Origin: Armatimonadota bacterium
GTDB lineage: Bacteria; Armatimonadota; Fimbriimonadia; Fimbriimonadales; Fimbriimonadaceae
Direction: 5' to 3'
Length of the DNA: 64,000 nt
NCBI GenBank assembly: GCA_020438215.1
Contig: JAGQUX010000001.1
Span: 1-64,000, forward strand
Below the pieces are notes generated by a model. The model was not told where the DNA came from and did not search any database. It worked only from the letters and a program-made list of their open reading frames with translations. This document shows positions 1-64,000 of the stretch, in pieces. A program made the translations under genes and the position numbers. How positions within the stretch are numbered: position 1 is the stretch's first letter; every line of letters begins with the position of its first letter.

Positions 1-184
1 CTACGCCTAAGCGATCAAAAGTATCACGCAAGAACATCATGGTGCGTCCATTTCTCAGAACAGGTGGAAAGCGCCCATCGTCGCGAACACCATCAATATA
101 GATAGAAATTTCTTGGGCATGAGAAAATGCCGCCATAAGCGCGAAAAGAGATGATAAAACAAACTTTTGACCAATCTTAGCCAT
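1..184 (-). CDS. Secreted stalk protein with copper amine oxidase N-terminal-like domain (partial)
   Basis: The reading frame starts at the ATG complementary to 182-184 and runs open off the left edge, so only about 61 N-terminal residues are seen. Residues 1-23 form a signal peptide (MAKIGQKFV, hydrophobic core, then SHAQ). The mature start reads ISIYIDGVRDDGRFPPVLRN followed by GRTMMFLRDTFDRLG. This is the repeat signature of the copper amine oxidase N-terminal domain (PF07833), an all-beta stalk module of surface proteins: a strand, an insert ending in P, then NGRTMVPLR-type text. The start is supported by a TAATCT -10 box six bases upstream. What the rest of the protein does cannot be seen. 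Confidence 0.72.
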   Translation of the reverse strand, partial: MAKIGQKFVLSSLFALMAAFSHAQEISIYIDGVRDDGRFPPVLRNGRTMMFLRDTFDRLGV

Positions 185-190
185 GTACTA

Positions 191-196
191 AGATTA
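191..196 (-). promoter_or_regulatory. -10 box of leaderless promoter for the left-edge gene
   Basis: Minus-strand TAATCT lies six bases before the ATG at 184. There is no Shine-Dalgarno sequence between them. This matches the leaderless pattern seen at many operon heads in the window. Confidence 0.5.
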
Positions 197-232
197 CCAA
201 GAAACCAATCATGAATAATTCGTGAGGATTCG

Positions 233-802
233 TTAGTCCCGGGGAATAAAGCATCCAACCGCAGCCGTGGCTCGCTCCGAAACAGGCTTGCCAGCTAGAA
301 TCTCATCCAGGGCAACGCGCAGGTCACGTCGATAGCCCTCTTTCACCCGGCCATGCTCGATGTTTTGATCATCAATACGACCTCGATAAAGAAGTTTGTA
401 ATCCTTACTAATTACGGCAACTTCTGGTGTTACCGAGATATTCAATGCCTCAACAAGCTTCTTATTCGGATCAAGTACTATGGGGAATTCCAAACCATAA
501 TCATTACCATGCTTCACAGCAGTGTCAGCATAGTGCTCGGCTGAACCTAAATACACTCGATAAAACGGGATTTTCTTTTCAATATATTCGTTATAGATTC
601 GCTTGATTTCCGGGGCATATCGATTAGCAATCGGGCAATCATGAGAAAGAAAAATAAGAACCGAGCATGGCCCCGCAGGCTCCTGCAACTTGAACGGATC
701 ACCCGTCACCTCGGTCGCCCCAGATAGATTCACTTTCCCTACCGGAAACGAACGATCCTGCCCCAGAATAACACTTGCCACCAATGTCGCCAGAATTGCC
801 AT
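233..802 (-). CDS. Secreted redoxin (thioredoxin-fold, AhpC/TSA-like), paralogue of the gene at 16348
   Basis: A 189-residue protein with a short N-terminal signal (MAILATLVASVILG). It then has a thioredoxin-like fold with the active-site segment IFLSHDCPIANRY around residues 49-61, which carries a single Cys rather than CxxC. The cis-Pro region is ISVTPEVAV. The C-terminus carries a second conserved Cys in AVGCFIP. Redoxins of this type are common in Planctomycetes-like genomes, often beside or fused to cytochrome c and copper monooxygenase domains. Here the divergent neighbour is exactly such a cytochrome c protein. Substrate and electron donor are unknown. A perfect TATAAT six bases before the ATG indicates a leaderless transcript. 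Confidence 0.82.
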   Translation of the reverse strand: MAILATLVASVILGQDRSFPVGKVNLSGATEVTGDPFKLQEPAGPCSVLIFLSHDCPIANRYAPEIKRIYNEYIEKKIPFYRVYLGSAEHYADTAVKHGNDYGLEFPIVLDPNKKLVEALNISVTPEVAVISKDYKLLYRGRIDDQNIEHGRVKEGYRRDLRVALDEILAGKPVSERATAAVGCFIPRD

Positions 803-808
803 ACCTTC

Positions 809-814
809 ATTATA
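809..814 (-). promoter_or_regulatory. -10 box of redoxin gene
   Basis: TATAAT on the minus strand, six bases before the redoxin start at 802. The intervening GAAGGT could also act as a weak ribosome-binding site. Confidence 0.55.
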
Positions 815-844
815 TCAGGAAAACCAATTCGCAAACTTGACGAG

Positions 845-850
845 TATAAT
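845..850 (+). promoter_or_regulatory. -10 box of the cytochrome c gene
   Basis: TATAAT on the plus strand. If this promoter obeys the six-base leaderless spacing seen elsewhere, translation would begin at position 857, where the in-frame codon is ATC rather than ATG/GTG/TTG. Confidence 0.5.
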
Positions 851-886
851 GTAATCATCAAAGCGGTAACGATCACAACTTCCATA

Positions 887-2077
887 GTGGGACTGGCGAC
901 ATTTCTTTTTGGCATTTCCAGCCAAGGAGTACCGCCGCAAGAAACAGTCACTTATCATCAAGACATTGAGCCGATGTTCTACAGGCATTGCATGCCTTGC
1001 CACGGTGCGGGTGGAAGTGGCCCGTTCCCACTTGAAACTTACGAGCAAGTCCGCGACCGGTCAGAGTTGGTTCGGTTTCAAGTTCTTGGCAAAACAATGC
1101 CGCCCCCTGCCCCATTTAGTGATCAAGGTTTCTTCTCCCACTTCACACCCCTTAACGATGAACAGTTAGTTAAATACCAACTTTGGATTCGGCAAGGTAA
1201 ACAAAAAGGCGATCAATATACATGGAATCCCAAGCCATTCGGCATGCCAGTGGAGTGGGAAACTCTTAAGCAGATCGGCCAAGAACATGTCAAGGATGAT
1301 GGCCCACGATACTGGAAAGTGATTAAATATCAGCTTCCCAATGAGCCCATTCGTCTGAGCGAACTCCGCCTAACTCCAAGTGCTAAGAAGGCTTTCCGTT
1401 CAGCAACAATTGCCTATTTTGATAAGAGTGATGCGCGCGTCGATCAGCTACCAAAAGAGCCAGCATCAGTGCTCCCTATTCCGGGCGAATTGATTCTAGG
1501 AAGTTGGGCCCCCGGTTACAAAGACATCAAATTCCGAAATGAAGCTACGCCCGTATTATCTCCTGGCGGAACCCTTGTTGTCCTCGCACAGTTTCAGCCT
1601 TCTGGCAAACCAGAATCAGCAGATCTTAAAGTAGATTACAAGAATCTATTCCTAGCGAAGGGCCGCTACGGTCTGAAGAACCTCACACTTTCCAAAGATC
1701 ATTTTGAGATTCCCGCCGGAGAAGCCCCTATTTTCGATCTGGAAACGATCATGCCAGAAGATGGAACACTCGTCAGCCTGATCCCCGAAGCCAGATTCTA
1801 CTGCGCAAAAATCACCGTCAGTGCCATTACCCCCGACAATAAGGAGATTCTCCTTTTTGACACTCAACGTTGGGATCCTTACTGGATTGGAAACTACCAA
1901 TTCGGAAAAGAAATCAAGTTGCCAAAAGGAACTCGCATTCTCGCAAAATTTCAATACAACAATGACGACAAATGCGCAATGAACGAAGGGCGGACTCCAG
2001 AACCTATCTTTTCAGGTCTGGGGATAGAAAAAGAGGTCTGCCGACTGCACATTAAGTACTCGGCAGACCTCAAGTAA
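887..2077 (+). CDS. Secreted cytochrome c protein with degenerate copper-monooxygenase-like C-terminal domain
   Basis: The first canonical start is GTG at 887 (396 residues). In frame upstream from an ATC at 857 the protein would begin MKAVTITSIVGLATFLFG, a far better signal peptide. A class I c-type heme site CMPCHG lies near residue 36, with a candidate axial Met in GKTMPPPAP. This heme domain is the kind fused in other bacteria to copper type II ascorbate-dependent monooxygenases. The C-terminal part keeps the family's framework (IPEARFYCAKITVSAI, LFDTQRWDPYWIGNYQF, LPKGTRILAKFQYNND), but where active enzymes have a copper-binding HxH segment it reads EARFYC. I infer an electron-transfer or structural role rather than monooxygenase activity. 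The divergent redoxin at 802 is a likely partner. Confidence 0.7.
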   Translation: MGLATFLFGISSQGVPPQETVTYHQDIEPMFYRHCMPCHGAGGSGPFPLETYEQVRDRSELVRFQVLGKTMPPPAPFSDQGFFSHFTPLNDEQLVKYQLWIRQGKQKGDQYTWNPKPFGMPVEWETLKQIGQEHVKDDGPRYWKVIKYQLPNEPIRLSELRLTPSAKKAFRSATIAYFDKSDARVDQLPKEPASVLPIPGELILGSWAPGYKDIKFRNEATPVLSPGGTLVVLAQFQPSGKPESADLKVDYKNLFLAKGRYGLKNLTLSKDHFEIPAGEAPIFDLETIMPEDGTLVSLIPEARFYCAKITVSAITPDNKEILLFDTQRWDPYWIGNYQFGKEIKLPKGTRILAKFQYNNDDKCAMNEGRTPEPIFSGLGIEKEVCRLHIKYSADLK

Positions 2078-2090
2078 TCTCAATCGGTTC

Positions 2091-3770
2091 TTATCGCTCT
2101 ACACGAACTTCAAACTGATCAAGGCTAACAGAAATGTGGCCACCAACATTGAACCGGTCGGTATATCGAACTCGGAACTTGATTGCACGATTGGATTGGT
2201 TTACATAGTCTTGGAAGTTGCTCACCAAGAAATTACTGTGCACAGTGTAGAAGGATTTGATAATCCTCTTAGTAGACAATTCACACTGACCAGTAGTCCA
2301 GTTATAGACATCAATTTCTTGTCCGAGACCTTCAATATTTGTCTTCGCAACAGATTTGAAATCGACGCGAATCGGCTTGGTATCGTAGCACTGATAAGTG
2401 AGTTCAAATGAAACCTGATCAACTGCTTCACCAGCACCATCATTCGACATCGTCAAAACGGCACCGTCCTCGTCATTTATATTCCCAAGGGAACCGCTTT
2501 CGATAAAACCAGTGAGCAATTGGAAATTAGCCGGCAGTACAGTTCGAGTTGTCGCTTGCCGCGGATCTAATACATAAAATCCTGTATTGATATCACTCAC
2601 AATAACATTCCCGCTTTCGAAGTAAGGATATGTGCTCCATGCTCCATTGTATCCGCGGTCATCATTTGCCGGGTACGTGTCATAGAATCCAGTGCGAACC
2701 GGATTTGTCGGGCTTTGAATATCAAAAATCTGCAGCCCTGATCGATAGTTCGCTTGGAACGTAAAACCATCAACAACATATTGGTTGTGGTCAATCGCTG
2801 GCAGTCCCGTAGTAAAGAACTTTACAAATACAGGATTTGCCAAATCTTGGACATCAAAGATGATCGATCGAGTTTCTTGTTGAAGTTGCGACTCATCAAA
2901 TTCGTCGTCTACGTAAAGATACCGACCATCTGCACTCACCCAACCCTGGTGACAGTAGCCCATGTTTGCATATGTCGCGGTAGAAAGCTTGACCGGGTTC
3001 TGCTTATCGGTCATATCGTAAATGTCAACGCCGCGGCTTTCACTAAACCCAAACCAGATTTGCTTCCCTGCCCAAGGCCCCGATGTGTAGTTGTAAACAA
3101 CAGCATCGTGGTGATAGTTTGTCGTCATCGAACTTGCTGGACTGACATCAACTGGATTCGCCGGATCAGTCAGATCAAAGCAAACAGTTGTTCGGGAGCC
3201 GGATTGTCGAGAACCAACAGTGTATAGGAAGCCATTCTGTTCGTCGATCACAACATTGTGCGATCGGCCCGGATTACTGATAGTTTTCACCAAAGTAACA
3301 ACGCCGCTATCAATTTGCGACATATCAATCACCTGAACTCCGGTGCCAGACGTTTCGGTCACAACATAAGCGTGGTGACCATAAACTTTGATGTCACCCC
3401 AAGTGGACGAGCTGTGCGGAATCTGAGCAACAATCACCGGGCTGCTTGGATTCGTGATTTCAACAAAAGCAACTTGGTTGTTCAAGCCCACGAGCGCGTA
3501 TTCGCGACCAGAAGGAGAGGTGTATCCCCAGCAGTCGTTTCCGGAGCTAGCACCAAATGTACTGAGATCAAGGTGAGCCTTCAGCTCAACGCCGCTATCC
3601 AAGGCACTGGAAAACCTGATACCACCGATATTGCCACCGCCAATTTGTCCTTTTGGTCCTCCGCCTAAGGTTTGACCACCTTTGTCGGGGATGCCCCGAA
3701 ATTGGCTCCAACCAGCGGTCGCAACAGCTGCGATACTGATGACGAGACACGTTCGTGCAAAATTCTTCAT
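2091..3770 (-). CDS. Secreted beta-propeller protein, choice-of-anchor B / LVIVD-repeat family
   Basis: A 559-residue protein. The ATG at 3770 (MKNFARTCLVISIAAVATAGW) is chosen over one eight codons earlier because it gives a clean signal peptide and has GAGAGGG upstream. The body contains repeats of the LVIVD type: ALVGLNNQVAFVEITNPSSP, AYVVTETSGTGVQVIDMSQI, then LYTVG, DIYDMTDKQNPVKL, IFDVQDLANPVFV, LQIFDIQSPTNPVRTGFYDT and FYVLDPRQ. Each gives one propeller blade with a D-x-x-(D/N)P turn. Choice-of-anchor B proteins are extracytoplasmic, and their ligand is unknown. About the last 130 residues form a beta-rich C-terminal domain with no recognisable sorting signal. This gene uses a Shine-Dalgarno leader, unlike many of its neighbours. 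Confidence 0.8.
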   Translation of the reverse strand: MKNFARTCLVISIAAVATAGWSQFRGIPDKGGQTLGGGPKGQIGGGNIGGIRFSSALDSGVELKAHLDLSTFGASSGNDCWGYTSPSGREYALVGLNNQVAFVEITNPSSPVIVAQIPHSSSTWGDIKVYGHHAYVVTETSGTGVQVIDMSQIDSGVVTLVKTISNPGRSHNVVIDEQNGFLYTVGSRQSGSRTTVCFDLTDPANPVDVSPASSMTTNYHHDAVVYNYTSGPWAGKQIWFGFSESRGVDIYDMTDKQNPVKLSTATYANMGYCHQGWVSADGRYLYVDDEFDESQLQQETRSIIFDVQDLANPVFVKFFTTGLPAIDHNQYVVDGFTFQANYRSGLQIFDIQSPTNPVRTGFYDTYPANDDRGYNGAWSTYPYFESGNVIVSDINTGFYVLDPRQATTRTVLPANFQLLTGFIESGSLGNINDEDGAVLTMSNDGAGEAVDQVSFELTYQCYDTKPIRVDFKSVAKTNIEGLGQEIDVYNWTTGQCELSTKRIIKSFYTVHSNFLVSNFQDYVNQSNRAIKFRVRYTDRFNVGGHISVSLDQFEVRVER

Positions 3771-3945
3771 TTCATAACCCTCTCGAATATCCAACGATGT
3801 TCGATCAATCTTCAGTATACGAGAGAGTTGGTTGCGATGTCAAAAAGTTCAACAAACACCTGTGAACTTTAACAGGATCGAGTTTTTTGCTTGATTTCCC
3901 CTCAATCTCGGCATAAGCCGACCGCCTCCCGGTAATCTTCGTGGC

Positions 3946-6900
3946 ATGCTTTCGCTACTTGTTGCAAGCCTGATTTCTACGCAAGCCAATACTCCGGAGC
4001 GCCCCCGAGACATTTGGGTGTTCCGTTCCGTTCTGGATAAACATGCGCGCATGATGACGGTCGCGCTGGACAAAAACCTCTGGATCGCTTACGATGCCAC
4101 CTATTGCGGACTCTACAAAGCCTGGACTGGAGACGTCAAATTTGATGGCGCGGTCTATACGACAGTCCATGGGCCGCAACCAACCGCACAGGGTCTTCCC
4201 TACATTCACAACGATCCCGACACAACGACTTGGACTTTCGTTCCGACTAACGGCAAAGCGGTGCCACTGAAGCCCACGTTCAAGGGCTACACGGTTAAAA
4301 ACAATAAGGTCGCGATCAAGTATGAAATCCCAATGGCGAACGGTCGCAAAGCAACCGTGATCGAGCACCCCGAATACGATGGAAGCCGCGAAGGCACTGT
4401 CGGTTTCGAGCGCGTTTTTGAAGTCAGCGGACTGACGGGTGGTTCCCTCGCGATCAATGTCCGAAACCAGGGCCTGAAACGAGGGCTCGGCGTCAAAACG
4501 GACTCCGTTTTCAAGACGCTCGGTACCGACAATGAATGGACAAACTCTCAATTCATCATCAACAAGAACGGTGAATCTCGCCTGACCATGTATTTCGAGC
4601 CGCTGAAGATGGCGGTGGCGAATACAACACCGCTCCCCGCTCCGAAGCCTGTTCAGCAACAAGACGAATCGAAAGAACGCGAGCCTGGTTTGGCACTACG
4701 TCTTTATAACATCGGCGAATCGATGGCGCAACTCCCTAAGCTTGTGCCTGGACAAACCGCCAACGTCAACACCGTCATTCCAACGGTGAATCTCTCCGGC
4801 GCGGACGCTTTCTTCGGACTGACCGATCAGTTCTACTTGGAGATCACGGGCTACGTCAAGATTCCGGTCGCAGGCAAGTACACCTTCAAGCTGGCCTCTG
4901 ACGATGGCAGCGAAATGTCGTTCGACGGCAAGGTCGCAATTAGCCACGATGGTCTTCACTCAGCCTATCCGCCAGATGGAGAAAAGACGGTCACCCTCGA
5001 TCTAGATGCGAAGGAATACCCGATCCTTGTTCGCATGTTCGAGAACGCAGGAGACGAAGCGGTTATCCTGAGTTGGAAGAAACCAGGCGATTCCGACTTT
5101 GAAATCGTGCCGACTTCCGTCCTTTCCACACCAAAAGGCGAAGTCCGCGTTACCGCTCCAGGCAAGAAGCGCATCTACGGACAAATCCCCACCCGACAAG
5201 GAGATCGCCGTCCGTTAGAAAGCGTCCACCCCAGCTATAAACTCTCGACTGTCCGACCAGAAAACTTCCATCCTCGTGTGGGCGGCATTACCTTCCGCCG
5301 TGATGGAACGATGGTGGTCTGCACCTGGGATCCTGATGGCGCCGTCTACGAAATCACCAACTACAAGGGTGATCAGAAGGACATCAAGGTCAAGCGGATT
5401 GCCGCAGGGCTCGCTGAACCGCTCGGCCTCCTGACGGTTGGCAACGATCTGTTCGTGCTTCAAAAGCAAGAGCTGACCCAGCTGATTGATAACGACGGCG
5501 ACGGACAAATCGACGAATTCAAGTGCATCGCCAACGGCTGGGGTGTGACTTCAAACTTCCACGAATTTGCGTTCGGTCTGGTTTATAGCAAAGGCAAGTT
5601 CTACGCAAACCTTGCCACCGCAATCAATCCGGGTGGTAGCTCCACCAAGCCGCAAAACCCCGATCGCGGTCGCACGATTGAGATTTCCAAAGATGGAACT
5701 TATCGGTTCATTGCTGCTGGACTTCGCACCCCGAACGGCATCGGTTTCGGTGCGGGCGGACGAATCTTCGTTTCCGATAACCAAGGTGACTGGCTCCCCA
5801 GTTCCAAGATCCTGCTCCTTCAGGAAGGCGCATTCTGGGGTAACCGATCGGTTGATCCAGTCGGAACCAAGGACATCAAGGACACACCTCCGGTTGTGTG
5901 GCTGCCGCAAAACGAAATCGGCAACTCACCTAGCCAAATCGCCGCTTTGGATCACGGCGTATACCGCGGGCAGATGGTGCACGGTGACGTCACCCACGGA
6001 GGCCTCAAGCGGGTCTTTGTTGAATATGTCAATGGCGTCGCTCAAGGCTGTGTCTTCCGATTCACCCAAGGGCTGGAAGCGGGCATCAACCGCGTCGTCG
6101 TTGGTCCAGACAAGGCGTTCTATGTCGGTGGTATCGGCTCCTCGGGCAACTGGGGACAAACCGGCAAGGCCTCGTACGGACTCCAGCGTCTTGAGTTCAC
6201 CGGCAAATCAACATTTGAAATGCTGGCCGTTCGTGCAAAGGCAAACGGTATGGAAATCGAGTTCACCGAGCCACTCGGTGAAAGTAGCGGCTACTTACCA
6301 ACTGACTACGCAGTTCAGCAATGGCGATACGTTCCTACGGAAGAGTACGGCGGCCCGAAAATCGACGAAGAAACCCTGACGATCAAAAGCGTGACGCTCA
6401 GCGATGATCGCACCAAGGCGTTCCTAGAGGTTCCTGGTCTGAAAGCAGGACACGTTGTTTATGTTCTGCTTCACCCGACCGTCGCAAACGGTAACGGGCA
6501 AGCGGCATGGACAACCGAAGGTTGGTACACCCTCAACGAGCTTCCGAAGGCGAAAGGCAAAGTTGCTCCCGCCCGCACGACTCAGATCACCCCGGCTCGA
6601 GAAGCTGGTTTCCGACCGCTCCTTGAGAACGGCGACCTCTTCAAGTTCCGTGGCTATAAGGATGAGCAAATCCCTGCGGGATGGTCGGCAGAAGGCGACA
6701 CTCTTGCCTATACACCGGGCAAGGGCGGCGGCGACATCATGACCGAGAGCACCTACGCAGACTTCGACCTGCGATTCCAATGGCAAGTCTCCGAAGGCGG
6801 CAACTCAGGCGTGATGTACCGGGTCAGCAACAACCATAACTATCCGTGGGAAACCGGTGCGGAATTCCAAGTGCTGGATAATGTCCGCCATGCAGATGGG

Positions 6901-7203
6901 GCGAATCCATTCACAAGCGCGGCGAGTTGCTACGCCCTCTTCGAGCCAGCATTCGATGCAACACGCCCGGTCGGGATGTGGAACGATGCTCGCATCGTGG
7001 CACGCGGAACCAAGATCGAGCACTATCTGAACGGAATCCTCGTCACCAGCTACGACACCGCCTCCGATGAGTGGGCACGGCGAATGAGCGAATCTAAGTT
7101 CAAAGATATGCCGGACTTCGCGAAGAACCGCGAAGGGTACATCGTGTTCCAAGACCACGGGGACTTGGTGCGCTTCCGCGCCATCCGCATCCGGCGACTG
7201 TAA
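3946..7203 (+). CDS. Large secreted multidomain protein: PA14 + sugar-dehydrogenase-like propeller + DUF1080
   Basis: 1085 residues with a short signal peptide (MLSLLVASLISTQAN). Residues 20-235 form a domain of unknown family. A PA14 carbohydrate-binding domain lies at about 246-390 (FYLEITGYVKIPVAGKYTFK, then LASDDGSEMSFDGK). A six-bladed propeller like glucose/sorbosone dehydrogenase or membrane-bound dehydrogenases follows at about 430-760 (GITFRRDGTMVVCTWDPDG, LIDNDGDGQIDEF, GLRTPNGIGFGAGGRIFVSD). A DUF1080 / 3-keto-disaccharide hydrolase-like jelly roll spans about 885-1085 (STYADFDLRFQWQVSEGGNS, GVMYRVSNN, GAEFQVLDN). This domain string is typical of polysaccharide-degrading secreted proteins in Planctomycetes, Verrucomicrobia and Armatimonadota. 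A catalytic role on oligosaccharides is inferred, not shown. TAATCT ends seven bases before the ATG. Confidence 0.82.
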   Translation: MLSLLVASLISTQANTPERPRDIWVFRSVLDKHARMMTVALDKNLWIAYDATYCGLYKAWTGDVKFDGAVYTTVHGPQPTAQGLPYIHNDPDTTTWTFVPTNGKAVPLKPTFKGYTVKNNKVAIKYEIPMANGRKATVIEHPEYDGSREGTVGFERVFEVSGLTGGSLAINVRNQGLKRGLGVKTDSVFKTLGTDNEWTNSQFIINKNGESRLTMYFEPLKMAVANTTPLPAPKPVQQQDESKEREPGLALRLYNIGESMAQLPKLVPGQTANVNTVIPTVNLSGADAFFGLTDQFYLEITGYVKIPVAGKYTFKLASDDGSEMSFDGKVAISHDGLHSAYPPDGEKTVTLDLDAKEYPILVRMFENAGDEAVILSWKKPGDSDFEIVPTSVLSTPKGEVRVTAPGKKRIYGQIPTRQGDRRPLESVHPSYKLSTVRPENFHPRVGGITFRRDGTMVVCTWDPDGAVYEITNYKGDQKDIKVKRIAAGLAEPLGLLTVGNDLFVLQKQELTQLIDNDGDGQIDEFKCIANGWGVTSNFHEFAFGLVYSKGKFYANLATAINPGGSSTKPQNPDRGRTIEISKDGTYRFIAAGLRTPNGIGFGAGGRIFVSDNQGDWLPSSKILLLQEGAFWGNRSVDPVGTKDIKDTPPVVWLPQNEIGNSPSQIAALDHGVYRGQMVHGDVTHGGLKRVFVEYVNGVAQGCVFRFTQGLEAGINRVVVGPDKAFYVGGIGSSGNWGQTGKASYGLQRLEFTGKSTFEMLAVRAKANGMEIEFTEPLGESSGYLPTDYAVQQWRYVPTEEYGGPKIDEETLTIKSVTLSDDRTKAFLEVPGLKAGHVVYVLLHPTVANGNGQAAWTTEGWYTLNELPKAKGKVAPARTTQITPAREAGFRPLLENGDLFKFRGYKDEQIPAGWSAEGDTLAYTPGKGGGDIMTESTYADFDLRFQWQVSEGGNSGVMYRVSNNHNYPWETGAEFQVLDNVRHADGANPFTSAASCYALFEPAFDATRPVGMWNDARIVARGTKIEHYLNGILVTSYDTASDEWARRMSESKFKDMPDFAKNREGYIVFQDHGDLVRFRAIRIRRL

Positions 7204-7205
7204 TT

Positions 7206-7221
7206 ACCGGATGAGTCCGGT
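7206..7221. terminator. Short perfect hairpin between convergent genes
   Basis: ACCGGA and TCCGGT form a six-base-pair stem with a TGAG loop just after the stop of the 1085-residue gene. No U tract follows, so termination by this hairpin is uncertain. Confidence 0.3.
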
Positions 7222-7227
7222 GGATTG

Positions 7228-7896
7228 CTACTCTAAATCAAAGTACTGATCCACCGGGCTCTGATTATCATAAAACTGCCCGAGGCGAAGCCGTTTCGCG
7301 TGGCCATCCGCCCAAAAGATCGTCGCCCCAAGCGCAAACGTTGGGTCAGGGCGACCCCAGCAATCCGTATCCGCCGCCGATGGCGGAAGCAAGTGCTTCC
7401 CATCATCTCCACACCAGGACCCCTCTATGCTGGCCTTAGCTGAGCTGAACACCACCGTTTCTGCTGGTGAACCAAGAGCCGTGCTTGCCACAGCTCGATG
7501 ACCATCGAAGTTGCTGAAATCAGGCAGGATGTCGGTCAGGTAAAGCTCGTTATAGCCAAAGTGGCTGGTGGGTTCCCCACTCAAATCTTTCTCAGAAACC
7601 TCAGAGCCTGGGCATAGCCAAATCTGCTTGTTCTTGACATAAGGATCAAGGATATCGAGCCAGAGATTGAATCCGGTATCCGTGGCATACGCCGCCAGGC
7701 AGAACGTGTCGTCGTAGTCGGCTTGATAGAGAAGCATAGCAATCCCCAGATTCCGTTGATTGCTCATGCACTGCGTCGCTTTTGCCGCGCCTTTAGCTCG
7801 AGCAAAGACGGGGAAGAGGATTGCCGCCAGAATTGCGATGATCGCAATAACAACGAGAAGTTCAATCAAAGTAAAGGCACGACGGGAACGAAACAC
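7228..7896 (-). CDS. Type II/IV pseudopilin-like protein with ADGH C-terminal motif
   Basis: 222 residues. The N-terminus [20 protein letters not shown] is a class III prepilin leader and hydrophobic helix, with Ala instead of the usual Gly before the cleavage point and Glu at +5. The rest resembles the DUF1559 / H-X9-DG pseudopilins abundant in Planctomycetes and Armatimonadota: conserved [20 protein letters not shown] near residues 44-63 and [16 protein letters not shown] near the C-terminus. It should be processed by a PilD-type peptidase and assembled into, or associated with, a type II secretion or type IV pilus-like apparatus. Nearby pilus machinery is absent. A second family member lies at 32387. 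Confidence 0.88.
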
Positions 7897-7935
7897 GCTC
7901 AGGATAATGACCTAAACCGACCGGACTTTGCAAAG

Positions 7936-7971
7936 AAAAAGCCGCGGGAGCATGACTCCAGCGGCTTTTTT
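7936..7971. terminator. Bidirectional intrinsic terminator
   Basis: GCCGC-GGAG stem with a CATGA loop and matching CTCC-GCGGC arm, flanked by AAAAA on the left and TTTTTT on the right. In the leftward direction it lies downstream of the ABC operon's last gene only if reading continues past its neighbour. It more likely insulates the pseudopilin promoter region at 7897-7935 from the ABC operon that ends at 7993. Confidence 0.6.
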
Positions 7972-7992
7972 AGTCATTTCCACACCATCCGA

Positions 7993-8994
7993 TCAATAGA
8001 TCGAATCGGGATAGTAATAGTCTTTCGCATTGCCTGGGAGCACGATCTCAACCGGAATAACTTCATCCATCTGAGTGTCTCCGGATTTCTTCCCTGCTTC
8101 CAGATCTTGAATACATCGACGAATACCATCTGCAATCATCTGCGGTGAGTAGGTCACAGTAGCCGGGAATTGAGCATCGCCATCCATGACTCGCTTGACG
8201 ACGTCTTTCATTCCGCCGCCACCAACGAGCCAAACGTTAGTCATCTTCGCTTCTTTCAAAGCTTGCTCGGCCCCCATCGCCATATCATCATCAGCCGCCC
8301 AAATCGCTTGGACGTCGGGGTACTTCGTCAAGAGGGTTTGCGTGACTTTGTACGCTTCCTCACGATTCCAATTCGCCACTTCGCTCGCCATGATCTGAAC
8401 GCCGGGGAACTTTGCCTTCATCGTGTCTTCGAAGCCGTTCACGCGGTCGGAATTCACATCGCAGATCACCCCTTGCAGGCAGATGATCTTGCCGGTGCCA
8501 CCGAGCTTTTCGCCCATAAATTCAGCCGCTTTTTCACCAAAAACTTTGTTGTCGCCACGCATCCAAACATCTGCGATCGGTTTAGTCAGGCCACGGTCAA
8601 CACTGACGATGTAGACCCCTTCTTTCTTAGCTTTTTCGACTGCCGGGGTCACCGGGCCAGGCTCAAAACTGAGGACAACCAATCCATCAAGACCCTGTGT
8701 TGTCATCGTCTCAATCTTGTTGAACTGCTCAGAGCCATCGGTTGCCGTTTGGACAATGATTTCAGCGTTAGGAAATTCTTCCTTCATTTGCTCTGCCCAC
8801 CAGACAACGCCACCAGTCCAGCCGTGATCACCAGCCGGGATCGACACACCAATTCGGAGTTTTTCGCCCGAAGTCGATGCCGTAGTGCCTGGTTCACCCG
8901 TAGTTTCGCCGCCATTATCAGCGGGTTTGCTACATCCGAACAAACCGAGTGTGAGAAGGCCAGCAAAGGCCAAAAGAAAAAGCCTGCGATTCAT
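7993..8994 (-). CDS. Sugar ABC transporter substrate-binding lipoprotein
   Basis: 333 residues with a lipoprotein signal (LLTLGLFGC, lipobox Cys at about residue 21) and a Ser/Thr/Gly-rich linker. The rest is a periplasmic binding protein 4 fold of the RbsB/XylF group: RIGVSIPAGDHGWTGGVVWW, LDGLVVLSFEPGPVTPAV, YIVSVDRGL and AIWAADDDMAMGAEQAL. It is the last gene of a leftward operon with the permease (start 10031) and ATPase (start 11497), a cis arrangement typical of CUT2 importers. The sugar cannot be read from the sequence. Ribose, xylose or another monosaccharide are all possible. Confidence 0.9.
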   Translation of the reverse strand: MNRRLFLLAFAGLLTLGLFGCSKPADNGGETTGEPGTTASTSGEKLRIGVSIPAGDHGWTGGVVWWAEQMKEEFPNAEIIVQTATDGSEQFNKIETMTTQGLDGLVVLSFEPGPVTPAVEKAKKEGVYIVSVDRGLTKPIADVWMRGDNKVFGEKAAEFMGEKLGGTGKIICLQGVICDVNSDRVNGFEDTMKAKFPGVQIMASEVANWNREEAYKVTQTLLTKYPDVQAIWAADDDMAMGAEQALKEAKMTNVWLVGGGGMKDVVKRVMDGDAQFPATVTYSPQMIADGIRRCIQDLEAGKKSGDTQMDEVIPVEIVLPGNAKDYYYPDSIY

Positions 8995-9041
8995 ACCGTC
9001 CCGATTTTAGCCAATTCGAGCGGCGAAGGCAAATGAATCTG

Positions 9042-10031
9042 TTATTTTCCTCGCTGGAGAAGAGCGGCGACTAAGATAATTCCCCCCTTGACAACACCTT
9101 GCCAGTAAACCGAAACGTCTGCGGTCACAAGCAGAGTAGAGATCAACCCAAGCAGAAGAACTCCTACAAAGGTGCCCCAAATCCGGCCACGTCCGCCGTT
9201 CAGGCTCGTTCCGCCAATAACGACAGCGGCAATGGCATCCAACTCCCAAAACAAACCGGTTGATCCACTCGCTACACTCGCGAGCTTTGAAACTTGGATG
9301 ATCGAGGCAATCCCAACACACAGGCCAACCAAACCGTAGGTCAAAAATTTGATTTTTTGTACAGGAATTCCCGAATATCTTGCTGCTTTCTCGTTCGATC
9401 CGACCGCAATCACATGGCGCCCAAACTGCGTGCGATTAAGCAGAAAACCGAACACAAGAGCCAGCGCAATCCATATCCAGATCGGCCAAGAAAAAGTGAT
9501 CGGGATATCGTTTCGATTGACGATGGATGAATGCTCAAAACCAGTGTTTGCGATGACTTGCAACCCCTCTGTTTTGGTCGCATTGATCGTGCCTCCTTCC
9601 GCAAAAGCCTGACCGAGAGATCGGAAAGCAAGCAATCCAACAAGTGTCGCGACAAAGGGAGCGATCTTGCCCCAAACAATCACTGCTCCATTGAACAGCC
9701 CAATGACCAGCCCCGACACCATCGCAATCAGGCAGGCGTAGATCACCGCGACATTTTCTGGCGTCCCCGATGCAATGAACTTGTTGAAGTTCAACATCAT
9801 CAGAACGCCGCTGAGTGCGAGCAAACTCCCAACGCTCAGATCAATTCCCGCCGCGATAATCACGAACGTCATCCCGAGCGCGACGATGCCCTTATCCGCG
9901 TTTTGGGTGAAGAGTTGCACGATCACGGGCCATTGAAGGAAGCTCCCACCTTGGGTGATCGCGGCATACAAGAACACAAGGATAAAGGCAATAAGAACGC
10001 CCCAATCTTGAAAAAATCGCTGAGCCTTCAT
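9042..10031 (-). CDS. Sugar ABC transporter permease (RbsC-like, CUT2 family)
   Basis: 329 residues of mostly transmembrane helices. It carries the family signatures GMTFVIIAAGIDLSVGSLLA near residues 53-72 and the cytoplasmic EAA-like region AVGSNEKAARYSGIPVQKIK with LDAIAAVVIGGTSLNGGRG beyond it. It lies in the inner membrane and forms the channel with the ATPase at 10028-11497. The start overlaps the ATPase stop by four bases, so the pair is translationally coupled. Confidence 0.93.
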   Translation of the reverse strand: MKAQRFFQDWGVLIAFILVFLYAAITQGGSFLQWPVIVQLFTQNADKGIVALGMTFVIIAAGIDLSVGSLLALSGVLMMLNFNKFIASGTPENVAVIYACLIAMVSGLVIGLFNGAVIVWGKIAPFVATLVGLLAFRSLGQAFAEGGTINATKTEGLQVIANTGFEHSSIVNRNDIPITFSWPIWIWIALALVFGFLLNRTQFGRHVIAVGSNEKAARYSGIPVQKIKFLTYGLVGLCVGIASIIQVSKLASVASGSTGLFWELDAIAAVVIGGTSLNGGRGRIWGTFVGVLLLGLISTLLVTADVSVYWQGVVKGGIILVAALLQRGK

Positions 10032-11497
10032 ACTCCAACCCCCGCTGCCAAATTCATGATGCTCTCTTCCGAAATCTCTTCTCCCGACAACTCGCCGACC
10101 ATTGCAAAATCTCTCATCACATACACCCGATCACACATCCCAATCACTTCTGGCAGGTCGCTGGAAATCATCAGTATCCCTAATCCTTGATCGGCTAGCT
10201 TCCGCATCTCAGAGTAAATCTCGCCCTTCGCTCCCACATCCACCCCACGGGTGGGTTCATCAAGAATGAGGAGCTTCGGATCGGTCGCCAGCCACTTCGC
10301 CAGCGATACTTTTTGCTGGTTGCCGCCACTCAGTGATGACACAGGATCGCGCACATCGGCGATCTTCATGTTCAATCGCTTCCGCCAGTCTTCGGCCCGC
10401 TCATGGATAGCTCTCTTATCCAAAATCGCCCCTGCTCCCTTCGCCAAAGAAGTGTTCCACTCTATAGGAAGATCTAGGTGCAGCCCAGATTCCTTGCGGT
10501 CTTCGCTCACATAAACCAGTCCTGCGCGCATTCCGGCTTGTAATCCACGCCCTACCGGTACACCTTCCACTTCTACTGAGCCTGAGCCTTGAGCCAATCC
10601 AACCAGAGCTTCGGCAAGCTCTGTGCGCCCGGAGCCAACTAATCCGGCAATCCCCACGATCTCGCCTGCCTTGACATTCAGATCAACTGGGCTTTGGCAA
10701 CCAAAGAATTGAAATCCGCTGACCTTGAAAAGCTCGTTGCCGGTGCCAGCAGAAACTCGCGCAGGAAACATATCCGATAGCTCTCGCCCCACCATCATCG
10801 CTGCAAGTTGTTGCTCGCTCGCCTCGATGGCATCCACCGACCCAACAAACTGTCCATCCCGCAAGACCGCGATGTCATCGCAATTCTCTAGCAATTCATG
10901 AAGGATGTGCGAAATCAGAATGATGCAAACACCTTCCTGCTTGAGTTGAGCAATCAATCGAAAGAGAGCCTGAGTTTCTGGATCGGAGAGCACTGCCGTC
11001 GGCTCATCCATGATCACGACCTTGGATTGATGAGACAGAGCCTTCGCGATTTCCACAAGCTGCTTCTGCGCCAAGGGTAGGTCACCCAGTAACTGCTTTG
11101 GAGAGGCTTTGCAGGAAACGCGATCTAGCAATTCCTGCGCTTTCGCATTCATTGCTTTAAAATCAATCACCCCGAATTTTCGCGGTTCATGACCAAGGAA
11201 GATGTTCTCTGCCACCGAGAGATCGTTCACCAGATTCAGTTCTTGGTGAATCATCACGATCCCGTGCGCCATGGCATCGTGGACAGACCGGAATCGAACA
11301 GAAGCCCCTTCCACCGATATCTCGCCAGAATCCTGTGATTCCACGCCGCTCATAATCTTCATCAGAGTGGACTTTCCTGCCCCATTCTCGCCAATAATTC
11401 CGTGAACCCTGCCGGCAGCAAATGCCAACGAAACCCCATCCAGAGCGGTCACGCCCGGATATCGCTTCGTAATGCTATTCACCGACAAAACCGACAT
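10028..11497 (-). CDS. Sugar ABC transporter ATP-binding protein (RbsA-like, two nucleotide-binding domains)
   Basis: 489 residues with duplicated ABC domains. Domain 1 has Walker A GENGAGKSTLMKIMSG near residue 36, a signature DLPLAQKQLVEIAKAL in place of canonical LSGGQ, and Walker B VVIMDEPTAVLSD. Domain 2 has a degenerate Walker A (GLVGSGRTELAEALVG), signature SLSGGNQQKVSLAKWLATD and Walker B LLILDEPTRGVDVGAK. This asymmetry is normal for CUT2 ATPases. It is the first gene of the operon. AATAAT on the minus strand (11508-11513) lies ten bases upstream of the ATG with no Shine-Dalgarno sequence, suggesting a near-leaderless transcript. Confidence 0.93.
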   Translation of the reverse strand: MSVLSVNSITKRYPGVTALDGVSLAFAAGRVHGIIGENGAGKSTLMKIMSGVESQDSGEISVEGASVRFRSVHDAMAHGIVMIHQELNLVNDLSVAENIFLGHEPRKFGVIDFKAMNAKAQELLDRVSCKASPKQLLGDLPLAQKQLVEIAKALSHQSKVVIMDEPTAVLSDPETQALFRLIAQLKQEGVCIILISHILHELLENCDDIAVLRDGQFVGSVDAIEASEQQLAAMMVGRELSDMFPARVSAGTGNELFKVSGFQFFGCQSPVDLNVKAGEIVGIAGLVGSGRTELAEALVGLAQGSGSVEVEGVPVGRGLQAGMRAGLVYVSEDRKESGLHLDLPIEWNTSLAKGAGAILDKRAIHERAEDWRKRLNMKIADVRDPVSSLSGGNQQKVSLAKWLATDPKLLILDEPTRGVDVGAKGEIYSEMRKLADQGLGILMISSDLPEVIGMCDRVYVMRDFAMVGELSGEEISEESIMNLAAGVGV

Positions 11498-11538
11498 GCG
11501 AAGGACGATTATTCCCCAATCGGTATGCTGATCGCACC

Positions 11539-11898
11539 ATGAATGTTGTTTGGGGACTCGTGATCGGTGCGGTTGCAGGAATTTTAAGCGGACTCTTCGG
11601 GATCGGCGGCGGAATCATTGTTGTTCCTGCGCTCATTGTCCTGCTCGGTTTCAGCCAACACAAAGCCCAAGGAACCAGCCTTGCCGCTTTGGTTCTCCCG
11701 GTCGGGATTCTCGGCGTGGTCGCTTATTGGAAAGAAAAGCACGTTGATCTCACCGCGGGGATGGCGATTGCGGTTGGACTCTTTGCCACTGCACCGCTAG
11801 GAGCCAAGATCGCTCAGAACTTCGACCCGCTCATGATGCGAAAGGTGTTCAGTGTGTTCTTAGTTGTTGTTGCCAGCTATCTTTGGTTCAAGAAGTAG
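11539..11898 (+). CDS. Half-size TauE/SafE-type membrane transporter
   Basis: 119 residues with about four transmembrane helices. It includes the TauE/SafE (DUF81) repeat motif GILSGLFGIGGGIIVVPALI followed by GTSLAALVLPVGILGVVAYW. Full-length family members are about 250 residues and contain two such halves, so this is a single-repeat form that would have to dimerise. Family members export sulfite, sulfonates or other organic anions, and the substrate here is unknown. TATGCT (11524-11529) ends nine bases before the ATG. The 3' end overlaps the convergent gene by 11 bases. Confidence 0.82.
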   Translation: MNVVWGLVIGAVAGILSGLFGIGGGIIVVPALIVLLGFSQHKAQGTSLAALVLPVGILGVVAYWKEKHVDLTAGMAIAVGLFATAPLGAKIAQNFDPLMMRKVFSVFLVVVASYLWFKK

Positions 11899-12304
11899 GT
11901 TCGACTGACTGTACTTTCTTCATTCGTGATCGCGCGAATAGCATGATCGCCAAACCGATCACCAAAGATGCGGCTCCACCCAATTTCATCAATCCCGTAA
12001 CAAACTTCACGGTCTTGAGCTGTGTCGGATAAATCCCGTTTTCCTTCAGATAGGTGTCATCCAGATAAGGCAAATCCGGGTTCTCCGGGTTCTCGATAAC
12101 CGCTTTCTCGTCTGTGATCACATATTCCTGTGGGCTCCCGATCGGGGTGCCAACATCACCAAACAATGCCGCCTCCGGCGAAGGCTGAACGAGCTGATAC
12201 ATCCGGGCTTGTGACTTGGCTTTGTTCTCGCTAAAGATGCCAACCGTTGCCGTCATCACCCCGACAATCATTCCGAGGATTCCAAGGATCAAGAGAAATT
12301 TCAT
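11888..12304 (-). CDS. Membrane protein of unknown function (two transmembrane helices)
   Basis: 138 residues that I do not recognise. Hydrophobic helices lie at about 2-24 (FLLILGILGMIVGVMTATVG) and 103-126 (FVTGLMKLGGAASLVIGLAI), flanking a polar, proline-rich segment that probably sits outside the membrane. The C-terminus is basic then polar (RSRMKKVQSVEPTS). Its ATG follows the U tract of the upstream YceI terminator by only a few bases and has no visible ribosome-binding site, so expression may depend on read-through. Confidence 0.6.
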   Translation of the reverse strand: MKFLLILGILGMIVGVMTATVGIFSENKAKSQARMYQLVQPSPEAALFGDVGTPIGSPQEYVITDEKAVIENPENPDLPYLDDTYLKENGIYPTQLKTVKFVTGLMKLGGAASLVIGLAIMLFARSRMKKVQSVEPTS

Positions 12305-12306
12305 AG

Positions 12307-12341
12307 AAAAAAGGGAGCCCCGGGTTTCCCCGGGGACTCTG
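12307..12341 (-). terminator. Strong intrinsic terminator of the YceI gene
   Basis: Read leftward, GAGTCCCCGGGG, an AAAC-containing loop and CCCCGGG-GCTC form a very GC-rich stem followed by CCTTTTTT. The T run ends three bases before the ATG of the next gene at 12304. Confidence 0.75.
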
Positions 12342-12371
12342 GGTTTGTTTGTTGAGAGTGAGGAGTAAAAA

Positions 12372-12974
12372 CTACGCGCCCGACTGACCGAAGACTGTCA
12401 GAGAAATGGTAACTGTGTTCGATACCTTGCTCTTGGCTTGCGCCGGAACCATGACTTTGTAGTCAGAGAGGTTCACTTTGAAGCTCGTTTTGACTTGAAC
12501 AACGTCGCCTTTCAAACCAGCGTTTTGCGTTGCAGACGAAGCCTTCATGTACTTCACCGTTGCGTTGACTGTGATGGTTTTGGTGACGCCGTGCATCGTG
12601 AACTTGCCGGTGACTTTGTAGTCGTCGCCTGTCACATGCTGAACCTTGGTGGTCACAAATTCGATCGTTTTGTATTTGTCGGTGTCCAGCCATTGCGCGC
12701 TTCGCATGTGCTCATCACGAAGATCAATTCCGGTGCTGACGCTTGCAGCATCAATCACGACTTTCGCACTTCCTGTCTTCTTGGTGGGGTCAAACGATAC
12801 GTTGCCACTCACCTTGTGGGAACGTCCGGTGAAAGTTTCAAAATCGGCAACACTTTCCACTTGCGCAATCTGCATAGCGGGCGAACCCTTGCCAAGGGTG
12901 AAGTTGATCGGTGCGGCGTTAGCAATAATTGCTCCGGCAACCATTGTCAAAACAAGAAGTGATTTCAGTTTCAT
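12372..12974 (-). CDS. YceI-family periplasmic lipid-binding protein
   Basis: 200 residues from the ATG at 12974, which gives a clean signal peptide (MKLKSLLVLTMVAGAIIANA). The upstream in-frame ATG at 13022 would place 16 charged residues before it. The mature protein has the YceI lipocalin-like pattern: INFTLGKGSPAMQIAQVESV, FETFTGRSHKVSGNVSFDP, then a Val/Ser run ending SVSTGIDLRDEHMRS and FKTIEFVTTKV-like strands with VTGKFTMHGVTKTITV. YceI proteins bind polyisoprenoid or other amphiphilic molecules in the periplasm. GAAGAG lies upstream as a possible ribosome-binding site. Confidence 0.9.
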   Translation of the reverse strand: MKLKSLLVLTMVAGAIIANAAPINFTLGKGSPAMQIAQVESVADFETFTGRSHKVSGNVSFDPTKKTGSAKVVIDAASVSTGIDLRDEHMRSAQWLDTDKYKTIEFVTTKVQHVTGDDYKVTGKFTMHGVTKTITVNATVKYMKASSATQNAGLKGDVVQVKTSFKVNLSDYKVMVPAQAKSKVSNTVTISLTVFGQSGA

Positions 12975-13137
12975 AGTTTTTGCTCTTCGTACTCGCAACC
13001 GCATGGATGGTTGCGGATGCAATCACCTTCTACGCAAGGCGGAAGGGATGCATCTCGAAAGTCAATCCCGCCTTCTTCGGTTCCAAATTTCCTTGCCGCC
13101 GGGACTAAGAAGCCATAATGATGCTTCAGAGCCCTGC

Positions 13138-14595
13138 ATGAACATCACCAAACGCGAGATTATCGACTTAGACGGATGCCCCCGTTTCTATTGGCTCTCA
13201 CGATTTCAAAAGCAGCTCGCCGGTGACAAGCTCGACCAGATGACCATGTGGATGGTCGCAGGGATGCGGATTGGTGAAGCGGCACGAAAAGAATTCTCAT
13301 CCGGACGCATGGCAACCGGCGGCCCGATCACCTTAGAAAGGCTCAACGATATCCCCGAAGTTCTCTTCGAGGCGAATTTTGAGTGGGAAGGCTTCACCAC
13401 CCGCGCAGACGTCCTCACAAAAACTCCCGAGGGGCTCGTCATCACTGAAGTCAAGGGCAGCAAGTCTAGCGAGGATGGCGTCAAGCCTGAACACATTCTG
13501 GACGTGGCGTTTCAGCTCTATGTCATCCGTAAGCTTGGACTAAAAGTAGCGCGGATAGAGTTAATGCTTCTCAATGCGAACTACCAGCTGGGTGGTACTG
13601 AACCTCTCTTCGTTCGCACAGATGTCACGAATATTGCCGAAGAGTTCATTCCCGAAATTGAACGCCGTATCCCCGAAGCCGGCAAGCTGCTCAGCCAAGA
13701 TTTTGCCCCTGACCTTGAGCATCACTCTGCTTGCAAGCCGTGCCCATTCCACCGACACTGCTGGAAAGATGCGGTGAGTAGCGATGTCATGTACGTCCCG
13801 CGCAAACAGTCGAAAGCAATCAAGGAACTGCATGACAACGGAATCGTTAACATTCGGCAATTGGACGAATCATCGCTCAAGCCCAAGTCTGCGGATATCA
13901 AAGTCAGTCGTGCAGAAAAGTCTCCTAACGGGCTCTACATCAACCCAGACATTGTCAAAAAAATCCCGACCGGACTCCTAGCATTTGTCGATTTCGAGTC
14001 CGCACAAATGCCTCTTCCCCGCTTTGTAGGAGACGGAGTTTGGAGCGAGGTTCCATTCCAATGGAGCATGCATATCCTCGATACAGACACAGGCGAACTT
14101 GAGCATTTCGAATTTGTCGATGTCAGTGGCGCAGATCCCCGCCCTGGATTTGTAAAATCGCTTTCGGAGCGACTGGATTCACTCGGAAAAGATTGGAAGG
14201 TGTTCCACTATTCACCTTACGAAATCGCCAGCCTGACCCGCCTCATCAAACGGGGTGTTCCTGGTGCCGAACAGCTCCGCGAGCTTTTCACTGGCCACGC
14301 AATCGACCTTATGAAAGTCGTGGAAGAAAACATCTACCACCTCGACTTCTGGGGGTCGTACAGCATCAAATCCGTTTACCCCGCCCTTATAAAATCAAAC
14401 CCCTACGATGGGCTAGATATCGCCGATGGAGCCAGTGCCGCCCTTGCATATCAAGAAGCAACCGAGGAGCAAACGACTCCCGCAAAGCGCGCAGAAATCG
14501 AGGCATCTCTCAAGGAATACTGCCAGCTCGACACGCTAGCCATGGTGGATATCTACCGCTTCCTTTGGGCAGAAGCAGAGAAGCTCAGCGACTGA
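13138..14595 (+). CDS. RecB-like PD-(D/E)XK nuclease with Fe-S cysteines and RNase H-like domain (DUF2779 / TM0106 family)
   Basis: 485 residues from the ATG at 13138, as the longer open frame upstream crosses the YceI promoter region and has no homologous character. The N-terminal half is a RecB/Cas4-type nuclease: active-site segments RADVLTKTPEGLVITEVKGS (D...ExK) and VAFQLYVIRKLG. One Cys near the N-terminus (DGCPRFYWLSRF) pairs with CKPCPFHRHC near residue 200, giving the four Cys of an Fe-S nuclease such as Cas4 or AddB. The C-terminal half has DEDD-like motifs LLAFVDFESA, FHYSPYEIASL and YCQLDTLAMVDIY of an RNase H-like exonuclease. Biological role unknown; no CRISPR genes are nearby. 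Confidence 0.82.
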   Translation: MNITKREIIDLDGCPRFYWLSRFQKQLAGDKLDQMTMWMVAGMRIGEAARKEFSSGRMATGGPITLERLNDIPEVLFEANFEWEGFTTRADVLTKTPEGLVITEVKGSKSSEDGVKPEHILDVAFQLYVIRKLGLKVARIELMLLNANYQLGGTEPLFVRTDVTNIAEEFIPEIERRIPEAGKLLSQDFAPDLEHHSACKPCPFHRHCWKDAVSSDVMYVPRKQSKAIKELHDNGIVNIRQLDESSLKPKSADIKVSRAEKSPNGLYINPDIVKKIPTGLLAFVDFESAQMPLPRFVGDGVWSEVPFQWSMHILDTDTGELEHFEFVDVSGADPRPGFVKSLSERLDSLGKDWKVFHYSPYEIASLTRLIKRGVPGAEQLRELFTGHAIDLMKVVEENIYHLDFWGSYSIKSVYPALIKSNPYDGLDIADGASAALAYQEATEEQTTPAKRAEIEASLKEYCQLDTLAMVDIYRFLWAEAEKLSD

Positions 14596-15268
14596 ATTTC
14601 GGCAGAATTTCAGTCCCTGATTCACTGACCCAGTACGCTTTCCCTTCTCCGACCGGCGCAAACCCGACTGGCGCTTCGTTTTCGATCACCACACCAACCC
14701 CTCCGTCAATACACAGCGCGCGATCCATCACCCCGAAAGCCAGTGACCCAGCAACATGAGGCTTGCGCTCTGGCTCTTCGTCGTAGTGAGGGCAACAGTA
14801 CTCATCAACCCAACCTAGCCCCTCCAAATTGGATAGCCCACCCGGATTCGAGTCCGTGCTATACGTCCGGAACCAGCAATTCGCGCCTGCACTCACACCC
14901 GCGAGGGGCTTCCCTCGATCGTACAAGTGACGGATAGCGGTGTCCACGCCCCATTCTCGCCAAAGAACAAGCATGTTGCGAGTATTCCCCCCGCTGACAA
15001 AAATCAAGTCGTGCTCATCTAGATACGCTTCGATATCTTCGACTTCCAGGCGATAAAGCTCGAGTGTGTTCCCCGTAATACCCAGCAATTCACACGATTT
15101 TTGGAACCTTGCAATACGGAAAAGTGAGTCTCCACTGGCGGTCGGGATCAGGCACACCTTAGGTTTTTCAACGCCAATCCAATCCAACATGAACCGGTCA
15201 AGACCATCGCCATGCGCTGATTCAGAATCAAAACCTCCCCCACCGATTGCGAATATCCGCCTGAGCAT
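14585..15268 (-). CDS. Peptidase E / cyanophycinase-like serine peptidase (S51)
   Basis: 227 residues from the ATG at 15268, whose TATGGT -10 lies six bases upstream. The S51 hallmarks are present: IFAIGGGGF, the nucleotide-like LIFVSGGNTRNMLVLWREWG and the nucleophile elbow PLAGVSAGANCWF, with Ser near residue 120. Peptidase E cleaves Asp-X dipeptides, and the related cyanophycinases cleave cyanophycin to beta-Asp-Arg. There is no signal peptide and length suits cytoplasmic peptidase E. The gene is convergent with the nuclease gene and overlaps it by 11 bases. Confidence 0.85.
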   Translation of the reverse strand: MLRRIFAIGGGGFDSESAHGDGLDRFMLDWIGVEKPKVCLIPTASGDSLFRIARFQKSCELLGITGNTLELYRLEVEDIEAYLDEHDLIFVSGGNTRNMLVLWREWGVDTAIRHLYDRGKPLAGVSAGANCWFRTYSTDSNPGGLSNLEGLGWVDEYCCPHYDEEPERKPHVAGSLAFGVMDRALCIDGGVGVVIENEAPVGFAPVGEGKAYWVSESGTEILPKFSR

Positions 15269-15308
15269 GAAAAGACCATACCACGAGGAAACTCCCCAAG
15301 ACATAAAG

Positions 15309-15326
15309 TAGTTGCACATGCAACTA
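15309..15326. promoter_or_regulatory. Palindromic operator-like site in a divergent promoter region
   Basis: TAGTTGCA and TGCAACTA form an exact eight-base inverted repeat separated by CA. It lies in the AT-rich divergent region between peptidase E (start 15268) and the SGNH hydrolase (start 15424), about where a dimeric regulator would bind. Confidence 0.4.
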
Positions 15327-15423
15327 TATGAAATCACTTAATTAATAACTATTTCACAGAACTCCCACTTCCATTAATGCGTTAATAAAATCATAGCGTT
15401 GCATTGGCATCGCTTGGAGAGGC

Positions 15424-16215
15424 ATGAATAAAGGCATTTGGTGTGCCGCGCTTTTGGGCGTGGGCGCAACCGCACACTCATCGTTGAACCTAGGCAAAGT
15501 GATGGCACTCGGTGATAGTATCACTGCTGGTTCCGGAATCAGCATCACTGACGGCGGTTACCGGGGCCGCCTTCAAGACAAATTGGATTCTCAATCAATC
15601 GCTTACTCTGATTGGGTTGGCTCCAAAGGCAACGCCGCCATCACTGGCTGGGACGACCACCATGAAGGGCACAGTGGTTGGGAAGTCTCTCACCTGCTCA
15701 ACGGTCACCCAACGCAAACGGGTGACGGCAAGATGTCCGATTGGTTGAGCACTTATAACCCTGACACGATCCTTTTTATGGGTGGCGGCAACGACTACCA
15801 AAACGTCGCGATGAGAGACAGAGCAAATCTGAAAGCGCTTTTGACTTCCGTTGGGAATGAATTTGAAGCTCTCGCCCCCGATGCAACCGTTTTTTGGGCC
15901 GGCTCGATCAAGAACAAATGGGCGGTCATGGATTCCTATCTGTTGATGTTGGATGAAGTCGTTGAAGAGGTTGCAGCGGAGCAACGCCTTCTCGGGCGGG
16001 ACTTTGTTTACGTGGACATGTACACGGCACTCGACCCTAATGCAGGAACGTTCACTAATGGCGACAATAGCCATCCCAACAACTTAGGGTACGAAGCAAT
16101 TGCGGAACGCTGGTCAACTTCTATTTCAGCAGTACCAGAGCCAGGCACAATGCTTCTCTTAGGAGTTGGCTTGGGTGCATTGAGCCTGCGAAGAAGGCGA
16201 CATTCTAAATTCTAA
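15424..16215 (+). CDS. Secreted SGNH/GDSL hydrolase with PEP-CTERM sorting signal
   Basis: 263 residues. After a signal peptide come the four SGNH blocks: VMALGDSITAGSG (catalytic Ser), the SDWVGSKG region with Gly, FMGGGNDYQN (Asn) and GDNSHPNNLGYEAIAERW (Asp/His). This is an esterase or acyl-hydrolase fold acting on carbohydrate esters or lipids. The C-terminus VPEPGTMLLLGVGLGALSLR followed by RRRH is a PEP-CTERM signal, which is cut by an exosortase (EpsH/XrtA type) that links sorting to exopolysaccharide export. No exosortase lies in this window. GGAGAG seven bases before the ATG is a good ribosome-binding site. Confidence 0.9.
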   Translation: MNKGIWCAALLGVGATAHSSLNLGKVMALGDSITAGSGISITDGGYRGRLQDKLDSQSIAYSDWVGSKGNAAITGWDDHHEGHSGWEVSHLLNGHPTQTGDGKMSDWLSTYNPDTILFMGGGNDYQNVAMRDRANLKALLTSVGNEFEALAPDATVFWAGSIKNKWAVMDSYLLMLDEVVEEVAAEQRLLGRDFVYVDMYTALDPNAGTFTNGDNSHPNNLGYEAIAERWSTSISAVPEPGTMLLLGVGLGALSLRRRRHSKF

Positions 16216-16246
16216 AATAGATTTGCTTGCGAAGAAAAAATATGAA

Positions 16247-16322
<76 letters not shown>

Positions 16323-16347
16323 GAACAGGCTGATCAGTTATACCGCG

Positions 16348-16899
16348 TCAGCCACGATCAATGTCAGGAATGATGCACCCAACGGCCTCAGTTTTGGGAA
16401 CAGAGACCTTTTTGCTGCTCGTGATTTCTGTTAGCGCAATACGCAAATCTTCGCGTGTGGGCTTGTCACGCCGGATGCCCGTGCGCGGGTATGTGTCATC
16501 AACCCTTCCGAAATACGTCACCTTGCCCTGACTATCAAGCACCACCGCCGTGGGCGTTACTAGTGGTTTAAGCCCCTTCACCAATTGGTGGTTTTTATCC
16601 ACATAAGTGTCATATTTCATCCCGTAGTCGGACTTGTGCTCATCCACCCGCCATTTGCTGATCGTGGGGTCAATGTAAACCCCTAAGAACTTCACATCCT
16701 TGTCGGCAAACTCTTTCACCATTCGGTTGAAGGTGGGTTGATACTGGTTTGCGATGGGGCAACTGACATTGAGAAATATGATCGCCGTTGCTTTCCTACC
16801 GCTCAGTGCAAAACTCGATCCATCGGTTGTCGTCACCGACTTGGGAAGTTCAGCGGGAGTCAGCACGAGGCTCGCGGCAAGAATAGCGGTCATCAACAT
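16348..16899 (-). CDS. Secreted redoxin (thioredoxin fold), paralogue of the gene at 233
   Basis: 183 residues with an N-terminal hydrophobic signal (MLMTAILAASLVLTPA). The active-site segment is IIFLNVSCPIANQYQPTFNR, with a single Cys. It continues with FLGVYIDPTISKWRVDEH, a cis-Pro region PLVTPTAVVLDSQGKVTYFG and a terminal AVGCIIPD motif. The same features occur at the 233-802 gene, with modest overall identity, so the two are diverged paralogues. No cytochrome c gene adjoins this copy. A role as a thiol-dependent peroxidase or extracytoplasmic disulfide protein is inferred from fold only. Confidence 0.82.
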   Translation of the reverse strand: MLMTAILAASLVLTPAELPKSVTTTDGSSFALSGRKATAIIFLNVSCPIANQYQPTFNRMVKEFADKDVKFLGVYIDPTISKWRVDEHKSDYGMKYDTYVDKNHQLVKGLKPLVTPTAVVLDSQGKVTYFGRVDDTYPRTGIRRDKPTREDLRIALTEITSSKKVSVPKTEAVGCIIPDIDRG

Positions 16900-16941
16900 T
16901 GGTTACTTGTCCTGACGATCAAAACTGTTCGCGGTTGCAGT

Positions 16942-17550
16942 TCACCAACCGCTGGCGGCCAAATGGTCGCTCAAAAGCTTGAGAACTTTCCCTCGATGGC
17001 TGATTGCGGCTTTCTCCTCGGGGGTGAGCTGAGCCATTGTGCAACCCAACTCGGGCAGGAAGAAGATGGGGTCATATCCGAAGCCTCCAGTCCCGGTCTG
17101 CTCATAAGCAATCCTTCCTTCGCACACGCCCTGGAAGGTTTGCGTGGCATAACCTGGCTTCGCAAGAGCAACCCAGCAGTTGAATCGTGCCGAACGCTTC
17201 TCGTCCGGCAAGCCATCTAGCTTTTCCAGAACTAAACGCATTTTTTCACCAAATGGTGTGTCTTCTCCAGCAAACCGCTTTGACCACACGCCCAATTCCT
17301 CTGGAATGGCGTCGATCTCAAGACCAGCATCGTCGGCAACGCACCACTCGCCCGTAAACTCAGCCGCCGATTCCACTTTGATAATCGCATTCTCTTTGTA
17401 TGTGGTTCCCGTTTCTTCTGGCTCTGGCGCACCGGGATAATCGGCCAGCGTCACAATCTCCAACTCAGGGAAATGCTCAGAGAGAATCTTCACCATCTCA
17501 CCCGCTTTTTTCGCGTTGTGAGTGGCGATCACCAAACGGTTAGAATCCAT
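16942..17550 (-). CDS. rdgB: Non-canonical purine NTP pyrophosphatase (RdgB/HAM1)
   Basis: 202 residues of normal family length. It hydrolyses dITP, XTP and related deaminated purine nucleotides to monophosphates, protecting nucleic acids. Family blocks are visible: VIATHNAKKAGEM at the N-terminus, ETGTTYKENAIIKVESAAEF, WCVADDAGLEIDAIPEELGV with the metal-binding Asp pair, and GGFGYDPIFFLPELGCTMAQ followed by LTPEEKAAISHRGK. It lies five bases downstream of rph in a two-gene operon, an arrangement found in many bacteria. Confidence 0.95.
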   Translation of the reverse strand: MDSNRLVIATHNAKKAGEMVKILSEHFPELEIVTLADYPGAPEPEETGTTYKENAIIKVESAAEFTGEWCVADDAGLEIDAIPEELGVWSKRFAGEDTPFGEKMRLVLEKLDGLPDEKRSARFNCWVALAKPGYATQTFQGVCEGRIAYEQTGTGGFGYDPIFFLPELGCTMAQLTPEEKAAISHRGKVLKLLSDHLAASGW

Positions 17551-17555
17551 GCTCT

Positions 17556-18266
17556 TTAGCTCAGAACTTCCTTTTGCATTTCGAACAGTTCTTCGATACC
17601 TTTTTTCGCCAAAGCGAGCATTTTGCCAAGTGTATCGGCACCAAACGGTTCAGTTTCTGCTGTTCCCTGGATTTCAACAAACCGTCCGCTGCTCGTCATC
17701 ACGACATTCATATCTGTGTTCGCCCGGGAATCCTCGTGGTAACAAAGATCGAGCATCGGCTCTCCACCCACGACACCGACACTGATCGCACCAAGTTGTT
17801 CATTAAACAAAGGCTGCTTGATCATCCGCTGACCAACCATCCACTGCATCGCCTCTTGAACCGCAACATAAGCACCGGTAATCGCGGCGGTGCGAGTTCC
17901 GCCGTCCGCCATGATCGCATCGCAGTCCACGGTGATTGTCCGCTCACCCAGTTTTTCGAGATCAATCACAGTGCGAAGTGCCCGACCAATCAATCGCTGA
18001 ATTTCCAGTGATCGACCATTACAACCCCGATCGCCGTCGCGGCGATTGCGGTCTCGACCAGATCGCGGGAGCATCGCGTACTCCGCCGTCACCCAACCCG
18101 AGCCAGAGCCCTTCATGAATGGCGGCACACGGTCTTCGACAGTCGCAGTGATATACATGTGGGTGTCTCCCATTTTGATGAGGCATGATCCCTCGGCGAA
18201 TTTCGCCACCCCTCGCTCCATCACAACCGGACGCAATTCATCGGCTTTTCTTCCATCAATACGCAT
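17556..18266 (-). CDS. rph: Ribonuclease PH
   Basis: 236 residues, standard length. It is a phosphate-dependent 3' to 5' exoribonuclease acting on tRNA 3' ends and other structured RNAs. Diagnostic blocks are the N-terminal RIDGRKADELRPVVMERG, GWVTAEYAMLPRSGRDRNRR with the conserved Arg cluster, SLEIQRLIGRALRTVIDLEK and TVDCDAIMADGGTRTAAITG containing the catalytic Asp. The ATG is preceded eight bases upstream by TATCCT on the minus strand (18275-18280) with no Shine-Dalgarno sequence. It is co-transcribed with rdgB. Confidence 0.96.
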   Translation of the reverse strand: MRIDGRKADELRPVVMERGVAKFAEGSCLIKMGDTHMYITATVEDRVPPFMKGSGSGWVTAEYAMLPRSGRDRNRRDGDRGCNGRSLEIQRLIGRALRTVIDLEKLGERTITVDCDAIMADGGTRTAAITGAYVAVQEAMQWMVGQRMIKQPLFNEQLGAISVGVVGGEPMLDLCYHEDSRANTDMNVVMTSSGRFVEIQGTAETEPFGADTLGKMLALAKKGIEELFEMQKEVLS

Positions 18267-18359
18267 TGCCGATCAGGATACCAAGACATTCAATTGATTT
18301 GACTCCAATTGAACCAGGACGGGGGACCCCTATTTTCCATCGGTATATTCGAGGCCATT

Positions 18360-19550
18360 ATGCCGAAGCCCAGTTCTCGCTTTGACCGTATCCCGCCGTA
18401 CCTTTTCGCCGAGATTTCCCGCGTCAAACGGGAAGCTAAAGCGCGTGGCGTTGACATTATTGATCTCGGCATCGGCGACCCGGATATTCCGACTCCTCAA
18501 CCGATCCTTGATGCTCTGAAAACTGCGGTAGATAATAAGGAAACCCACCGCTACGACGAAAGCGCTCGGGGTTGGCCCGAATTCATTTCCGCGGCAGCAG
18601 ATTGGTATCAACGCACCTTTGGTGTTGAACTCGATCAAGCGTCCGAGATGTGTCAGGTGATTGGGAGCAAAGAAGGGCTCGCCCACCTTGCTTGGTCTTA
18701 CATTGATGCCGGCGATTACTCCATCATCCCGAATCCTGGCTATCCCGTTTACAAAAACAACACGCTCATGGCCGGTGGCGAAGTCTACGAAACTCCTCTG
18801 CTGGCTGAAAACGCCTTCCTCCCTGATCTGACCGCAATTCCAACGGATGTGGCGAAAAAAGCCAAGCTTTTCTACGTTTGCTACCCGCACAACCCAACCG
18901 CAGCGGTCGCTACGCCGGAGTTCTATCAAGACGCTGTTGCATTCTGCCGCGAGCACGACATCCTGCTAGTCAATGACATGGCGTACGCCACAGTCACTTA
19001 CGATGGATTCAAGAGCCCAACGGTGCTCCAAGTCGAAGGTGGCAAGGACGTAGCGATTGAGTTCCACTCCCTCAGCAAGATGTACAACATGACCGGCTGG
19101 CGACTCGGGTTCGCGGCTGGTAACCCGGATGCCATCTCCACCCTTCAGCGGCTGAAAGATAACATCGATAGTAAGCAGTTCGGTGCCGTAGCCTTGGCCG
19201 GTGCACACGCTCTCAATCACGTTGATAACTCCGCCACAATGGCGATCTACGAAAAGCGTCGTGATTTGCTCTGCGATGGACTCCGCGAACTGGGCTGGGA
19301 CATTCCAAAACCGAAAGCCACTCTCTTTGTTTGGGCACCCGTCCCCCGCGATGACATGGACTCTGCAACCTTCTGCCGAGAATTGATTGAGAAAGCAGGC
19401 GTAGTGATCATCCCTGGTTCTGGATCAGGCGATGCGGGCGAGGGTTACGTCAGGATGTCACTTACTTTGCCAGGGGATGTGGATGGTCAGAGATTCGTGG
19501 AAGCCGTCAAGCGAATTAAGGAATCTGGTCTCATCCCGGCTCGTGTCTAG
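18360..19550 (+). CDS. dapL: LL-diaminopimelate aminotransferase
   Basis: 396 residues from the ATG at 18360. The longer frame adds 17 residues without support, and TATATT ends ten bases before this ATG. It is a fold-type I PLP aminotransferase with IDLGIGDPDIPTPQPILDAL near the N-terminus, YCYPHNPTAAVATPEFYQ-like substrate loop, LLVNDMAYATVTYDG and the PLP lysine in HSLSKMYNMTGWRLGF. It converts tetrahydrodipicolinate directly to LL-diaminopimelate for lysine and peptidoglycan. The N-terminal RFDRIPPYLFAEI is typical of the DapL2/MJ-type branch, so other aspartate-type aminotransferases remain possible. folC overlaps its end by eight bases. Confidence 0.85.
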   Translation: MPKPSSRFDRIPPYLFAEISRVKREAKARGVDIIDLGIGDPDIPTPQPILDALKTAVDNKETHRYDESARGWPEFISAAADWYQRTFGVELDQASEMCQVIGSKEGLAHLAWSYIDAGDYSIIPNPGYPVYKNNTLMAGGEVYETPLLAENAFLPDLTAIPTDVAKKAKLFYVCYPHNPTAAVATPEFYQDAVAFCREHDILLVNDMAYATVTYDGFKSPTVLQVEGGKDVAIEFHSLSKMYNMTGWRLGFAAGNPDAISTLQRLKDNIDSKQFGAVALAGAHALNHVDNSATMAIYEKRRDLLCDGLRELGWDIPKPKATLFVWAPVPRDDMDSATFCRELIEKAGVVIIPGSGSGDAGEGYVRMSLTLPGDVDGQRFVEAVKRIKESGLIPARV

Positions 19551-20853
19551 ATTCACTTACGATGACGCAGTTGCCGCCCTGAGCAGTTATTCGGCTCAGG
19601 CGTGGCGCCATGGGCTCGACCGCATGGAAGAGTTCTGTTCCCGCTTGGGTGTTCCCCACGGTGGAGACACAGAGTTCTTCCACGTCGGCGGCACAAACGG
19701 AAAAGGCTCGACCTGCGCGTTCATCGAATCACTCATTCGCCACCAGGGATACACCACAGGAGCCACTTACAGCCCGTACGTTTACATCCTCCGGGAGCGG
19801 TTCCAAGCCAATGGGCTCCTCATCCCGGTCAGAGATTTCGCCAGCTTGGTAGAACGAATGATCCCTGTCGCCGAAGAGCTCAAGGCGACTGACTTTGGCG
19901 GGCCATCAGAGTTCGAGTTCAAGACCGCACTCGCATTCCTCTACTGGCAAAAGCAGCGCGTAGATACCGCCGTTCTGGAAGTTGGTCTTGGCGGTCGGCT
20001 CGATTCGACGAACATCGTTACTCCCCAAGTCAGCGTAATCGTTTCAATTGGACGTGACCATGTGCACGTTCTAGGCGACACACTCGAGGAGATCGCCGAG
20101 CAAAAAGCAGGGATTATCAAGCCAGGAGTCCCCTCCATCATCGGACGCATGGAAGACGGCCCTCGACAAGTCATAGAACGTATTGCCGCAGAAAAAGAAA
20201 GCCCGCTCTGGCGAATGGGCTACGAGCTAGCGATCGACGGCGACCGCGAAGCCGGATACACACTCAAGCATCCCGGCGGTTCGACATATTTTGGGGTTCC
20301 AAAGCGGCTCCCTGGCCCAATCCAAGCTCACAATGCCGGGCTCGCTATCGCCAGCCTGATAGCAACCAACCACATCAAGGACGAAGGGAAACTGATAGAA
20401 GGGATGGCCCATGCTTGGCTCCCCGGGCGGTGCCAAGTTGTTCCCAACGGTGAACAGACCTGGGTTTTTGATGGCGCGCACAATCCCCCCGCTGCCGAAG
20501 CGCTCACCCTTGCCCTGCCGGAAATCACCAATAAACCTTGGACGATCATCATCGGGATGCTGGCTGACCACAGCACTGATGGCTTGATTGAATCGCTGGC
20601 TCCCTATGCCGCAGAGTTCCGGTGTGTCCCCATTGACTGGCACAGAGCCAGAACTCCGCAAGAAATCGCAGAGCGCGTCACAGAACTTGGCTTTTCAGGC
20701 TCAGCATATGATTCCATTGAAGAAGCCACCCAGAGCATCGCAACCGAACACGTCTTGGTGACGGGAAGCTTCTATCTCCTGAAAGAAGTTGCTGAAACCA
20801 CCGGATTATGGAATCGCGTCATTAGGCCGCCCGATGCACTTTTTGAAACTTAA
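19543..20853 (+). CDS. folC: Folylpolyglutamate synthase / dihydrofolate synthase
   Basis: 436 residues from a GTG at 19543 that overlaps the dapL stop (GTGTCTAG). A longer frame starting at 19432 would lie within dapL. It adds Glu to dihydropteroate and folates. The Mur-ligase fold is clear: P-loop HVGGTNGKGSTCAFIESLIR, EFEFKTALAFLYWQ, VLEVGLGGRLDSTNIVTPQ, SIGRDHVHVLGDTLEEIAEQ, KAGIIKPG and WVFDGAHNPPAAEALTLAL. Translational coupling to dapL is likely. Confidence 0.93.
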   Translation: MSRFTYDDAVAALSSYSAQAWRHGLDRMEEFCSRLGVPHGGDTEFFHVGGTNGKGSTCAFIESLIRHQGYTTGATYSPYVYILRERFQANGLLIPVRDFASLVERMIPVAEELKATDFGGPSEFEFKTALAFLYWQKQRVDTAVLEVGLGGRLDSTNIVTPQVSVIVSIGRDHVHVLGDTLEEIAEQKAGIIKPGVPSIIGRMEDGPRQVIERIAAEKESPLWRMGYELAIDGDREAGYTLKHPGGSTYFGVPKRLPGPIQAHNAGLAIASLIATNHIKDEGKLIEGMAHAWLPGRCQVVPNGEQTWVFDGAHNPPAAEALTLALPEITNKPWTIIIGMLADHSTDGLIESLAPYAAEFRCVPIDWHRARTPQEIAERVTELGFSGSAYDSIEEATQSIATEHVLVTGSFYLLKEVAETTGLWNRVIRPPDALFET

Positions 20854-20928
20854 CGGAACTCTCACCACGCTAAAACCGTTCAGGCATACGTGGGACCTCT
20901 TAATGAGGTCACGAGAAGGAATCGAAAA

Positions 20929-21477
20929 ATGTTGAAGAAAGCAATTTTTGGAATGGTCGCGCTTGGCGCACTCGCTCTGCCGGTTCTCGCCGGTCTGGAT
21001 AGCGGACTCAAAGTTGGCGAATCCGTCACCCCGTTCCACCCACAGCACGTTGCTGGCCCGGATGCTGGCACCGACACCTGCCCACCGTGCAAGTACGGCA
21101 ACCGCCCGGCTGTTCAAGTTTGGGTCAATGGCGATAGCTCCGAAAACATCATGGCGATCGCAAACAACCTTTCCGCACAAGTGGATGGCTCCGATGCAGA
21201 ACTCAAAGGTTTTGTGATCAACCTCACCAAATGTGATGCTTGCGTTGATGCCGCAAAAGAAATGGGCAAAGCCGCTAAGATGAAGAACATCGGTATCGCT
21301 TACCTGCCGATCACCGACGAAGCGGTCAAGAACTACAAAGTGAACACCAGCGCAGACGTGAAGAACACCGTCTTCGTGTACAAGAATCGCAAAGTGGTTG
21401 CTAAGTTCGTGAACCTGAAGGCTGACAAAGCTGGCCTCGGTGAACTGAACGCTGCTATCGCTAAGATCAACAACTAA
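20929..21477 (+). CDS. Secreted thioredoxin-like protein with CPPC motif
   Basis: 182 residues from the ATG at 20929, which has AGAAGGA eleven bases upstream and a typical signal peptide (MLKKAIFGMVALGALALPVL). The mature part carries DTCPPCKYGNRPAVQVWVN, a CxxC that resembles a thioredoxin-type site though its position after a short N-terminal extension is unusual. A second CxxC-like pair follows in LTKCDACVDAAKEM. The C-terminal strand region VKNTVFVYKNRKVVAKFVNL looks like the end of a thioredoxin fold. I infer an extracytoplasmic redox or metal-binding protein. A strong terminator follows, so it is a monocistronic unit. Confidence 0.68.
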   Translation: MLKKAIFGMVALGALALPVLAGLDSGLKVGESVTPFHPQHVAGPDAGTDTCPPCKYGNRPAVQVWVNGDSSENIMAIANNLSAQVDGSDAELKGFVINLTKCDACVDAAKEMGKAAKMKNIGIAYLPITDEAVKNYKVNTSADVKNTVFVYKNRKVVAKFVNLKADKAGLGELNAAIAKINN

Positions 21478-21502
21478 ATTCTCTTCGAGAACAAAACCAA
21501 CA

Positions 21503-21535
21503 AGAGCTTGAGCCATGCGCTCAGGCTCTTTTTCT
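21503..21535 (+). terminator. Intrinsic terminator
   Basis: GAGCTTGAGC, loop CATGC and GCTCAGGCTC form a ten-pair stem with one wobble, followed by TTTTTCT. It ends the thioredoxin-like gene and overlaps the stop of the convergent 95-residue gene. Confidence 0.85.
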
Positions 21536-21821
21536 ATTTGGGGAGGAAGCCAAAGTAACCGTTGGCAATCAGCCACAGGAACCCAAAGTAGATCCCGTAG
21601 CATCCAAACACGATCAATACAAACCGGATACACAACTTCACGAACGGCAGTCCGAGCTTGCGCGCGATGCGCTCTTGTTTCAGAACTCGTTCGCGTTGCT
21701 TTTCGGTGAGGCGAGGCGAGTGGTAGTAGCGATGTCGCCAATTACGGATGAAGTCTCCCCTCATCCGCCGCAGAAGGAATCCCCAAGTCCAGCGGGCCGC
21801 GATATGCGTTGGATCACGCAT
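21534..21821 (-). CDS. Small basic membrane protein of unknown function
   Basis: 95 residues. The N-terminal two thirds are rich in Arg and Lys and may be cytoplasmic (FLLRRMRGDFIRNWRHRYYH, then TEKQRERVLKQERIARKL). One or two hydrophobic helices lie near 63-90 (FVLIVFGCYGIYFGFLWLIA). It follows the ADP-ribosylglycohydrolase-like gene with an eight-base gap, which places it third in the murJ operon. No family recognised. Confidence 0.6.
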   Translation of the reverse strand: MRDPTHIAARWTWGFLLRRMRGDFIRNWRHRYYHSPRLTEKQRERVLKQERIARKLGLPFVKLCIRFVLIVFGCYGIYFGFLWLIANGYFGFLPK

Positions 21822-21829
21822 GAACTTTT

Positions 21830-23812
21830 CTACTCCGGATTCTTCGGCATTGGCGTCACCAGACGCCCAACTTCATCGAAAAAGGCGAGCACCAAGGGAG
21901 CCACCGGTTCGGCATTCCGCACAACTTTCACCAAAATGTCGTTCTCACCCGAAGTCTCGAATTCCGCCATGTACTTCCCTTGCGCGCGCGGAACCGGAGT
22001 ATGGACATCGTGATAGCGCAGAATCTGCCGCCCATCCACAAACACCATCATCCCCGTGCCGATTGCGCCAATCATTGAGATTTGTCCGGCGGCAGGGAAC
22101 GTCATCTTTGCATGAAGATAAGCCACGCCCGGCCCGTTTTTGAACAGCGGCTCGACATCCATCACGACATGGGAAAACGGCGTCTGATTCCAAACGACCG
22201 GCATATCAGAACGCCCATTGTGATAAGAATCCAAAGCAATTTCCCGCTCGGGGCCGTACGATTTTTGGTATCCCGCGCCATCATGATTTGCGAACGGGCC
22301 AATCGTGTTCCAAGTTGGAGCTTTGGCCAAAGGAACGATCACATCGCGTCCATCAGCCCGCAGACGGAGAAGCTGATTCGCCTCGGCATCCAGGCATTTG
22401 ATCACCGCAGGGAAACTGACTTCTGCATCAGCGGCAAGCTGGCAATCCTTCACACGTGAAGCAACCTCCAACCCCGGCGTCCCTGCGAGCGAGAATTCAA
22501 AAGTGCGCGTTTCCTCCGACCGATTCTTGATCTGGAACTGCATGCTGATCGACTGATCCTGGGCAAGAAATGGAGGATCAAAGTATTCGATCATGACGAG
22601 CAAGTCGCCGGCCATGTGCGAGGTTTTCCGTCCCGCACCAATCAGGTTCCGCTTGAGGCCCGCGCTCACCAGCTTGATCGGCTCTTCGAGTTGGAGTTCC
22701 GGGATAGGCTCTCGTTCTGGTTCTGCAACAGGTTCATTCGCAGGTTCTGCATCAGGTGTTTCTGAAACTGACTCTTCCGCGGTTTCAGTATCTGTGTCAG
22801 GAGAAGCAACCTCAGCAGGCTCCTCGGGAGCCACCTCTTCGATAACAGGCTCCACGACAACCGGCTTCTCCATCGGAGCCAAGCTGTTTAGTTCTGGCCT
22901 GAGCGGCTCACAGATGGAAAGAAAATCTTCTATCGCGGCAGGAGGATCGAGTCGGCGTAATGTCGGTGTCGCAACGTAATCCTTCCCGAGCGGAGTCAGC
23001 CACTCATCTTCAATGCCACCCGCCAAAAGCGTAGCGATTAACCCTACTGCGGCGGTGTTGTGCCCCGCTGATGATCCGAGCCCCGCGGTCAGGAGCATGG
23101 CCTTTCCGGGGTTCCCTTCCCCGTTCACCACCCCCATGAGAATCCACGCCATGTTCAAGTTGATGTCGTGCTGATCTAGGATTTTGAACTCGCCCGGCAT
23201 ATTCAGCTTGAGTTCTCGCGGGCGTTCCACCTGCCCCACTGAGGACAGAATGTGCGGGATCATCTTGACGAACGGCGCATTGTCTGGGAGATTCTTCGCC
23301 AGGGTCTTGATCCAATCTGATATCGACATTCCCGGACGAGTGACGGCGATTGTTGCCGCTAATCCCGCTGGGAGGGTTGCTCCGAAACTGTTGTGATCGA
23401 TGGACGCATCGTAATACGCCGCCTTATACGCCTTGTCCGGCTGCCCATGATAAACCAACCCCCAAAACAAGGTTCGCCCGATTGCCTCGCTCCCCATCGG
23501 GAGCGGCTGCATCATCTGCCCTGAAGCTGGGCTCGTAAATCCGTAGCGCAGAGCGGCATATCCATACACCGACTCCTCCATTGTCAATTCAAGGTATTCC
23601 AGAGCGGTCTGCCCCAGAACCTCTGCCGGACGATCTTCATTGATGTGCTTGCGCCAGGCAATCCAAGCATCGATGGCATGGCTGGGTTCCATCCGCGACG
23701 GGATTGGGTCGTAGCCCGCCAACCGGGAGAAGTCAGTTCTGTTTCGTCGGGGTGATCCGAGGGTCCACCCTGCGAGGGCGGCATGGGCGGCAAGCCGGGC
23801 TAATTGCGACAT
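21830..23812 (-). CDS. ADP-ribosylglycohydrolase-like protein with acidic linker and C-terminal beta domain
   Basis: 660 residues. The N-terminal 310 residues have the helical layout of the ADP-ribosylglycohydrolase (DraG/ARH) family: GWTLGSP near the start, MGSEAIGRTLFWGLVYHGQP, AAYYDASIDHNSFGATLPAG and GLGSSAGHNTAAVGLIATLL. In active members the last block reads GGDTDT and supplies Asp ligands to the metal; here these are replaced, so activity is doubtful. A 70-residue Pro/Glu/Val-rich acidic linker follows (about 320-385). The C-terminal 260 residues are beta-rich, with a trimeric-sheet-like or NPCBM/PA14-like look (FDPPFLAQDQSISMQFQIKN, TWNTIGPFANHDGAGYQ). There is no signal peptide. It follows murJ by 18 bases, with AGGA upstream of the ATG. 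Confidence 0.6.
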   Translation of the reverse strand: MSQLARLAAHAALAGWTLGSPRRNRTDFSRLAGYDPIPSRMEPSHAIDAWIAWRKHINEDRPAEVLGQTALEYLELTMEESVYGYAALRYGFTSPASGQMMQPLPMGSEAIGRTLFWGLVYHGQPDKAYKAAYYDASIDHNSFGATLPAGLAATIAVTRPGMSISDWIKTLAKNLPDNAPFVKMIPHILSSVGQVERPRELKLNMPGEFKILDQHDINLNMAWILMGVVNGEGNPGKAMLLTAGLGSSAGHNTAAVGLIATLLAGGIEDEWLTPLGKDYVATPTLRRLDPPAAIEDFLSICEPLRPELNSLAPMEKPVVVEPVIEEVAPEEPAEVASPDTDTETAEESVSETPDAEPANEPVAEPEREPIPELQLEEPIKLVSAGLKRNLIGAGRKTSHMAGDLLVMIEYFDPPFLAQDQSISMQFQIKNRSEETRTFEFSLAGTPGLEVASRVKDCQLAADAEVSFPAVIKCLDAEANQLLRLRADGRDVIVPLAKAPTWNTIGPFANHDGAGYQKSYGPEREIALDSYHNGRSDMPVVWNQTPFSHVVMDVEPLFKNGPGVAYLHAKMTFPAAGQISMIGAIGTGMMVFVDGRQILRYHDVHTPVPRAQGKYMAEFETSGENDILVKVVRNAEPVAPLVLAFFDEVGRLVTPMPKNPE

Positions 23813-23830
23813 CGGTAATCCTATTTTGAC

Positions 23831-25450
23831 TTACGATTTAGGCTCGTCCGAGGATTCCTTGGCTGGGCTCATTCGCTTGAAAACCCGATCCAGATAGGCC
23901 GTTTCCGGCATCTTCATGGCTCGAGCGGCAAAGAAATACACCCAAGCCGCCATCAATCCAAAGATGAGCAATGTGATGACATCACCCAGTTTGTTACCGG
24001 TGAGATTGAACTTGTGCGCGGCCTCATAGGCAAACCAGATGAACCCACCCGAAACTGCCGCGGCAACCACCCCTTTCCCCAAAGTCTGCCAGATGCCCGC
24101 AAGGTCAATCTTGCCCACAATCTTCTGAACGTAGATCATTAGCGCACCAGCCAAAACAAGCGCGGCGACCGACCCCATATATGGAAGCCAAACGTAGTTC
24201 GATTGCTTGGTAGCGATCACTGTGAGCCAAGCCGTCCCGCCGAAAACCCCTGTCATGATCGTGCCGATCACGATGGGCGGGACTGGTTTCTGTACACTGA
24301 AAAACGCTCGCATGATGACCGGCTGAAGACACCACCCGGTGATCCCAATCGCAAAGGCTTGCAAGACCGGAGCCGTACGCAAAGTATCTTCCGCATCAAA
24401 CTTCCCGAACTGCATAAGCCCGGCAATGATCTCGTTCGGAATGGCAAAGAATATCGCGCTGATCGGCAAAGCAAGAAAGATAACTGTGCGAATGGTTTTG
24501 CTCAGTTGCGATTGGAACATATCCATCTTGCCTTGAGCAAAAAACTGGCTCAAAGCCGGGAATGCGGCAATCGCCATTGCTTGGCCAAACACCCCGAGCG
24601 GAGCCTGCATTAGTTTATTCCCCAGATCATAAGCCGAGTTCACGCCGTCGGGATAGTAAGTCGCGAAATACTGCATGATCATCCCGAACACGCCGGGGAG
24701 TGAGAGACCCAAAACAACCGGAGCCATCAATCGGAAGACTTTGCGAACCCCTTCGTGCTTGGTATCCAATGTGAATTTAAACCGCGCCCCAAGCTTCTTC
24801 ATTGCATACAGCGGCACGACAATGTTCCCAAGGAATGCCCCTACCAACGCCCCCCAACTCAGGCCCGCGATAGATGGAGTTACGAACGCGCTGATCACCA
24901 GCGCACCGATGATAATCCCGATGTTATAAATGTTCGGCCCAAGTCCTGGCACGGTGAAAACCTGACGTGCGTACAGCGTCCCGAACAGCAATCCACCGAT
25001 AAAGAATGCAAACTGCGCGGGCAGAACAATCCGGCTCAAATAGATGATTGTCGGATAGATGCTCGGATCTTTGTTACCGGCGATCAACTCGGTGAGCTGG
25101 GGCGCAAATATCCATGCGCCGGAAATGAAAACGATCAGCGCCACCGACATGATAGACGCAACCGCAGAGAAGATGTGCCAAGCGTCATCCTCTCGGTCGG
25201 TAGTCAGATACTCCGTGAAAACTGGGATGAAAGCAGAGCTGAGAGCCCCGCCCGCCACCAGATAAAACAGCAAGTCCGGAATCTGGAATGAGATTCGGTA
25301 GGCATCGGTGATAATGTCTTGCCCAAAAACGGCGGTGATGATGATATCGCGGACAATGCCGAGGATTCGGCTCAGGAAAAGACTCGCCGCCATAATGCCG
25401 CCTGCTTTGGCGATATTCGGCGTGAGTGAAGGCTTTGGTTTTTCGTCCAC
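23831..25450 (-). CDS. murJ: Lipid II flippase MurJ (MviN)
   Basis: 539 residues with about 14 transmembrane helices, MOP superfamily. It moves lipid II across the inner membrane for peptidoglycan synthesis. Family text includes IMAASLFLSRILGIVRDIII, FGQDIITDAYRISFQIPDLL, GGALSSAFIPVFTEYLTTDR and MAPVVLGLSLPGVFGMIMQY. The start is GTG at 25450. Minus-strand TATAAT (25462-25467) lies 11 bases upstream and drives an operon with the 660-residue and 95-residue genes. Confidence 0.95.
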   Translation of the reverse strand: MDEKPKPSLTPNIAKAGGIMAASLFLSRILGIVRDIIITAVFGQDIITDAYRISFQIPDLLFYLVAGGALSSAFIPVFTEYLTTDREDDAWHIFSAVASIMSVALIVFISGAWIFAPQLTELIAGNKDPSIYPTIIYLSRIVLPAQFAFFIGGLLFGTLYARQVFTVPGLGPNIYNIGIIIGALVISAFVTPSIAGLSWGALVGAFLGNIVVPLYAMKKLGARFKFTLDTKHEGVRKVFRLMAPVVLGLSLPGVFGMIMQYFATYYPDGVNSAYDLGNKLMQAPLGVFGQAMAIAAFPALSQFFAQGKMDMFQSQLSKTIRTVIFLALPISAIFFAIPNEIIAGLMQFGKFDAEDTLRTAPVLQAFAIGITGWCLQPVIMRAFFSVQKPVPPIVIGTIMTGVFGGTAWLTVIATKQSNYVWLPYMGSVAALVLAGALMIYVQKIVGKIDLAGIWQTLGKGVVAAAVSGGFIWFAYEAAHKFNLTGNKLGDVITLLIFGLMAAWVYFFAARAMKMPETAYLDRVFKRMSPAKESSDEPKS

Positions 25451-25461
25451 GGCGGGCTCTG

Positions 25462-25467
25462 ATTATA
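25462..25467 (-). promoter_or_regulatory. -10 box of murJ operon
   Basis: Perfect TATAAT, 11 bases from the GTG start of murJ. The predicted leader is at most four or five bases. Confidence 0.6.
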
Positions 25468-25552
25468 TCGCGCAGATCGACACGGCTCTCCCGCCCAACG
25501 CCATCTGAGTTCAGATGTGTTCCCGGTCCGAGTCCAAAGCCCGCCTAAACAG

Positions 25553-25558
25553 TACAAT
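25553..25558 (+). promoter_or_regulatory. -10 box of lysS
   Basis: TACAAT, 11 bases before the lysS ATG with no purine-rich site between. Together with the murJ box it makes a compact divergent promoter region of about 120 bases. Confidence 0.55.
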
Positions 25559-25569
25559 CAACCCTCACC

Positions 25570-27090
25570 ATGAGCGAAGAACAGTCCATCCGCGATTTGA
25601 GACTCGGCAAGCTCGCCCAACTGCGCGAGCTCGGCATGGATCCTTACGCCGTTGAGCGTTGGGACATTGACTATTCTGCCGCCGATCTCAAAAAACGGTT
25701 TGACGAACTCGCTCCCAACACTGAAGCCTCCGATGAAGAGAAGAAAGCGAAGTCGGTTTCCTTTGCTGGGCGTCTGGTTGCCCTGCGATTGATGGGGAAA
25801 GCCGCGTTTGCCCACATCGGCGATGGCGACGACAAAATCCAAGGCTATTTCAAGCGAGACGAACTCACCGAGGCTGAGTGGGACGCGTTCAAGCTTCTTG
25901 ATCTTGGCGACCATGTGGGCGTCACTGGCTACCTCTTTGTCACCCGCACTGGTGAGCAGTCGCTCCACATCACCAGCCTCAAGCCGCTGAGCAAATCGCT
26001 CCACAACCTCCCGCTCGGGAAGGAAAAGGATGGTCAGCAGTGGTACGGGCTCACCGATCAAGAGCAACGGTATCGCCACCGCCACCTCGATCTGGTTTGT
26101 AATCACGAGGCGCGAGAAATGCTTCTCAATCGGAGCCGGATCGTGAGTGCCGTACGCCGTTTCTTCGATGATCGCGGCTACCTGGAAGTTGAGACTCCGC
26201 TCTTGCAATTGGAAGCAGGTGGTGCGGCTGCGCGCCCGTTCCTGACGCATTACAATGCCTATGATTTAGAGGTAAAGCTACGCATATCGCTGGAACTTTA
26301 TCTCAAGCGGATCATCTGCGGGGATGTGCAGAAGGTGTACGAAATCGGGCGCGTTTTCCGGAATGAGGGTGTTTCTAACCGCCATAACCCCGAGTTCACT
26401 CTGCTGGAGTGGTACGAGGCTTACGCGAATCTCGAAGACATGATGACCTGCGTGGAAGACCTATTCCGCACAGTGAGTGAGAAAGTTTTTGGAACGAGCA
26501 ATGTCGGAGGCTGTGACTTCGGCAAGCCGTGGCACCGCCTCGACCTCCTCACCGCCATCGAAGAGCGGAGCGGCATCAAGCCAGAAGAACTCAACGACCT
26601 CGACTCAGCAAAGGCGGCGATGAAGCGCGTTGGCCTCCCTACAGAAAAGGAGAACAACATCGGTGGCATCATCGAAAAGCTGCTGGAGCATTTTGTTGAG
26701 CCGCACCTACAAGAACCAACTTTCGTGGTCGGCTATCCGATTGAAACCAGCCCGCTGGCTAAGAAAGACCCGAACCGCCCTGGGTTCACCCGCCGGTTTG
26801 AAGGGTATGTGCTGGGCCGGGAAATCTGCAATGCGTTCAGCGAGATCAACGACCCGATTGACCAGCGCGAGCGGTTCGAGCATCAGCTAGAAGAGCGCGA
26901 GCAGGGTGACGATGAAGCGCACCCGATGGATGAGGATTACATCTACGCGCTGGAAAGCGGGATGCCTCCAACGGGCGGCTGCGGAATTGGAATCGACCGG
27001 ATGGTCATGCTCCTGACCGGAGCTGAGCATCTGCGGGAGATTCTGCTCTTCCCGATGATGCGCCGCGAGCATCGGGATTCTGAAGAGTAA
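25570..27090 (+). CDS. lysS: Lysyl-tRNA synthetase, class II
   Basis: 506 residues, normal for bacterial LysRS-II. It has an N-terminal OB-fold anticodon-binding domain at about 55-155 ([20 protein letters not shown]) and the class II catalytic core. Motif 1 is around [20 protein letters not shown], motif 2 [20 protein letters not shown] with [10 protein letters not shown], and motif 3 [20 protein letters not shown]. It charges tRNA-Lys. An intrinsic terminator follows its stop. Confidence 0.97.
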
Positions 27091-27110
27091 TCATCCGCCA
27101 TTGAAAACAA

Positions 27111-27141
27111 GAGAGCCTCCTGGCAAAACCAGGAGGCTCTC
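27111..27141. terminator. Intrinsic terminator hairpin between convergent genes
   Basis: GAGAGCCTCCTGG, loop CAAAA and CCAGGAGGCTCTC form a perfect 13-base-pair stem. The downstream U tract is weak in either direction (AATTCTTT rightward, TTGTTTT leftward), yet the stem is strong and sits between the convergent ends of lysS and the 102-residue gene. Confidence 0.8.
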
Positions 27142-27162
27142 AATTCTTTATCAGATCAAAGT

Positions 27163-27471
27163 TTATCGGACGTAATGAATGACTGGATCATCGAGGTCAT
27201 CCAGAAGCATCAGCGAAACGATGGGCATCGGGCGCTCCTTCGCGATTTCTCGCGCTTCATCAAACGAAACTTCCGCCGCGCTCATGCCGGTGAGTTGAAT
27301 CCATTCGGCGAACTCCAAAGCCTGCGCTTCGGTGCTGAAGCAAGCGAGGCCGTGAATCCCATCGAAGCAATAGCACCCAAATTTGTTGCTCGGCATATGC
27401 TTGATCACAAAAACCCGGGTCGGGAAATCGTTGTCCAAGCCCAAAATCGGACAATCAAGGAGCTGATTCAT
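27163..27471 (-). CDS. Hypothetical cytoplasmic protein
   Basis: 102 residues with no recognised family. It lacks a signal peptide or transmembrane helix. Features are FVIKHMPSNKFGCYCFDGIH, an aromatic-rich strand with C-Y-C, then an amphipathic helix (TEAQALEFAEWIQLTG) and an acidic C-terminus (LLDDLDDPVIHYV). AAAGG lies upstream of the ATG as a ribosome-binding site. Small alpha/beta domain proteins of this shape often act as inhibitors or adaptors, but nothing here shows it. Confidence 0.6.
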   Translation of the reverse strand: MNQLLDCPILGLDNDFPTRVFVIKHMPSNKFGCYCFDGIHGLACFSTEAQALEFAEWIQLTGMSAAEVSFDEAREIAKERPMPIVSLMLLDDLDDPVIHYVR

Positions 27472-27545
27472 GATAACTTGCCTTTCTTATTGGCAAGAAC
27501 GGGCATTTTGCACAGGGTGCTACTCGCAAGCCCGCGGAAAAACTG

Positions 27546-28628
27546 TTAGCTTTCCCGCTTGAAGAACCGCTTACTCACAACCTTCGCTGGCTCTGCTTTC
27601 CCACGAATTTCCACTGCGCACTCAGTTCCAATCTTCACATCGCTATTCAAGAAGGCGAATCCAATTCCGCATTCCAGCATTGGGGAATACACGCCGCTAC
27701 AAATCTCCCCGACCTTCAGACCATCCACCAACACGGGGAAGCCTGGCTCTGGACGTCGCTTACTATCTAGCTGAACACCTTGCAATTTTTGAGGCGTGCC
27801 ATTTTCTCGCGCTTCGTTGATGTGCTCGCTCCCAAGGAACGACTTAGTCTTGCTGATCACCCAGCCCAGCCCAGCCGAAATCGGGGAGAGATCATCACCG
27901 AGTTCGTGCCCATAGAGCGGCAATCCGGCCTCAACCCGCAAGACGTCGCGCGATCCCAAACCGCCCGGAACAACTCCCGCCGCAACAAGTGCATCCCAGA
28001 GCTTGACCGCCTCATCTGCCGCACAGACGAGCTCAAAGCCATCCTCACCCGTGTAGCCGCTTCGTGCACCGAAACATCGCACTCCGCCAACTTCGACATT
28101 CACGATCCCAAACATTCCCGCGTCATCAATCTGTGCAGGATCATCGCACAAAGACTTAATGATATCTGCTGCCTTTGGCCCCTGTACCGCGATCATAGCG
28201 GTGCTTTCCGTGTTGTCGGTCATCACAACGCCGAACTTGTTTTGCTCATCCAGGTGGGCCACATCCTTTACGTGGTTCGACGCGTTGACCACCATGTGAA
28301 AATCTTTGTCCGAGACGCGATAAACGATAATGTCGTCCACAACCCCACCGTTCGCATTCGGGAGCATTGAATACTGTCCCTTGCCATCGGTGAGCTTGCT
28401 CACATCGTTCGTGGTCACCCACTCCAGATACTCTTCCACACGATCCCCGGTCAAATGAAGCCGAGCCATGTGGCTGACATCAAACATCCCCGCCCCAGTC
28501 CGCACCGCCTCAGATTCCGCAATGATCGAGGTGTATTGCACCGGCATGGAATAGCCAGCAAACGGAACCATGCGCGCACCAGCGGCAATATGGGCATCGT
28601 TGAGAGGAGTGGTTTTCAGTTCGGACAT
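27546..28628 (-). CDS. gcvT: Aminomethyltransferase, glycine cleavage T protein
   Basis: 360 residues from the ATG at 28628. A longer frame would add 27 residues upstream of its own promoter. It takes the aminomethyl group from lipoylated H protein to tetrahydrofolate, releasing ammonia. Family blocks: TPLNDAHIAAGARMVPFAGY, MFDVSHMARLHLTG, YSMLPNANGGVVDDIIVYRV, GYTGEDGFELVCAADEAVKL and VEAGLPLYGHELGDDLSPIS. TATACT (minus strand, 28636-28641) ends seven bases before the start. The other glycine cleavage genes are not in this window. Confidence 0.96.
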   Translation of the reverse strand: MSELKTTPLNDAHIAAGARMVPFAGYSMPVQYTSIIAESEAVRTGAGMFDVSHMARLHLTGDRVEEYLEWVTTNDVSKLTDGKGQYSMLPNANGGVVDDIIVYRVSDKDFHMVVNASNHVKDVAHLDEQNKFGVVMTDNTESTAMIAVQGPKAADIIKSLCDDPAQIDDAGMFGIVNVEVGGVRCFGARSGYTGEDGFELVCAADEAVKLWDALVAAGVVPGGLGSRDVLRVEAGLPLYGHELGDDLSPISAGLGWVISKTKSFLGSEHINEARENGTPQKLQGVQLDSKRRPEPGFPVLVDGLKVGEICSGVYSPMLECGIGFAFLNSDVKIGTECAVEIRGKAEPAKVVSKRFFKRES

Positions 28629-28729
28629 GCCTGCGAGTATAACCCTGCTTTCCACCCCGTTCCGGGCGAAAATCCGTAGAACTCCTAGCCCCAGAGAACC
28701 CCTAGACAAACCGGTACCATCCTGACTCA

Positions 28730-31700
28730 GTGCGGCTTGAGCAAATTACGCGCAGGCTGGCCCACCGCTTAGCAGAAAAAGGGCTCTCTCGTGACTTCAC
28801 CCAAGCGACGGCATGGACGTCGGTTTGCAGTGAGGCGCGGCCGTATTTTGTCGCCTCCGATTATCAGTCTTCACGCCGACCAATGCTACTTGTTGTGAAT
28901 AGCCACGAGCGGTCGGTGCAATGGCAAGCCAAGCTCGCGATTTATGGCGTTCCGAAAGAGGAAATCCATCTGCTCCCGAGCGGACTCAGCGTCCTCTTTG
29001 AAGATGCCGCTCCCGAAACCGTCGCCCTCAGCGACCGGATTGGTGCACTTCGATTTCTAGCCAGCGGTGAGCCCGGCATCGTTATCGCCAGCCCCCAAGC
29101 CGCCCTTGAAAGGTCGCTTCCCCCCGAAGTCTTGCGGGACGATCAACTCCAACTCAAACCCGGCAATCAATCGGATGTGATGGAGTTGGTGGATCAACTC
29201 AAACGACTGGGATACCAACAAACCGAGCCAGTCCGGATTCCTGGGCAATTCTCACGTCGCGGAGGCATTCTCGATGTCTTCCCGATGGGTGAAGAACAAC
29301 CTGTCCGCATCGAATACTTTGACGATGAGATTGAGACGATCCGCCTCTTCGACCCGATGTCTCAGCGATCCATTCGGAACCTAGAGCTACTTGATCTCGG
29401 CGTCACCCGCGAAACCCTTCTCCCCGATCCGGATTCTGGGATTGACGATCTCATTGAACGCACTCTGCAAATCGAGATGGCATCGCTCGGCGACGAGGAA
29501 GCCAAGACCCTGGAAACCCTTGTCGAATCTGACCTCAACTCCCTGCGTTCCCAAATCTTCTTTGATCGCCTCGATCTGTATCGCCCCATCATCCAATCGG
29601 AAGGGCCATGTGCGGTGGACTTCCTGAGCGAGCATGGGCTCCTCATCCTAGATGAGCCACTCGAACTAGACGCCACTCTTGCCCGCCATGAAGAAGAGTT
29701 CTCCCAAGCTCTTACCGCTCGTCACGAGCGCGGCGAAATCCTCCAAAGCGTCACTGGTGACTTCCTTGCTTCCCCACTGATCTTCCAAGATGCGCCTCAA
29801 GCTTGGGCACTTTCAGCAATGAACGGCCTCCCTGATTGGTTCCCCTCCCAAAGCGTGGAAGTAGAAGCAAAAACGCTTGCCACATACAAGGGCCAGCCGG
29901 AATCGCTCGTCCAAGCGATTGGAAACTGGCAGAAATCCGATCTCTGCATCGTCATGGCCACCGATCAGCCTGTGCGGTCGAAATCGGTACTGGCTCAAGT
30001 TGAGATCTTCCCCACCGACATCGCCGAAGGCAACCCCCTTGAGGATGGTCAGAAGCCGTTCCCAACCGGTATGTTCTGGTTAGATGGCAACCCGGCGGGA
30101 GGATTTGTTTCTCCCCAACTTGGCCTTGCGGTCGTCACCGACCAAGAGCTGTTTGGCGTTGGGCGTCTCAAGATGCCGCAACGGAAGTTCAGCGATGGCG
30201 TCCCGATAGCCACCGTCCTCGATCTCAAACCCGGTGATTATGTAGTTCACATCAACTTCGGGATTGGGGTTTTCCGGGGGCTGGTCACCCGTGAATCGGA
30301 AGGCATCCAGAAAGAGTTTCTTCACATTGAATACAAAGCTCCCGATCGGCTTTTTGTCCCTGCCGATCAACTCGACCGGATTCAGAAATACGTTTCTCCC
30401 GGCGACGCTCCCCCTAAAGTCAATCGGTTGACAGGAGGTGAGTGGAAGAAAACGGTGGGAAAGGCTCGTGAGGACGCGCGAGAGTTTGCGAGAGAGCTAA
30501 TCAACCTCTACGCAGAGCGCAAACGCGCCACACGAGAGGGCTACGGCGAAGACACTTCTTATCAAATTGAAATGGAGAACACCTTCCCATTTCAAGAAAC
30601 GCATAGCCAAATGGATGCGATTATTGAGGTCAAGCGCGACCTGCAAGCTGACTTCCCGATGGATCGCTTGATCTGCGGAGATGTTGGATTTGGGAAGACC
30701 GAAGTCGCCATCCGAGCCGCGTTCAAAGTCTCCGAAGCAGGACGCCAAGTTGCTTTCCTCTGCCCGACAACCATCCTGAGCGAGCAGCACTATCGCAACT
30801 TCCAAGAGCGGCTCGGCGGACTGCCGGTCAAAGTCGCATTGCTCAACCGTTTCGTGACTGCTGGCGAGCGACGCAAAGTTCTGGAAGACCTTGCCAAAGG
30901 CGAGGTGCACATTATCATCGGCACCCATGCCCTCCTTTCCGATGAGCTCAAATTCAAAGACCTTGGGATGCTCATTATTGACGAAGAGCAGAAGTTCGGG
31001 GTCAAACACAAAGAAGCCCTTAAGTCGATCCGCTCAAATGTCGACGTCCTCACTTTGAGTGCAACTCCAATCCCGCGAACTCTCAGCATGGCGATCATGA
31101 ATATCCGCCAAATGAGCCTGATCAACGACCCGATTCCAGGTCGACTTCCGGTTCGCACTCACGTTCGTCCTTGGAGCAGCGAGGTGGTTCGTGAAGCCAT
31201 CCTCCGTGAACTTTCCCGCGGTGGACAAATCTACTTCGTCACCCATCGCGTTCAAGGAATTGGACACATCGCCGAACGACTCCGGCAGCTTGTCCCTACC
31301 GCTCGCATTGCAATCGGGCACGGGCAGATGAGCGAGAAAGAGATCGAGCCAGTCATGGTTGGATTCGTCAAAGGCGAGATTGATATCCTCGTCAGCACAA
31401 CCATTGTCGAAAGTGGCTTGGATATCCCCAATGCCAACACAATGATTATTGATAACGCTGATCGGTTTGGATTGGCACAGCTTTATCAGCTCCGAGGTCG
31501 GGTGGGGCGCTCAGATCGGCAGGCTTACGCGTACCTGCTCTATTCCGATTCCAAGTCGCTCACCGAAAACGCTGGCGAAAGATTGAAAGCCCTTGCTGAA
31601 TTCAACCAACTCGGAAGCGGGTACTCGCTCGCCTTCCGTGATCTTCAAATCCGCGGTGCGGGTGACCTTCTCGGTGCAAAGCAAAGTGGCCAGATGGCAG

Positions 31701-32284
31701 CAGTTGGCTACGATCTTTACACTCAGCTCATTGATAGCGAAGTCAAGTTCCTCAAGACCTTCGCTGATGGCGAGAAATCTGGTGGAGTGGTTGATCCGCT
31801 CGCCGGTCTGGAGCCACTTCCACCGTTCGATCTTCCTGTCCAAGCTTTGATCCCGAATTGGTATGTGCCGGATGAAGGCCAGCGGCTATTCCTGTACAAG
31901 CAGATGATGTCCGCTCGAGATCCCAAGGTTCTCGGCGAACTTCGATCAGAAATGGAAGACCGCTATGGCCACCTGCCGGATGAAGTCGATATCGCTCTCA
32001 ACATCATGGGAGTTCGGATGCGGGCTCGAGATCGGCATATCATTGATGTGGATGGAAATCAGGGCCGCTTGAAAGTCACATTCCATGAGAACTTCCCTAT
32101 CCTGCCTCGCATCTTCCGAACCATCCAGCGCAAGCATCATCAGGCTTACATGAGCGAGGATAAGATGATCTGGCCGTTCAGCGGCGACCCCGTTCGTGCC
32201 GCGAACGCCATGATTGACTCTTTTGCGGAAGCCGAGCGAGAAATCGAAGAAGAGCAAGAGTTCCTCTCCAAGATGCGCGAATAA
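28730..32284 (+). CDS. mfd: Transcription-repair coupling factor Mfd
   Basis: 1184 residues from GTG at 28730, with TACCAT nine bases upstream. It removes stalled RNA polymerase from lesions and recruits UvrA. Visible domains: UvrB-like N-terminal region (about 1-330; GQFSRRGGILDVFPMGEEQP), RNA polymerase-interacting CarD-like domain near 498 (LKPGDYVVHINFGIGVFRG), and SF2 helicase core with Walker A ICGDVGFGKTEVAIRAAF near 650, DEEQ box MLIIDEEQKFGV near 750, LTLSATPIPRTLSMAIMNIR and VSTTIVESGLDIPNANTMII with QLYQLRGRVGRSDRQAYAYL. The TRCF domain is at about 1020-1130. All expected parts are present. Confidence 0.97.
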   Translation: MRLEQITRRLAHRLAEKGLSRDFTQATAWTSVCSEARPYFVASDYQSSRRPMLLVVNSHERSVQWQAKLAIYGVPKEEIHLLPSGLSVLFEDAAPETVALSDRIGALRFLASGEPGIVIASPQAALERSLPPEVLRDDQLQLKPGNQSDVMELVDQLKRLGYQQTEPVRIPGQFSRRGGILDVFPMGEEQPVRIEYFDDEIETIRLFDPMSQRSIRNLELLDLGVTRETLLPDPDSGIDDLIERTLQIEMASLGDEEAKTLETLVESDLNSLRSQIFFDRLDLYRPIIQSEGPCAVDFLSEHGLLILDEPLELDATLARHEEEFSQALTARHERGEILQSVTGDFLASPLIFQDAPQAWALSAMNGLPDWFPSQSVEVEAKTLATYKGQPESLVQAIGNWQKSDLCIVMATDQPVRSKSVLAQVEIFPTDIAEGNPLEDGQKPFPTGMFWLDGNPAGGFVSPQLGLAVVTDQELFGVGRLKMPQRKFSDGVPIATVLDLKPGDYVVHINFGIGVFRGLVTRESEGIQKEFLHIEYKAPDRLFVPADQLDRIQKYVSPGDAPPKVNRLTGGEWKKTVGKAREDAREFARELINLYAERKRATREGYGEDTSYQIEMENTFPFQETHSQMDAIIEVKRDLQADFPMDRLICGDVGFGKTEVAIRAAFKVSEAGRQVAFLCPTTILSEQHYRNFQERLGGLPVKVALLNRFVTAGERRKVLEDLAKGEVHIIIGTHALLSDELKFKDLGMLIIDEEQKFGVKHKEALKSIRSNVDVLTLSATPIPRTLSMAIMNIRQMSLINDPIPGRLPVRTHVRPWSSEVVREAILRELSRGGQIYFVTHRVQGIGHIAERLRQLVPTARIAIGHGQMSEKEIEPVMVGFVKGEIDILVSTTIVESGLDIPNANTMIIDNADRFGLAQLYQLRGRVGRSDRQAYAYLLYSDSKSLTENAGERLKALAEFNQLGSGYSLAFRDLQIRGAGDLLGAKQSGQMAAVGYDLYTQLIDSEVKFLKTFADGEKSGGVVDPLAGLEPLPPFDLPVQALIPNWYVPDEGQRLFLYKQMMSARDPKVLGELRSEMEDRYGHLPDEVDIALNIMGVRMRARDRHIIDVDGNQGRLKVTFHENFPILPRIFRTIQRKHHQAYMSEDKMIWPFSGDPVRAANAMIDSFAEAEREIEEEQEFLSKMRE

Positions 32285-32320
32285 TTGACCAGGAATTTTT
32301 GCAAAAAATTTCTCAGATCA

Positions 32321-32349
32321 TTGTTGTTTAGATGAATCGTCCCTATAAT
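32321..32349 (+). promoter_or_regulatory. Sigma-70 type promoter of the second pseudopilin
   Basis: TTGTTG (32321-32326), a 17-base spacer and TATAAT (32344-32349). The 5' untranslated region of about 30 bases includes GAGAAAGAGA and a CTCTCT segment that can pair, then AGAGGAG four bases before the ATG. This is a leadered promoter, unlike many others here. Confidence 0.75.
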
Positions 32350-32386
32350 AGAGAAAGAGAAACACTCTCTATCTTAAGAGGAGAAC

Positions 32387-33151
32387 ATGAATTTGCGCCG
32401 CGCGTTTACACTGGTCGAGTTGCTGGTCGTTATTGCGATCATTGCCATTCTCGCAGCATTCCTATTCCCGGTATTCATCACTGCAAAGGGTGCTGTCCAC
32501 CAATTGGGAGTGAACCGCAACATAGGCCAAATCTCTGCCGCAAACAGCCTCTATATGGCTGATTACGACGACACCTTCCCCATCGCGATGTACTGGAATT
32601 ACCAAACCGGGCTCCATACATGGTTCGGTCATATCGAAGATGAGCAAGGAACCGTCAATACAAAAGAAGGTTTCCTCCAGCCGTACATGAAAGCCAAGCC
32701 GCCCAAAGATCAAGCACTAGTGGCGGAAAACTATCTGGGCGACGACTCAGGCATCGGTTACAACTGGGGCGTGATCGGTAGTGATTTCCACGTGACTGGC
32801 GACTACACAAACTGGCCAAACTGCCAAAACCCAGCCAAAGGGAGCGAGCTAGACAACATCTCTCGTACAGTTGTGTTCGCTACCTCCGCTTTCTACAATG
32901 CGAAGTGGTTACCCGATGGCGACGGCGTCAAATACAAATTCGGCTTCTTCGATCCTCCGAGCTTCTGGAACGGCGTCCCCAATGTCGACTATCGTCACAT
33001 GGGCAAAACAAAGATTGACGACGCGAATCAGAAAGTTCTGCAAGATGGCAACGCAATCTTCGGGTTTGCAGACGGCAACGTCCGTACCATCCGCATGAGC
33101 GAAACCAAAGAAAAGTTCTTCTGGCGAGATCAATCCCAATTTACTGACTAA
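32387..33151 (+). CDS. Type II/IV pseudopilin-like protein
   Basis: 254 residues. The prepilin leader is [20 protein letters not shown], with Ala rather than Gly before the Phe, followed by ILAAFLFPVFITAKGA. The soluble part has the family's NSLYMADYDDTFPIAMYWNY segment and a C-terminal AIFGFADGNVRTIRMSETKE close to the H-X9-DG form. It is paralogous to the protein at 7228. A strong promoter and ribosome-binding site suggest high expression, fitting a structural subunit. Confidence 0.9.
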   Translation: MNLRRAFTLVELLVVIAIIAILAAFLFPVFITAKGAVHQLGVNRNIGQISAANSLYMADYDDTFPIAMYWNYQTGLHTWFGHIEDEQGTVNTKEGFLQPYMKAKPPKDQALVAENYLGDDSGIGYNWGVIGSDFHVTGDYTNWPNCQNPAKGSELDNISRTVVFATSAFYNAKWLPDGDGVKYKFGFFDPPSFWNGVPNVDYRHMGKTKIDDANQKVLQDGNAIFGFADGNVRTIRMSETKEKFFWRDQSQFTD

Positions 33152-33198
33152 ATCGTTGCCGCTTTTAATCTCCTTCGTGCGTCCCAACCGATAGACAG

Positions 33199-33489
33199 AT
33201 GCACGAAGGCAATACCCCCAACGAGCCCATCGACGTCCATTCGGTTCTGGCAATCATGATCGAACAAATGGCGGAGATCGCTTGGCAAAAAATGGGGCTC
33301 CGACCAGACATGATCACGAACGAAATCGTGACGGACTATGGTCAGGCGAAAGTTGCTATCGATACTGTCGCTTACCTTGCTGACCAGTTGCTGCCGAAAC
33401 TCGAAGATTCTGATAAGAGACAAATTCAGAACCTCGTCACGGATTTACGGATGAACTACGTTCAAAAAAGCAACGGAAGCACAACATGA
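33199..33489 (+). CDS. DUF1844 family protein
   Basis: 96 residues matching DUF1844: a helical protein with VLAIMIEQMAEIAWQKMGLR, then QAKVAIDTVAYLADQLLPKL and a short C-terminal helix ending in charged residues. The function of DUF1844 is not established. It begins an operon of three coupled genes (overlaps of four bases with the next gene). Confidence 0.82.
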   Translation: MHEGNTPNEPIDVHSVLAIMIEQMAEIAWQKMGLRPDMITNEIVTDYGQAKVAIDTVAYLADQLLPKLEDSDKRQIQNLVTDLRMNYVQKSNGSTT

Positions 33490-33848
33490 TCAGCGCAGGA
33501 TACGAAGATCGACTCGCCCTGATGGCGGAGAAATTCATTGAGTTTCGAGATGTCATCGAGGATGCTCGGCGATACGGCACTAACCCCACGCTTGAAGAAA
33601 AATACGCCAGCCTTCGCGTTGTTCTCCAAGCCCATTATCGAGGGTTGAAAGCACAACTCTCGCCGCAATTCTCGAAAGATCCCGAGACTTCGCTCGTCAA
33701 CGGATGGGGGCAATGTGACGCCTTTGAACAGCTCGTCGCGCCTCCAACACTTGATCTGCTGATCCGCACGCGCGCCCGGTTCTTGAATGAGCGGCTTGAG
33801 TTGGCAGCCCACGTGCTCTTTCCTCCCCAACGAGTTCACGTCAGTTGA
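33486..33848 (+). CDS. Helical hypothetical protein
   Basis: 120 residues, no recognised family. The ATG overlaps the DUF1844 stop (ATGA). The sequence is predicted to be nearly all helical, with RLALMAEKFIEFRDVIEDAR at the N-terminus, a middle ASLRVVLQAHYRGLKAQLSP segment and a hydrophobic C-terminal helix (RFLNERLELAAHVLFPPQ). No signal peptide. Conserved neighbours would be the way to its role. Confidence 0.65.
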   Translation: MISAGYEDRLALMAEKFIEFRDVIEDARRYGTNPTLEEKYASLRVVLQAHYRGLKAQLSPQFSKDPETSLVNGWGQCDAFEQLVAPPTLDLLIRTRARFLNERLELAAHVLFPPQRVHVS

Positions 33849-34792
33849 GCGTCTTACCTCTCGCTCTCATCCGACCAGAAGACTTGTTGAAGGCATGGCG
33901 AAGGTTTGTGCCGGAGCGCTATCAAGTTGATCTGGGATGCTTTCTGGAAAACGGGATTCAACACCCTACGTTCTGGGAGACTCCGTCCATCGCTATCACC
34001 GAAGGTGAGGATGTGATCGGCTTTATCCTGATGAAAAAGAGCCCCGCCGATCTCTACTCCGGCCCGAGCATTTTCCGCAGTCACATTAGCGCAATGTGCT
34101 TCCAGGATTTGGAAACAGGCTGCCAACTGATCGAAGAAATCAAAGACATCACCGTCGGAAAAGAATTAGTTCTTGGGCAAGATCATGGACATATCTTCCC
34201 GGGTGCGCCGGATGACTGGCCCGAGTTGAATTATGTTTTGGAGTCCAGTGGTTTCCAAACTCAAGAACGAGTTTCCGTTGATGTGGAAGCGAACCTCCAA
34301 GATTTGGAATGGTCGCTATGGATGGCGCCCCTCATCATCAGTGATTGGCGAGTTCGCCGCGCCACCCCATCCGACGAGCGCGAACTTTTCAATTTCATGC
34401 ATACAGACTTTCCCGGTCGCTGGGAATACGATGTTTTCCAAAAGTGTTCTCGCAAGCGCGAGCACGAAGATATTTTCATCCTCACCGACGGGTTTGCCGT
34501 GGAAGGGTTCGCCTACACGCAATCCTTTGCCACAACAAAGACTCTCCCGATTGCGGGTGGTGTTTGGCATCAAAGCCTCGGTGAAAAGTGGGGTTCGCTC
34601 GGGCCAATCGGAGTCAGCCAAAAAGTCCGGGGACAAAAACTGGGGGGTGCCCTCCTTGCTGCAAGCTTGAATGAAATGAAAAAGTCCGGCGTCGAGCAAT
34701 GCATTATCGACTGGACAAACCTCATCAACTTCTATGCAAAATTTGGGTTCAAACCCACCCGCAATTACATAACCTTTGTTCGACCGCGCTAA
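33845..34792 (+). CDS. GNAT-family N-acetyltransferase
   Basis: 315 residues starting at a TTG that overlaps the previous stop (TTGA). The C-terminal half is a clear GNAT domain: acetyl-CoA motif A region SLGPIGVSQKVRGQKLGGAL (R/Q-x-x-G-x-G/A type) and CIIDWTNLINFYAKFGFKP. The N-terminal half looks like a degenerate second GNAT domain (IAITEGEDVIGFILMKK), as in tandem-domain acetyltransferases. The acceptor substrate is unknown. Third gene of a coupled operon with DUF1844 and a helical protein. Confidence 0.82.
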   Translation: MSVLPLALIRPEDLLKAWRRFVPERYQVDLGCFLENGIQHPTFWETPSIAITEGEDVIGFILMKKSPADLYSGPSIFRSHISAMCFQDLETGCQLIEEIKDITVGKELVLGQDHGHIFPGAPDDWPELNYVLESSGFQTQERVSVDVEANLQDLEWSLWMAPLIISDWRVRRATPSDERELFNFMHTDFPGRWEYDVFQKCSRKREHEDIFILTDGFAVEGFAYTQSFATTKTLPIAGGVWHQSLGEKWGSLGPIGVSQKVRGQKLGGALLAASLNEMKKSGVEQCIIDWTNLINFYAKFGFKPTRNYITFVRPR

Positions 34793-34836
34793 AGCCTAGG
34801 TTCTTACCACGTCGGCGGTATGCTCACCGGAGCACA

Positions 34837-35994
34837 ATGAAGCTGCACGAGTATCAAAGCAAAGACCTCCTGGCCAGTTTTGGCGTCCCGGTTCCGGGCG
34901 GTCGCGTCACCACTGATCCGGCGGAAGCCAAATCCATCGCCGATGAGTTCGGCGGCAAAGTCGTTGTCAAAGCCCAGGTTCTGATGGGTGGTCGTGGGAA
35001 AGCGGGCGGCGTCAAGCTGTTCAGCGACTCCCAATCCGCAGCTGATTTCACCAAGGAATTGATCGGCAAACGCCTGGTTTCTATCCAAAACCCTGCCGGC
35101 ATGATCGTTGAGCAAGTGCTGGTTGCCGAGCAAGTCGATATCGCCGAGGAGTATTACCTCTCCGTTCTTCTTGATCGGGCTGAGCAAAAGCTCGTTGTGA
35201 TGATCTCAAAAGAAGGCGGTATGGAAATCGAAGAGGTTGCCGAAACCAACCCCGATGCCATTGTGCGACTCCACGTTGATCCGGCCTGGGGACTCGGAGA
35301 TTTCGAAATCCGTGATGCCGTACAAAAGGCAAATATCCCTGCTCCGGCACAGCGACAAATGGTCAGTATGATCAAGCAACTCGTGAAGGCATACCTCGCC
35401 TCCGATGCTGATCTAATCGAAATTAACCCGGTCGCTTTGACCCCAGAAGGCAAGCTTCTCGCTGCCGACGCAAAGGTTTCTATCGACGAAAACGCTCTCT
35501 TCCGCCACAAGCAATTTGATGAAACCAAGGAAGATGCCGCTGAAGACGAAATCGAAGCAGAAGCTTCTCGCCAAGGCATCGCCTACGTTCGCTTGGGCGG
35601 CGAAATCGGCATCATGGGCAACGGGGCTGGCCTGGTCATGTGTTCACTCGACGAAGTGAACAAAGCTGGTGGCAAACCTGCCAACTTCCTCGATGTAGGA
35701 GGCGGAGCAAAAGCTGAGCGCGTTCAACAGTGCGTGAACCTCATTCTCATGGATCCGAACGTCAAGGGTCTGCTCATCAACATCTTTGGTGGAATCACCC
35801 GTTGCGATGAAGTCGCCAAGGGCATCCTCGGTGCATTCGATGCAATGGATATCAACATCCCGGTTGTCGCACGAATCGAAGGGACAGCGGCCAAGGAAGG
35901 TCTTGAAATCCTTGCTGGTTCCGACCGCATTGTTGGGGCAACCACAATGCAAGAAGCGGCGGCGAAGATCGTCGAACTCGCTCACAAGAACTGA
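34837..35994 (+). CDS. sucC: Succinyl-CoA synthetase beta subunit
   Basis: 385 residues from the ATG at 34837 (MKLHEYQSKDLLASFGVPVP), with GGAG upstream. An alternative start at 34699 lies inside the GNAT gene. It has an ATP-grasp domain (VVVKAQVLMGGRGKAGGVKL, IEINPVALTPEGKLLAADAK) and the C-terminal ligase domain (ANFLDVGGGAKAERVQQCV, LLINIFGGITRCDEVAKGIL). It needs a SucD alpha subunit for the TCA-cycle step, but no sucD follows; a terminator closes the unit immediately. Confidence 0.96.
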   Translation: MKLHEYQSKDLLASFGVPVPGGRVTTDPAEAKSIADEFGGKVVVKAQVLMGGRGKAGGVKLFSDSQSAADFTKELIGKRLVSIQNPAGMIVEQVLVAEQVDIAEEYYLSVLLDRAEQKLVVMISKEGGMEIEEVAETNPDAIVRLHVDPAWGLGDFEIRDAVQKANIPAPAQRQMVSMIKQLVKAYLASDADLIEINPVALTPEGKLLAADAKVSIDENALFRHKQFDETKEDAAEDEIEAEASRQGIAYVRLGGEIGIMGNGAGLVMCSLDEVNKAGGKPANFLDVGGGAKAERVQQCVNLILMDPNVKGLLINIFGGITRCDEVAKGILGAFDAMDINIPVVARIEGTAAKEGLEILAGSDRIVGATTMQEAAAKIVELAHKN

Positions 35995-36009
35995 GCTATT
36001 TGATGATGA

Positions 36010-36045
36010 AAGAAGCCCTCAGCAAATGCTGAGGGCTTCTTTTTG
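36010..36045 (+). terminator. Intrinsic terminator of sucC
   Basis: AGAAGCCCTCAGC, loop AAAT and GCTGAGGGCTTCT form a perfect 13-base-pair stem followed by TTTTTG. It lies 16 bases after the sucC stop. Confidence 0.9.
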
Positions 36046-36059
36046 TATACACTAGCTAC

Positions 36060-36602
36060 TTGCCAACATTTACTGCTTCCATTTCTGGAATAGATTGGGA
36101 ACGCAAGCCTATTTCCATCAGTGTCGTGATTCGTACCGAGGATTTTGAATGGGATGTGATCTGCGAAAGCGAAGAGCAACCATTCAAAGCGACACATTCG
36201 TTTCGACATCTACAATTCTTTGGGTTAGATATGGAGCGATTGGCTCTTGTCTGCTTGAAAGTCGGTGGCGAAAAACTCTTTACCGGAATTCACATTTTCC
36301 GCGATGGCAAAGAAGAGTTTGGAAGCAACGGAACTTTGTTCCTCTGGGTTGAGGAGGGGTGCTTCAACATAGTCGCACGAGAATATGACCAAAAGAAATT
36401 TGATAGAGGTCGTAAACAATGTAGTTTCAATGTCTGGCTACGTGGCTTAGGTGAATCAGAATCTTGCCGGTGTAACCACACCGACATCGAAGAATTTGGA
36501 CGACAACTCCTCCCCGGCGCACAGTTCATAAAAGAAATGGATATCCAATTCGAATGGGATACTGAATCTCCAGATGAAGCGAACGAAACTGAAAACGCTT
36601 AG
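36060..36602 (+). CDS. Hypothetical protein, TTG start
   Basis: 180 residues, no recognised family. The start is TTG at 36060, supported by TACACT (36048-36053) ending six bases before it. The protein has alternating beta strands (FTASISGIDWERKPISISVV, LFLWVEEGCFNIVAREYDQK) and an acidic C-terminus. It contains five Cys including CRC at about residue 140. No signal peptide. It sits just after the sucC terminator and its stop overlaps the convergent lipoprotein gene by four bases. Confidence 0.55.
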   Translation: MPTFTASISGIDWERKPISISVVIRTEDFEWDVICESEEQPFKATHSFRHLQFFGLDMERLALVCLKVGGEKLFTGIHIFRDGKEEFGSNGTLFLWVEEGCFNIVAREYDQKKFDRGRKQCSFNVWLRGLGESESCRCNHTDIEEFGRQLLPGAQFIKEMDIQFEWDTESPDEANETENA

Positions 36603-37003
36603 AAAATCTTGGCCGCAACGATGGTCGAATTCGGCTGAAGCGTCATCGTCTTTTTGAACCGAGAAGTGCCATCAATCGTGACATCGATATCGATAGTAAT
36701 TGTGGCGTCACTCGTGTTCTCAATATAGATGTTGTAAGGAGTTTCGGCGGTATCAAGGGAAAAATCAAACTTGTGGAGCGAATTGGTTCCGCTGACCGTA
36801 CACCAATCTGAAGCGAAATTCTGCTTGCAGTTGGTTGGCTCAGTAACCAAGCCATCTTGGCGGCTAACAGTTGTGTTGATGTTTGTTAGGTCTGTACCAG
36901 TGACAGAGACAACCGCATTGACTACTGGGCTCGCAGTTTGAGCCGTACATCCACTGGCTATGATCCCTGCCAGAGAAAGGGCTAAGAGTCCGAAACGCTT
37001 CAT
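36599..37003 (-). CDS. Small secreted lipoprotein of unknown function
   Basis: 134 residues. The N-terminus MKRFGLLALSLAGIIASGC is a lipoprotein signal, with the lipobox Cys at residue 19. The mature domain is beta-rich (VVNAVVSVTGTDLTNINTTV, ITIDIDVTIDGTSRFKKTMT) with two Cys likely forming a disulfide. AGGAGA upstream of the ATG is a good ribosome-binding site. No family recognised. Confidence 0.7.
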   Translation of the reverse strand: MKRFGLLALSLAGIIASGCTAQTASPVVNAVVSVTGTDLTNINTTVSRQDGLVTEPTNCKQNFASDWCTVSGTNSLHKFDFSLDTAETPYNIYIENTSDATITIDIDVTIDGTSRFKKTMTLQPNSTIVAAKIF

Positions 37004-37067
37004 ATAATGTCTCTCCTAGCAAGTTTTGTTCACGCAGGTCGTTTGGTGCTGAATTCAGGTGGAATTG

Positions 37068-37838
37068 CTAGTTGTTTCCCAGCCAATTCCGGTAGAAATC
37101 TCCGGAGTCGATGTTGTATTTACTCCATACGTCCTCGACGAAGTTTTCATAATATACGGCGAGCGTTCCAACTCCGTACTTCTCAATTATTTGATGCTCA
37201 TTTGACTTTTTGGGGAACTTGATAAGTGGAAGATTATGGAACTCTACGCCTGAATCCTGTAGCAACACTTTAAGTTGGCCATTCGCATCTTGGAGGAGCA
37301 TTTGTAAATAGGACAGCAATGCCCTGTCATAGCCCTCCATAGTTCTCCCGTCATAAGGGGAAAAAACTGCCATAGATGGGTGGTTTGCTTGTAGATCAGT
37401 GCAAAACCACCTCAAAAGTGTAAGATGTGCACGAAACTTACGCAATAGGATTACTTTTCGATTCTCATAACTCGCGTTCACAGGAAAATCAGCGCGATCT
37501 TCACCGATGACATTAATGATTCCATTCACCGATAGCCCCCGCTTCTGAATCATCAAGTCCGCAAGTCTGACGTCCTTCACATTCATGATGTTGAGGGGGA
37601 GATACTCCACCTGAATTTTGTGTTTTATCTTGAGATAGTCACCAAGTGCTCGGAAGTCGCCTTTGCTTCGACTCAGTAAGATCAGATTCCTGCGTTGGCT
37701 GGCGCATTTCTTCATGTAAGCATAGGTCAGCCGATTCCGCGAGCCATTAATAATGGTGTAAAGCGGCTCATTCGGAGCGCAGATACGCTCCGATTCATAC
37801 GGCATCAGCCGTGGATCGGGCAGGGGGGTGCTATGCAA
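37068..37838 (-). CDS. Degenerate Rossmann/short-chain dehydrogenase-like protein
   Basis: 256 residues if started at TTG 37838, or 245 from the ATG at 37805. The order of elements follows a short-chain dehydrogenase: LYTIINGSRNRLTYAYMKKC, ASQRRNLILLSRSKGDFRAL, VEYLPLNIMNVKDVRLAD and VNGIINVIGE. However the TGxxxGxG nucleotide loop has become NGSRNRLTY and the catalytic YxxxK is not seen (YDRALLSY). The C-terminal 60 residues have no match. I infer a non-catalytic or highly diverged relative; similarity could also be chance. No obvious promoter match. Confidence 0.45.
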   Translation of the reverse strand: MHSTPLPDPRLMPYESERICAPNEPLYTIINGSRNRLTYAYMKKCASQRRNLILLSRSKGDFRALGDYLKIKHKIQVEYLPLNIMNVKDVRLADLMIQKRGLSVNGIINVIGEDRADFPVNASYENRKVILLRKFRAHLTLLRWFCTDLQANHPSMAVFSPYDGRTMEGYDRALLSYLQMLLQDANGQLKVLLQDSGVEFHNLPLIKFPKKSNEHQIIEKYGVGTLAVYYENFVEDVWSKYNIDSGDFYRNWLGNN

Positions 37839-37928
37839 TTTGAGAAACCAATCAGCGCAGGAATGTTACAAAGCTAGTATATCAAAGAATAGGAATTTCA
37901 CCAAAACCTAATCTTTGATATTTTTCCA

Positions 37929-39401
37929 CTAATAAGCAATCCCTGAGCTAAGCAGAGTCTGCCCGCCCGGATTCCCGGGAGCGAATGGGCTATCGGATGG
38001 ATCAACACCATCTTCTCCCATGCCACCAATCAGCTCCGTGGCGTGAGCCAGCCACTCGGCCAGCCGTCCGTGAGTTTCCCCAATCTGCTCAAGCCGATCA
38101 TCCGTACCGCCAAACAGTGAATCGATCAGATCTTGAATATGATTGGAGTCAAAGACATCCTCATCCGGGCGCTCACCGCGCTCTATCCGCTGTGTGCGCT
38201 CATAAAATTCTTCGTAGGTTTCAATTCGGTCATGAACTTCTTGAACTTGATCGTAACGCTCACGCCAGCCACCGAATTGAAGCATAGATGCGGCTTCTGG
38301 AAAAATCACGCTTAGGAAAAGAGCTTTGTCCTTTTTCTTACGAACGGTTGGCTTCCCTTTGAAAATCCAGCCATCAACTTCGCGTTCCAGAACGCCGCCA
38401 CGAGCTTCGGGCACCTCGATCTTGATCTTGTTGACGGCATAAGCGGTCAATCCCTTATCATCCGGATATGGGATGCCCGGCTTGGAATCATCGTAGCCGA
38501 TATTAAGAGCGTAGTCGCCAATCACCAGCCGAGTCACGCGGCTCTTCTCATCACGAGTGACTTCCGGCGTGTTCGGAATAACGATCTGCATTGTGGACTT
38601 GGAGTAACCGTGCGACGTAAAACGCACGAGATACCCTTTCGGGTGGAGATTCCATCGCAAATTCGGGATGAGAGTTTTGTAGTCCGCCGGAGCTTCTAGC
38701 ATCGCGACACGCTCAAAGTCGGCATAGGTGCGATTGGCATCATTGAACATGCCACGCATCTTGTTCTCGTATTCTAAGAACGGACGCATCGCCCGGTCAG
38801 CAGGCGCAAAAATCTTCTTCGCCGCATCATCCGCGTAGTGTTGAAGCGCGCCTTGCGCCATCAGCTTGAGGCCATCATCCCCCATCAATTCCAGAAGTGC
38901 CTTACGCGCACCTCCTTTCATATCTTTGGGATTCACTCGCGCCATGACCGCCCAGACCAAAAGCTGGACATCCTTCTGATCCACGCTATCCCCTTTCGCG
39001 GTGTATCGCCGCATGATTTCGCGCAGGAATTGCGCTTTGGAACCTGTCCACGCCCCGATGATATAACCATCACCAGCCGTCGGACCGTGTGTATATCCCC
39101 GAGCACAAAAGGTCTTCAGAGTGATCTGGTATCGACCTGGCTTCAGATGGTAATGATTATCCTCGCCCCGGTCTGCATTGGTCAGCTCAACGAAATCCTT
39201 GAGCTGAAGTTTGTCAAAATCCTCCCAGCCCCAAAACGGAATCGTATTGACATTGGTCACAAATGGGGCTTCTCCTTTGGTGAGATCACCGAGGGAGGGG
39301 AGCTTGATATCGGGAATCTTCTGTCCTCCGGGCAGGCTGATTTGTGCCAGTGCCGGAAGAGTCATGGCGAGCAATGCAAGTGTGAGGGCCGCGCGACGCA
39401 T
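37929..39401 (-). CDS. Secreted protein of unknown function
   Basis: 490 residues with a signal peptide (MRRAALTLALLAMTLPALAQ). I recognise no domain. The mature protein starts with a Pro/Leu/Ser-rich linker, then a mixed alpha/beta region (HYHLKPGRYQITLKTFCARG, DGYIIGAWTGSKAQFLREIM) and a helical, highly charged region near 390-430 (RERYDQVQEVHDRIETYEEF). The C-terminus is Gly/Pro-rich. TACAAT (minus strand, 39408-39413) ends six bases before the ATG, though AGGGGT between them could serve as a ribosome-binding site. Confidence 0.7.
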   Translation of the reverse strand: MRRAALTLALLAMTLPALAQISLPGGQKIPDIKLPSLGDLTKGEAPFVTNVNTIPFWGWEDFDKLQLKDFVELTNADRGEDNHYHLKPGRYQITLKTFCARGYTHGPTAGDGYIIGAWTGSKAQFLREIMRRYTAKGDSVDQKDVQLLVWAVMARVNPKDMKGGARKALLELMGDDGLKLMAQGALQHYADDAAKKIFAPADRAMRPFLEYENKMRGMFNDANRTYADFERVAMLEAPADYKTLIPNLRWNLHPKGYLVRFTSHGYSKSTMQIVIPNTPEVTRDEKSRVTRLVIGDYALNIGYDDSKPGIPYPDDKGLTAYAVNKIKIEVPEARGGVLEREVDGWIFKGKPTVRKKKDKALFLSVIFPEAASMLQFGGWRERYDQVQEVHDRIETYEEFYERTQRIERGERPDEDVFDSNHIQDLIDSLFGGTDDRLEQIGETHGRLAEWLAHATELIGGMGEDGVDPSDSPFAPGNPGGQTLLSSGIAY

Positions 39402-39429
39402 ACCCCTATTGTATCAAGAATTCGCTTGC

Positions 39430-39933
39430 TTAGATGTCCTGATTGATCTGTGTTTTTCGATCGGAAAAGAGACGCACGATCTTTGGTGCGAGGAGGAAGA
39501 TGGCGAGCCAAAGGGCGACCTCTAAGCATAGAGAATATCTGTTAGCCCGAATTGCGCCCCAGTTATATTCAGTAAAACCTATGTCCATCTTATAGCGGAC
39601 AAATAAAGAATCTAATAGTTGGAAAATGGCGTTTGTCATACCAACAACTCCACTTAATCTCAACCCGACAAGAAATAGACCATCCTTATTGACGTCAATC
39701 TCCAATTTCTCATCAGCTGGTAGCGAAAACGCAAAAATGTGCCCGAGCAAGAGAAGAAAAACTCCGCCGAGTATGAGTAGCATAACTCCAATAATGGTAG
39801 GATTCACAAGCTCGCGATCAAATCCAAAGTCTATCAACAGTGCTATGGTTGGAAAAACAGCAAGGCCACCCCTAATCAAAAAATAGACACCCAGCAAGCG
39901 TGTACCAATCGTAATCAGTGTTTTCGGACTCAT
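39430..39933 (-). CDS. Integral membrane protein of unknown function
   Basis: 167 residues with about four hydrophobic helices (LLGVYFLIRGGLAVFPTIAL, GVMLLILGGVFLLLLGHIFA and two more). It is overall small and lacks charged catalytic motifs. GATAAT (39940-39945, minus) ends six bases before the ATG. It may be cotranscribed with nothing, as a separate promoter serves the gene at 39401. Confidence 0.65.
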   Translation of the reverse strand: MSPKTLITIGTRLLGVYFLIRGGLAVFPTIALLIDFGFDRELVNPTIIGVMLLILGGVFLLLLGHIFAFSLPADEKLEIDVNKDGLFLVGLRLSGVVGMTNAIFQLLDSLFVRYKMDIGFTEYNWGAIRANRYSLCLEVALWLAIFLLAPKIVRLFSDRKTQINQDI

Positions 39934-39950
39934 GCCCGCATTATCCCCTA

Positions 39951-40490
39951 CTAGATGAGTGAATGTGCGCTTTTCAATTCTTCAATCAAAGACTTGAGTT
40001 CGGCTAGCTGTAACTCTGCTGGCATTACGTCAAATGTTGGAACATGAAGAAAGCCAAGCGGCAAATTCGGGAACAGCTGCAAGCCGCGATACAGCAGAAA
40101 ATCGCAGAGATACGACCCCGCATCCGTTGTGAGATGCCGAGCTTCTGTTTCAATGACGAGCCCATGCCCAACCCAAAGCGAACTCGATAACTGATGCGGC
40201 CCGGCGGCATCGATCGGCCCTGGCCCAGCAACAAAACCCGAGTTATCCGGGTGCACTCCGATCACATTCCGCCCGACTGCCTCCAGGTGGAACTTCTCTG
40301 CCGAGCCATGGACACCCATCATCAACCAAGCCCCGTACTGCTCCGGAATCCGTTCTTCCAACCATTCATCTACGCCTCGGTAATCGACAGGCAGAATCTG
40401 ATATGAACACTCCGATTCCTCTGCCAACCATTCGGTGGGATTTTTCTCGTGCGGCCCAAAGGCGGTGAATCCAGTAATGAGCAATTCCAT
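39951..40490 (-). CDS. pcp: Pyroglutamyl-peptidase I-like cysteine peptidase (C15)
   Basis: 179 residues, shorter than the usual 200-215. It removes N-terminal pyroglutamate from peptides. The C15 fold is recognisable: LLITGFTAFGPHEKNPTEWL at the N-terminus. The catalytic triad is in place: Glu in FHLEAVGRNV, Cys in TTDAGSYLCDFLLYRG and His in LGFLHVP. It starts two bases after the DprE1-like gene stops and so is the last gene of that operon, though a functional link is not obvious. Confidence 0.85.
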   Translation of the reverse strand: MELLITGFTAFGPHEKNPTEWLAEESECSYQILPVDYRGVDEWLEERIPEQYGAWLMMGVHGSAEKFHLEAVGRNVIGVHPDNSGFVAGPGPIDAAGPHQLSSSLWVGHGLVIETEARHLTTDAGSYLCDFLLYRGLQLFPNLPLGFLHVPTFDVMPAELQLAELKSLIEELKSAHSLI

Positions 40491-40492
40491 CT

Positions 40493-41929
40493 TTACCCTC
40501 CCGGTGCATCCAAACCAATTCGCTTAGCGAGGTTGCTGGTCAAAAGATTATCTGGGTCAAGCTCTCGTTTCGCCCGGAAGAATTGAGCTACAGCCTCTTT
40601 CCCAACTGACAAAACAAAATCTTCTGACCTTAAGGTGGAATCCTTCGCCAAATAAAACCTGCCTCCCGCCTTGACGACCAGGCCGTTCATATCGTGAGCG
40701 AGTTGCCAAATTGCGGCTCGGTTCTTTTTTGTCAGCTTGAAATCCAAAGCAAGTGAATATCCATCCACTCCATGTGAAAATAAGAATCCATCGCTTCGAT
40801 GTCGCTTCATCACAGCAAGAAAAGACTCTAGTTTTCGCACCTGCTGCATCTCCACCATTTGGCGAAACACCTCTCGCGCAAACTCTTCCGGAACAAACGA
40901 TTGGTATTGAATAAAACCATACGGTTCATATGCCCGTCGCCAATTCGGAACGTAATCCAGCAGAAACGAAAATCCAACCATGCTCTGTAAATGCGGTCGC
41001 CCATTCCCGAGCAATCGCCCCGAAACATGCTTCGCCCAATTCAACATCCGCATACAAAATCTATTGTTGAATTTCTTGAGAAATCGCCACACCACCGACT
41101 TTGGAAAGAACCCGAGGATCGTATCGGGCAAGTCTTGGTGGTCAGGGTGGAGAGTGGGAGAATGCGGTGGCTCCTGCGTATAGAACCCAGCGTGAAAGAG
41201 TCCGCGCCCTGCTTGCTCACCACGCCCAAAAGTGTCAATCCAAGCGACCATGTAATCTGCGGATTCCCGGTTCTCTTCAAACGCAGCGAACTGTTCCTCC
41301 CAGTTTTTGCAGGAGATCGGGAGCACCCGCAAATCACCGCTGGATATCCGCTTCATTTGGAGCTTCACACGGGTGATTACGCCAAGCAATCCGGCACTCG
41401 AGATCACGGCAGAGAACAGCGGACTCGCTGGTGTCAGTGTGCGGATATCACCGTTTGGACAGAACACATCCATCTCAATCACATGCTCACCGAGCGTTCC
41501 GGCAGCGAATGCGTTCTTACCGTGGATGTTCATCGCGAGTGCCCCGCCCAATGTGGGAGCCATCGTGCCGCTGACAACCGGGGGCCACCACCCATCTTCC
41601 ATTCCCGTTCGCCAGAGCTGTTCAATCGTCACTCCCGCCCCACAATCAATCTCGCCGGTCTTGCGGTTGAAACTGTAAATCTGGTTCATCCGGCACAAAT
41701 CAAGGATGATGCACTCGCTTCCGATATTGGCATCACCGTAGCTTCGCCCTGCACCGCGCAAAGTGATCTGCATCCCTGCTTCGCGAGCCATTTGAAAGGC
41801 GTCTTTGATATCGCTGATATGATATGGTCGGAACACATAACCATCCGCCCCGAGGTTGCGCCCAAACCCTTCCAGGCGCGCCATTCTAGAATTCGGGATC
41901 ACCCGCTTTTCCTGATGATCCTCGCTCAT
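40493..41929 (-). CDS. dprE1: Decaprenylphosphoryl-beta-D-ribose oxidase-like FAD enzyme (DprE1 family)
   Basis: 478 residues from the ATG at 41929, which overlaps the upstream SDR stop (ATGA). It is a VAO-type FAD oxidase: FRPYHISDIKDAFQMAREAG, ITLRGAGRSYGDANIG and TLGGALAMNIHGKNAFAAGT, which contains the equivalents of the mycobacterial GGAIACDIHGKN block. With the SDR partner, DprE1 epimerises polyprenylphosphoryl ribose to arabinose. The substrate-site Lys is present (YLAKDSTLRS), while the mycobacterial Cys that benzothiazinones attack (ICVDF) aligns with LALDF here. Together with the two upstream genes it forms the complete three-step module. Confidence 0.85.
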   Translation of the reverse strand: MSEDHQEKRVIPNSRMARLEGFGRNLGADGYVFRPYHISDIKDAFQMAREAGMQITLRGAGRSYGDANIGSECIILDLCRMNQIYSFNRKTGEIDCGAGVTIEQLWRTGMEDGWWPPVVSGTMAPTLGGALAMNIHGKNAFAAGTLGEHVIEMDVFCPNGDIRTLTPASPLFSAVISSAGLLGVITRVKLQMKRISSGDLRVLPISCKNWEEQFAAFEENRESADYMVAWIDTFGRGEQAGRGLFHAGFYTQEPPHSPTLHPDHQDLPDTILGFFPKSVVWRFLKKFNNRFCMRMLNWAKHVSGRLLGNGRPHLQSMVGFSFLLDYVPNWRRAYEPYGFIQYQSFVPEEFAREVFRQMVEMQQVRKLESFLAVMKRHRSDGFLFSHGVDGYSLALDFKLTKKNRAAIWQLAHDMNGLVVKAGGRFYLAKDSTLRSEDFVLSVGKEAVAQFFRAKRELDPDNLLTSNLAKRIGLDAPGG

Positions 41930-42660
41930 ATCTTGAGCCTCCGGAAGATCCATGAGGGGATATTCCGAACGATGAAGAAGGCGATCCGGTGAGCGAATTT
42001 CAGATAGAACTCGCCATTCTTATCCGCCACTTTGAGAATCTTGGTCGCCGCCTCTTCCACCGGCATGGCGTTCTTGATGCCGAGGTTTGCCGTCATCTCG
42101 GTTGCGACCGGGCCAGGCTTTACGAGGCAGACTTTCACATCATGCCGAGCGACACGATTCCGAATTGCTTCCATATAAGTGGCGAGAGCTGCCTTGGTCG
42201 TATTGTAAACCGGGTTCCCCGACCGACCGCGATCCCCCGCAACGCTCCCAATCGCAACAATCGAACCGTGCTTTGTTTGCTCCATCCGCTCGGCGGCAAG
42301 ATTAAGCCAGGCAATCGCACCGAGGAGATTGACGTCCACCATGGCCTTATCTTTCTCGAAGTTGAATTCGTGGAAACCAACTTCCGGCATGACTCCGCTG
42401 GCGTAAATCACCAGGTCCAAGCCATCCAGCATCTTGGTTGCTTCTTGGAATGCGAGCGGCACAGAGTCGTAGATCGTGACATCGTGTTGGAGCGGAAAAA
42501 CTCGTCCGTCGGCTGATTCCGCCAGCATTGCCAAGCGATCCATCCGACGCCCAACCGCCACGACGCTGGTGCCTTGCTTAGCCAGTTGGATGGTCAGTTC
42601 ACGCCCGATGCCGCTACTTGCACCGACCACAATTGCCCTTTTGAACTTCGGAGTTGCCAT
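41926..42660 (-). CDS. dprE2: Short-chain dehydrogenase, DprE2-like (polyprenylphosphoryl 2-keto-ribose reductase)
   Basis: 244 residues. Classical SDR: nucleotide loop AIVVGASSGIGRELTIQLAK, VIYASGVMPEVG, catalytic Ser in IVAIGSVAGDRGR and YxxxK in NPVYNTTKAALATYMEA. The C-terminal GEFYLKFAHRIAFFIVRNIP tail is hydrophobic as in DprE2. It lies between a UbiA-type phosphoribosyltransferase and DprE1, with a six-base gap to the former and a four-base overlap with the latter. It should reduce the keto intermediate to the arabinose product. The genomic context rather than sequence alone assigns the specificity. Confidence 0.85.
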   Translation of the reverse strand: MATPKFKRAIVVGASSGIGRELTIQLAKQGTSVVAVGRRMDRLAMLAESADGRVFPLQHDVTIYDSVPLAFQEATKMLDGLDLVIYASGVMPEVGFHEFNFEKDKAMVDVNLLGAIAWLNLAAERMEQTKHGSIVAIGSVAGDRGRSGNPVYNTTKAALATYMEAIRNRVARHDVKVCLVKPGPVATEMTANLGIKNAMPVEEAATKILKVADKNGEFYLKFAHRIAFFIVRNIPSWIFRRLKI

Positions 42661-42666
42661 AAATTC

Positions 42667-43545
42667 CTAATTGACGATGGGGACGCTCCCGCCCTGAATC
42701 GCAAAGATTGCTGCCGCTACAAACCCCACCACACTGATAATCACATGGGGATCACGGAGCAAGATTTCTGCCGGTTCGCCGCCCTCGTTTTTAGTCAAGA
42801 CGATCAGGAGATAGCGGCAGACTCCATAGAGGACAAACGGCGTGGTCAAAAGCAGTCCGGGATACTGCTGCGCCGTCTCACTTTGGAACGAGTAGATGCT
42901 GTAACTCATGATGCTGACTCCAGCAAAAAGCGAAACAAAGACATCCAAAATCTGGCGAGAGTAGTCGGCGAGGGCTTCCCGTGAATTGGATCGGTCGTCA
43001 CCCTGAGCGATGAATTCGTTACGCCGCTTGGCGAAGCCCAGCATCAAAGCCAGCGATGCTGTACAGAACAGAAGCCATCCCGAAATCGGAACATCAATCG
43101 CCTGTGCACCAAGCGCGGCGCGGAGCACAAACCCAGTCGCAATCGTAAAAACATCGGCGACGGCGACGTGCTTGAGCTTCAAATTGTAGAGGATTTGGGT
43201 CAGCACATAACCGCCCAGAATTGCCAGCGGCCATAACCCGAGATACCATCCGATTCCGATACCACCCGCTCCCAGCAAAACTAAAATCGCGATGGCGACA
43301 GGAACGGAAATCGCTCCGCTGGCAATCGGGCGTTCCTTCTTCTTCGGGTGTTGCCGGTCGCGCTCCCGATCCAGGATGTCATTGGCAACATACGTCGCTG
43401 AACTCACCAAACACATCGCTGCAAAAGCGAGGAGAATCTGCCCTGTATCTTCCTGCCATCCCAAGTGCCCAGCAAACAGATAGGCGGCAAAGACCAGCAG
43501 GTTTTTGCTCCACTGTTTGGGCCGGAGCAGGCGGAGAATGGACAT
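42667..43545 (-). CDS. UbiA-family prenyltransferase, decaprenyl-phosphate phosphoribosyltransferase-like
   Basis: 292 residues from ATG 43545; a TTG 18 bases upstream (43563) is an alternative. UbiA intramembrane fold with about nine helices. First Asp motif ATYVANDILDRERDRQHPKK, continuing KERPIASGAISV; second Asp region in YSRQILDVFVSLFAGVSIM. The N-terminus LRLLRPKQWSKNLLVFAAYL is that of the phosphoribosyl-polyprenol branch. It probably transfers phosphoribose to a polyprenyl phosphate, the first step of the DPA pathway completed by the two downstream genes. Confidence 0.85.
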   Translation of the reverse strand: MSILRLLRPKQWSKNLLVFAAYLFAGHLGWQEDTGQILLAFAAMCLVSSATYVANDILDRERDRQHPKKKERPIASGAISVPVAIAILVLLGAGGIGIGWYLGLWPLAILGGYVLTQILYNLKLKHVAVADVFTIATGFVLRAALGAQAIDVPISGWLLFCTASLALMLGFAKRRNEFIAQGDDRSNSREALADYSRQILDVFVSLFAGVSIMSYSIYSFQSETAQQYPGLLLTTPFVLYGVCRYLLIVLTKNEGGEPAEILLRDPHVIISVVGFVAAAIFAIQGGSVPIVN

Positions 43546-43642
43546 GGTGAGCGGTGATTTCAACCTATTTTGACGGGTTTTGGTTCCCGTTTTGGGCTCG
43601 GTGAGGATACCGGTTCTTCGCCCGACAACAATTCAGGCAAAG

Positions 43643-43727
43643 TGGTGCCCGGGGAGGGACTCGAACCCTCACGGCCTACGGCCAACGGATTTTAAGTCCG
43701 CTGCGTCTACCATTCCGCCACCCGGGC
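43643..43727 (-). tRNA. tRNA-Leu (anticodon TAA), CCA encoded
   Basis: The minus strand gives acceptor GCCCGGG/CCCGGGC, D arm, anticodon stem GCGGA/TCCGT around loop CTTAAAA, a long variable arm (TTGGCCGTAGGCCGTG) that marks a class II tRNA, and T arm GAGGGTTCGAGTCCCTC. ACCA follows in the genome. Confidence 0.95.
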
Positions 43728-43848
43728 AATGACCCAGCCTTCGCCAGGAGTCCCGAAGTCTACCGCTGGTCCTTGCGAACCTAGGCCTCCTTCGCCCATA
43801 ATTATCGTTCGGCTCACAAGCCGTATCTCAAATTGTCCGAGGAACCAG

Positions 43849-44019
43849 ATGGCAAAGAAAAAAGGCGAAAAGCGCGAAATCATCCGGTTGGTGTGCACAG
43901 AAGACGAAAAGCATTACGTCGTGACCACCAAGAATAAGCAGAATACTCCCGACAAGCTGGAGCTGATGAAGTTCAACTCCAACCTGCGGAAGGTGACCCT
44001 CCACCGCGAGAAGCGCTAA
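43849..44019 (+). CDS. rpmG: 50S ribosomal protein bL33 (zinc-free type)
   Basis: 56 residues from ATG 43849, with GAGGA upstream. The sequence MAKKKGEKREIIRLVC continues TEDEKHYVVTTKNKQNTPDK and ends LELMKFNSNLRKVTLHREKR, the bL33 pattern. Zinc-binding forms have two CxxC pairs; only one Cys remains here, so this is the C-minus type. It is 28 bases upstream of bL32 in a two-gene operon closed by a terminator. Confidence 0.93.
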   Translation: MAKKKGEKREIIRLVCTEDEKHYVVTTKNKQNTPDKLELMKFNSNLRKVTLHREKR

Positions 44020-44047
44020 GCCAGGACATTAGGAGACGAATTAGAAA

Positions 44048-44236
44048 ATGGCTCATCCAAAACGAAAGAATTCCCCGTGCCGCGGTCGCAAGCGTCGCAC
44101 CCACTGGACAACCCAACTTCCGGAAGTCACGGAAACCAAGAATGTTCAAGGCGAACCGCTCTCGCTGAACCACTGTGCATCCCCAGACGGCTACTACAAA
44201 GGTCGCCGGCTGCCGGGCTACAAAGACAAGAACTAA
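44048..44236 (+). CDS. rpmF: 50S ribosomal protein bL32 (zinc-free type)
   Basis: 62 residues. MAHPKRKNSPCRGRKRRTHW is the bL32 N-terminus, and the end LSLNHCASPDGYYKGRRL corresponds to HRVCPSCGYYKGR of zinc-binding bL32. The four Cys zinc site is lost: ECPNCG is replaced by TETKNVQGE and only one Cys survives at the second knuckle. GAGACG upstream may be its ribosome-binding site. Together with bL33 the pair lacks zinc, as in the C-minus paralogues used under zinc limitation. Confidence 0.9.
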   Translation: MAHPKRKNSPCRGRKRRTHWTTQLPEVTETKNVQGEPLSLNHCASPDGYYKGRRLPGYKDKN

Positions 44237-44259
44237 TCGTTCGACTCGGACAAAAAACA

Positions 44260-44292
44260 AATCCCTCAGCCATCGGCTGGGGGATTTTTGTG
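44260..44292 (+). terminator. Intrinsic terminator of rpmG-rpmF
   Basis: AAATCCCTCAGCC, loop ATC and GGCTGGGGGATTT form a stem with one wobble and a T run (TTTTT). Confidence 0.85.
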
Positions 44293-44312
44293 TTTGGTAG
44301 ACTCCGCTTGTT

Positions 44313-44540
44313 GTGTTCGTCTCTGCCCGCACCATGTTACTGATCTCGCTCCTGATGACGACCGGAGTTGGGCTCGTTGCGGGGATGTCAAAACACAAAG
44401 CTCAGAACCATGAGCCAGATTGTAGCTTGGGTTCACCAGTAGGCGCGTTTTGCGCAAATCACGCACTTTGGTGGGAAGAACAGTGTGGTGACTTTGATGC
44501 CCAAGAAAAGACTGAAGTCGATAAACCGATCAGCAACTAA
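44313..44540 (+). CDS. Small secreted or membrane-anchored protein
   Basis: 75 residues from GTG 44313; TAGACT (44298-44303) lies nine bases upstream. ATG 44334 would give 68 residues. A hydrophobic signal (MLLISLLMTTGVGLVAG) is followed by a small domain with three Cys (EPDCSLGSPVGAFC, EEQCGDFD) and a Lys/Asp end. It is convergent with ppa, and their stops overlap. No family recognised; coding status is moderately sure. Confidence 0.5.
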   Translation: MFVSARTMLLISLLMTTGVGLVAGMSKHKAQNHEPDCSLGSPVGAFCANHALWWEEQCGDFDAQEKTEVDKPISN

Positions 44541-45049
44541 TCCCGATCAGTGCGGAACTTCTCAATAATCTCGTAAGCCGCTTCCCGCTTCTTCCAACCA
44601 TTGATCTCAACGTTCTTCCGCTCAAGCTGCTTATACACCTCGAAGAAGTGGACGATCTCGTCAAGGGTGTGCTGGTGGATGTTCACCATGCGATTGCGGT
44701 TGCCAAAGCGCGGGTCATTACTCGCTACACAAAGAAGCTTTTCGTCCGGCTTGCCCTCATCCATCATTTCCAGAACGCCGATGGGCTTTGCATCCACAAC
44801 AATCCCCGGATAAGTGGGGTGGGAGATCAAAAGCAGAACGTCTACCGGGTCGCCATCGAGATAGCGTGTTTGCGGAATGAAGCCGTAATCCCACGGATAG
44901 TGCAACGGCGAATACAGCACACGATCCAGCTTGATGACGCCAAGCTCTTCATCGTATTCGTACTTATTGCTCGAAAAGCGCGGGATTTCAATGATGACAT
45001 TGACTTCTTCCGGCGCATTTTTTCCAATCGGCACGTCCCGCAGAGACAT
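44537..45049 (-). CDS. ppa: Inorganic pyrophosphatase (family I)
   Basis: 170 residues from ATG 45049; the longer frame upstream lies in the PepSY gene. TACCAT (minus, 45056-45061) ends six bases before the ATG. It hydrolyses PPi to two phosphates. The family sequence is clear: VNVIIEIPRFSSNKYEYDEE, WDYGFIPQTRYLDGDPVDVL with the PPase signature D-G-D-P-x-D-x-x-x-L, and KPIGVLEMMDEGKPDEKLLC. Length is normal for a prokaryotic soluble enzyme. Confidence 0.96.
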   Translation of the reverse strand: MSLRDVPIGKNAPEEVNVIIEIPRFSSNKYEYDEELGVIKLDRVLYSPLHYPWDYGFIPQTRYLDGDPVDVLLLISHPTYPGIVVDAKPIGVLEMMDEGKPDEKLLCVASNDPRFGNRNRMVNIHQHTLDEIVHFFEVYKQLERKNVEINGWKKREAAYEIIEKFRTDRD

Positions 45050-45081
45050 GCGGGCATGGTACCGGGCTGACGATCTCAGGA

Positions 45082-45618
45082 CTAAGCCGATTTCTGGGTT
45101 TGCTGGGTTTTTCGGTACTTCCACCGGCGAGCAACTGGGACGAAATACATGATCACACCCGTCAATCCCAGCAGGAACAAGCAGATTGCCACCACGGGCA
45201 AAATCCAAGCATGGGCGAAGTCCGCAAAGATAGAGAGATCGTGGATGTCTTCCATGAACTGATCTGCTCGTTTGCCGGTGCTGAGAACTTCCCCGCTCGC
45301 GCCATCCACTTGTACTTCGTGATAACCCTTCGCCGAGTGGATCTTATAGATGTTCTTGTCGGCGTGATATTCAAACCGGTCAATGTCGTCATACGATTTC
45401 AACTCGGCGATCCCCGCCCCAAAAGCAGATTGGGCGGCGACATCAACCGGCACAACATCAGCAAATGACGCAATCTCCCCACCCTTTTCTGATGGTGGAC
45501 GCATCCATCCTACACTGCCTTTGATCGCAAGGAAGAACCCAGTTGCCGAGATGATCACCAAAAACAAGCAGGCAAACAGGCCAATCCACTTATGAATCGC
45601 ACGGAGCTTATGGAACAT
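45082..45618 (-). CDS. PepSY-associated membrane protein
   Basis: 178 residues with two transmembrane helices, at about 11-32 (WIGLFACLFLVIISATGFFL) and 140-165 (AWILPVVAICLFLLGLTGVI). The intervening loop carries a PepSY-like stretch (YDDIDRFEYHADKNIYKIHS, VDGASGEVLSTGKR). The N-terminus RAIHKWIGL is that of the PepSY_TM family, often iron or redox-associated. It follows the dipeptidase gene by 11 bases with AAGGAAGG as a ribosome-binding site, so the two are cotranscribed. Confidence 0.82.
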   Translation of the reverse strand: MFHKLRAIHKWIGLFACLFLVIISATGFFLAIKGSVGWMRPPSEKGGEIASFADVVPVDVAAQSAFGAGIAELKSYDDIDRFEYHADKNIYKIHSAKGYHEVQVDGASGEVLSTGKRADQFMEDIHDLSIFADFAHAWILPVVAICLFLLGLTGVIMYFVPVARRWKYRKTQQTQKSA

Positions 45619-45629
45619 GATTCCTTCCT

Positions 45630-47036
45630 TTACGGCATTTCCTTGGCCAATTGCGTCATCCGAACAAGAAGATGTCCATAGATCCGGCTTGCGCGGAAGA
45701 GATGCTCAACCCCGTATCGCTCGTCGGTTTCGTGAGCCGGGCCATCTCCAGCCCAGCCAGTTCCAATTGCAACGCAGTTCGGTACCGCGCGAGCGTAAGT
45801 TCCTCCACCCATCGTACCGGGCTTCTTTGTATCGCCGGTTTCCGCTTCGTAAACCTCTTGGATGGTCTGGATCAGCGGGTGGTCGATTGGGAAGTAAAGC
45901 GGTTTGGAATCGCTGGCACTCACAAGTGTCGGCTTGCCTACATTGTCCGCCAGCTTGGCTTCTACTTTGGCTTTTAGTTCATCGAAAACAAACGTCACCG
46001 GATAACGCACGTTGATCGTGAACAGGATGTGACCATCCTTGGTCTCAACAATCCCGAGGTTAGCCGTGAGCGGCCCGCTCGGTTCATCCGCCCCGGCGAT
46101 ACCGATCCCATTCCCGCCTGGGTGTGTGAGTTCGTGCATCTGATCGAACTCTCGCTCTTGACTCGTTGGTGCGCAATCCTTGAGGAATCGAAGGATGCGA
46201 CAAACGGCGTTATCTCCTCCAAACGGATTGGCCCCGTGTGATGCCTTCCCAACAGCAGTGATATTTAGTTCATCGCCATTCCATTCAAAGGTCAGGTTTC
46301 GATCCCAGCTTTCGGCGATGGCATTTTCAAGGATCGACTTCCCTGCCCCCGATGCCAGCACCTTGGCTTTCGCCGAATCAATGACGATATTCGGGCGTTG
46401 CCCTCCTTCCAGGCTCAGGAGAGTCAGATCGCCTTTAGGGATGGGCCAAGAAACAACAAAGTCGGAAATCCCTTTCTCGCCGTGGATACACGGCCAACCC
46501 GCATCTGGTGCAACACCAATCGTTGGCACTTCCTCAGTCTTCAAATAATGCTTCACACATCCAAATCCGGACTCTTCATCACAGCCGAACACGTTGCGAA
46601 CTCGGACGCCCGGATCACCCATCACCGCTTTGACGGCAAGCGAAGCGTAGAACATCGCCATCGTTGGCCCTTTGTCATCCACCGCGCCACGAGCATAAAC
46701 CCAGCCATCTTCGACTTCTGCCCCGAACGGCTCATGCTTCCAACCCGGCCCGACCGGAACAACATCCACATGCCCAAGAGACATCACCATCTGCGACCCG
46801 GAACCAAATTCGGCGAATCCGTAATAGCCTTCGCCATCCTTTGTGGACATCCCATGAGATGCGCTCAGGCTGAGCATGTAATCCAACGCCCGGCGGTTCT
46901 CGGCACCAAATGGGGCATTCGGTTCTGGATCTGATTCAATGCTGGGAATCTGAAGAAGTTTGCGGTAATCAGCAAGAAGGTCATCTTCGTGGGCGCGGAG
47001 CCATTCTTGAACTTGCGCAACGATGTTGTGAGACAT
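45630..47036 (-). CDS. M20-family dipeptidase (PepV-like)
   Basis: 468 residues from ATG 47036; an earlier in-frame start adds 15 residues and would sit upstream of the CATAAT box (47044-47049). Zinc dipeptidase of the M20 family: MSLGHVDVVPVGPGW (metal His and catalytic Asp), VYARGAVDDKGPTMAMFYAS and FGCDEESGFGCVKHYLKTEE with the general-base Glu, and a C-terminal dimerisation/metal lid with GGGTYARAVPNCVAIG. It cleaves N-terminal residues from dipeptides. The PepSY gene follows it. Confidence 0.9.
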   Translation of the reverse strand: MSHNIVAQVQEWLRAHEDDLLADYRKLLQIPSIESDPEPNAPFGAENRRALDYMLSLSASHGMSTKDGEGYYGFAEFGSGSQMVMSLGHVDVVPVGPGWKHEPFGAEVEDGWVYARGAVDDKGPTMAMFYASLAVKAVMGDPGVRVRNVFGCDEESGFGCVKHYLKTEEVPTIGVAPDAGWPCIHGEKGISDFVVSWPIPKGDLTLLSLEGGQRPNIVIDSAKAKVLASGAGKSILENAIAESWDRNLTFEWNGDELNITAVGKASHGANPFGGDNAVCRILRFLKDCAPTSQEREFDQMHELTHPGGNGIGIAGADEPSGPLTANLGIVETKDGHILFTINVRYPVTFVFDELKAKVEAKLADNVGKPTLVSASDSKPLYFPIDHPLIQTIQEVYEAETGDTKKPGTMGGGTYARAVPNCVAIGTGWAGDGPAHETDERYGVEHLFRASRIYGHLLVRMTQLAKEMP

Positions 47037-47072
47037 GCCTGCGATTATGAAGCCTAACGGCACCAGATCGCT

Positions 47073-47105
47073 TAAAAACACAAAGGCCCCGACTTCGTCG
47101 AGGCC
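47073..47105 (-). terminator. Intrinsic terminator of the putative structured RNA
   Basis: Leftward, GGCCTCGAC, loop GAA and GTCGGGGCC pair with one mismatch, followed by TTTGTGTTTTT. It ends 24 bases upstream of the pepV-like gene's own CATAAT box, so it isolates the upstream transcript from pepV. Confidence 0.75.
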
Positions 47106-47346
47106 TCTGATGCTTGTCAGTTCAATTCAACCCGTCCATGGGTCGAATCTGCCGCTCCTCTGGGTTATTGCTCTCTCGCCCCACATCGTGGGATCCCTAA
47201 GGGAGGTGCTGGAGACCCGGGCGGCAGCTTGGGCCGTCCAGTCACCAAGGTATTTCTTCCACCTCCCCCGTAAAGTCACCCAGGTGGAATTACTAGGTCA
47301 CGGGTCACAATTTTGCCCCCGCCGGCACAAGTTCCTTTAACATTAA
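47073..47346 (-). ncRNA. Putative structured non-coding RNA (family not recognised)
   Basis: This 424-base gap between the dipeptidase start (47036) and the small ORF at 47461 contains no convincing ORF, but has many complementary segments on the minus strand: TTCCACCT with AGGTGGAA, GGTG-CTGGA with TCCAG-CACC around CGGCCCAAGCTGCCG, CCCAC-GATG-TGGGG, and TTCGACCC with GGGTTGAA. It ends with an intrinsic terminator. A weak promoter (TATGTT near 47351-47356, minus) may start it at about 47346. I looked for tmRNA, RNase P, SRP and common riboswitch motifs and found none; a 6S-type RNA cannot be excluded. The remaining 47351-47460 shows nothing else except a short stem at 47407-47425. Confidence 0.5.
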
Positions 47347-47350
47347 TGTT
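47339..47350. repeat. 12-base perfect palindrome
   Basis: AACATTAATGTT. It lies at the upstream edge of the putative RNA gene and could be an operator for a dimeric regulator or an AT-rich promoter element. Confidence 0.3.
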
Positions 47351-47460
47351 GAACATATCGCTAAGAGCCGGAGTCCAAACAGATGGAGGGCAGCGAAAAT
47401 GACCGCAGAGGACTCTGGTTTCAGAGCCAAAACGCGGCATACAACCTATATAGGTGAAGC

Positions 47461-47634
47461 ATGACTATTTGTTGGTGGTGGAATAAGTCGCAAAAATACC
47501 AGGCCGAATTCTCGCCGGATTCAGGCTCATTTGAACCTTTTTTCAAAAAAGTCGACCCGATCATCTCAAATTTCAGGATCAACGTGGAAGGAAACAAACA
47601 GGCGGCAATACGAAAAATGCGAGGAATGGGTTAA
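47461..47634 (+). CDS. Small ORF with tandem Trp codons, coupled to the LuxR-type gene
   Basis: 57 residues (MTICWWWNKSQKYQAEFS, then a basic C-terminus ending AAIRKMRGMG). It is too short for automatic calling but is well supported. The stop TAA shares its last A with the ATG of the next gene (TAATG at 47632-47636), so the two are translationally coupled. AGGTG six bases before the ATG is a plausible ribosome-binding site. Residues 4-7 are Cys-Trp-Trp-Trp. It may be a small protein in its own right or a leader whose translation senses Trp supply. No homologue known to me. Confidence 0.6.
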   Translation: MTICWWWNKSQKYQAEFSPDSGSFEPFFKKVDPIISNFRINVEGNKQAAIRKMRGMG

Positions 47635-47909
47635 TGGCAATGCCTGGTACATCTAGAACTGGTGATTCTCCACGAGGAGTCCGACTGACTCCTACGGAAG
47701 TCAAAGTCCTGAGCTTAATTGCTCAAGGTCACTCAAGCCAAGAAGCAGCCGATCGAATGGTTGTTTCAAAGCGAACAGTAGACTTCCACTTGGCGAACAT
47801 CTATCAAAAGCTTCAAGTAAACAATCGCGTGCAAGCTCTGCGCGCCGCGACCCGACTCGGTTTGATTCCGTTCGAACCGTTCTTTGGACACACTCAAGGC
47901 GAATCCTAA
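47634..47909 (+). CDS. Stand-alone LuxR-type (GerE) helix-turn-helix regulator
   Basis: 91 residues, little more than a DNA-binding domain: VRLTPTEVKVLSLIAQGHSS then QEAADRMVVSKRTVDFHLAN and IYQKLQVNNRVQALRAATRL, all classical GerE features (T/P-E-x-x-V-L-x-L, the recognition helix SKRTVDFH). There is no receiver or autoinducer domain, so its activity would be set by level or by a partner. Its start is coupled to the small Trp-rich ORF. Confidence 0.9.
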   Translation: MAMPGTSRTGDSPRGVRLTPTEVKVLSLIAQGHSSQEAADRMVVSKRTVDFHLANIYQKLQVNNRVQALRAATRLGLIPFEPFFGHTQGES

Positions 47910-48002
47910 GCTTTACGCTTAGCGCGATTTCGTGTTGTTGAAGGCGACCCGGCCACGGATGGTGGGGTCGCTTTTGTCTTTAAGTTCGTCTAAACTCCAT
48001 TT

Positions 48003-48623
48003 GTGAACTGGGGGTTTTGGAAAAATTGGCTCTGGCCAATGCGGTGTGCCCTCTGTGATCAGATTGGTGCTCCTGCCATCTGCAATGAATGTCGTAACGA
48101 TTTCCACCCTCCCAAAAAACTGACAATCAACGAACATCTGGGATCGGTCGATTCTGCCAAAGCGATCTACGATTTCAATGGCAATGCCGCCGAGGCCGTC
48201 CGTAAGCTCAAGTACAACCGAGTCACCAGTCTTGGCGAGCCAATGGCAGATCTGCTATTCCAGCACATTCAATCTGAAATAAACGCTTGGGACGTGGTAC
48301 TGCCGGTTCCGATATCCCGAAAACGTCGGAACGAACGCGGATTCAATCAATCGGAACTCCTGTGCGAAGGTTTCCCTAAGGAAATGGTGCGATTTGATCT
48401 CCTCCATCGCCACCGACACACCCGCCCTCAAGTCGGGCTCTCCGCTGCTGACCGGATGACAAACCTCTCCGGTGCATTCCAAGCATCCAATGAGGTCAAA
48501 GGAAAGCGAATTCTGCTGATCGACGACGTGACTACTACCGGCGGAACCGCCATTGCTTGCGCCGAAGCACTCAAAAGTGCGGGAGCCTGCCGCGTTGATC
48601 TCCTGACCTTCTGCGGCGGCTAG
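48003..48623 (+). CDS. comF: ComF-family phosphoribosyltransferase-like protein
   Basis: 206 residues from GTG 48003; TAAACT (47991-47996) ends six bases upstream. It has a four-Cys zinc-binding N-terminus (MRCALCDQIG, ICNEC) and a type I phosphoribosyltransferase fold: VLPVPISRKRRNERGFNQSE and the PRPP loop ILLIDDVTTTGGTAIACAEA. ComF acts in DNA uptake during natural transformation in Bacillus and Helicobacter. No other competence gene is in the window. Confidence 0.9.
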   Translation: MNWGFWKNWLWPMRCALCDQIGAPAICNECRNDFHPPKKLTINEHLGSVDSAKAIYDFNGNAAEAVRKLKYNRVTSLGEPMADLLFQHIQSEINAWDVVLPVPISRKRRNERGFNQSELLCEGFPKEMVRFDLLHRHRHTRPQVGLSAADRMTNLSGAFQASNEVKGKRILLIDDVTTTGGTAIACAEALKSAGACRVDLLTFCGG

Positions 48624-48790
48624 CATCGCGCTCTACTTCAAGAAAATTCAAAAAACCGCATTCTCACCCTGAAAAACCTGCGGGGGCTTGCCGAAGATGA
48701 TGATGGGCCGGAATAGACCCCGGCGACATGCTCCACGGATTGGAGTGTGAATCAGCAACGGAATGCGCGGAAGGATTTGGAAAACCAACC

Positions 48791-49168
48791 GTGCAAGTAC
48801 TCTCAAAACTTTTTGGACCGCAATCGCAAAACCTGCAGAACGCTATGGATAAGACATCCCAGCGTCACAATCTGCTGGCAAAGAACCTGGCGAACGTCAA
48901 TGTGCCGGGTTACAAGCGAGAGGATATCGACTTTGCCGTTGAATTGGAAGGCGAAGAAAACAAGCCCGGTCAAAAAGCCAAGTCAATGCAAAACAGTCTC
49001 TCCGGCGGGAGCAAGAGTGACTCGGCCATCCGTATTGATGGCAACAACGTCGACTTAGAATTCGAAGTGATGACCCTTGCTGAAGCCGAGATGCGATATC
49101 AAATGCTCTCGGAACTCACCAGCCGCTACTTCAACGGTCTCCAAACCGCAATCCGGGAAGGTAAGTAA
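48791..49168 (+). CDS. flgB: Flagellar basal-body rod protein FlgB
   Basis: 125 residues from GTG 48791, the start whose length fits the family; ATG 48728 gives 146 residues with a tail unlike FlgB. It forms the proximal rod. Motifs: RHNLLAKNLANVNVPGYKRE (the N-terminal rod motif ANxxTPGYK) and MTLAEAEMRYQMLSELTSRY at the C-terminal helix. First gene of a co-directional cluster that continues to fliJ and beyond with overlaps, so it is an operon. Confidence 0.9.
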   Translation: MQVLSKLFGPQSQNLQNAMDKTSQRHNLLAKNLANVNVPGYKREDIDFAVELEGEENKPGQKAKSMQNSLSGGSKSDSAIRIDGNNVDLEFEVMTLAEAEMRYQMLSELTSRYFNGLQTAIREGK

Positions 49169-49557
49169 TGTCGATCAACGGAGCATTACGAGCCTCGGCT
49201 AGTGGCCTCTTCGCTGAACGAATGCGCATGGACACCATCGCATCGAACATCGCGAATGCAAACAGCATCAGCACCCCCGATCAAGAAGCTTTTCGACGCC
49301 AAATTGTGTTGCTCACTAGCGACGAAAACGGCGTCAAGATTGACCAGATTCTTCCGGATCAATCTCGCCTCCGCGCCGTTCCCGAACCCGATAATCCGTT
49401 CGCGGATGAGGATGGAATGGTTTATTACTCTAACGTCAATCCGATCATCGAAATGGTTGATCTGATGACCGCGACCCGCACCTACGAAGCCAATGTCGCC
49501 GCGTTCAACTCTGCAAAAGGGATGATGCGCGCCGCCATGAACATCGGAAAGGTGTAA
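49168..49557 (+). CDS. flgC: Flagellar basal-body rod protein FlgC
   Basis: 129 residues. Its ATG overlaps the flgB stop (TAATG). Rod protein with ASGLFAERMRMDTIASNIAN at the N-terminus, the ANxxS segment NANSISTPDQEAFRR, and C-terminal MVDLMTATRTYEANVAAFNS, the signature helix of rod and hook proteins. It forms the rod with FlgB. Confidence 0.93.
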   Translation: MSINGALRASASGLFAERMRMDTIASNIANANSISTPDQEAFRRQIVLLTSDENGVKIDQILPDQSRLRAVPEPDNPFADEDGMVYYSNVNPIIEMVDLMTATRTYEANVAAFNSAKGMMRAAMNIGKV

Positions 49558-49580
49558 CCAAGATTTCGAGGATTTAGATC

Positions 49581-49880
49581 ATGCGCATTGGACAACAGAA
49601 CCCTGCAATTGCGAACCTCGCACAGCCACCGCAAGCCAACGTCAAGGTTTCAGAAGAATCCGAAGACTTCGGCAAGATGCTGATGGACATCATCAAAGAA
49701 GTTAACGGCAGCCAACAGGATGCCCAAAAAATGCAAAACGATTTGATGATGAATCGCCCGGTGGAATATCACGATCTGATGATCGCGATGGAACGTGCCA
49801 GTACCGCTATGCAGCTCACAATGCAAGTGAGAAACAAGGTGCTCGAATCGTACCAAGAGATCAGCCGAATGCAAGTTTAG
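49581..49880 (+). CDS. fliE: Flagellar hook-basal body protein FliE
   Basis: 99 residues, typical length. It connects the MS ring to the rod. FliE family helices are present: EDFGKMLMDIIKEVNGSQQD, DLMMNRPVEYHDLMIAMERA and MQLTMQVRNKVLESYQEISR. The order flgB-flgC-fliE-fliF is standard. Confidence 0.93.
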   Translation: MRIGQQNPAIANLAQPPQANVKVSEESEDFGKMLMDIIKEVNGSQQDAQKMQNDLMMNRPVEYHDLMIAMERASTAMQLTMQVRNKVLESYQEISRMQV

Positions 49881-49935
49881 TATTCGCTGAGATTCATCAG
49901 AAAATTGATATCCCCCCGAGCTTTGGATACCAGCA

Positions 49936-51699
49936 ATGGGTGGAATCATTCAGAGATTAAAGGATTGGTGGCAAGCCGCTGATCGGACACAAAGGCTCGT
50001 CACGATTTTTGGCGTGGCGTTCCTTGTGCTGATCCTTGGCTTCACTGGCTTCTTTGCCAGCCGACCGAAGATGCAACCTGTCTTCGTGGGGCTGAGCCAA
50101 GAAGATGCTTCAGCTGTTTACGACGAGTTGAGTAAACGCGGGTTTCGCGTAGACCTCAGCCCGCAAGGAGATGTAGAAGTGCCAGCACAAGATCTGCCGC
50201 GCGCTAAGATGGCCCTCGCCTCGGCGAACAAGATGCCGAAGTCCGGTGGCACCAGCATGGATCTCATCAACTCCATCGGCCCGATGGACTCCCAAGGCAA
50301 AGAGAAAGAAAAGCTCCTCGCCGCCACCGAGCAAAAGCTGGAGCGCTCGATCTCTACAATGGATTCCGTTCGCGGAGTTCAAGTCCACTTGAGCCTCGGC
50401 AAGGATTCCCCGTTTGGCGACCAAACCACCCTGCCAAGCGCAAGCATCCGCATTACTGAATCCAATGATGGCGCGCTTTCTATGGAAAGCGGAAAAGCCA
50501 TTTCTCGATTGGTGCAGAACGCAATCACTGGGCTCCAAAGCAAAAGCATCACCGTTTTGACCGACTCCGGCCGGATCGTTTTTGATGGAATGGAAGAAGA
50601 TTCCCCCATGCTCCTTTCTAACCGTAAGATGGAAGCGGAGCACACAGAGGGCCGTCTCCGCACCACCGAGCTCCAGAACGAATTAGATCGTATTTACGGC
50701 AAGGGTAACACGATCGTTGATATCGATGTGCTCCTGAACATGGACGCAACCAACATCAAGAAAGATGAAACGCTGCGAACTGGTGAAGCGATCAATGAAG
50801 AAACTGCCAAAGAAGTGATGTCCTCAACCAAATCTGGTTCTGGACCGGCAGCAGGTACCCAAAGCAACATTCCGGGAACGCCAACAACTGCTGACCCAAC
50901 ACAGTCCTCAGGTAATGATTACACCAGCGAAGTCGAATCCAAGACTTATCCATTTTCAACCACTCAAACCCAGATCGAAAAGGCCGCAGGCGAAATCATC
51001 GCGATGAACATTAGCATCACCGCGAACACCGCCTCGATTGAAGACCTTTCCGCTCTGGAAGAGCGAGCGCAAGCCTACGTTGCTCCGTGGAAGGCGAATC
51101 CCAAAATCGCAGGGCAATTCAATTCAACGGTAACGGGTGTTGACTTCTTCGCGAACGAAGCAGAAGCCGAAGCAAAAGCCGCTTCCGCCGCTGCAAACGC
51201 CGCCCGGATGCAACAGCTGATTTCTCTGCTTCCCGTTGGAGCACTAGTCGCAGTTGCACTCCTCCTGATGCGCTCTATCGGTAAGACATTCAAGTCCACC
51301 GCACAAACGCTCGTACTCTCGAATGGTGACCGCGTGAACATCCCGGTCGGTGCCGATCCTGAACTCGTCAAGCTGCTCCAAGAAGCGGATGCCGCCTCTG
51401 CCGCCCAAGCCAAGATCGCCAATGCGAAATCTGATCTGGCTGCTGCTGGTGTCACCGATGGTGAAGATGACGAAGAGGAAGAGGAGTACGAAGACCTCGA
51501 TGACGAAGGCGAAGTCGTGGTCAAGAAGCGCAAGAAAAAGCGACGAATTGAAGAAGATGACGACGAAGATGATATGGATGTCTCCAGCATCAAGCGCCGC
51601 GTCGATATCCCTCTCGAACAGATCAAGAAGATGACTAAGAAAAACCCTGAAGCGGTTGCCATGCTCCTCAAGAGCTGGGTTATGGAGGACTTAGGATGA
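49936..51699 (+). CDS. fliF: Flagellar MS-ring protein FliF
   Basis: 587 residues. Transmembrane helices at about 27-46 (LVTIFGVAFLVLILGFTGFF) and 428-446. A YscJ/FliF periplasmic ring domain lies between (FVGLSQEDASAVYDELSKRG, DLPRAKMALASANKMPKSGG). A long, strongly charged linker at about 510-555 (DDEEEEEYEDLDDE then KKRKKKRR) precedes the FliG-binding tail DIPLEQIKKMTKKNPEAVAM. It forms the MS ring that anchors the export apparatus. Confidence 0.95.
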   Translation: MGGIIQRLKDWWQAADRTQRLVTIFGVAFLVLILGFTGFFASRPKMQPVFVGLSQEDASAVYDELSKRGFRVDLSPQGDVEVPAQDLPRAKMALASANKMPKSGGTSMDLINSIGPMDSQGKEKEKLLAATEQKLERSISTMDSVRGVQVHLSLGKDSPFGDQTTLPSASIRITESNDGALSMESGKAISRLVQNAITGLQSKSITVLTDSGRIVFDGMEEDSPMLLSNRKMEAEHTEGRLRTTELQNELDRIYGKGNTIVDIDVLLNMDATNIKKDETLRTGEAINEETAKEVMSSTKSGSGPAAGTQSNIPGTPTTADPTQSSGNDYTSEVESKTYPFSTTQTQIEKAAGEIIAMNISITANTASIEDLSALEERAQAYVAPWKANPKIAGQFNSTVTGVDFFANEAEAEAKAASAAANAARMQQLISLLPVGALVAVALLLMRSIGKTFKSTAQTLVLSNGDRVNIPVGADPELVKLLQEADAASAAQAKIANAKSDLAAAGVTDGEDDEEEEEYEDLDDEGEVVVKKRKKKRRIEEDDDEDDMDVSSIKRRVDIPLEQIKKMTKKNPEAVAMLLKSWVMEDLG

Positions 51700-52706
51700 G
51701 AAAGAAACAGATGGAGCTGACCAGCAAACGCAAGGCAGCAATCATTCTCGCCGTTCTTGGTCCGGAACACAGCTCAGAAATCGTCAAGCACCTGAGCGAA
51801 GAGCAAATCGAAATGCTCTCGCTGGAGATCGCCCGACTTGAAAAAGTCGGTTCTGAGATGAAGGCGAAGGTCGTGGAAGAGTTCCACGAGATGGCTCAGG
51901 CGCAAGACTTCATCGCCGAAGGTGGTGTCGAAAGCGCACGCAAAACTCTTGCCGCAGCGTTTGGTGACGAACGCGCCGAAGAGATGATGGGCAAAGTCGT
52001 CAAGTCGATGCAGGTCGTTCCGTTTGAGTTCCTCAAACGCGCCGACCCGCAACAGCTTTATAGCTTTATTCAAGACGAGCACCCGCAAACCATTGCTCTG
52101 ATCCTGGCTTACATGCCTGTAAATCAGGCGGGGAACGTTCTTGCCAAGCTGAGCGAAAGCCAGCGAATTGACGTTGCCGAGCGTATCGCGCAGATGGAGC
52201 AAACTCCGCCGGATGTCGTTCGCAAAGTCGAGCAAATTTTGGAGAAAAAGGTTTCCTCACTCCTGAGCACTGAGATGACCAAAGCTGGCGGCCCAAAAGC
52301 CCTCGTCGATCTTCTCGGCTCGGTAGATCGTGCAACCGAACGCGCGATTCTGGATTCCCTTTCCGAATCCAACCCCGAGCTTGCCGATGAAATCAAGAAC
52401 ATGATGTTCGTGTTCGAAGACATTGTCCAGCTCGACGATCGCGCCGTTCAGTCGGTACTTAAGGAAGTCGATATGAAAGAGCTCGGTACGGCACTTAAAG
52501 GTGTCAACCAAGAGGTTCAAGACAAGATCTATCGCAATATGTCCGAGCGTGCCGTTGAGATGCTGAAGGAAGATATGGAATTCCTTGGCCCGATCAAGAT
52601 GCGCGCGGTGGAAGAAGCCCAACAGAAAGTTGTGGCTATCATCCGAAGACTGGAAGATGCTGGTGAAATCAGCATCGGCCGAGGTGAAGAAGATGAGTTT
52701 GTCTAA
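51696..52706 (+). CDS. fliG: Flagellar motor switch protein FliG
   Basis: 336 residues; start overlaps fliF stop (ATGA). FliG-N, -M and -C domains are present: KRKAAIILAVLGPEHSSEIV (N), FIQDEHPQTIALILAYMP (EHPQT motif of M) and a C domain with VFEDIVQLDDRAVQSVLKEV, containing the charged motor residues. It couples torque from the stators to the rotor. Confidence 0.96.
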   Translation: MRKKQMELTSKRKAAIILAVLGPEHSSEIVKHLSEEQIEMLSLEIARLEKVGSEMKAKVVEEFHEMAQAQDFIAEGGVESARKTLAAAFGDERAEEMMGKVVKSMQVVPFEFLKRADPQQLYSFIQDEHPQTIALILAYMPVNQAGNVLAKLSESQRIDVAERIAQMEQTPPDVVRKVEQILEKKVSSLLSTEMTKAGGPKALVDLLGSVDRATERAILDSLSESNPELADEIKNMMFVFEDIVQLDDRAVQSVLKEVDMKELGTALKGVNQEVQDKIYRNMSERAVEMLKEDMEFLGPIKMRAVEEAQQKVVAIIRRLEDAGEISIGRGEEDEFV

Positions 52707-53388
52707 AAACATCTTCCGAACCGCGGCGCAATATCCAAACTTTGTGGATCGTCTCAAGACGGTTCACGAAGTGGATGCGGAGTCTCCGGCTAACAAGATG
52801 ACTCGTTCGGAAATCCAACGACTTTTCCAAAAAGCGAAGGAAGATGGAGAGCTCGTAGGGTACTCGGAAGGGTACGCCGAAGGTGAGCGCAAAGGGATGG
52901 AAGCTGGTCTCGAAACTGGCCGCGTACAAGCAGCGCAAGCTTTCGAATCCGAGCATGACGACGCTCTTGATCAATTTCGCGAAGCACTCATCCAAGTGGT
53001 GGAGAATGCTCAGCAATCCGTTGTCGAATGGCATCATGAAGCCGAAGAACGGCTTGCTTATCTCGCCATTGACATTGCTCGAAAAGCTTTGGGCCGTGAA
53101 CTCGAAATTCACCCAGAATCGGTCATTGACATTGCCAAAGAAGCTTTGCTCGAAGTCAGTGAAGGGCGACTCGTAAAACTTCGTGTCAATCCCTGGCAAG
53201 CCGGTTTGCTCGAAGCTCGCAAAGACGAACTCCTGGCCAAATTCACGTTCATCCAAAACATCCAAGTCGTGCCCGATGCGGCAATTCAAGGCGGGCTGAT
53301 TGTTGAGAGTGATGGTGGTCTCGTAGATGCCCGCGTGGAAACATACCTTGAGCGGCTCGAAGATGAATTTGAGGAGGACGCGGCATGA
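52693..53388 (+). CDS. fliH: Flagellar export ATPase regulator FliH
   Basis: 231 residues from ATG 52693, overlapping the fliG end by 14 bases. FliH family: an Ala/Glu-rich coiled-coil middle (KAKEDGELVGYSEGYAEGER, KGMEAGLETGRVQAAQAFES) and a C-terminal FliI-interacting domain (LAYLAIDIARKALGRELEIH, RLVKLRVNPWQAGLLEARKD). It keeps FliI inactive and delivers it to the export gate. Confidence 0.88.
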   Translation: MSLSKNIFRTAAQYPNFVDRLKTVHEVDAESPANKMTRSEIQRLFQKAKEDGELVGYSEGYAEGERKGMEAGLETGRVQAAQAFESEHDDALDQFREALIQVVENAQQSVVEWHHEAEERLAYLAIDIARKALGRELEIHPESVIDIAKEALLEVSEGRLVKLRVNPWQAGLLEARKDELLAKFTFIQNIQVVPDAAIQGGLIVESDGGLVDARVETYLERLEDEFEEDAA

Positions 53389-54701
53389 TCGCCCCTCCGA
53401 CATTCCCGAGAATGCAACGTGCTGTCGAATCGGTCAACCGATTTGATGTCATGGGCCGTGTCGCCGAAGTGGTTGGACTCGTGATTGAATCCATCGGTCC
53501 AAATGCTCGCGTTGGCGATGTTTGTTACATCGAAACCGACCCAGAAACCCGAGTTGCTTGCGAAGTTGTTGGGTTCAAAGGCGAGCGAGTTCTGCTTATG
53601 CCGCTCGGCGATGTAACCGGCGTCAAAGCTGGCTCCCTTGTTCGCGCAACGGGTCACTGCCTCCGCGTTCCTGTTGGCAACGAGTTGCTGGGGCGGACTC
53701 TCAATGCACTTGGAGAACCGATTGACGGCCTCGGCCCGATCACGGCAAAAAGCCACTATCCCAGCCTTGCTTCCCCGCCAAATGCAATGGAGCGCCAGAT
53801 GATCTCGCAACCGTTCGAGACGGGTGTTCGTGCAATTGACTCCGTTTTGACAATGGGAATCGGTCAGCGCGTTGGGATTTTCGCTGGTTCCGGCGTTGGG
53901 AAATCGACTCTCCTCGGCATGATCGCCCGAAATGGTCAAGCCGATGTCAACGTCATCGCCCTTGTTGGGGAACGGGGCCGTGAAGTCCGCGAGTTCATGG
54001 AGAACGACCTTGGCGAAGAAGGCATGAAACGATCTGTTGTCATCTGCGCCACCTCTGATGAGCCGGCGCTCATTCGGATCAAAGCTGCTCTCGCCGCGAC
54101 TGCCATCGCCGAAGCCTTCCGCGATCAAGGTTTGAACGTCATGCTGATGATGGACTCCGTCACCCGATTTGCAATGGCTCAACGCGAAATTGGGCTCGCT
54201 GTCGGGGAACCGCCGAGCACCAAAGGCTACACACCTTCCGTTTTTGCCCTTCTCCCTAAGCTCATGGAGCGCGCCGGTTGCGGCCCGAAGGGTGCAATCA
54301 CCGGCATCTATACGGTTTTGGTCGATGGAGATGATACTAATGAACCGATCGCCGATGCCACCCGGGGGATTCTTGATGGACACATCGTTCTCGACCGGAA
54401 GCTAACAAGCAAAGGCCATTATCCGCCCATCAACGTGATGAACAGCCTCAGCCGGGTCATGCCTTTTGTCACGAACAAGGATCACATCCGCCAGGCCAAC
54501 CAACTCCGCGAATACATCGCCGCCTACTACGATATCGAAGACTTGGTGAGTGTTGGCGCGTACAAGCAAGGCTCCAAGCCGGTCGCAGATGCAGCCATCA
54601 CCAAATGGTCAAGAATCAATGGCTTGCTACGACAAGACAAAGCTGAGCCATCGCAATTTTCTGACACTCTCAATCAACTGAAGGAGATCACCAATGAGTA
54701 A
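53385..54701 (+). CDS. fliI: Flagellum-specific ATPase FliI
   Basis: 438 residues, standard. F1-beta-like type III export ATPase: Walker A GIFAGSGVGKSTLLGMIARN (about residues 164-180), Walker B NVMLMMDSVTRFAMAQREI, and GGPKGAITGIYTVLVDGDDT-like region with the glutamate. Start overlaps fliH (ATGA). It energises substrate unfolding at the export gate. Confidence 0.97.
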   Translation: MIAPPTFPRMQRAVESVNRFDVMGRVAEVVGLVIESIGPNARVGDVCYIETDPETRVACEVVGFKGERVLLMPLGDVTGVKAGSLVRATGHCLRVPVGNELLGRTLNALGEPIDGLGPITAKSHYPSLASPPNAMERQMISQPFETGVRAIDSVLTMGIGQRVGIFAGSGVGKSTLLGMIARNGQADVNVIALVGERGREVREFMENDLGEEGMKRSVVICATSDEPALIRIKAALAATAIAEAFRDQGLNVMLMMDSVTRFAMAQREIGLAVGEPPSTKGYTPSVFALLPKLMERAGCGPKGAITGIYTVLVDGDDTNEPIADATRGILDGHIVLDRKLTSKGHYPPINVMNSLSRVMPFVTNKDHIRQANQLREYIAAYYDIEDLVSVGAYKQGSKPVADAAITKWSRINGLLRQDKAEPSQFSDTLNQLKEITNE

Positions 54702-55113
54702 ATTCCATTTTCGATTAGGTCGCGTTCTCGACCTGCGACGTGAGGAAGAAAAGTCCGCCAAGGAACGCTTCATGGAAGCACGAGCGCGCCGAATTGAGGC
54801 CGAATTTGACCTGGAAGGCGTAAACAAGACCCGCGAACTCGCTCTCAACCATGAGGTGAGTTGTCTGGAATCCATGCGTGCCTTGGACAGCTATCTCGCG
54901 AAACTGGAAGACGAAGTTCAGCACATCAACTCCGCGATTGGAGTTTTAGTGGACGAAGAGAACGCCGCCAAAGATCTGTGGATTCAAGCCAAGCAAGATG
55001 CTGATGCATTGCAGAAACTCCATGATGCCGAGTTTGAGGAATGGAAGAAAGAAGAAGCCCGCCGTGAGCAGAATGAGCTTGACGAATGGGCAACGACTCG
55101 GAGGGCGGCGTAG
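54694..55113 (+). CDS. fliJ: Flagellar export protein FliJ
   Basis: 139 residues. Nearly continuous coiled coil with heptads ([40 protein letters not shown], then a second coil), the FliJ/gamma-subunit pattern. It binds FliI in the ATPase ring and helps exchange chaperone-substrate complexes. ATG overlaps the fliI stop. Confidence 0.9.
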
Positions 55114-55115
55114 CC

Positions 55116-55751
55116 ATGATTCAACCAAAAGGTTTTGAAGGCGTGCGCTCCCGAATGCAACAAATTCAATCTCGGCTCGAGCAATTGCAAGGGACACAAC
55201 CAACCTTGCAAACACCGACCGCTATACCCAGCGCCGGAGCCAAGCTGGGGCCGGGTTCGTTTGAATCAACCCTCAACGGATTCATGAACGGCACGGGCAA
55301 CGAAGCTCTTGATCCGATTGCTTCCGGGCTTGTTCCAGGTCTGAAACCAACCAGCAATTCTGGGCTCACCCCCGAACTGAGAAACATGATTTACGCCGCC
55401 GCGGATAAGTACAGCGTTGATCGCGCGCTTTTCACGGCTCTGGTGGAACAAGAAAGCTCCTTTAACCCGAACGCAATGAGTTCTGCCGGAGCCCAGGGAC
55501 TTACCCAGCTCATGCCGAAGACCGCGCAAATGCTCGGAGTCACCAACCCGTTTGATCCCGTGCAGAACCTGGATGGCGGTGCGAAGTACCTCTCCCAGAT
55601 GCTCAAGCAATTTGGTGGCGATCAGCGGCTGGCTCTGGCCGCCTACAACGCTGGCCCAGGAGCCGTCACCCGCAATGGAGGCGTGCCGCCGTTCAAAGAA
55701 ACCCAAGACTACGTCAAGAAGATTCTTGGCCGAGTAGGAGCTAGCGGATAA
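55116..55751 (+). CDS. Lytic transglycosylase, SLT domain, flagellar cluster
   Basis: 211 residues, from ATG 55116, three bases after fliJ. The first 95 residues form a low-complexity linker with no signal peptide; the SLT (Goose-lysozyme-like) domain follows: [20 protein letters not shown] (catalytic Glu), [20 protein letters not shown] and [20 protein letters not shown] with NAGPG. It probably opens a gap in peptidoglycan for rod assembly, the job FlgJ does in enterobacteria, and being leaderless in secretion signal it may be exported by the flagellar apparatus. Confidence 0.9.
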
Positions 55752-55753
55752 CG

Positions 55754-56296
55754 ATGGCAAAAAAACCAAAAGGCGAAAAGAAAAAGAAAGGCAAACTCGG
55801 GCTGATCCTCGCGATAGTCTTGCCGCTTGTACTGATTGGTGGAACCGTTGGTGCAGGGATGGCGGGCATCGTCAAGATTCCTGGCCTGACCAAGGCAAAA
55901 GCCAACAGCTTGTATGGTGAAGCGGGCGGTCTGTACGGTGAGGGAAAGGACATTGTCGCATCCGTCACCGAAAAAGACCCTAAGAAGTCCGAAGAAAAGA
56001 AAAAGCCGAAAGACAAGCCAAAGCCAGCACCTGAGCCGGTGGTTGCCGTGGAACCAGAGCCGGAGCTTGATCCAGAAGTCGGGGCCATGAAGCTCGCTAA
56101 GGTCTGGAACAACATCACGCCGAGCCAATTGGCGCCCATCGTGGCTGAATACAAAGATCCGGAGCTAGCCCTGGTTCTCAGCATGATGGATTCGAAAAAG
56201 GTTGCTGCCCTGATTGCCATACTCAAGCCGGATCGTGCGGCGAAATTGAGCAAGGAAATCGAGGCAATCGGGTCCGTCATCCCCGAAGAATCGTGA
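55754..56296 (+). CDS. MotE-like flagellar protein with MgtE N-domain-like C-terminus
   Basis: 180 residues, two bases after the transglycosylase. A cytoplasmic basic tail (MAKKPKGEKKKKGK) leads into one transmembrane helix (LGLILAIVLPLVLIGGTVGA), then a long Lys/Pro/Glu linker and a C-terminal helical domain (LAKVWNNITPSQLAPIVAEY, ALVLSMMDSKKVAALIAILK) like the MgtE N-domain. This architecture is seen in MotE / YlxF, which stabilises the stator and controls torque or export near FliK. Confidence 0.82.
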   Translation: MAKKPKGEKKKKGKLGLILAIVLPLVLIGGTVGAGMAGIVKIPGLTKAKANSLYGEAGGLYGEGKDIVASVTEKDPKKSEEKKKPKDKPKPAPEPVVAVEPEPELDPEVGAMKLAKVWNNITPSQLAPIVAEYKDPELALVLSMMDSKKVAALIAILKPDRAAKLSKEIEAIGSVIPEES

Positions 56297-56320
56297 TCGC
56301 GGTAATATCGTGACCGCTTT

Positions 56321-56396
56321 CCGGCTGTAGCTCAGTGGATAGAGCACTGGTCTTCGGAACCAGGTGTCGGGGGTTCGAATCCCTCCAGCCGGGCCA
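56321..56396 (+). tRNA. tRNA-Arg (anticodon TCG), CCA encoded
   Basis: Acceptor CCGGCTG/CAGCCGG, D arm TAGCTCAGTGGATAGAGC, anticodon stem CTGGT/ACCAG with loop CTTCGGA, T arm GGGGGTTCGAATCCCTC and GCCA end. Lies 24 bases after the MotE-like gene. Confidence 0.95.
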
Positions 56397-56437
56397 TTTT
56401 ATTTAAGCCCGACCGAAGTTCATCAATTTCGGCAAGA

Positions 56438-57727
56438 TCACCCCTCCAGCCGCTTCTTCAGAAACACACCCAAACGAGTAATTCGGCCCCGCGCCATGGA
56501 GTCCACGCGAATCCGCCCGATAGGGGTATCCACACCATCCCCCACCTTGGGGACGCGCCCCAACTCATCCACAACAATGGAAGCCAAGGATTCGGTTGTC
56601 CACGGGTCTTCATCCGTTGCTTCGATGCCGCAATAATCCAGAACTTCGTCGTAGCGGACATCCCATTTCACGGAAAGACGACCAGCACTCGTCTTCTCGA
56701 TTGCCGCGCGCTCCGCTTCCAGGGTGTCTTCCAGATCACCAAAGATCTCTTCCACAACATCTTCCAGCGTTACCAGGCCGCTGGTGCCGCCGTATTCATC
56801 GGTGACAATGACGATCTGCGTCTTCTGATCCCGCATCAGCGAAACCATCCGGTCGAGGGAGAGATTCTCAGGAACATAGACCGCCGGGCGGCAAAGCTCT
56901 TTCAAATCAAAATCCGGCGAATCAGAAGCCTTAACTAGGTCGTGCAGATAAAGAATCCCGACAACATCATCCACATCACCATTGCAAACCGGAATCCGCG
57001 TATGGGTGATCTCTTTGATTTGCTCCATTGCTTCGGAATAGCTGAGTGAGCCATCGAGCCACTTCATGTCGAGCCGGTGGATCATGGCGTCCTCTGCATC
57101 CAGCGTATCCAGCCGCAAAGCGCGAGCAACAAGCTGTGAGTGCGATTCATCCAGTCCGCCCTCGCCTTCGCTCGCACGGATCAGTGACTGGATTTCTTCA
57201 CGGACAAAGGTGGGCTGACCCTCTGGATCGATACGGAGGAGCTTGAGAATCGCCAAACCGGATTTCTCAAATAGCCACACGAGGGGTTGGATGATTGCGG
57301 TGAAAAACCGGAGCGGGTTCACCAACAGCATTGCCGATCTCTCGGGAAACTTGAGAGCCAGATACTTCGGTACGAGTTCGCCGACAACAACCAACGGGAA
57401 GCTGACAATGATGATCGAGATGACCTTAATCAAGCCTTCTGGAAGTCGGCCCTCTAAAATCGGGTCAATAAACCGGTGAGAAATCCACGGCTCAAGGAAC
57501 GAACCAACGCCCAAACTAACGCCCGTAATCCAAATTTGAATTCCCGCCACATACCGATCCATCTGGGCAACAACTTCGAGTACCCGAACAGCGGCTTTAC
57601 TTCCCTTTTTTGCTTGAGTCTCCAGTCGACCCTTTTTAACGGCAACAATCGCAAATTCGATAGCGACAAAGAATCCAGCGAGGAGGAAAAGAACGAGCCC
57701 TAAGATGATCATTCCGAAGTCGTTCAT
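56438..57727 (-). CDS. Hemolysin C/CorC-type CNNM transporter-like protein (DUF21, CBS pair, CorC_HlyC)
   Basis: 429 residues. An N-terminal DUF21/CNNM domain with about four helices (MIILGLVLFLLAGFFVAIEF, GVGSFLEPWISHRFIDP) is followed by two CBS domains (THTRIPVCNGDVDDVVGILY, TDEYGGTSGLVTLEDVVEEI) and a CorC_HlyC C-terminal domain (GRLSVKWDVRYDEVLDYCG, LGRVPKVGDGVDTPIGRIRV). CNNM proteins act in magnesium or cobalt efflux or are associated with membrane damage resistance. The gene is convergent with tRNA-Arg. Confidence 0.93.
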   Translation of the reverse strand: MNDFGMIILGLVLFLLAGFFVAIEFAIVAVKKGRLETQAKKGSKAAVRVLEVVAQMDRYVAGIQIWITGVSLGVGSFLEPWISHRFIDPILEGRLPEGLIKVISIIIVSFPLVVVGELVPKYLALKFPERSAMLLVNPLRFFTAIIQPLVWLFEKSGLAILKLLRIDPEGQPTFVREEIQSLIRASEGEGGLDESHSQLVARALRLDTLDAEDAMIHRLDMKWLDGSLSYSEAMEQIKEITHTRIPVCNGDVDDVVGILYLHDLVKASDSPDFDLKELCRPAVYVPENLSLDRMVSLMRDQKTQIVIVTDEYGGTSGLVTLEDVVEEIFGDLEDTLEAERAAIEKTSAGRLSVKWDVRYDEVLDYCGIEATDEDPWTTESLASIVVDELGRVPKVGDGVDTPIGRIRVDSMARGRITRLGVFLKKRLEG

Positions 57728-57861
57728 GAGCAGATATGAACCTCCGGAAGGGCAACTATGATTGATTTACACGAGGGAGGATGATCGTCGTCCCCCGTGG
57801 ATAAACCGACGAACATTCAGAATATTGTACCTACCCCTATATTTCCCTTTTCCCCAGAGAA

Positions 57862-57867
57862 TAAAAT
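57862..57867 (+). promoter_or_regulatory. -10 box of the aldolase gene
   Basis: TAAAAT, six bases before the GTG at 57874. It decides this GTG over the adjacent TTG at 57877. Confidence 0.5.
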
Positions 57868-57873
57868 TCACAC

Positions 57874-58773
57874 GTGTTGCCTACTGGCGTTTACCCGGCA
57901 AGCGTCACCCCATACGATTCATCCGGCAAAATTGATGTCGGATCGTTCGCCAAGTTGATTGCCTATTTCAGAGCATCCGGCTGTTCCGGAATCGTCGTTT
58001 CCGGCTCCAACGGAGAAGGGCCAAGCATGTCCTCTCCAGAAAAGCGCGACCTACTTCGCACCTGCATACAACTGAGCCACGGCCTCCCCGTGATCCTAGG
58101 GCTGGCGACATCAAGCATGGAGGATGCTCGGTGGCTGACTAACCAAGCCGGTGCTTCCGAGGCGGCAGCCGTTCTTGCTCTTCCCCCTTCCTTTTATAAG
58201 AACGTGGAAGAAGATGGAATCCGCAAGTGGTTTATGGCACTCATGGAAACAAAAGGGGCACCGCTCCTTTACTATCACCATCCCAAGCTCACAGGAATCG
58301 AAGTCTCGATTGACTTCCTCAGGTCTCTTGCCGAGCACCCCAAGTTCTTAGGATTGAAAGACAGCTCTGGGAACCCAGAAAATCTCAAAATGTTTCGTGA
58401 AGTGCTTCCAGAAAAACAACTCTTTGTTGGTGATGAAAACCTCATCATCGAAGCCCTTGATGCAGGTTGGAACGGTACGATCAGCGGGGCAAGCAATGTT
58501 TGTGCGCCGTGGATGTCAGCCCTCATCAGTGACTACACCAGTGGTAACAAAGAATCCGCCCAAGAGAAGTTCAAGATCATCCAACCTGCCATTCAAAAGA
58601 TGCGCTCCTTGCCTCAGCCTCCGAATCACAAGGCGGTTCTTCATAACTGGGGAATCATAGATTGCCCGTTCCCTCGGTTGCCGTACCTAGAAGCAGATCC
58701 AACCGAAGAACTCCAAATCCTCCGCGAGACGATTGGCGTTCATCGTGATAACATCGGCGTTCCCCGACCCTAA
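57874..58773 (+). CDS. DapA/HOGA-type class I aldolase
   Basis: 299 residues from GTG 57874. A (beta/alpha)8 lyase of the dihydrodipicolinate synthase/N-acetylneuraminate lyase family. Schiff-base Lys in FLGLKDSSGN and catalytic Tyr in LLYYHHPKLTG are present, with GSNGEGPSMS at the carboxylate-binding site, which resembles the 4-hydroxy-2-oxoglutarate aldolase branch more than DapA's GTTGE. Specificity is open: it may be DHDPS feeding dapL, or an oxoacid aldolase. Confidence 0.83.
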   Translation: MLPTGVYPASVTPYDSSGKIDVGSFAKLIAYFRASGCSGIVVSGSNGEGPSMSSPEKRDLLRTCIQLSHGLPVILGLATSSMEDARWLTNQAGASEAAAVLALPPSFYKNVEEDGIRKWFMALMETKGAPLLYYHHPKLTGIEVSIDFLRSLAEHPKFLGLKDSSGNPENLKMFREVLPEKQLFVGDENLIIEALDAGWNGTISGASNVCAPWMSALISDYTSGNKESAQEKFKIIQPAIQKMRSLPQPPNHKAVLHNWGIIDCPFPRLPYLEADPTEELQILRETIGVHRDNIGVPRP

Positions 58774-58790
58774 TAGGGATCGGGGACGCC
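58756..58790. terminator. Hairpin overlapping the aldolase stop codon
   Basis: GGCGT-CCCCGA-CCTA and TAGG-TCGGGG-ACGCC form a long stem with a small bulge. It contains the TAA stop at 58771-58773 and lies between convergent genes. No long U tract follows on either strand. Confidence 0.5.
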
Positions 58791-58796
58791 AAGTCC

Positions 58797-58913
58797 TTAT
58801 TCTTCTGAATTCTCAAGACTCTTCATGCGTCGATCCAGGCTCCTGAGATAGAGCCACAGGCCGCACCACACAATGAGACTCGGAATCGCCGCTATGATCA
58901 GATCCGTGTTCAT
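58797..58913 (-). CDS. ccmD: CcmD-like heme export subunit, short
   Basis: 38 residues, too short for automatic calling: a transmembrane helix (LIIAAIPSLIVWCGLWLYL) followed by RSLDRRMKSLENSEE, matching CcmD's helix plus basic, coiled tail. Its ATG at 58913 lies within the ccmC 3' end in another frame (101-base overlap) with GGAGGC upstream. In other bacteria CcmD follows ccmC and helps release holoCcmE from CcmABC. Confidence 0.65.
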   Translation of the reverse strand: MNTDLIIAAIPSLIVWCGLWLYLRSLDRRMKSLENSEE

Positions 58914-59559
58914 CAATGCCTCCTTTCAATTCTAGAACTCCCACCTTGACGCGAAGCTTGTACAGCACTCCCGTCACCCAACTCAGAGCGATAAAGTTCA
59001 GCAAAAGCGTAATCCCGTACCACTGATCCAACTGCCCTTTCGGGAGAGTATCGTTCGGGTGGAAGCTCTTGACTTGCGGGAGTCGGGGAAAAACAAAAAT
59101 CAAAAACAGTGCCGGGATCAAAAGTGCGACTGCGTACCCCGCCGATGCCGATGCCCGCTTCTGCGGATCGGGGAATGCCGATCTCGCTACCATCAACGCC
59201 AGATAGAAGAACATCACCATCATGAAGGAGAGTTGGCGCGGGTCGTTTTGCCACCATTCCCCCCACTGCGTTTTGGAAAACAGGATCCCCGTCAGCATGG
59301 TGATGACCGAAAACATTGCCGCAATCTCGATTGCCGCCGCCATGCTGGCATCTAGTTTCAGATCACGCGTGCGCAAATACTTCACTCCAATCACCGCCGC
59401 CCCGATCAAGGCAATTGAAGTGATCATTGCGCTCGGGACATGAACGAACATGATCCGCGCGAACATGGCACTGCGGAAGCTCGCCGCATTCGGGGCTAAA
59501 AAGGCAAGCAGAGTGGCAAACCCCACAAACAAACCCATTGCCACTCGCCAAAACTTCAT
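58813..59559 (-). CDS. ccmC: Heme exporter protein CcmC
   Basis: 248 residues, six helices. Family motifs: MFARIMFVHVPSAMITSIAL (periplasmic His), the tryptophan-rich heme-handling loop WGEWWQNDPRQLSFMMVMF and the C-terminal histidine region (FHPNDTLPKGQLDQWYG). It interacts with CcmAB and delivers heme to CcmE. The 3' end overlaps ccmD and the C-terminal tail (GIDEHGSDHSGDSESH) is an unusually long hydrophilic extension. Start overlaps ccmB's stop by four bases. Confidence 0.92.
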   Translation of the reverse strand: MKFWRVAMGLFVGFATLLAFLAPNAASFRSAMFARIMFVHVPSAMITSIALIGAAVIGVKYLRTRDLKLDASMAAAIEIAAMFSVITMLTGILFSKTQWGEWWQNDPRQLSFMMVMFFYLALMVARSAFPDPQKRASASAGYAVALLIPALFLIFVFPRLPQVKSFHPNDTLPKGQLDQWYGITLLLNFIALSWVTGVLYKLRVKVGVLELKGGIDEHGSDHSGDSESHCVVRPVALSQEPGSTHEES

Positions 59560-60281
59560 GATCTCTCCCCATTTTGCGGAGCAGTCTTGCTTGCTACCGG
59601 GTCCCCTCGGTCATCCCAGACAGATTCAATCACCAGCGGGCCGGCAACGAGCATCAAAACGGAATACGCCAGCATCGCCATGAGGTTCGACTGCCCCGCC
59701 TGGAGTGAACCAGAGCCAAAGCCGTATCGCACGGCCCCAACTCCCATAAAGATCATCGGGAAGAGGAGAGGCATAGCAATTACGCCCGCTAGCACCCAGC
59801 GATTCGTTGCCCCAATCACTAACGCCGAGCAAAGACTCAATGCGCCAGCAATACCAGCGGTGAAAAGCAGCACGGCCATGATCAAAAACAGAGGATGAGC
59901 GACCTCTGCGTTCGACATCACAAGGAAGATCGCACCGGTCAGAATCGCCAGTACCCAAAGCTGAAATACCGCAAAGAGGAGCTTTCCCGCATACGCAGCC
60001 CCAGGAGGAATGAGGGTTCGCAAGAGATCAAATGTGCCTTGGTCTGCTTCGACAATAAAGAGCCGCGGCACCGCCACCAGCGACCCAAACACGAGGATCA
60101 CGCAGAGAAATGCGGCTTGTAAGGAAGGGTTCAGACGTTGGTCAAATGTCGAAAAAACGACTGTGGCTACGGCAAGAAATCCGAACAGAAGGCTGGCATA
60201 GAGTCCGTGCTTGGCCCGAAGTTCGCAGGCGGCCTCTTTCTTCATCCAAATCCAAACGAGCCTAGTCCAAGATGAGTTCAT
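59556..60281 (-). CDS. ccmB: Heme exporter protein CcmB
   Basis: 241 residues from ATG 60281, giving an overlap of 20 bases with ccmA. Integral membrane protein with about six helices; N-terminal MKKEAACELRAKHGLYASLL is the CcmB start pattern, and FGSLVAVPRLFIVEADQGTF with DLLRTLIPPGAAYAGKLLF follows. It forms the transporter with CcmA for release of holoCcmE. Confidence 0.92.
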   Translation of the reverse strand: MNSSWTRLVWIWMKKEAACELRAKHGLYASLLFGFLAVATVVFSTFDQRLNPSLQAAFLCVILVFGSLVAVPRLFIVEADQGTFDLLRTLIPPGAAYAGKLLFAVFQLWVLAILTGAIFLVMSNAEVAHPLFLIMAVLLFTAGIAGALSLCSALVIGATNRWVLAGVIAMPLLFPMIFMGVGAVRYGFGSGSLQAGQSNLMAMLAYSVLMLVAGPLVIESVWDDRGDPVASKTAPQNGERS

Positions 60282-60822
60282 GTGTCCCCCATTTCTTGTC
60301 GCTCGGGTCGTTGGTGGCAAGGATCACCGCTCCATCAAAAACTTTCAAAACTGCACCGATCAACTCGCGACCTGCCTCATCCAGGGCGGCGGTTGGTTCA
60401 TCCAATATCAAGAGCTCGGGTGAATGCTGAAGTGCCATTGCCAGCTTCAACCTGGCACGCATACCTGTAGAAAAAGAGCCGACCGGTTTATTCCCTGTTT
60501 TCGGCAAGCCAACTCGCTCCAATAGCCCTTCTGTTTTGCCTCCCCGGAGTTGAGCGGCAAGTTCTAAATGCTCCTTCGCCGATAGCTGAGGATAGAGTGC
60601 CAAATCAATCGCGGCATATCCAATCCTCTCTGGACGAACAACGTGTCCTTCTAGCGGACGAACCAACCCTGCCAACACTTTGAGCAAAGTGGATTTTCCG
60701 CTACCGTTTGTGCCTGAGACGACCAAGACATCACCCGCTTTGACTTCTAACTCCACATGACGAAAAAGCCAGTTCTGTTGGAATCGGTGTCCAAGCTCCC
60801 GGGCGGAGATCACATTGCTCAC
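60262..60822 (-). CDS. ccmA: Heme exporter ATP-binding protein CcmA
   Basis: 186 residues from GTG 60822, whose GTGA overlaps the metallophosphatase stop. ABC ATPase: Walker A VVSGTNGSGKSTLLKVLAGL, signature GSFSTGMRARLKLAMAL and Walker B LLILDEPTAALDEAG. The P-loop and FSTGM signature fit the CcmA branch, and ccmB and ccmC follow it directly. Normal length is about 200. Confidence 0.92.
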   Translation of the reverse strand: MSNVISARELGHRFQQNWLFRHVELEVKAGDVLVVSGTNGSGKSTLLKVLAGLVRPLEGHVVRPERIGYAAIDLALYPQLSAKEHLELAAQLRGGKTEGLLERVGLPKTGNKPVGSFSTGMRARLKLAMALQHSPELLILDEPTAALDEAGRELIGAVLKVFDGAVILATNDPSDKKWGTHELILD

Positions 60823-61541
60823 GGAGTCACCTGCCAAGGGATCAACTCTCCTGACCAGTGCCCGTCTTCCCACACATATCGCCCGATAAATCGCCCATGC
60901 GATCCACCTTGGCAGATGGGGGTGCCATTGATGACCTCCGGCTGATCGAGAACAGTATGCGAATGCCCTCCTAATATCACATCAAAGTCCTCGGTGGATT
61001 CCGCCAGCTTCCGATCTTGCGTGATTCCGATGTGGGTCATCGCGATGAGGAGATCAACCTCCGGGCGGAAATGCTTGCCGAGTTCGATTGCTTTAGGGAT
61101 CGGTTGCTCCCAGATGTACTGGCTGGCATGGCGACTCGCCATTCGCTCCGTCACCATCGGCACCATCACGCCGACAACTCCGATTTTGACGCCACTGATC
61201 TCTGCCTTCCAAACCTGCGGAAATGGATTGGCGACGTCCCCTTTTCCGTGCCAATTCGCACAAATCACCGGATGGCTTACCCCCTCGAACTTTTTCTTCA
61301 TCACCGCTTCCATCACATGTGACTCACGGTTGCCGGGAATGGAAAGATCGCAACCCGCATCGGCGAGAAGGGGCCAAACCGGCTCCGGTTTGAGGGGAAT
61401 TCCTAAGTTGCCCGTCTGGATGCAGTCGCCCGAATCAAAGTACAGATCAGCCTCAGCTCGCAAGGATTTGAGGAACGGTAAGCGATGGGAATCCAGCTTG
61501 CCATGCAGGTCGTTTGTGTGGAGGATGACCAAGCGCGGCAC
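60819..61541 (-). CDS. Calcineurin-like metallophosphatase (5'-nucleotidase family)
   Basis: 240 residues from GTG 61541. Metal-site blocks of the 5'-nucleotidase/UshA N-domain: LVILHTNDLHGKLDS, DLYFDSGDCIQTGN, LSIPGNRESHVMEAV (GNHE to GNRE: one His lost), LLIAMTHIGITQDRKL and VILGGHSHTVLDQP. It has no signal peptide and no C-terminal substrate-binding domain, so it is a short form. It leads directly into ccmA by a four-base overlap. Substrate unknown. Confidence 0.83.
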   Translation of the reverse strand: MPRLVILHTNDLHGKLDSHRLPFLKSLRAEADLYFDSGDCIQTGNLGIPLKPEPVWPLLADAGCDLSIPGNRESHVMEAVMKKKFEGVSHPVICANWHGKGDVANPFPQVWKAEISGVKIGVVGVMVPMVTERMASRHASQYIWEQPIPKAIELGKHFRPEVDLLIAMTHIGITQDRKLAESTEDFDVILGGHSHTVLDQPEVINGTPICQGGSHGRFIGRYVWEDGHWSGELIPWQVTP

Positions 61542-61563
61542 GGCTTTCGTGAAGCGGTGAGAG

Positions 61564-61806
61564 TTACACCGTGGTTTGGTTCAGGATGATGTTGGCAACC
61601 AACAGGATCGCCATCAGGCTGAGACCGAGGATGAGAATGAACTGACTGATCTTGTCGTCGAAGCTCGCCTTCCCTTTGAATGTGGTGCGAACGCTACCGC
61701 CGCCACCACTCATGGCATCACCTTTACCGGTGACCATGACAATACCGATCAAAACAACGGCTACCAAGCCGCCGAGGATCAAAAGGACATTAAAAAGGGA
61801 ATCCAC
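61564..61806 (-). CDS. secG: Protein translocase subunit SecG
   Basis: 80 residues, two helices (about 7-26, VLLILGGLVAVVLIGIVMVT, and 57-76, LILGLSLMAILLVANIILNQ) with a Gly-rich loop GKGDAMSGGGGSVRTTFKGK, matching SecG. GTG start at 61806 with GAGGT six bases upstream. It stabilises SecYEG. It is found between the CBS/DUF1385 gene (21 bases) and the phosphatase gene (22 bases). Confidence 0.9.
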   Translation of the reverse strand: MDSLFNVLLILGGLVAVVLIGIVMVTGKGDAMSGGGGSVRTTFKGKASFDDKISQFILILGLSLMAILLVANIILNQTTV

Positions 61807-61827
61807 AGTTAGACCTCAGTTCAAATT

Positions 61828-62982
61828 TCAGGGAGAGAATACCTGCCAATCAGGAGGGAGCTTGAGTATTTCGGAAATGGCGATCACCGCAATGCCCGCG
61901 ATGGTCGATCCCGCCATCAAATGAAACAGGCCCGTTCGCAAAAGCCTCTGGAGGACATTCGGCTGCAATGCCCCGCCGGTCTGGAAATTGTTGAGTAGTG
62001 CCTTCCCTGCATCAATCCCACTCTTGAGCTGCTTATCGTTCGGCTTACGAGTAGTGAACCAATACTGCACAAACGACCCGAGCGGACGATACGCGACAAG
62101 TGTCACCAGAAAAGCGACAAGAAGGCGAAGCTCTGTATCCGTCGTCCACGCCCAGCTAAACAGACCAAGAAACAGCATTGCCGCCATTGCCAGATTCGTT
62201 CCGCACCGAGGGTGAACGCGAGACATCCGACGCACGGCCTCCGGCTCGAGCGGCTCGCCTTGCTCAATCGCATGAACGACCATGTGCTCGGCGGCGTGGT
62301 ATCCCGCCAGCGGCAAAGACCGTATCCCGAGCAGGAAAAAGACAAACCCCATCCCTTCCACAAAATTTCCCGCCAGTGGGTGACTTTGCCATTCCACGGG
62401 TAAGAGGTGCCCGATCCCGAGTGCCAAATATGCACCTACCGTAAAGATGCCAAACATTGCCATCCCCGTCAGCACGAGCGAGTAAGAGGGGGCTCCCCCA
62501 CTCACCGAGCCATCGGTCAGATAAACACCGATGGGAGTAGCTAGTCCTCCGATTCTCTTCGGCTTCGCCAGATGCCCATCGGGAGAAATCAATCGGCTGG
62601 GCGTAAGAACCCCAATCACTCGATCCTGGGTGTCAACTACAGCAAGGATCTCTGTCTTCGTTTCGGCAAAAATGCGGAGTGCTTCCGCCGCTGGTGTCCT
62701 CGCCGGGAGAGGGGCTGGTTTGTGGATCACTAGCTCACGGATCGGGTGAGTTTCCTCCATCCCGACAGCGAGTGCCCGCGTGACATCCGCCTCCATGATG
62801 AACCCGAAGTAGCCATTGTCATCAATGACTGGCATCCCAGGGAGTCCGCAATCCACCAAGTCCATCGCCGCAACTTTTAGGGAATTCTGGGCATGAAGCG
62901 GCTCTATATGAGCGGCAAGATAACCCACCTGGCGTGCGAGCGGCGGCGGGATCGTCACCGATCCAGGAGGTGGCGTTATCAT
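61828..62982 (-). CDS. CBS-domain plus DUF1385 membrane protein
   Basis: 384 residues. An N-terminal CBS pair (about 30-140: PGMPVIDDNGYFGFIMEADV, TEILAVVDTQDRVIGVLTPS) is fused to a DUF1385 membrane domain: GGLATPIGVY, then helices and the hallmark AAEHMVVHAIEQGEPLEPEA and RRMSRVHPRCGTNLAMA. DUF1385 proteins have unknown function, and stand-alone forms are common in Firmicutes; the CBS fusion suggests nucleotide-controlled activity. TAGATT (62990-62995, minus) ends seven bases before the ATG. It heads the secG-ccm operon. Confidence 0.85.
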   Translation of the reverse strand: MITPPPGSVTIPPPLARQVGYLAAHIEPLHAQNSLKVAAMDLVDCGLPGMPVIDDNGYFGFIMEADVTRALAVGMEETHPIRELVIHKPAPLPARTPAAEALRIFAETKTEILAVVDTQDRVIGVLTPSRLISPDGHLAKPKRIGGLATPIGVYLTDGSVSGGAPSYSLVLTGMAMFGIFTVGAYLALGIGHLLPVEWQSHPLAGNFVEGMGFVFFLLGIRSLPLAGYHAAEHMVVHAIEQGEPLEPEAVRRMSRVHPRCGTNLAMAAMLFLGLFSWAWTTDTELRLLVAFLVTLVAYRPLGSFVQYWFTTRKPNDKQLKSGIDAGKALLNNFQTGGALQPNVLQRLLRTGLFHLMAGSTIAGIAVIAISEILKLPPDWQVFSP

Positions 62983-62992
62983 AAGTTCAAAT

Positions 62993-63448
62993 CTAACCGT
63001 ATGGTTGGCTCTTTTCTGCCCGATCTTTGATCGCAGCGAGGATGCCTTCCATGTTCTTGACGACCAATCCGTAGATCACTTTGCCAACCAGAGGGCCGAG
63101 CCCCGGCACCGAGTATTCATAAACTAATGTCGAATTGAAGCGTGTCCCGCGTTCTTCTTCAACAAACGACCAAGAGCCGCTCATCTCATCGTAATCGCCT
63201 TCGAGCTGAACAAATTCACAGCGGTAGTTGGCATCATCCCAAACATCTTTCTGACGCCAGCGCACTTTCAAGCCAAAAGCCGGCACCTTGCCAATCCAAT
63301 CGCTGGTGATCTCATCGCCGTCTCGCGAGACAATATCCAGAGATTCCACATCTTCCATAAACTCAGGGAAGCTCTCATTGTCCTTGGCAATGGCATACAC
63401 GTGCCCGATTGGCGCGTTGATCAAAATCGTGGATTCGATAGTCGGCAT
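62993..63448 (-). CDS. SRPBCC / polyketide cyclase-like protein
   Basis: 151 residues of START-like fold: TIESTILINAPIGHVYAIAK at the N-terminus, VSRDGDEITSDWIGKVPAFG, KVRWRQKDVWDDANYRCEFV and RGTRFNSTLVYEYSVPGLGP. These proteins bind lipids or other hydrophobic ligands (coenzyme Q-binding, aromatase/cyclase). It is in the same direction as the operon below; the 10-base gap to its start point suggests separate or shared transcription. TAGACT lies 13 bases before the ATG. Confidence 0.88.
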   Translation of the reverse strand: MPTIESTILINAPIGHVYAIAKDNESFPEFMEDVESLDIVSRDGDEITSDWIGKVPAFGLKVRWRQKDVWDDANYRCEFVQLEGDYDEMSGSWSFVEEERGTRFNSTLVYEYSVPGLGPLVGKVIYGLVVKNMEGILAAIKDRAEKSQPYG

Positions 63449-63595
63449 GAGCGAAGTTTTGAGTCTACCAGCGACTTAGAACATTCCCATCGTCCAAGGT
63501 GCGCTCCTTTTCCGGTATCGTAGTGTCCCATCAATCAGTAGGACAGAACGAACCGAACGATTCAATCAAACGTCCGTAGAGTTGGAAGCAACAAA

Positions 63596-64000
63596 GTGAT
63601 TTCTGCAATCCTCGCCCTCTCCCAAGTCACCGCCACACCCATTCATCATCACGATGACTGGCGAAGCGAGTTGCCGCCGCAAGTATTGGACTTGATTGCT
63701 CAGCAAGAACAAACTTCAACCACGGGCGAACCTCCGGCAACCGACAAAGAACAGGAAAAGGCCAAGAAGGATCAAGAGCGTCACAAACGCGATATTGAAA
63801 ACGACATCAAAGAAGGCAAAGAGATCGCCGAGTTGGTGGAAAAGGAGCTCAAGCTCAGCCAGGACAAAGATGCGGAAGCTAAGCTACAGGCAATCGGAGC
63901 CGAGCTTGCTGAAATCGCGAATCAAGCCCCAGTCGATGTCACTTGGGGCGACGGGCGATTCAATCAGTTTCAATACCAGTTCAAGCTTCTGGAAGGCGAT
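63596..64000 (+). CDS. M48-family metalloprotease (partial, N-terminus)
   Basis: The first 135 residues only, open off the right edge. GTG at 63596 has GGAAG eleven bases upstream. A signal peptide (MISAILALSQVTA) precedes a His/Asp-rich start (PIHHHDDW), a charged coil (EKAKKDQERHKRDIENDIKE) and the M48/BepA-type lead-in GKEIAELVEKELKL, LQAIGAELAEIANQAP and NQFQYQFKLLEG, the usual text just before the NAFALPGG segment and HExxH. The catalytic site would lie beyond the window. Confidence 0.78.
   Translation, partial: MISAILALSQVTATPIHHHDDWRSELPPQVLDLIAQQEQTSTTGEPPATDKEQEKAKKDQERHKRDIENDIKEGKEIAELVEKELKLSQDKDAEAKLQAIGAELAEIANQAPVDVTWGDGRFNQFQYQFKLLEGD

Follow-up and report, generated by a model that had tools for sequence, protein, structure and literature searches.

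The region at positions 47073–47346 of the window, which is the whole analysed stretch of 64,000 nt from a member of the Fimbriimonadales, an order of poorly studied soil and water bacteria, raises the question of what kind of RNA it may encode and which gene this RNA may serve. The initial annotation regarded the region as an ORF-free structured RNA with several strong stems and its own terminator, located just upstream of a dipeptidase gene, and offered a 6S-type RNA, a new regulatory RNA or a long riboswitch-like leader as possible identities. As argued below, the locus is probably a trans-acting small RNA (sRNA) gene of Fimbriimonadales, the loop of which targets the mRNA of a LuxR/GerE-type regulator within a probable feedback circuit.

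The minus strand of the region (47070–47346) folds with −112.8 kcal/mol (z = −3.7), surpassing 200 of 200 dinucleotide shuffles, compared with z = −1.9 for the plus strand; the strong stems described earlier are present. The terminator was also described correctly as far as its elements are concerned, as a stem of 13 pairs (8 GC) at 47109–47081 is followed by TTTTT on the minus strand; however, it is private to the window genome, and terminator-like sites at the locus (one per 800 bp, against a mean of 1.0 in shuffles) are as frequent as expected by chance. The region is not strictly devoid of ORFs, since a mechanical ORF of 101 aa on the plus strand spans 47035–47340, although nothing marks it as a gene.

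Searches against Rfam 15 matched only tRNAs in the window at the gathering threshold and no family in the region, while relaxed E-values gave nothing credible there (the best sub-threshold match reached 17.6 bits, with 114 needed), which agrees with the previous impression that no common RNA motif is present. Three relatives (L006, L024 and L063) had no match up to E = 1. 6S RNA (RF00013) was matched neither in the window nor in the whole genome at E 0.001, in a search whose control matched 5 of 14 known genomes; this result and the shape of the element, a single hairpin of ~45 nt, speak against a 6S-type RNA. The blastn search of the whole region against 60 related genomes returned no match, because the stems diverge too quickly, and the element initially seemed confined to the window genome.

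The locus was compared by position and structure. Besides the window genome (assembly G000), the searches covered 85 further genomes of the same family, while order-level and class-level searches led to an identical set of 113 genomes, to which the distribution figures refer. The M20 peptidase (dipeptidase) gene and the divergent gene of a 91-aa LuxR/GerE protein were located in the relatives, and the DNA upstream of the dipeptidase gene was compared by synteny. The RNA locus proved real on the minus strand, as proposed, but its conserved part is smaller than the annotated region, comprising only ~47204–47297 (−). This unit has one layout across 43 loci upstream of the dipeptidase gene, namely an 18-bp palindrome, 19 bp, GGAA, 10 bp and a hairpin (Table 1). 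The columns were anchored on GGAA, so that the conservation score of GGAA is inflated, while no anchor was set on the palindrome. The relatives compared have no counterpart of the terminator-bearing 3′ stretch (47204 to 47109–47081).

Table 1. Features of the sRNA locus and its surroundings in the window.
Feature	Position	Strand	Evidence or remark
M20-family peptidase (dipeptidase) gene	45630..47036	−	Adjacent gene only; in other lineages not linked to the RNA
3′ extension carrying additional stems and the intrinsic terminator (stem 47109–47081)	47076..47204	−	Seen only in the window genome
Conserved 42-nt sRNA hairpin	47205..47246	−	Both helices show compensatory changes
Loop core UGCCGCC, proposed seed for the LuxR-type mRNA leader	47220..47226	−	Folded hairpins and pairing energies
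TGGAA, core promoter-like box	47257..47261	−	Spacing in nearly all genomes: 19 bp to palindrome, 10 bp to hairpin
Imperfect 18-bp palindrome CCTAGTAATTCCACCTGG, putative LuxR-type operator of the sRNA gene	47280..47297	−	Column conservation, 43 loci
Promoter-like CATCTCA-N16-TGGAA of the LuxR-type gene	47562..47589	+	Conserved in relatives
GGCGGCA box, complement of the sRNA loop core, in the leader of the LuxR-type mRNA	47601..47607	+	Leader comparison
91-aa LuxR/GerE helix-turn-helix protein (PF00196), proposed target and proposed activator	47634..47909	+	Pfam

The majority consensus of the palindrome over the 43 loci, CCTGGTAACGTTACCAGG, is its own reverse complement and thus a perfect palindrome, and a symmetry scan of the unit peaks at its centre only, which lies 42.5 bp before the start of the hairpin. 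LuxR-type operators are palindromes of similar form, and LuxR-type activators usually sit at this distance. By geometry and resemblance, the palindrome thus looks like an operator of a LuxR-type dimer and is regarded as a candidate for this role. The position of GGAA is at odds with a standard −10 hexamer, and the start site of the sRNA is therefore uncertain. The CCTGGTAA element was considered as the −10 box and dropped, as the GGAA-anchored columns revealed the palindrome at a fixed distance. Altogether, the unit provides a promoter-like architecture upstream of the hairpin, with T-rich tails in about half of the genomes. A second genomic copy of the promoter pattern of the LuxR-type gene is located at L222 (G000:C32:20723–20750, minus strand), where CCTGGTAACCGTGC, half of the sRNA palindrome, lies directly upstream; this copy precedes small reading frames, one of which has 80 aa, and is possibly another member of the same regulon.

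Folding gives a single hairpin of 39–52 nt in nearly every locus, which usually starts with GG and carries a CCGCC-type loop. The letters of the stem vary strongly between genomes with compensation, while those of the loop are constant. Each of the nine pairs scored in a structure-fitted alignment of 40 matches has changed on both sides, and the covariation score is 0.432, against 0.219 ± 0.021 for shuffled alignments and at most 0.165 for slid structures; on a plain MAFFT alignment of 22 sequences it is 0.385 against 0.225. The comparative alignment by which the annotation was to be checked has thus revealed covariation of the stem. T makes up 44% of the 10 nt that follow the hairpin, compared with 23% upstream, and at least five T occur within ten bases after 18 of the 36 hairpins measured, so that the hairpin probably doubles as a terminator in those genomes.

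A covariance model (R1) built on the conserved unit, with matches below ~25 bits excluded from the counts, detected one strong copy per genome within the family, in ~50 family genomes; a match in G105 (C7:358252) was rejected, as it is without the loop and resembles chance. By the same model, the unit reaches a second family of Fimbriimonadales (f5) and probably a third one. The second family is represented by G050, G046 and G042 (E 5e-8 to 1e-5, with 5e-8 for G050), where the copies lie ~1.5 kb from the LuxR-type gene and a prepilin-like reading frame, with no dipeptidase gene, is found downstream. Additional matches were obtained in G044 and, more weakly, in G040 and G038. Outside the training set of R1, G084, G020 and G032 have their copies at a distance of 1.3–1.5 kb from the LuxR-type gene, the dipeptidase gene being elsewhere, while the copies of G018 and G098 are away from both genes, with the sRNA and its proposed target gene on different contigs. 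No obligate link to one downstream gene was found, as the dipeptidase link is absent in G084, G020, G032, G018/G098 and family f5. The unit accompanies the LuxR-type gene where the dipeptidase gene is not a neighbour, and the gene to which it is linked is thus that of the LuxR-type regulator rather than that of the dipeptidase; a long riboswitch-like leader of the dipeptidase gene is not supported, given the six genomes (G084, G020, G032, G050, G046 and G042) in which the RNA stands beside the LuxR-type gene without the dipeptidase gene. In most genomes galK is located between the two genes, divergent beside the unit. The unit was also considered as a galK leader, which was dropped since the window genome and G001 have lost galK at the locus and kept the unit.

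Several peculiarities were observed in the neighbourhood of the unit. In many relatives (e.g. L014, L030 and L082), the box GGTAACCT is found a few bases before the dipeptidase start codon, a placement as in leaderless mRNA with a TANNNT-type −10 element. The old dipeptidase start seems duplicated and decayed in G005 and G006 (L007, 1440–1500, and L008), where GGCATTTCTCAGCAGGAGATCGCGAGCC, ahead of the present start, is similar to the start region of relatives and has come to form a stem like that of a terminator. Upstream of the dipeptidase gene in G028 (L025), the unit seems to be inverted, as the hairpin with the loop GCCGCC lies on the other strand, with TTTTATTTTT after it and an CCTAGTAAAA element next to it.

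The LuxR-type protein is 90–98% identical in the closest genera, compared with mostly 55–69% for the neighbouring peptidase. In the leaders of this gene in relatives, TGGAA is followed after 10–11 bp by GGCGG, which is the complement of the loop core; the box is located ~27 nt before the start codon in the window and about 27–33 nt overall. Duplexes of the loop, read by hand from the folded hairpins, with the leader of the same genome have a mean energy of −16.6 kcal/mol in 41 genomes, against −14.6 kcal/mol when permuted (z = −6.5; 0 of 20,000 permutations as strong), and z is likewise −6.5 for all 52 genomes, where the permutation ignores relatedness and the independent loop–leader co-changes really number ~8–10. 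In the 11 out-of-sample genomes found by R1 alone, the effect is weaker (p = 0.06). Clear co-changes that are specific to a lineage include GUUUGUUGCCC with GGGCGGCAAAC (G010/G093), UAACCGCCCA with UGGGCGGUUA (G078), UCAACCGCCU with AGGCGGUUGA (G026/G073/G075), UCCAUC.GCCUG with CAGGCGGUGGA (G067/G080) and, with the RNA and the target on different contigs, CUCUAGCCGC with GCGGUUAGAG (G018/G098), while matching idiosyncratic flanks of loop and leader also occur in G017 and G009/G091. The predicted pairing comprises only 6–8 bp in many genomes, including that of the window. A conserved and co-varying complementarity to a separately transcribed mRNA, the hallmark of a trans-acting base-pairing sRNA, was thus found in both the 41- and the 52-genome comparisons.

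In genus g20, five genomes whose leaders were read (G063, G064, G072, G076 and G079) have neither a detectable unit nor the GGCGG leader box, which fits a joint loss. Six others (G012, G015, G016, G021, G025 and G030) keep the box with no sRNA detected, and the box may therefore serve another use. In the genus of the window, CAGGC(GGC) of the leader (47599–47650) is able to pair with AUGGCAAUGCCUG, the start region of that transcript. This helix is strong in the genus and not general in the family, and a cis helix formed universally by leader box and start codon was rejected. At the level of sequence comparison, the unit is shown to be conserved, with a covarying stem and a conserved loop; it is linked to the LuxR-type gene, and loop and leader are complementary, with flanks that co-vary. 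The covarying hairpin with its conserved loop and its own promoter-like architecture in ~50 genomes supports the second of the identities offered initially, a new regulatory RNA.

Transcription of the sRNA would begin on the minus strand at ~47246, with the 5′ end of the RNA predicted at this position or a few nt away from it; the first 42 nt are predicted to fold into one hairpin with the loop UGCCGCC exposed. In many relatives, a T-rich stretch directly after the hairpin would limit the whole RNA to ~50 nt, the loop of the terminator being the putative seed. The hairpin of the window genome has no T run directly after it, and the RNA therefore probably reads on to the terminator at 47109–47081, which would give a length of ~170 nt. 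The loop would pair with GGCGGCA near the 5′ end of the divergent regulator mRNA, and Hfq may help this pairing. The genome encodes Hfq (G000:C31:71745–71936, 99 bits) on the same contig, ~7.7 kb past the end of the window. The adjacent GerE-type protein is the obvious candidate activator of the sRNA, where a dimer would bind the palindrome at the usual activator distance and switch the sRNA on; as the palindrome is operator-like and lies at this distance, the regulator probably activates an RNA acting on its own mRNA. The simplest and more likely outcome would be feedback repression. Alternatively, given that pairing of the box with the start-codon region is possible in the window genus, the RNA could activate, opening the leader/start-codon helix and freeing the start site. 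That this is a minimal sRNA family, where the terminator hairpin is the whole RNA and the apical loop its seed, in a two-gene GerE-type circuit co-evolved across the order, is a tentative extension, put at somewhat below an even chance.

The loop core CCGCC is short and GC-rich, and some genomes with no detected sRNA still carry the leader box, as might be expected if the conserved sRNA acted through its loop on other mRNAs or on a protein and the LuxR-type leader match were incidental or one of many. This is considered unlikely, though worth keeping in mind, as the loop and leader flanks co-change in several lineages, even with the RNA on another contig, and the RNA keeps its place beside the LuxR-type gene while other neighbours change. 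A leader or attenuator acting in cis on the gene that follows (the dipeptidase gene in the window) would have to accommodate a downstream gene that varies between lineages, a promoter-like GGTAACCT box located after the hairpin at the start codon of several dipeptidase genes, and a T-rich terminator at the end of many copies, or between the RNA and the dipeptidase gene in the window genome. Such a leader is thus very improbable, although the hairpin lies ~45 nt ahead of the dipeptidase start in G002 and G004 and shortly ahead of the prepilin-like gene in G050 and G046.

It is hardly credible, moreover, that the unit acts only as DNA, i.e. as a bidirectional promoter or operator between divergent genes with an ordinary terminator hairpin of no RNA function. 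The conserved loop, with stem letters changing by compensation, is the reverse of what an ordinary terminator would present, and the unit has been kept in the window genome and G001, which have lost galK at the locus, even if the palindrome and GGAA are the most conserved columns with a rigid, DNA-like spacing and galK is divergent beside the unit in most genomes.

A trans-acting sRNA directed at the LuxR-type mRNA is accordingly the preferred reading. Its loop matches the mRNA start of an adjacent gene that resembles a master regulator, which suggests an RNA-based feedback circuit not described before. No paper joining these bacterial groups with small or non-coding RNA was found in a literature search; if the reading is true, this part of Armatimonadota would thereby gain its first described family of small regulatory RNAs, as far as found. 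The family would mark the small and highly conserved LuxR-type regulator as a central switch under feedback control, and the compensatory changes that have arisen naturally in RNA and target allow a direct test of the interaction.

By the features compared here, the sRNA would work like a trans-acting, loop-first antisense RNA, and is neither 6S RNA, nor a member of a known Rfam family, nor the leader of a fixed gene. Its likeness to 6S RNA (RF00013) is limited to being a structured RNA with a putative promoter and terminator of its own, as it is a single hairpin without the open bubble of 6S RNA. In Vibrio, the Qrr sRNAs, which have several stems and sigma-54 promoters, control the mRNA of LuxR/HapR, a TetR-type protein. 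The proposed circuit is alike in that an sRNA would control the mRNA of a ‘LuxR’ transcription factor in a feedback loop, whereas its target is of the GerE helix-turn-helix type, its RNA is a single hairpin, and the two systems have no sequence or structural relation. FinP, CopA and RNA-OUT are cis-encoded, loop-acting antisense RNAs with full complementarity to their targets; like these, the sRNA has a stable stem-loop whose loop would start pairing with the 5′ leader of the target, but here the two partners would be transcribed separately, from sites 350 bp to many kb apart, and are complementary only in part. The RsaE-type sRNAs of Firmicutes pair through C-rich loops with the ribosome-binding sites of many mRNAs. 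An exposed C-rich loop for a G-rich mRNA sequence is common to both, while the box of the present system is located ~27–33 nt before the start codon, near the predicted 5′ end of the mRNA, and co-changes with the loop.
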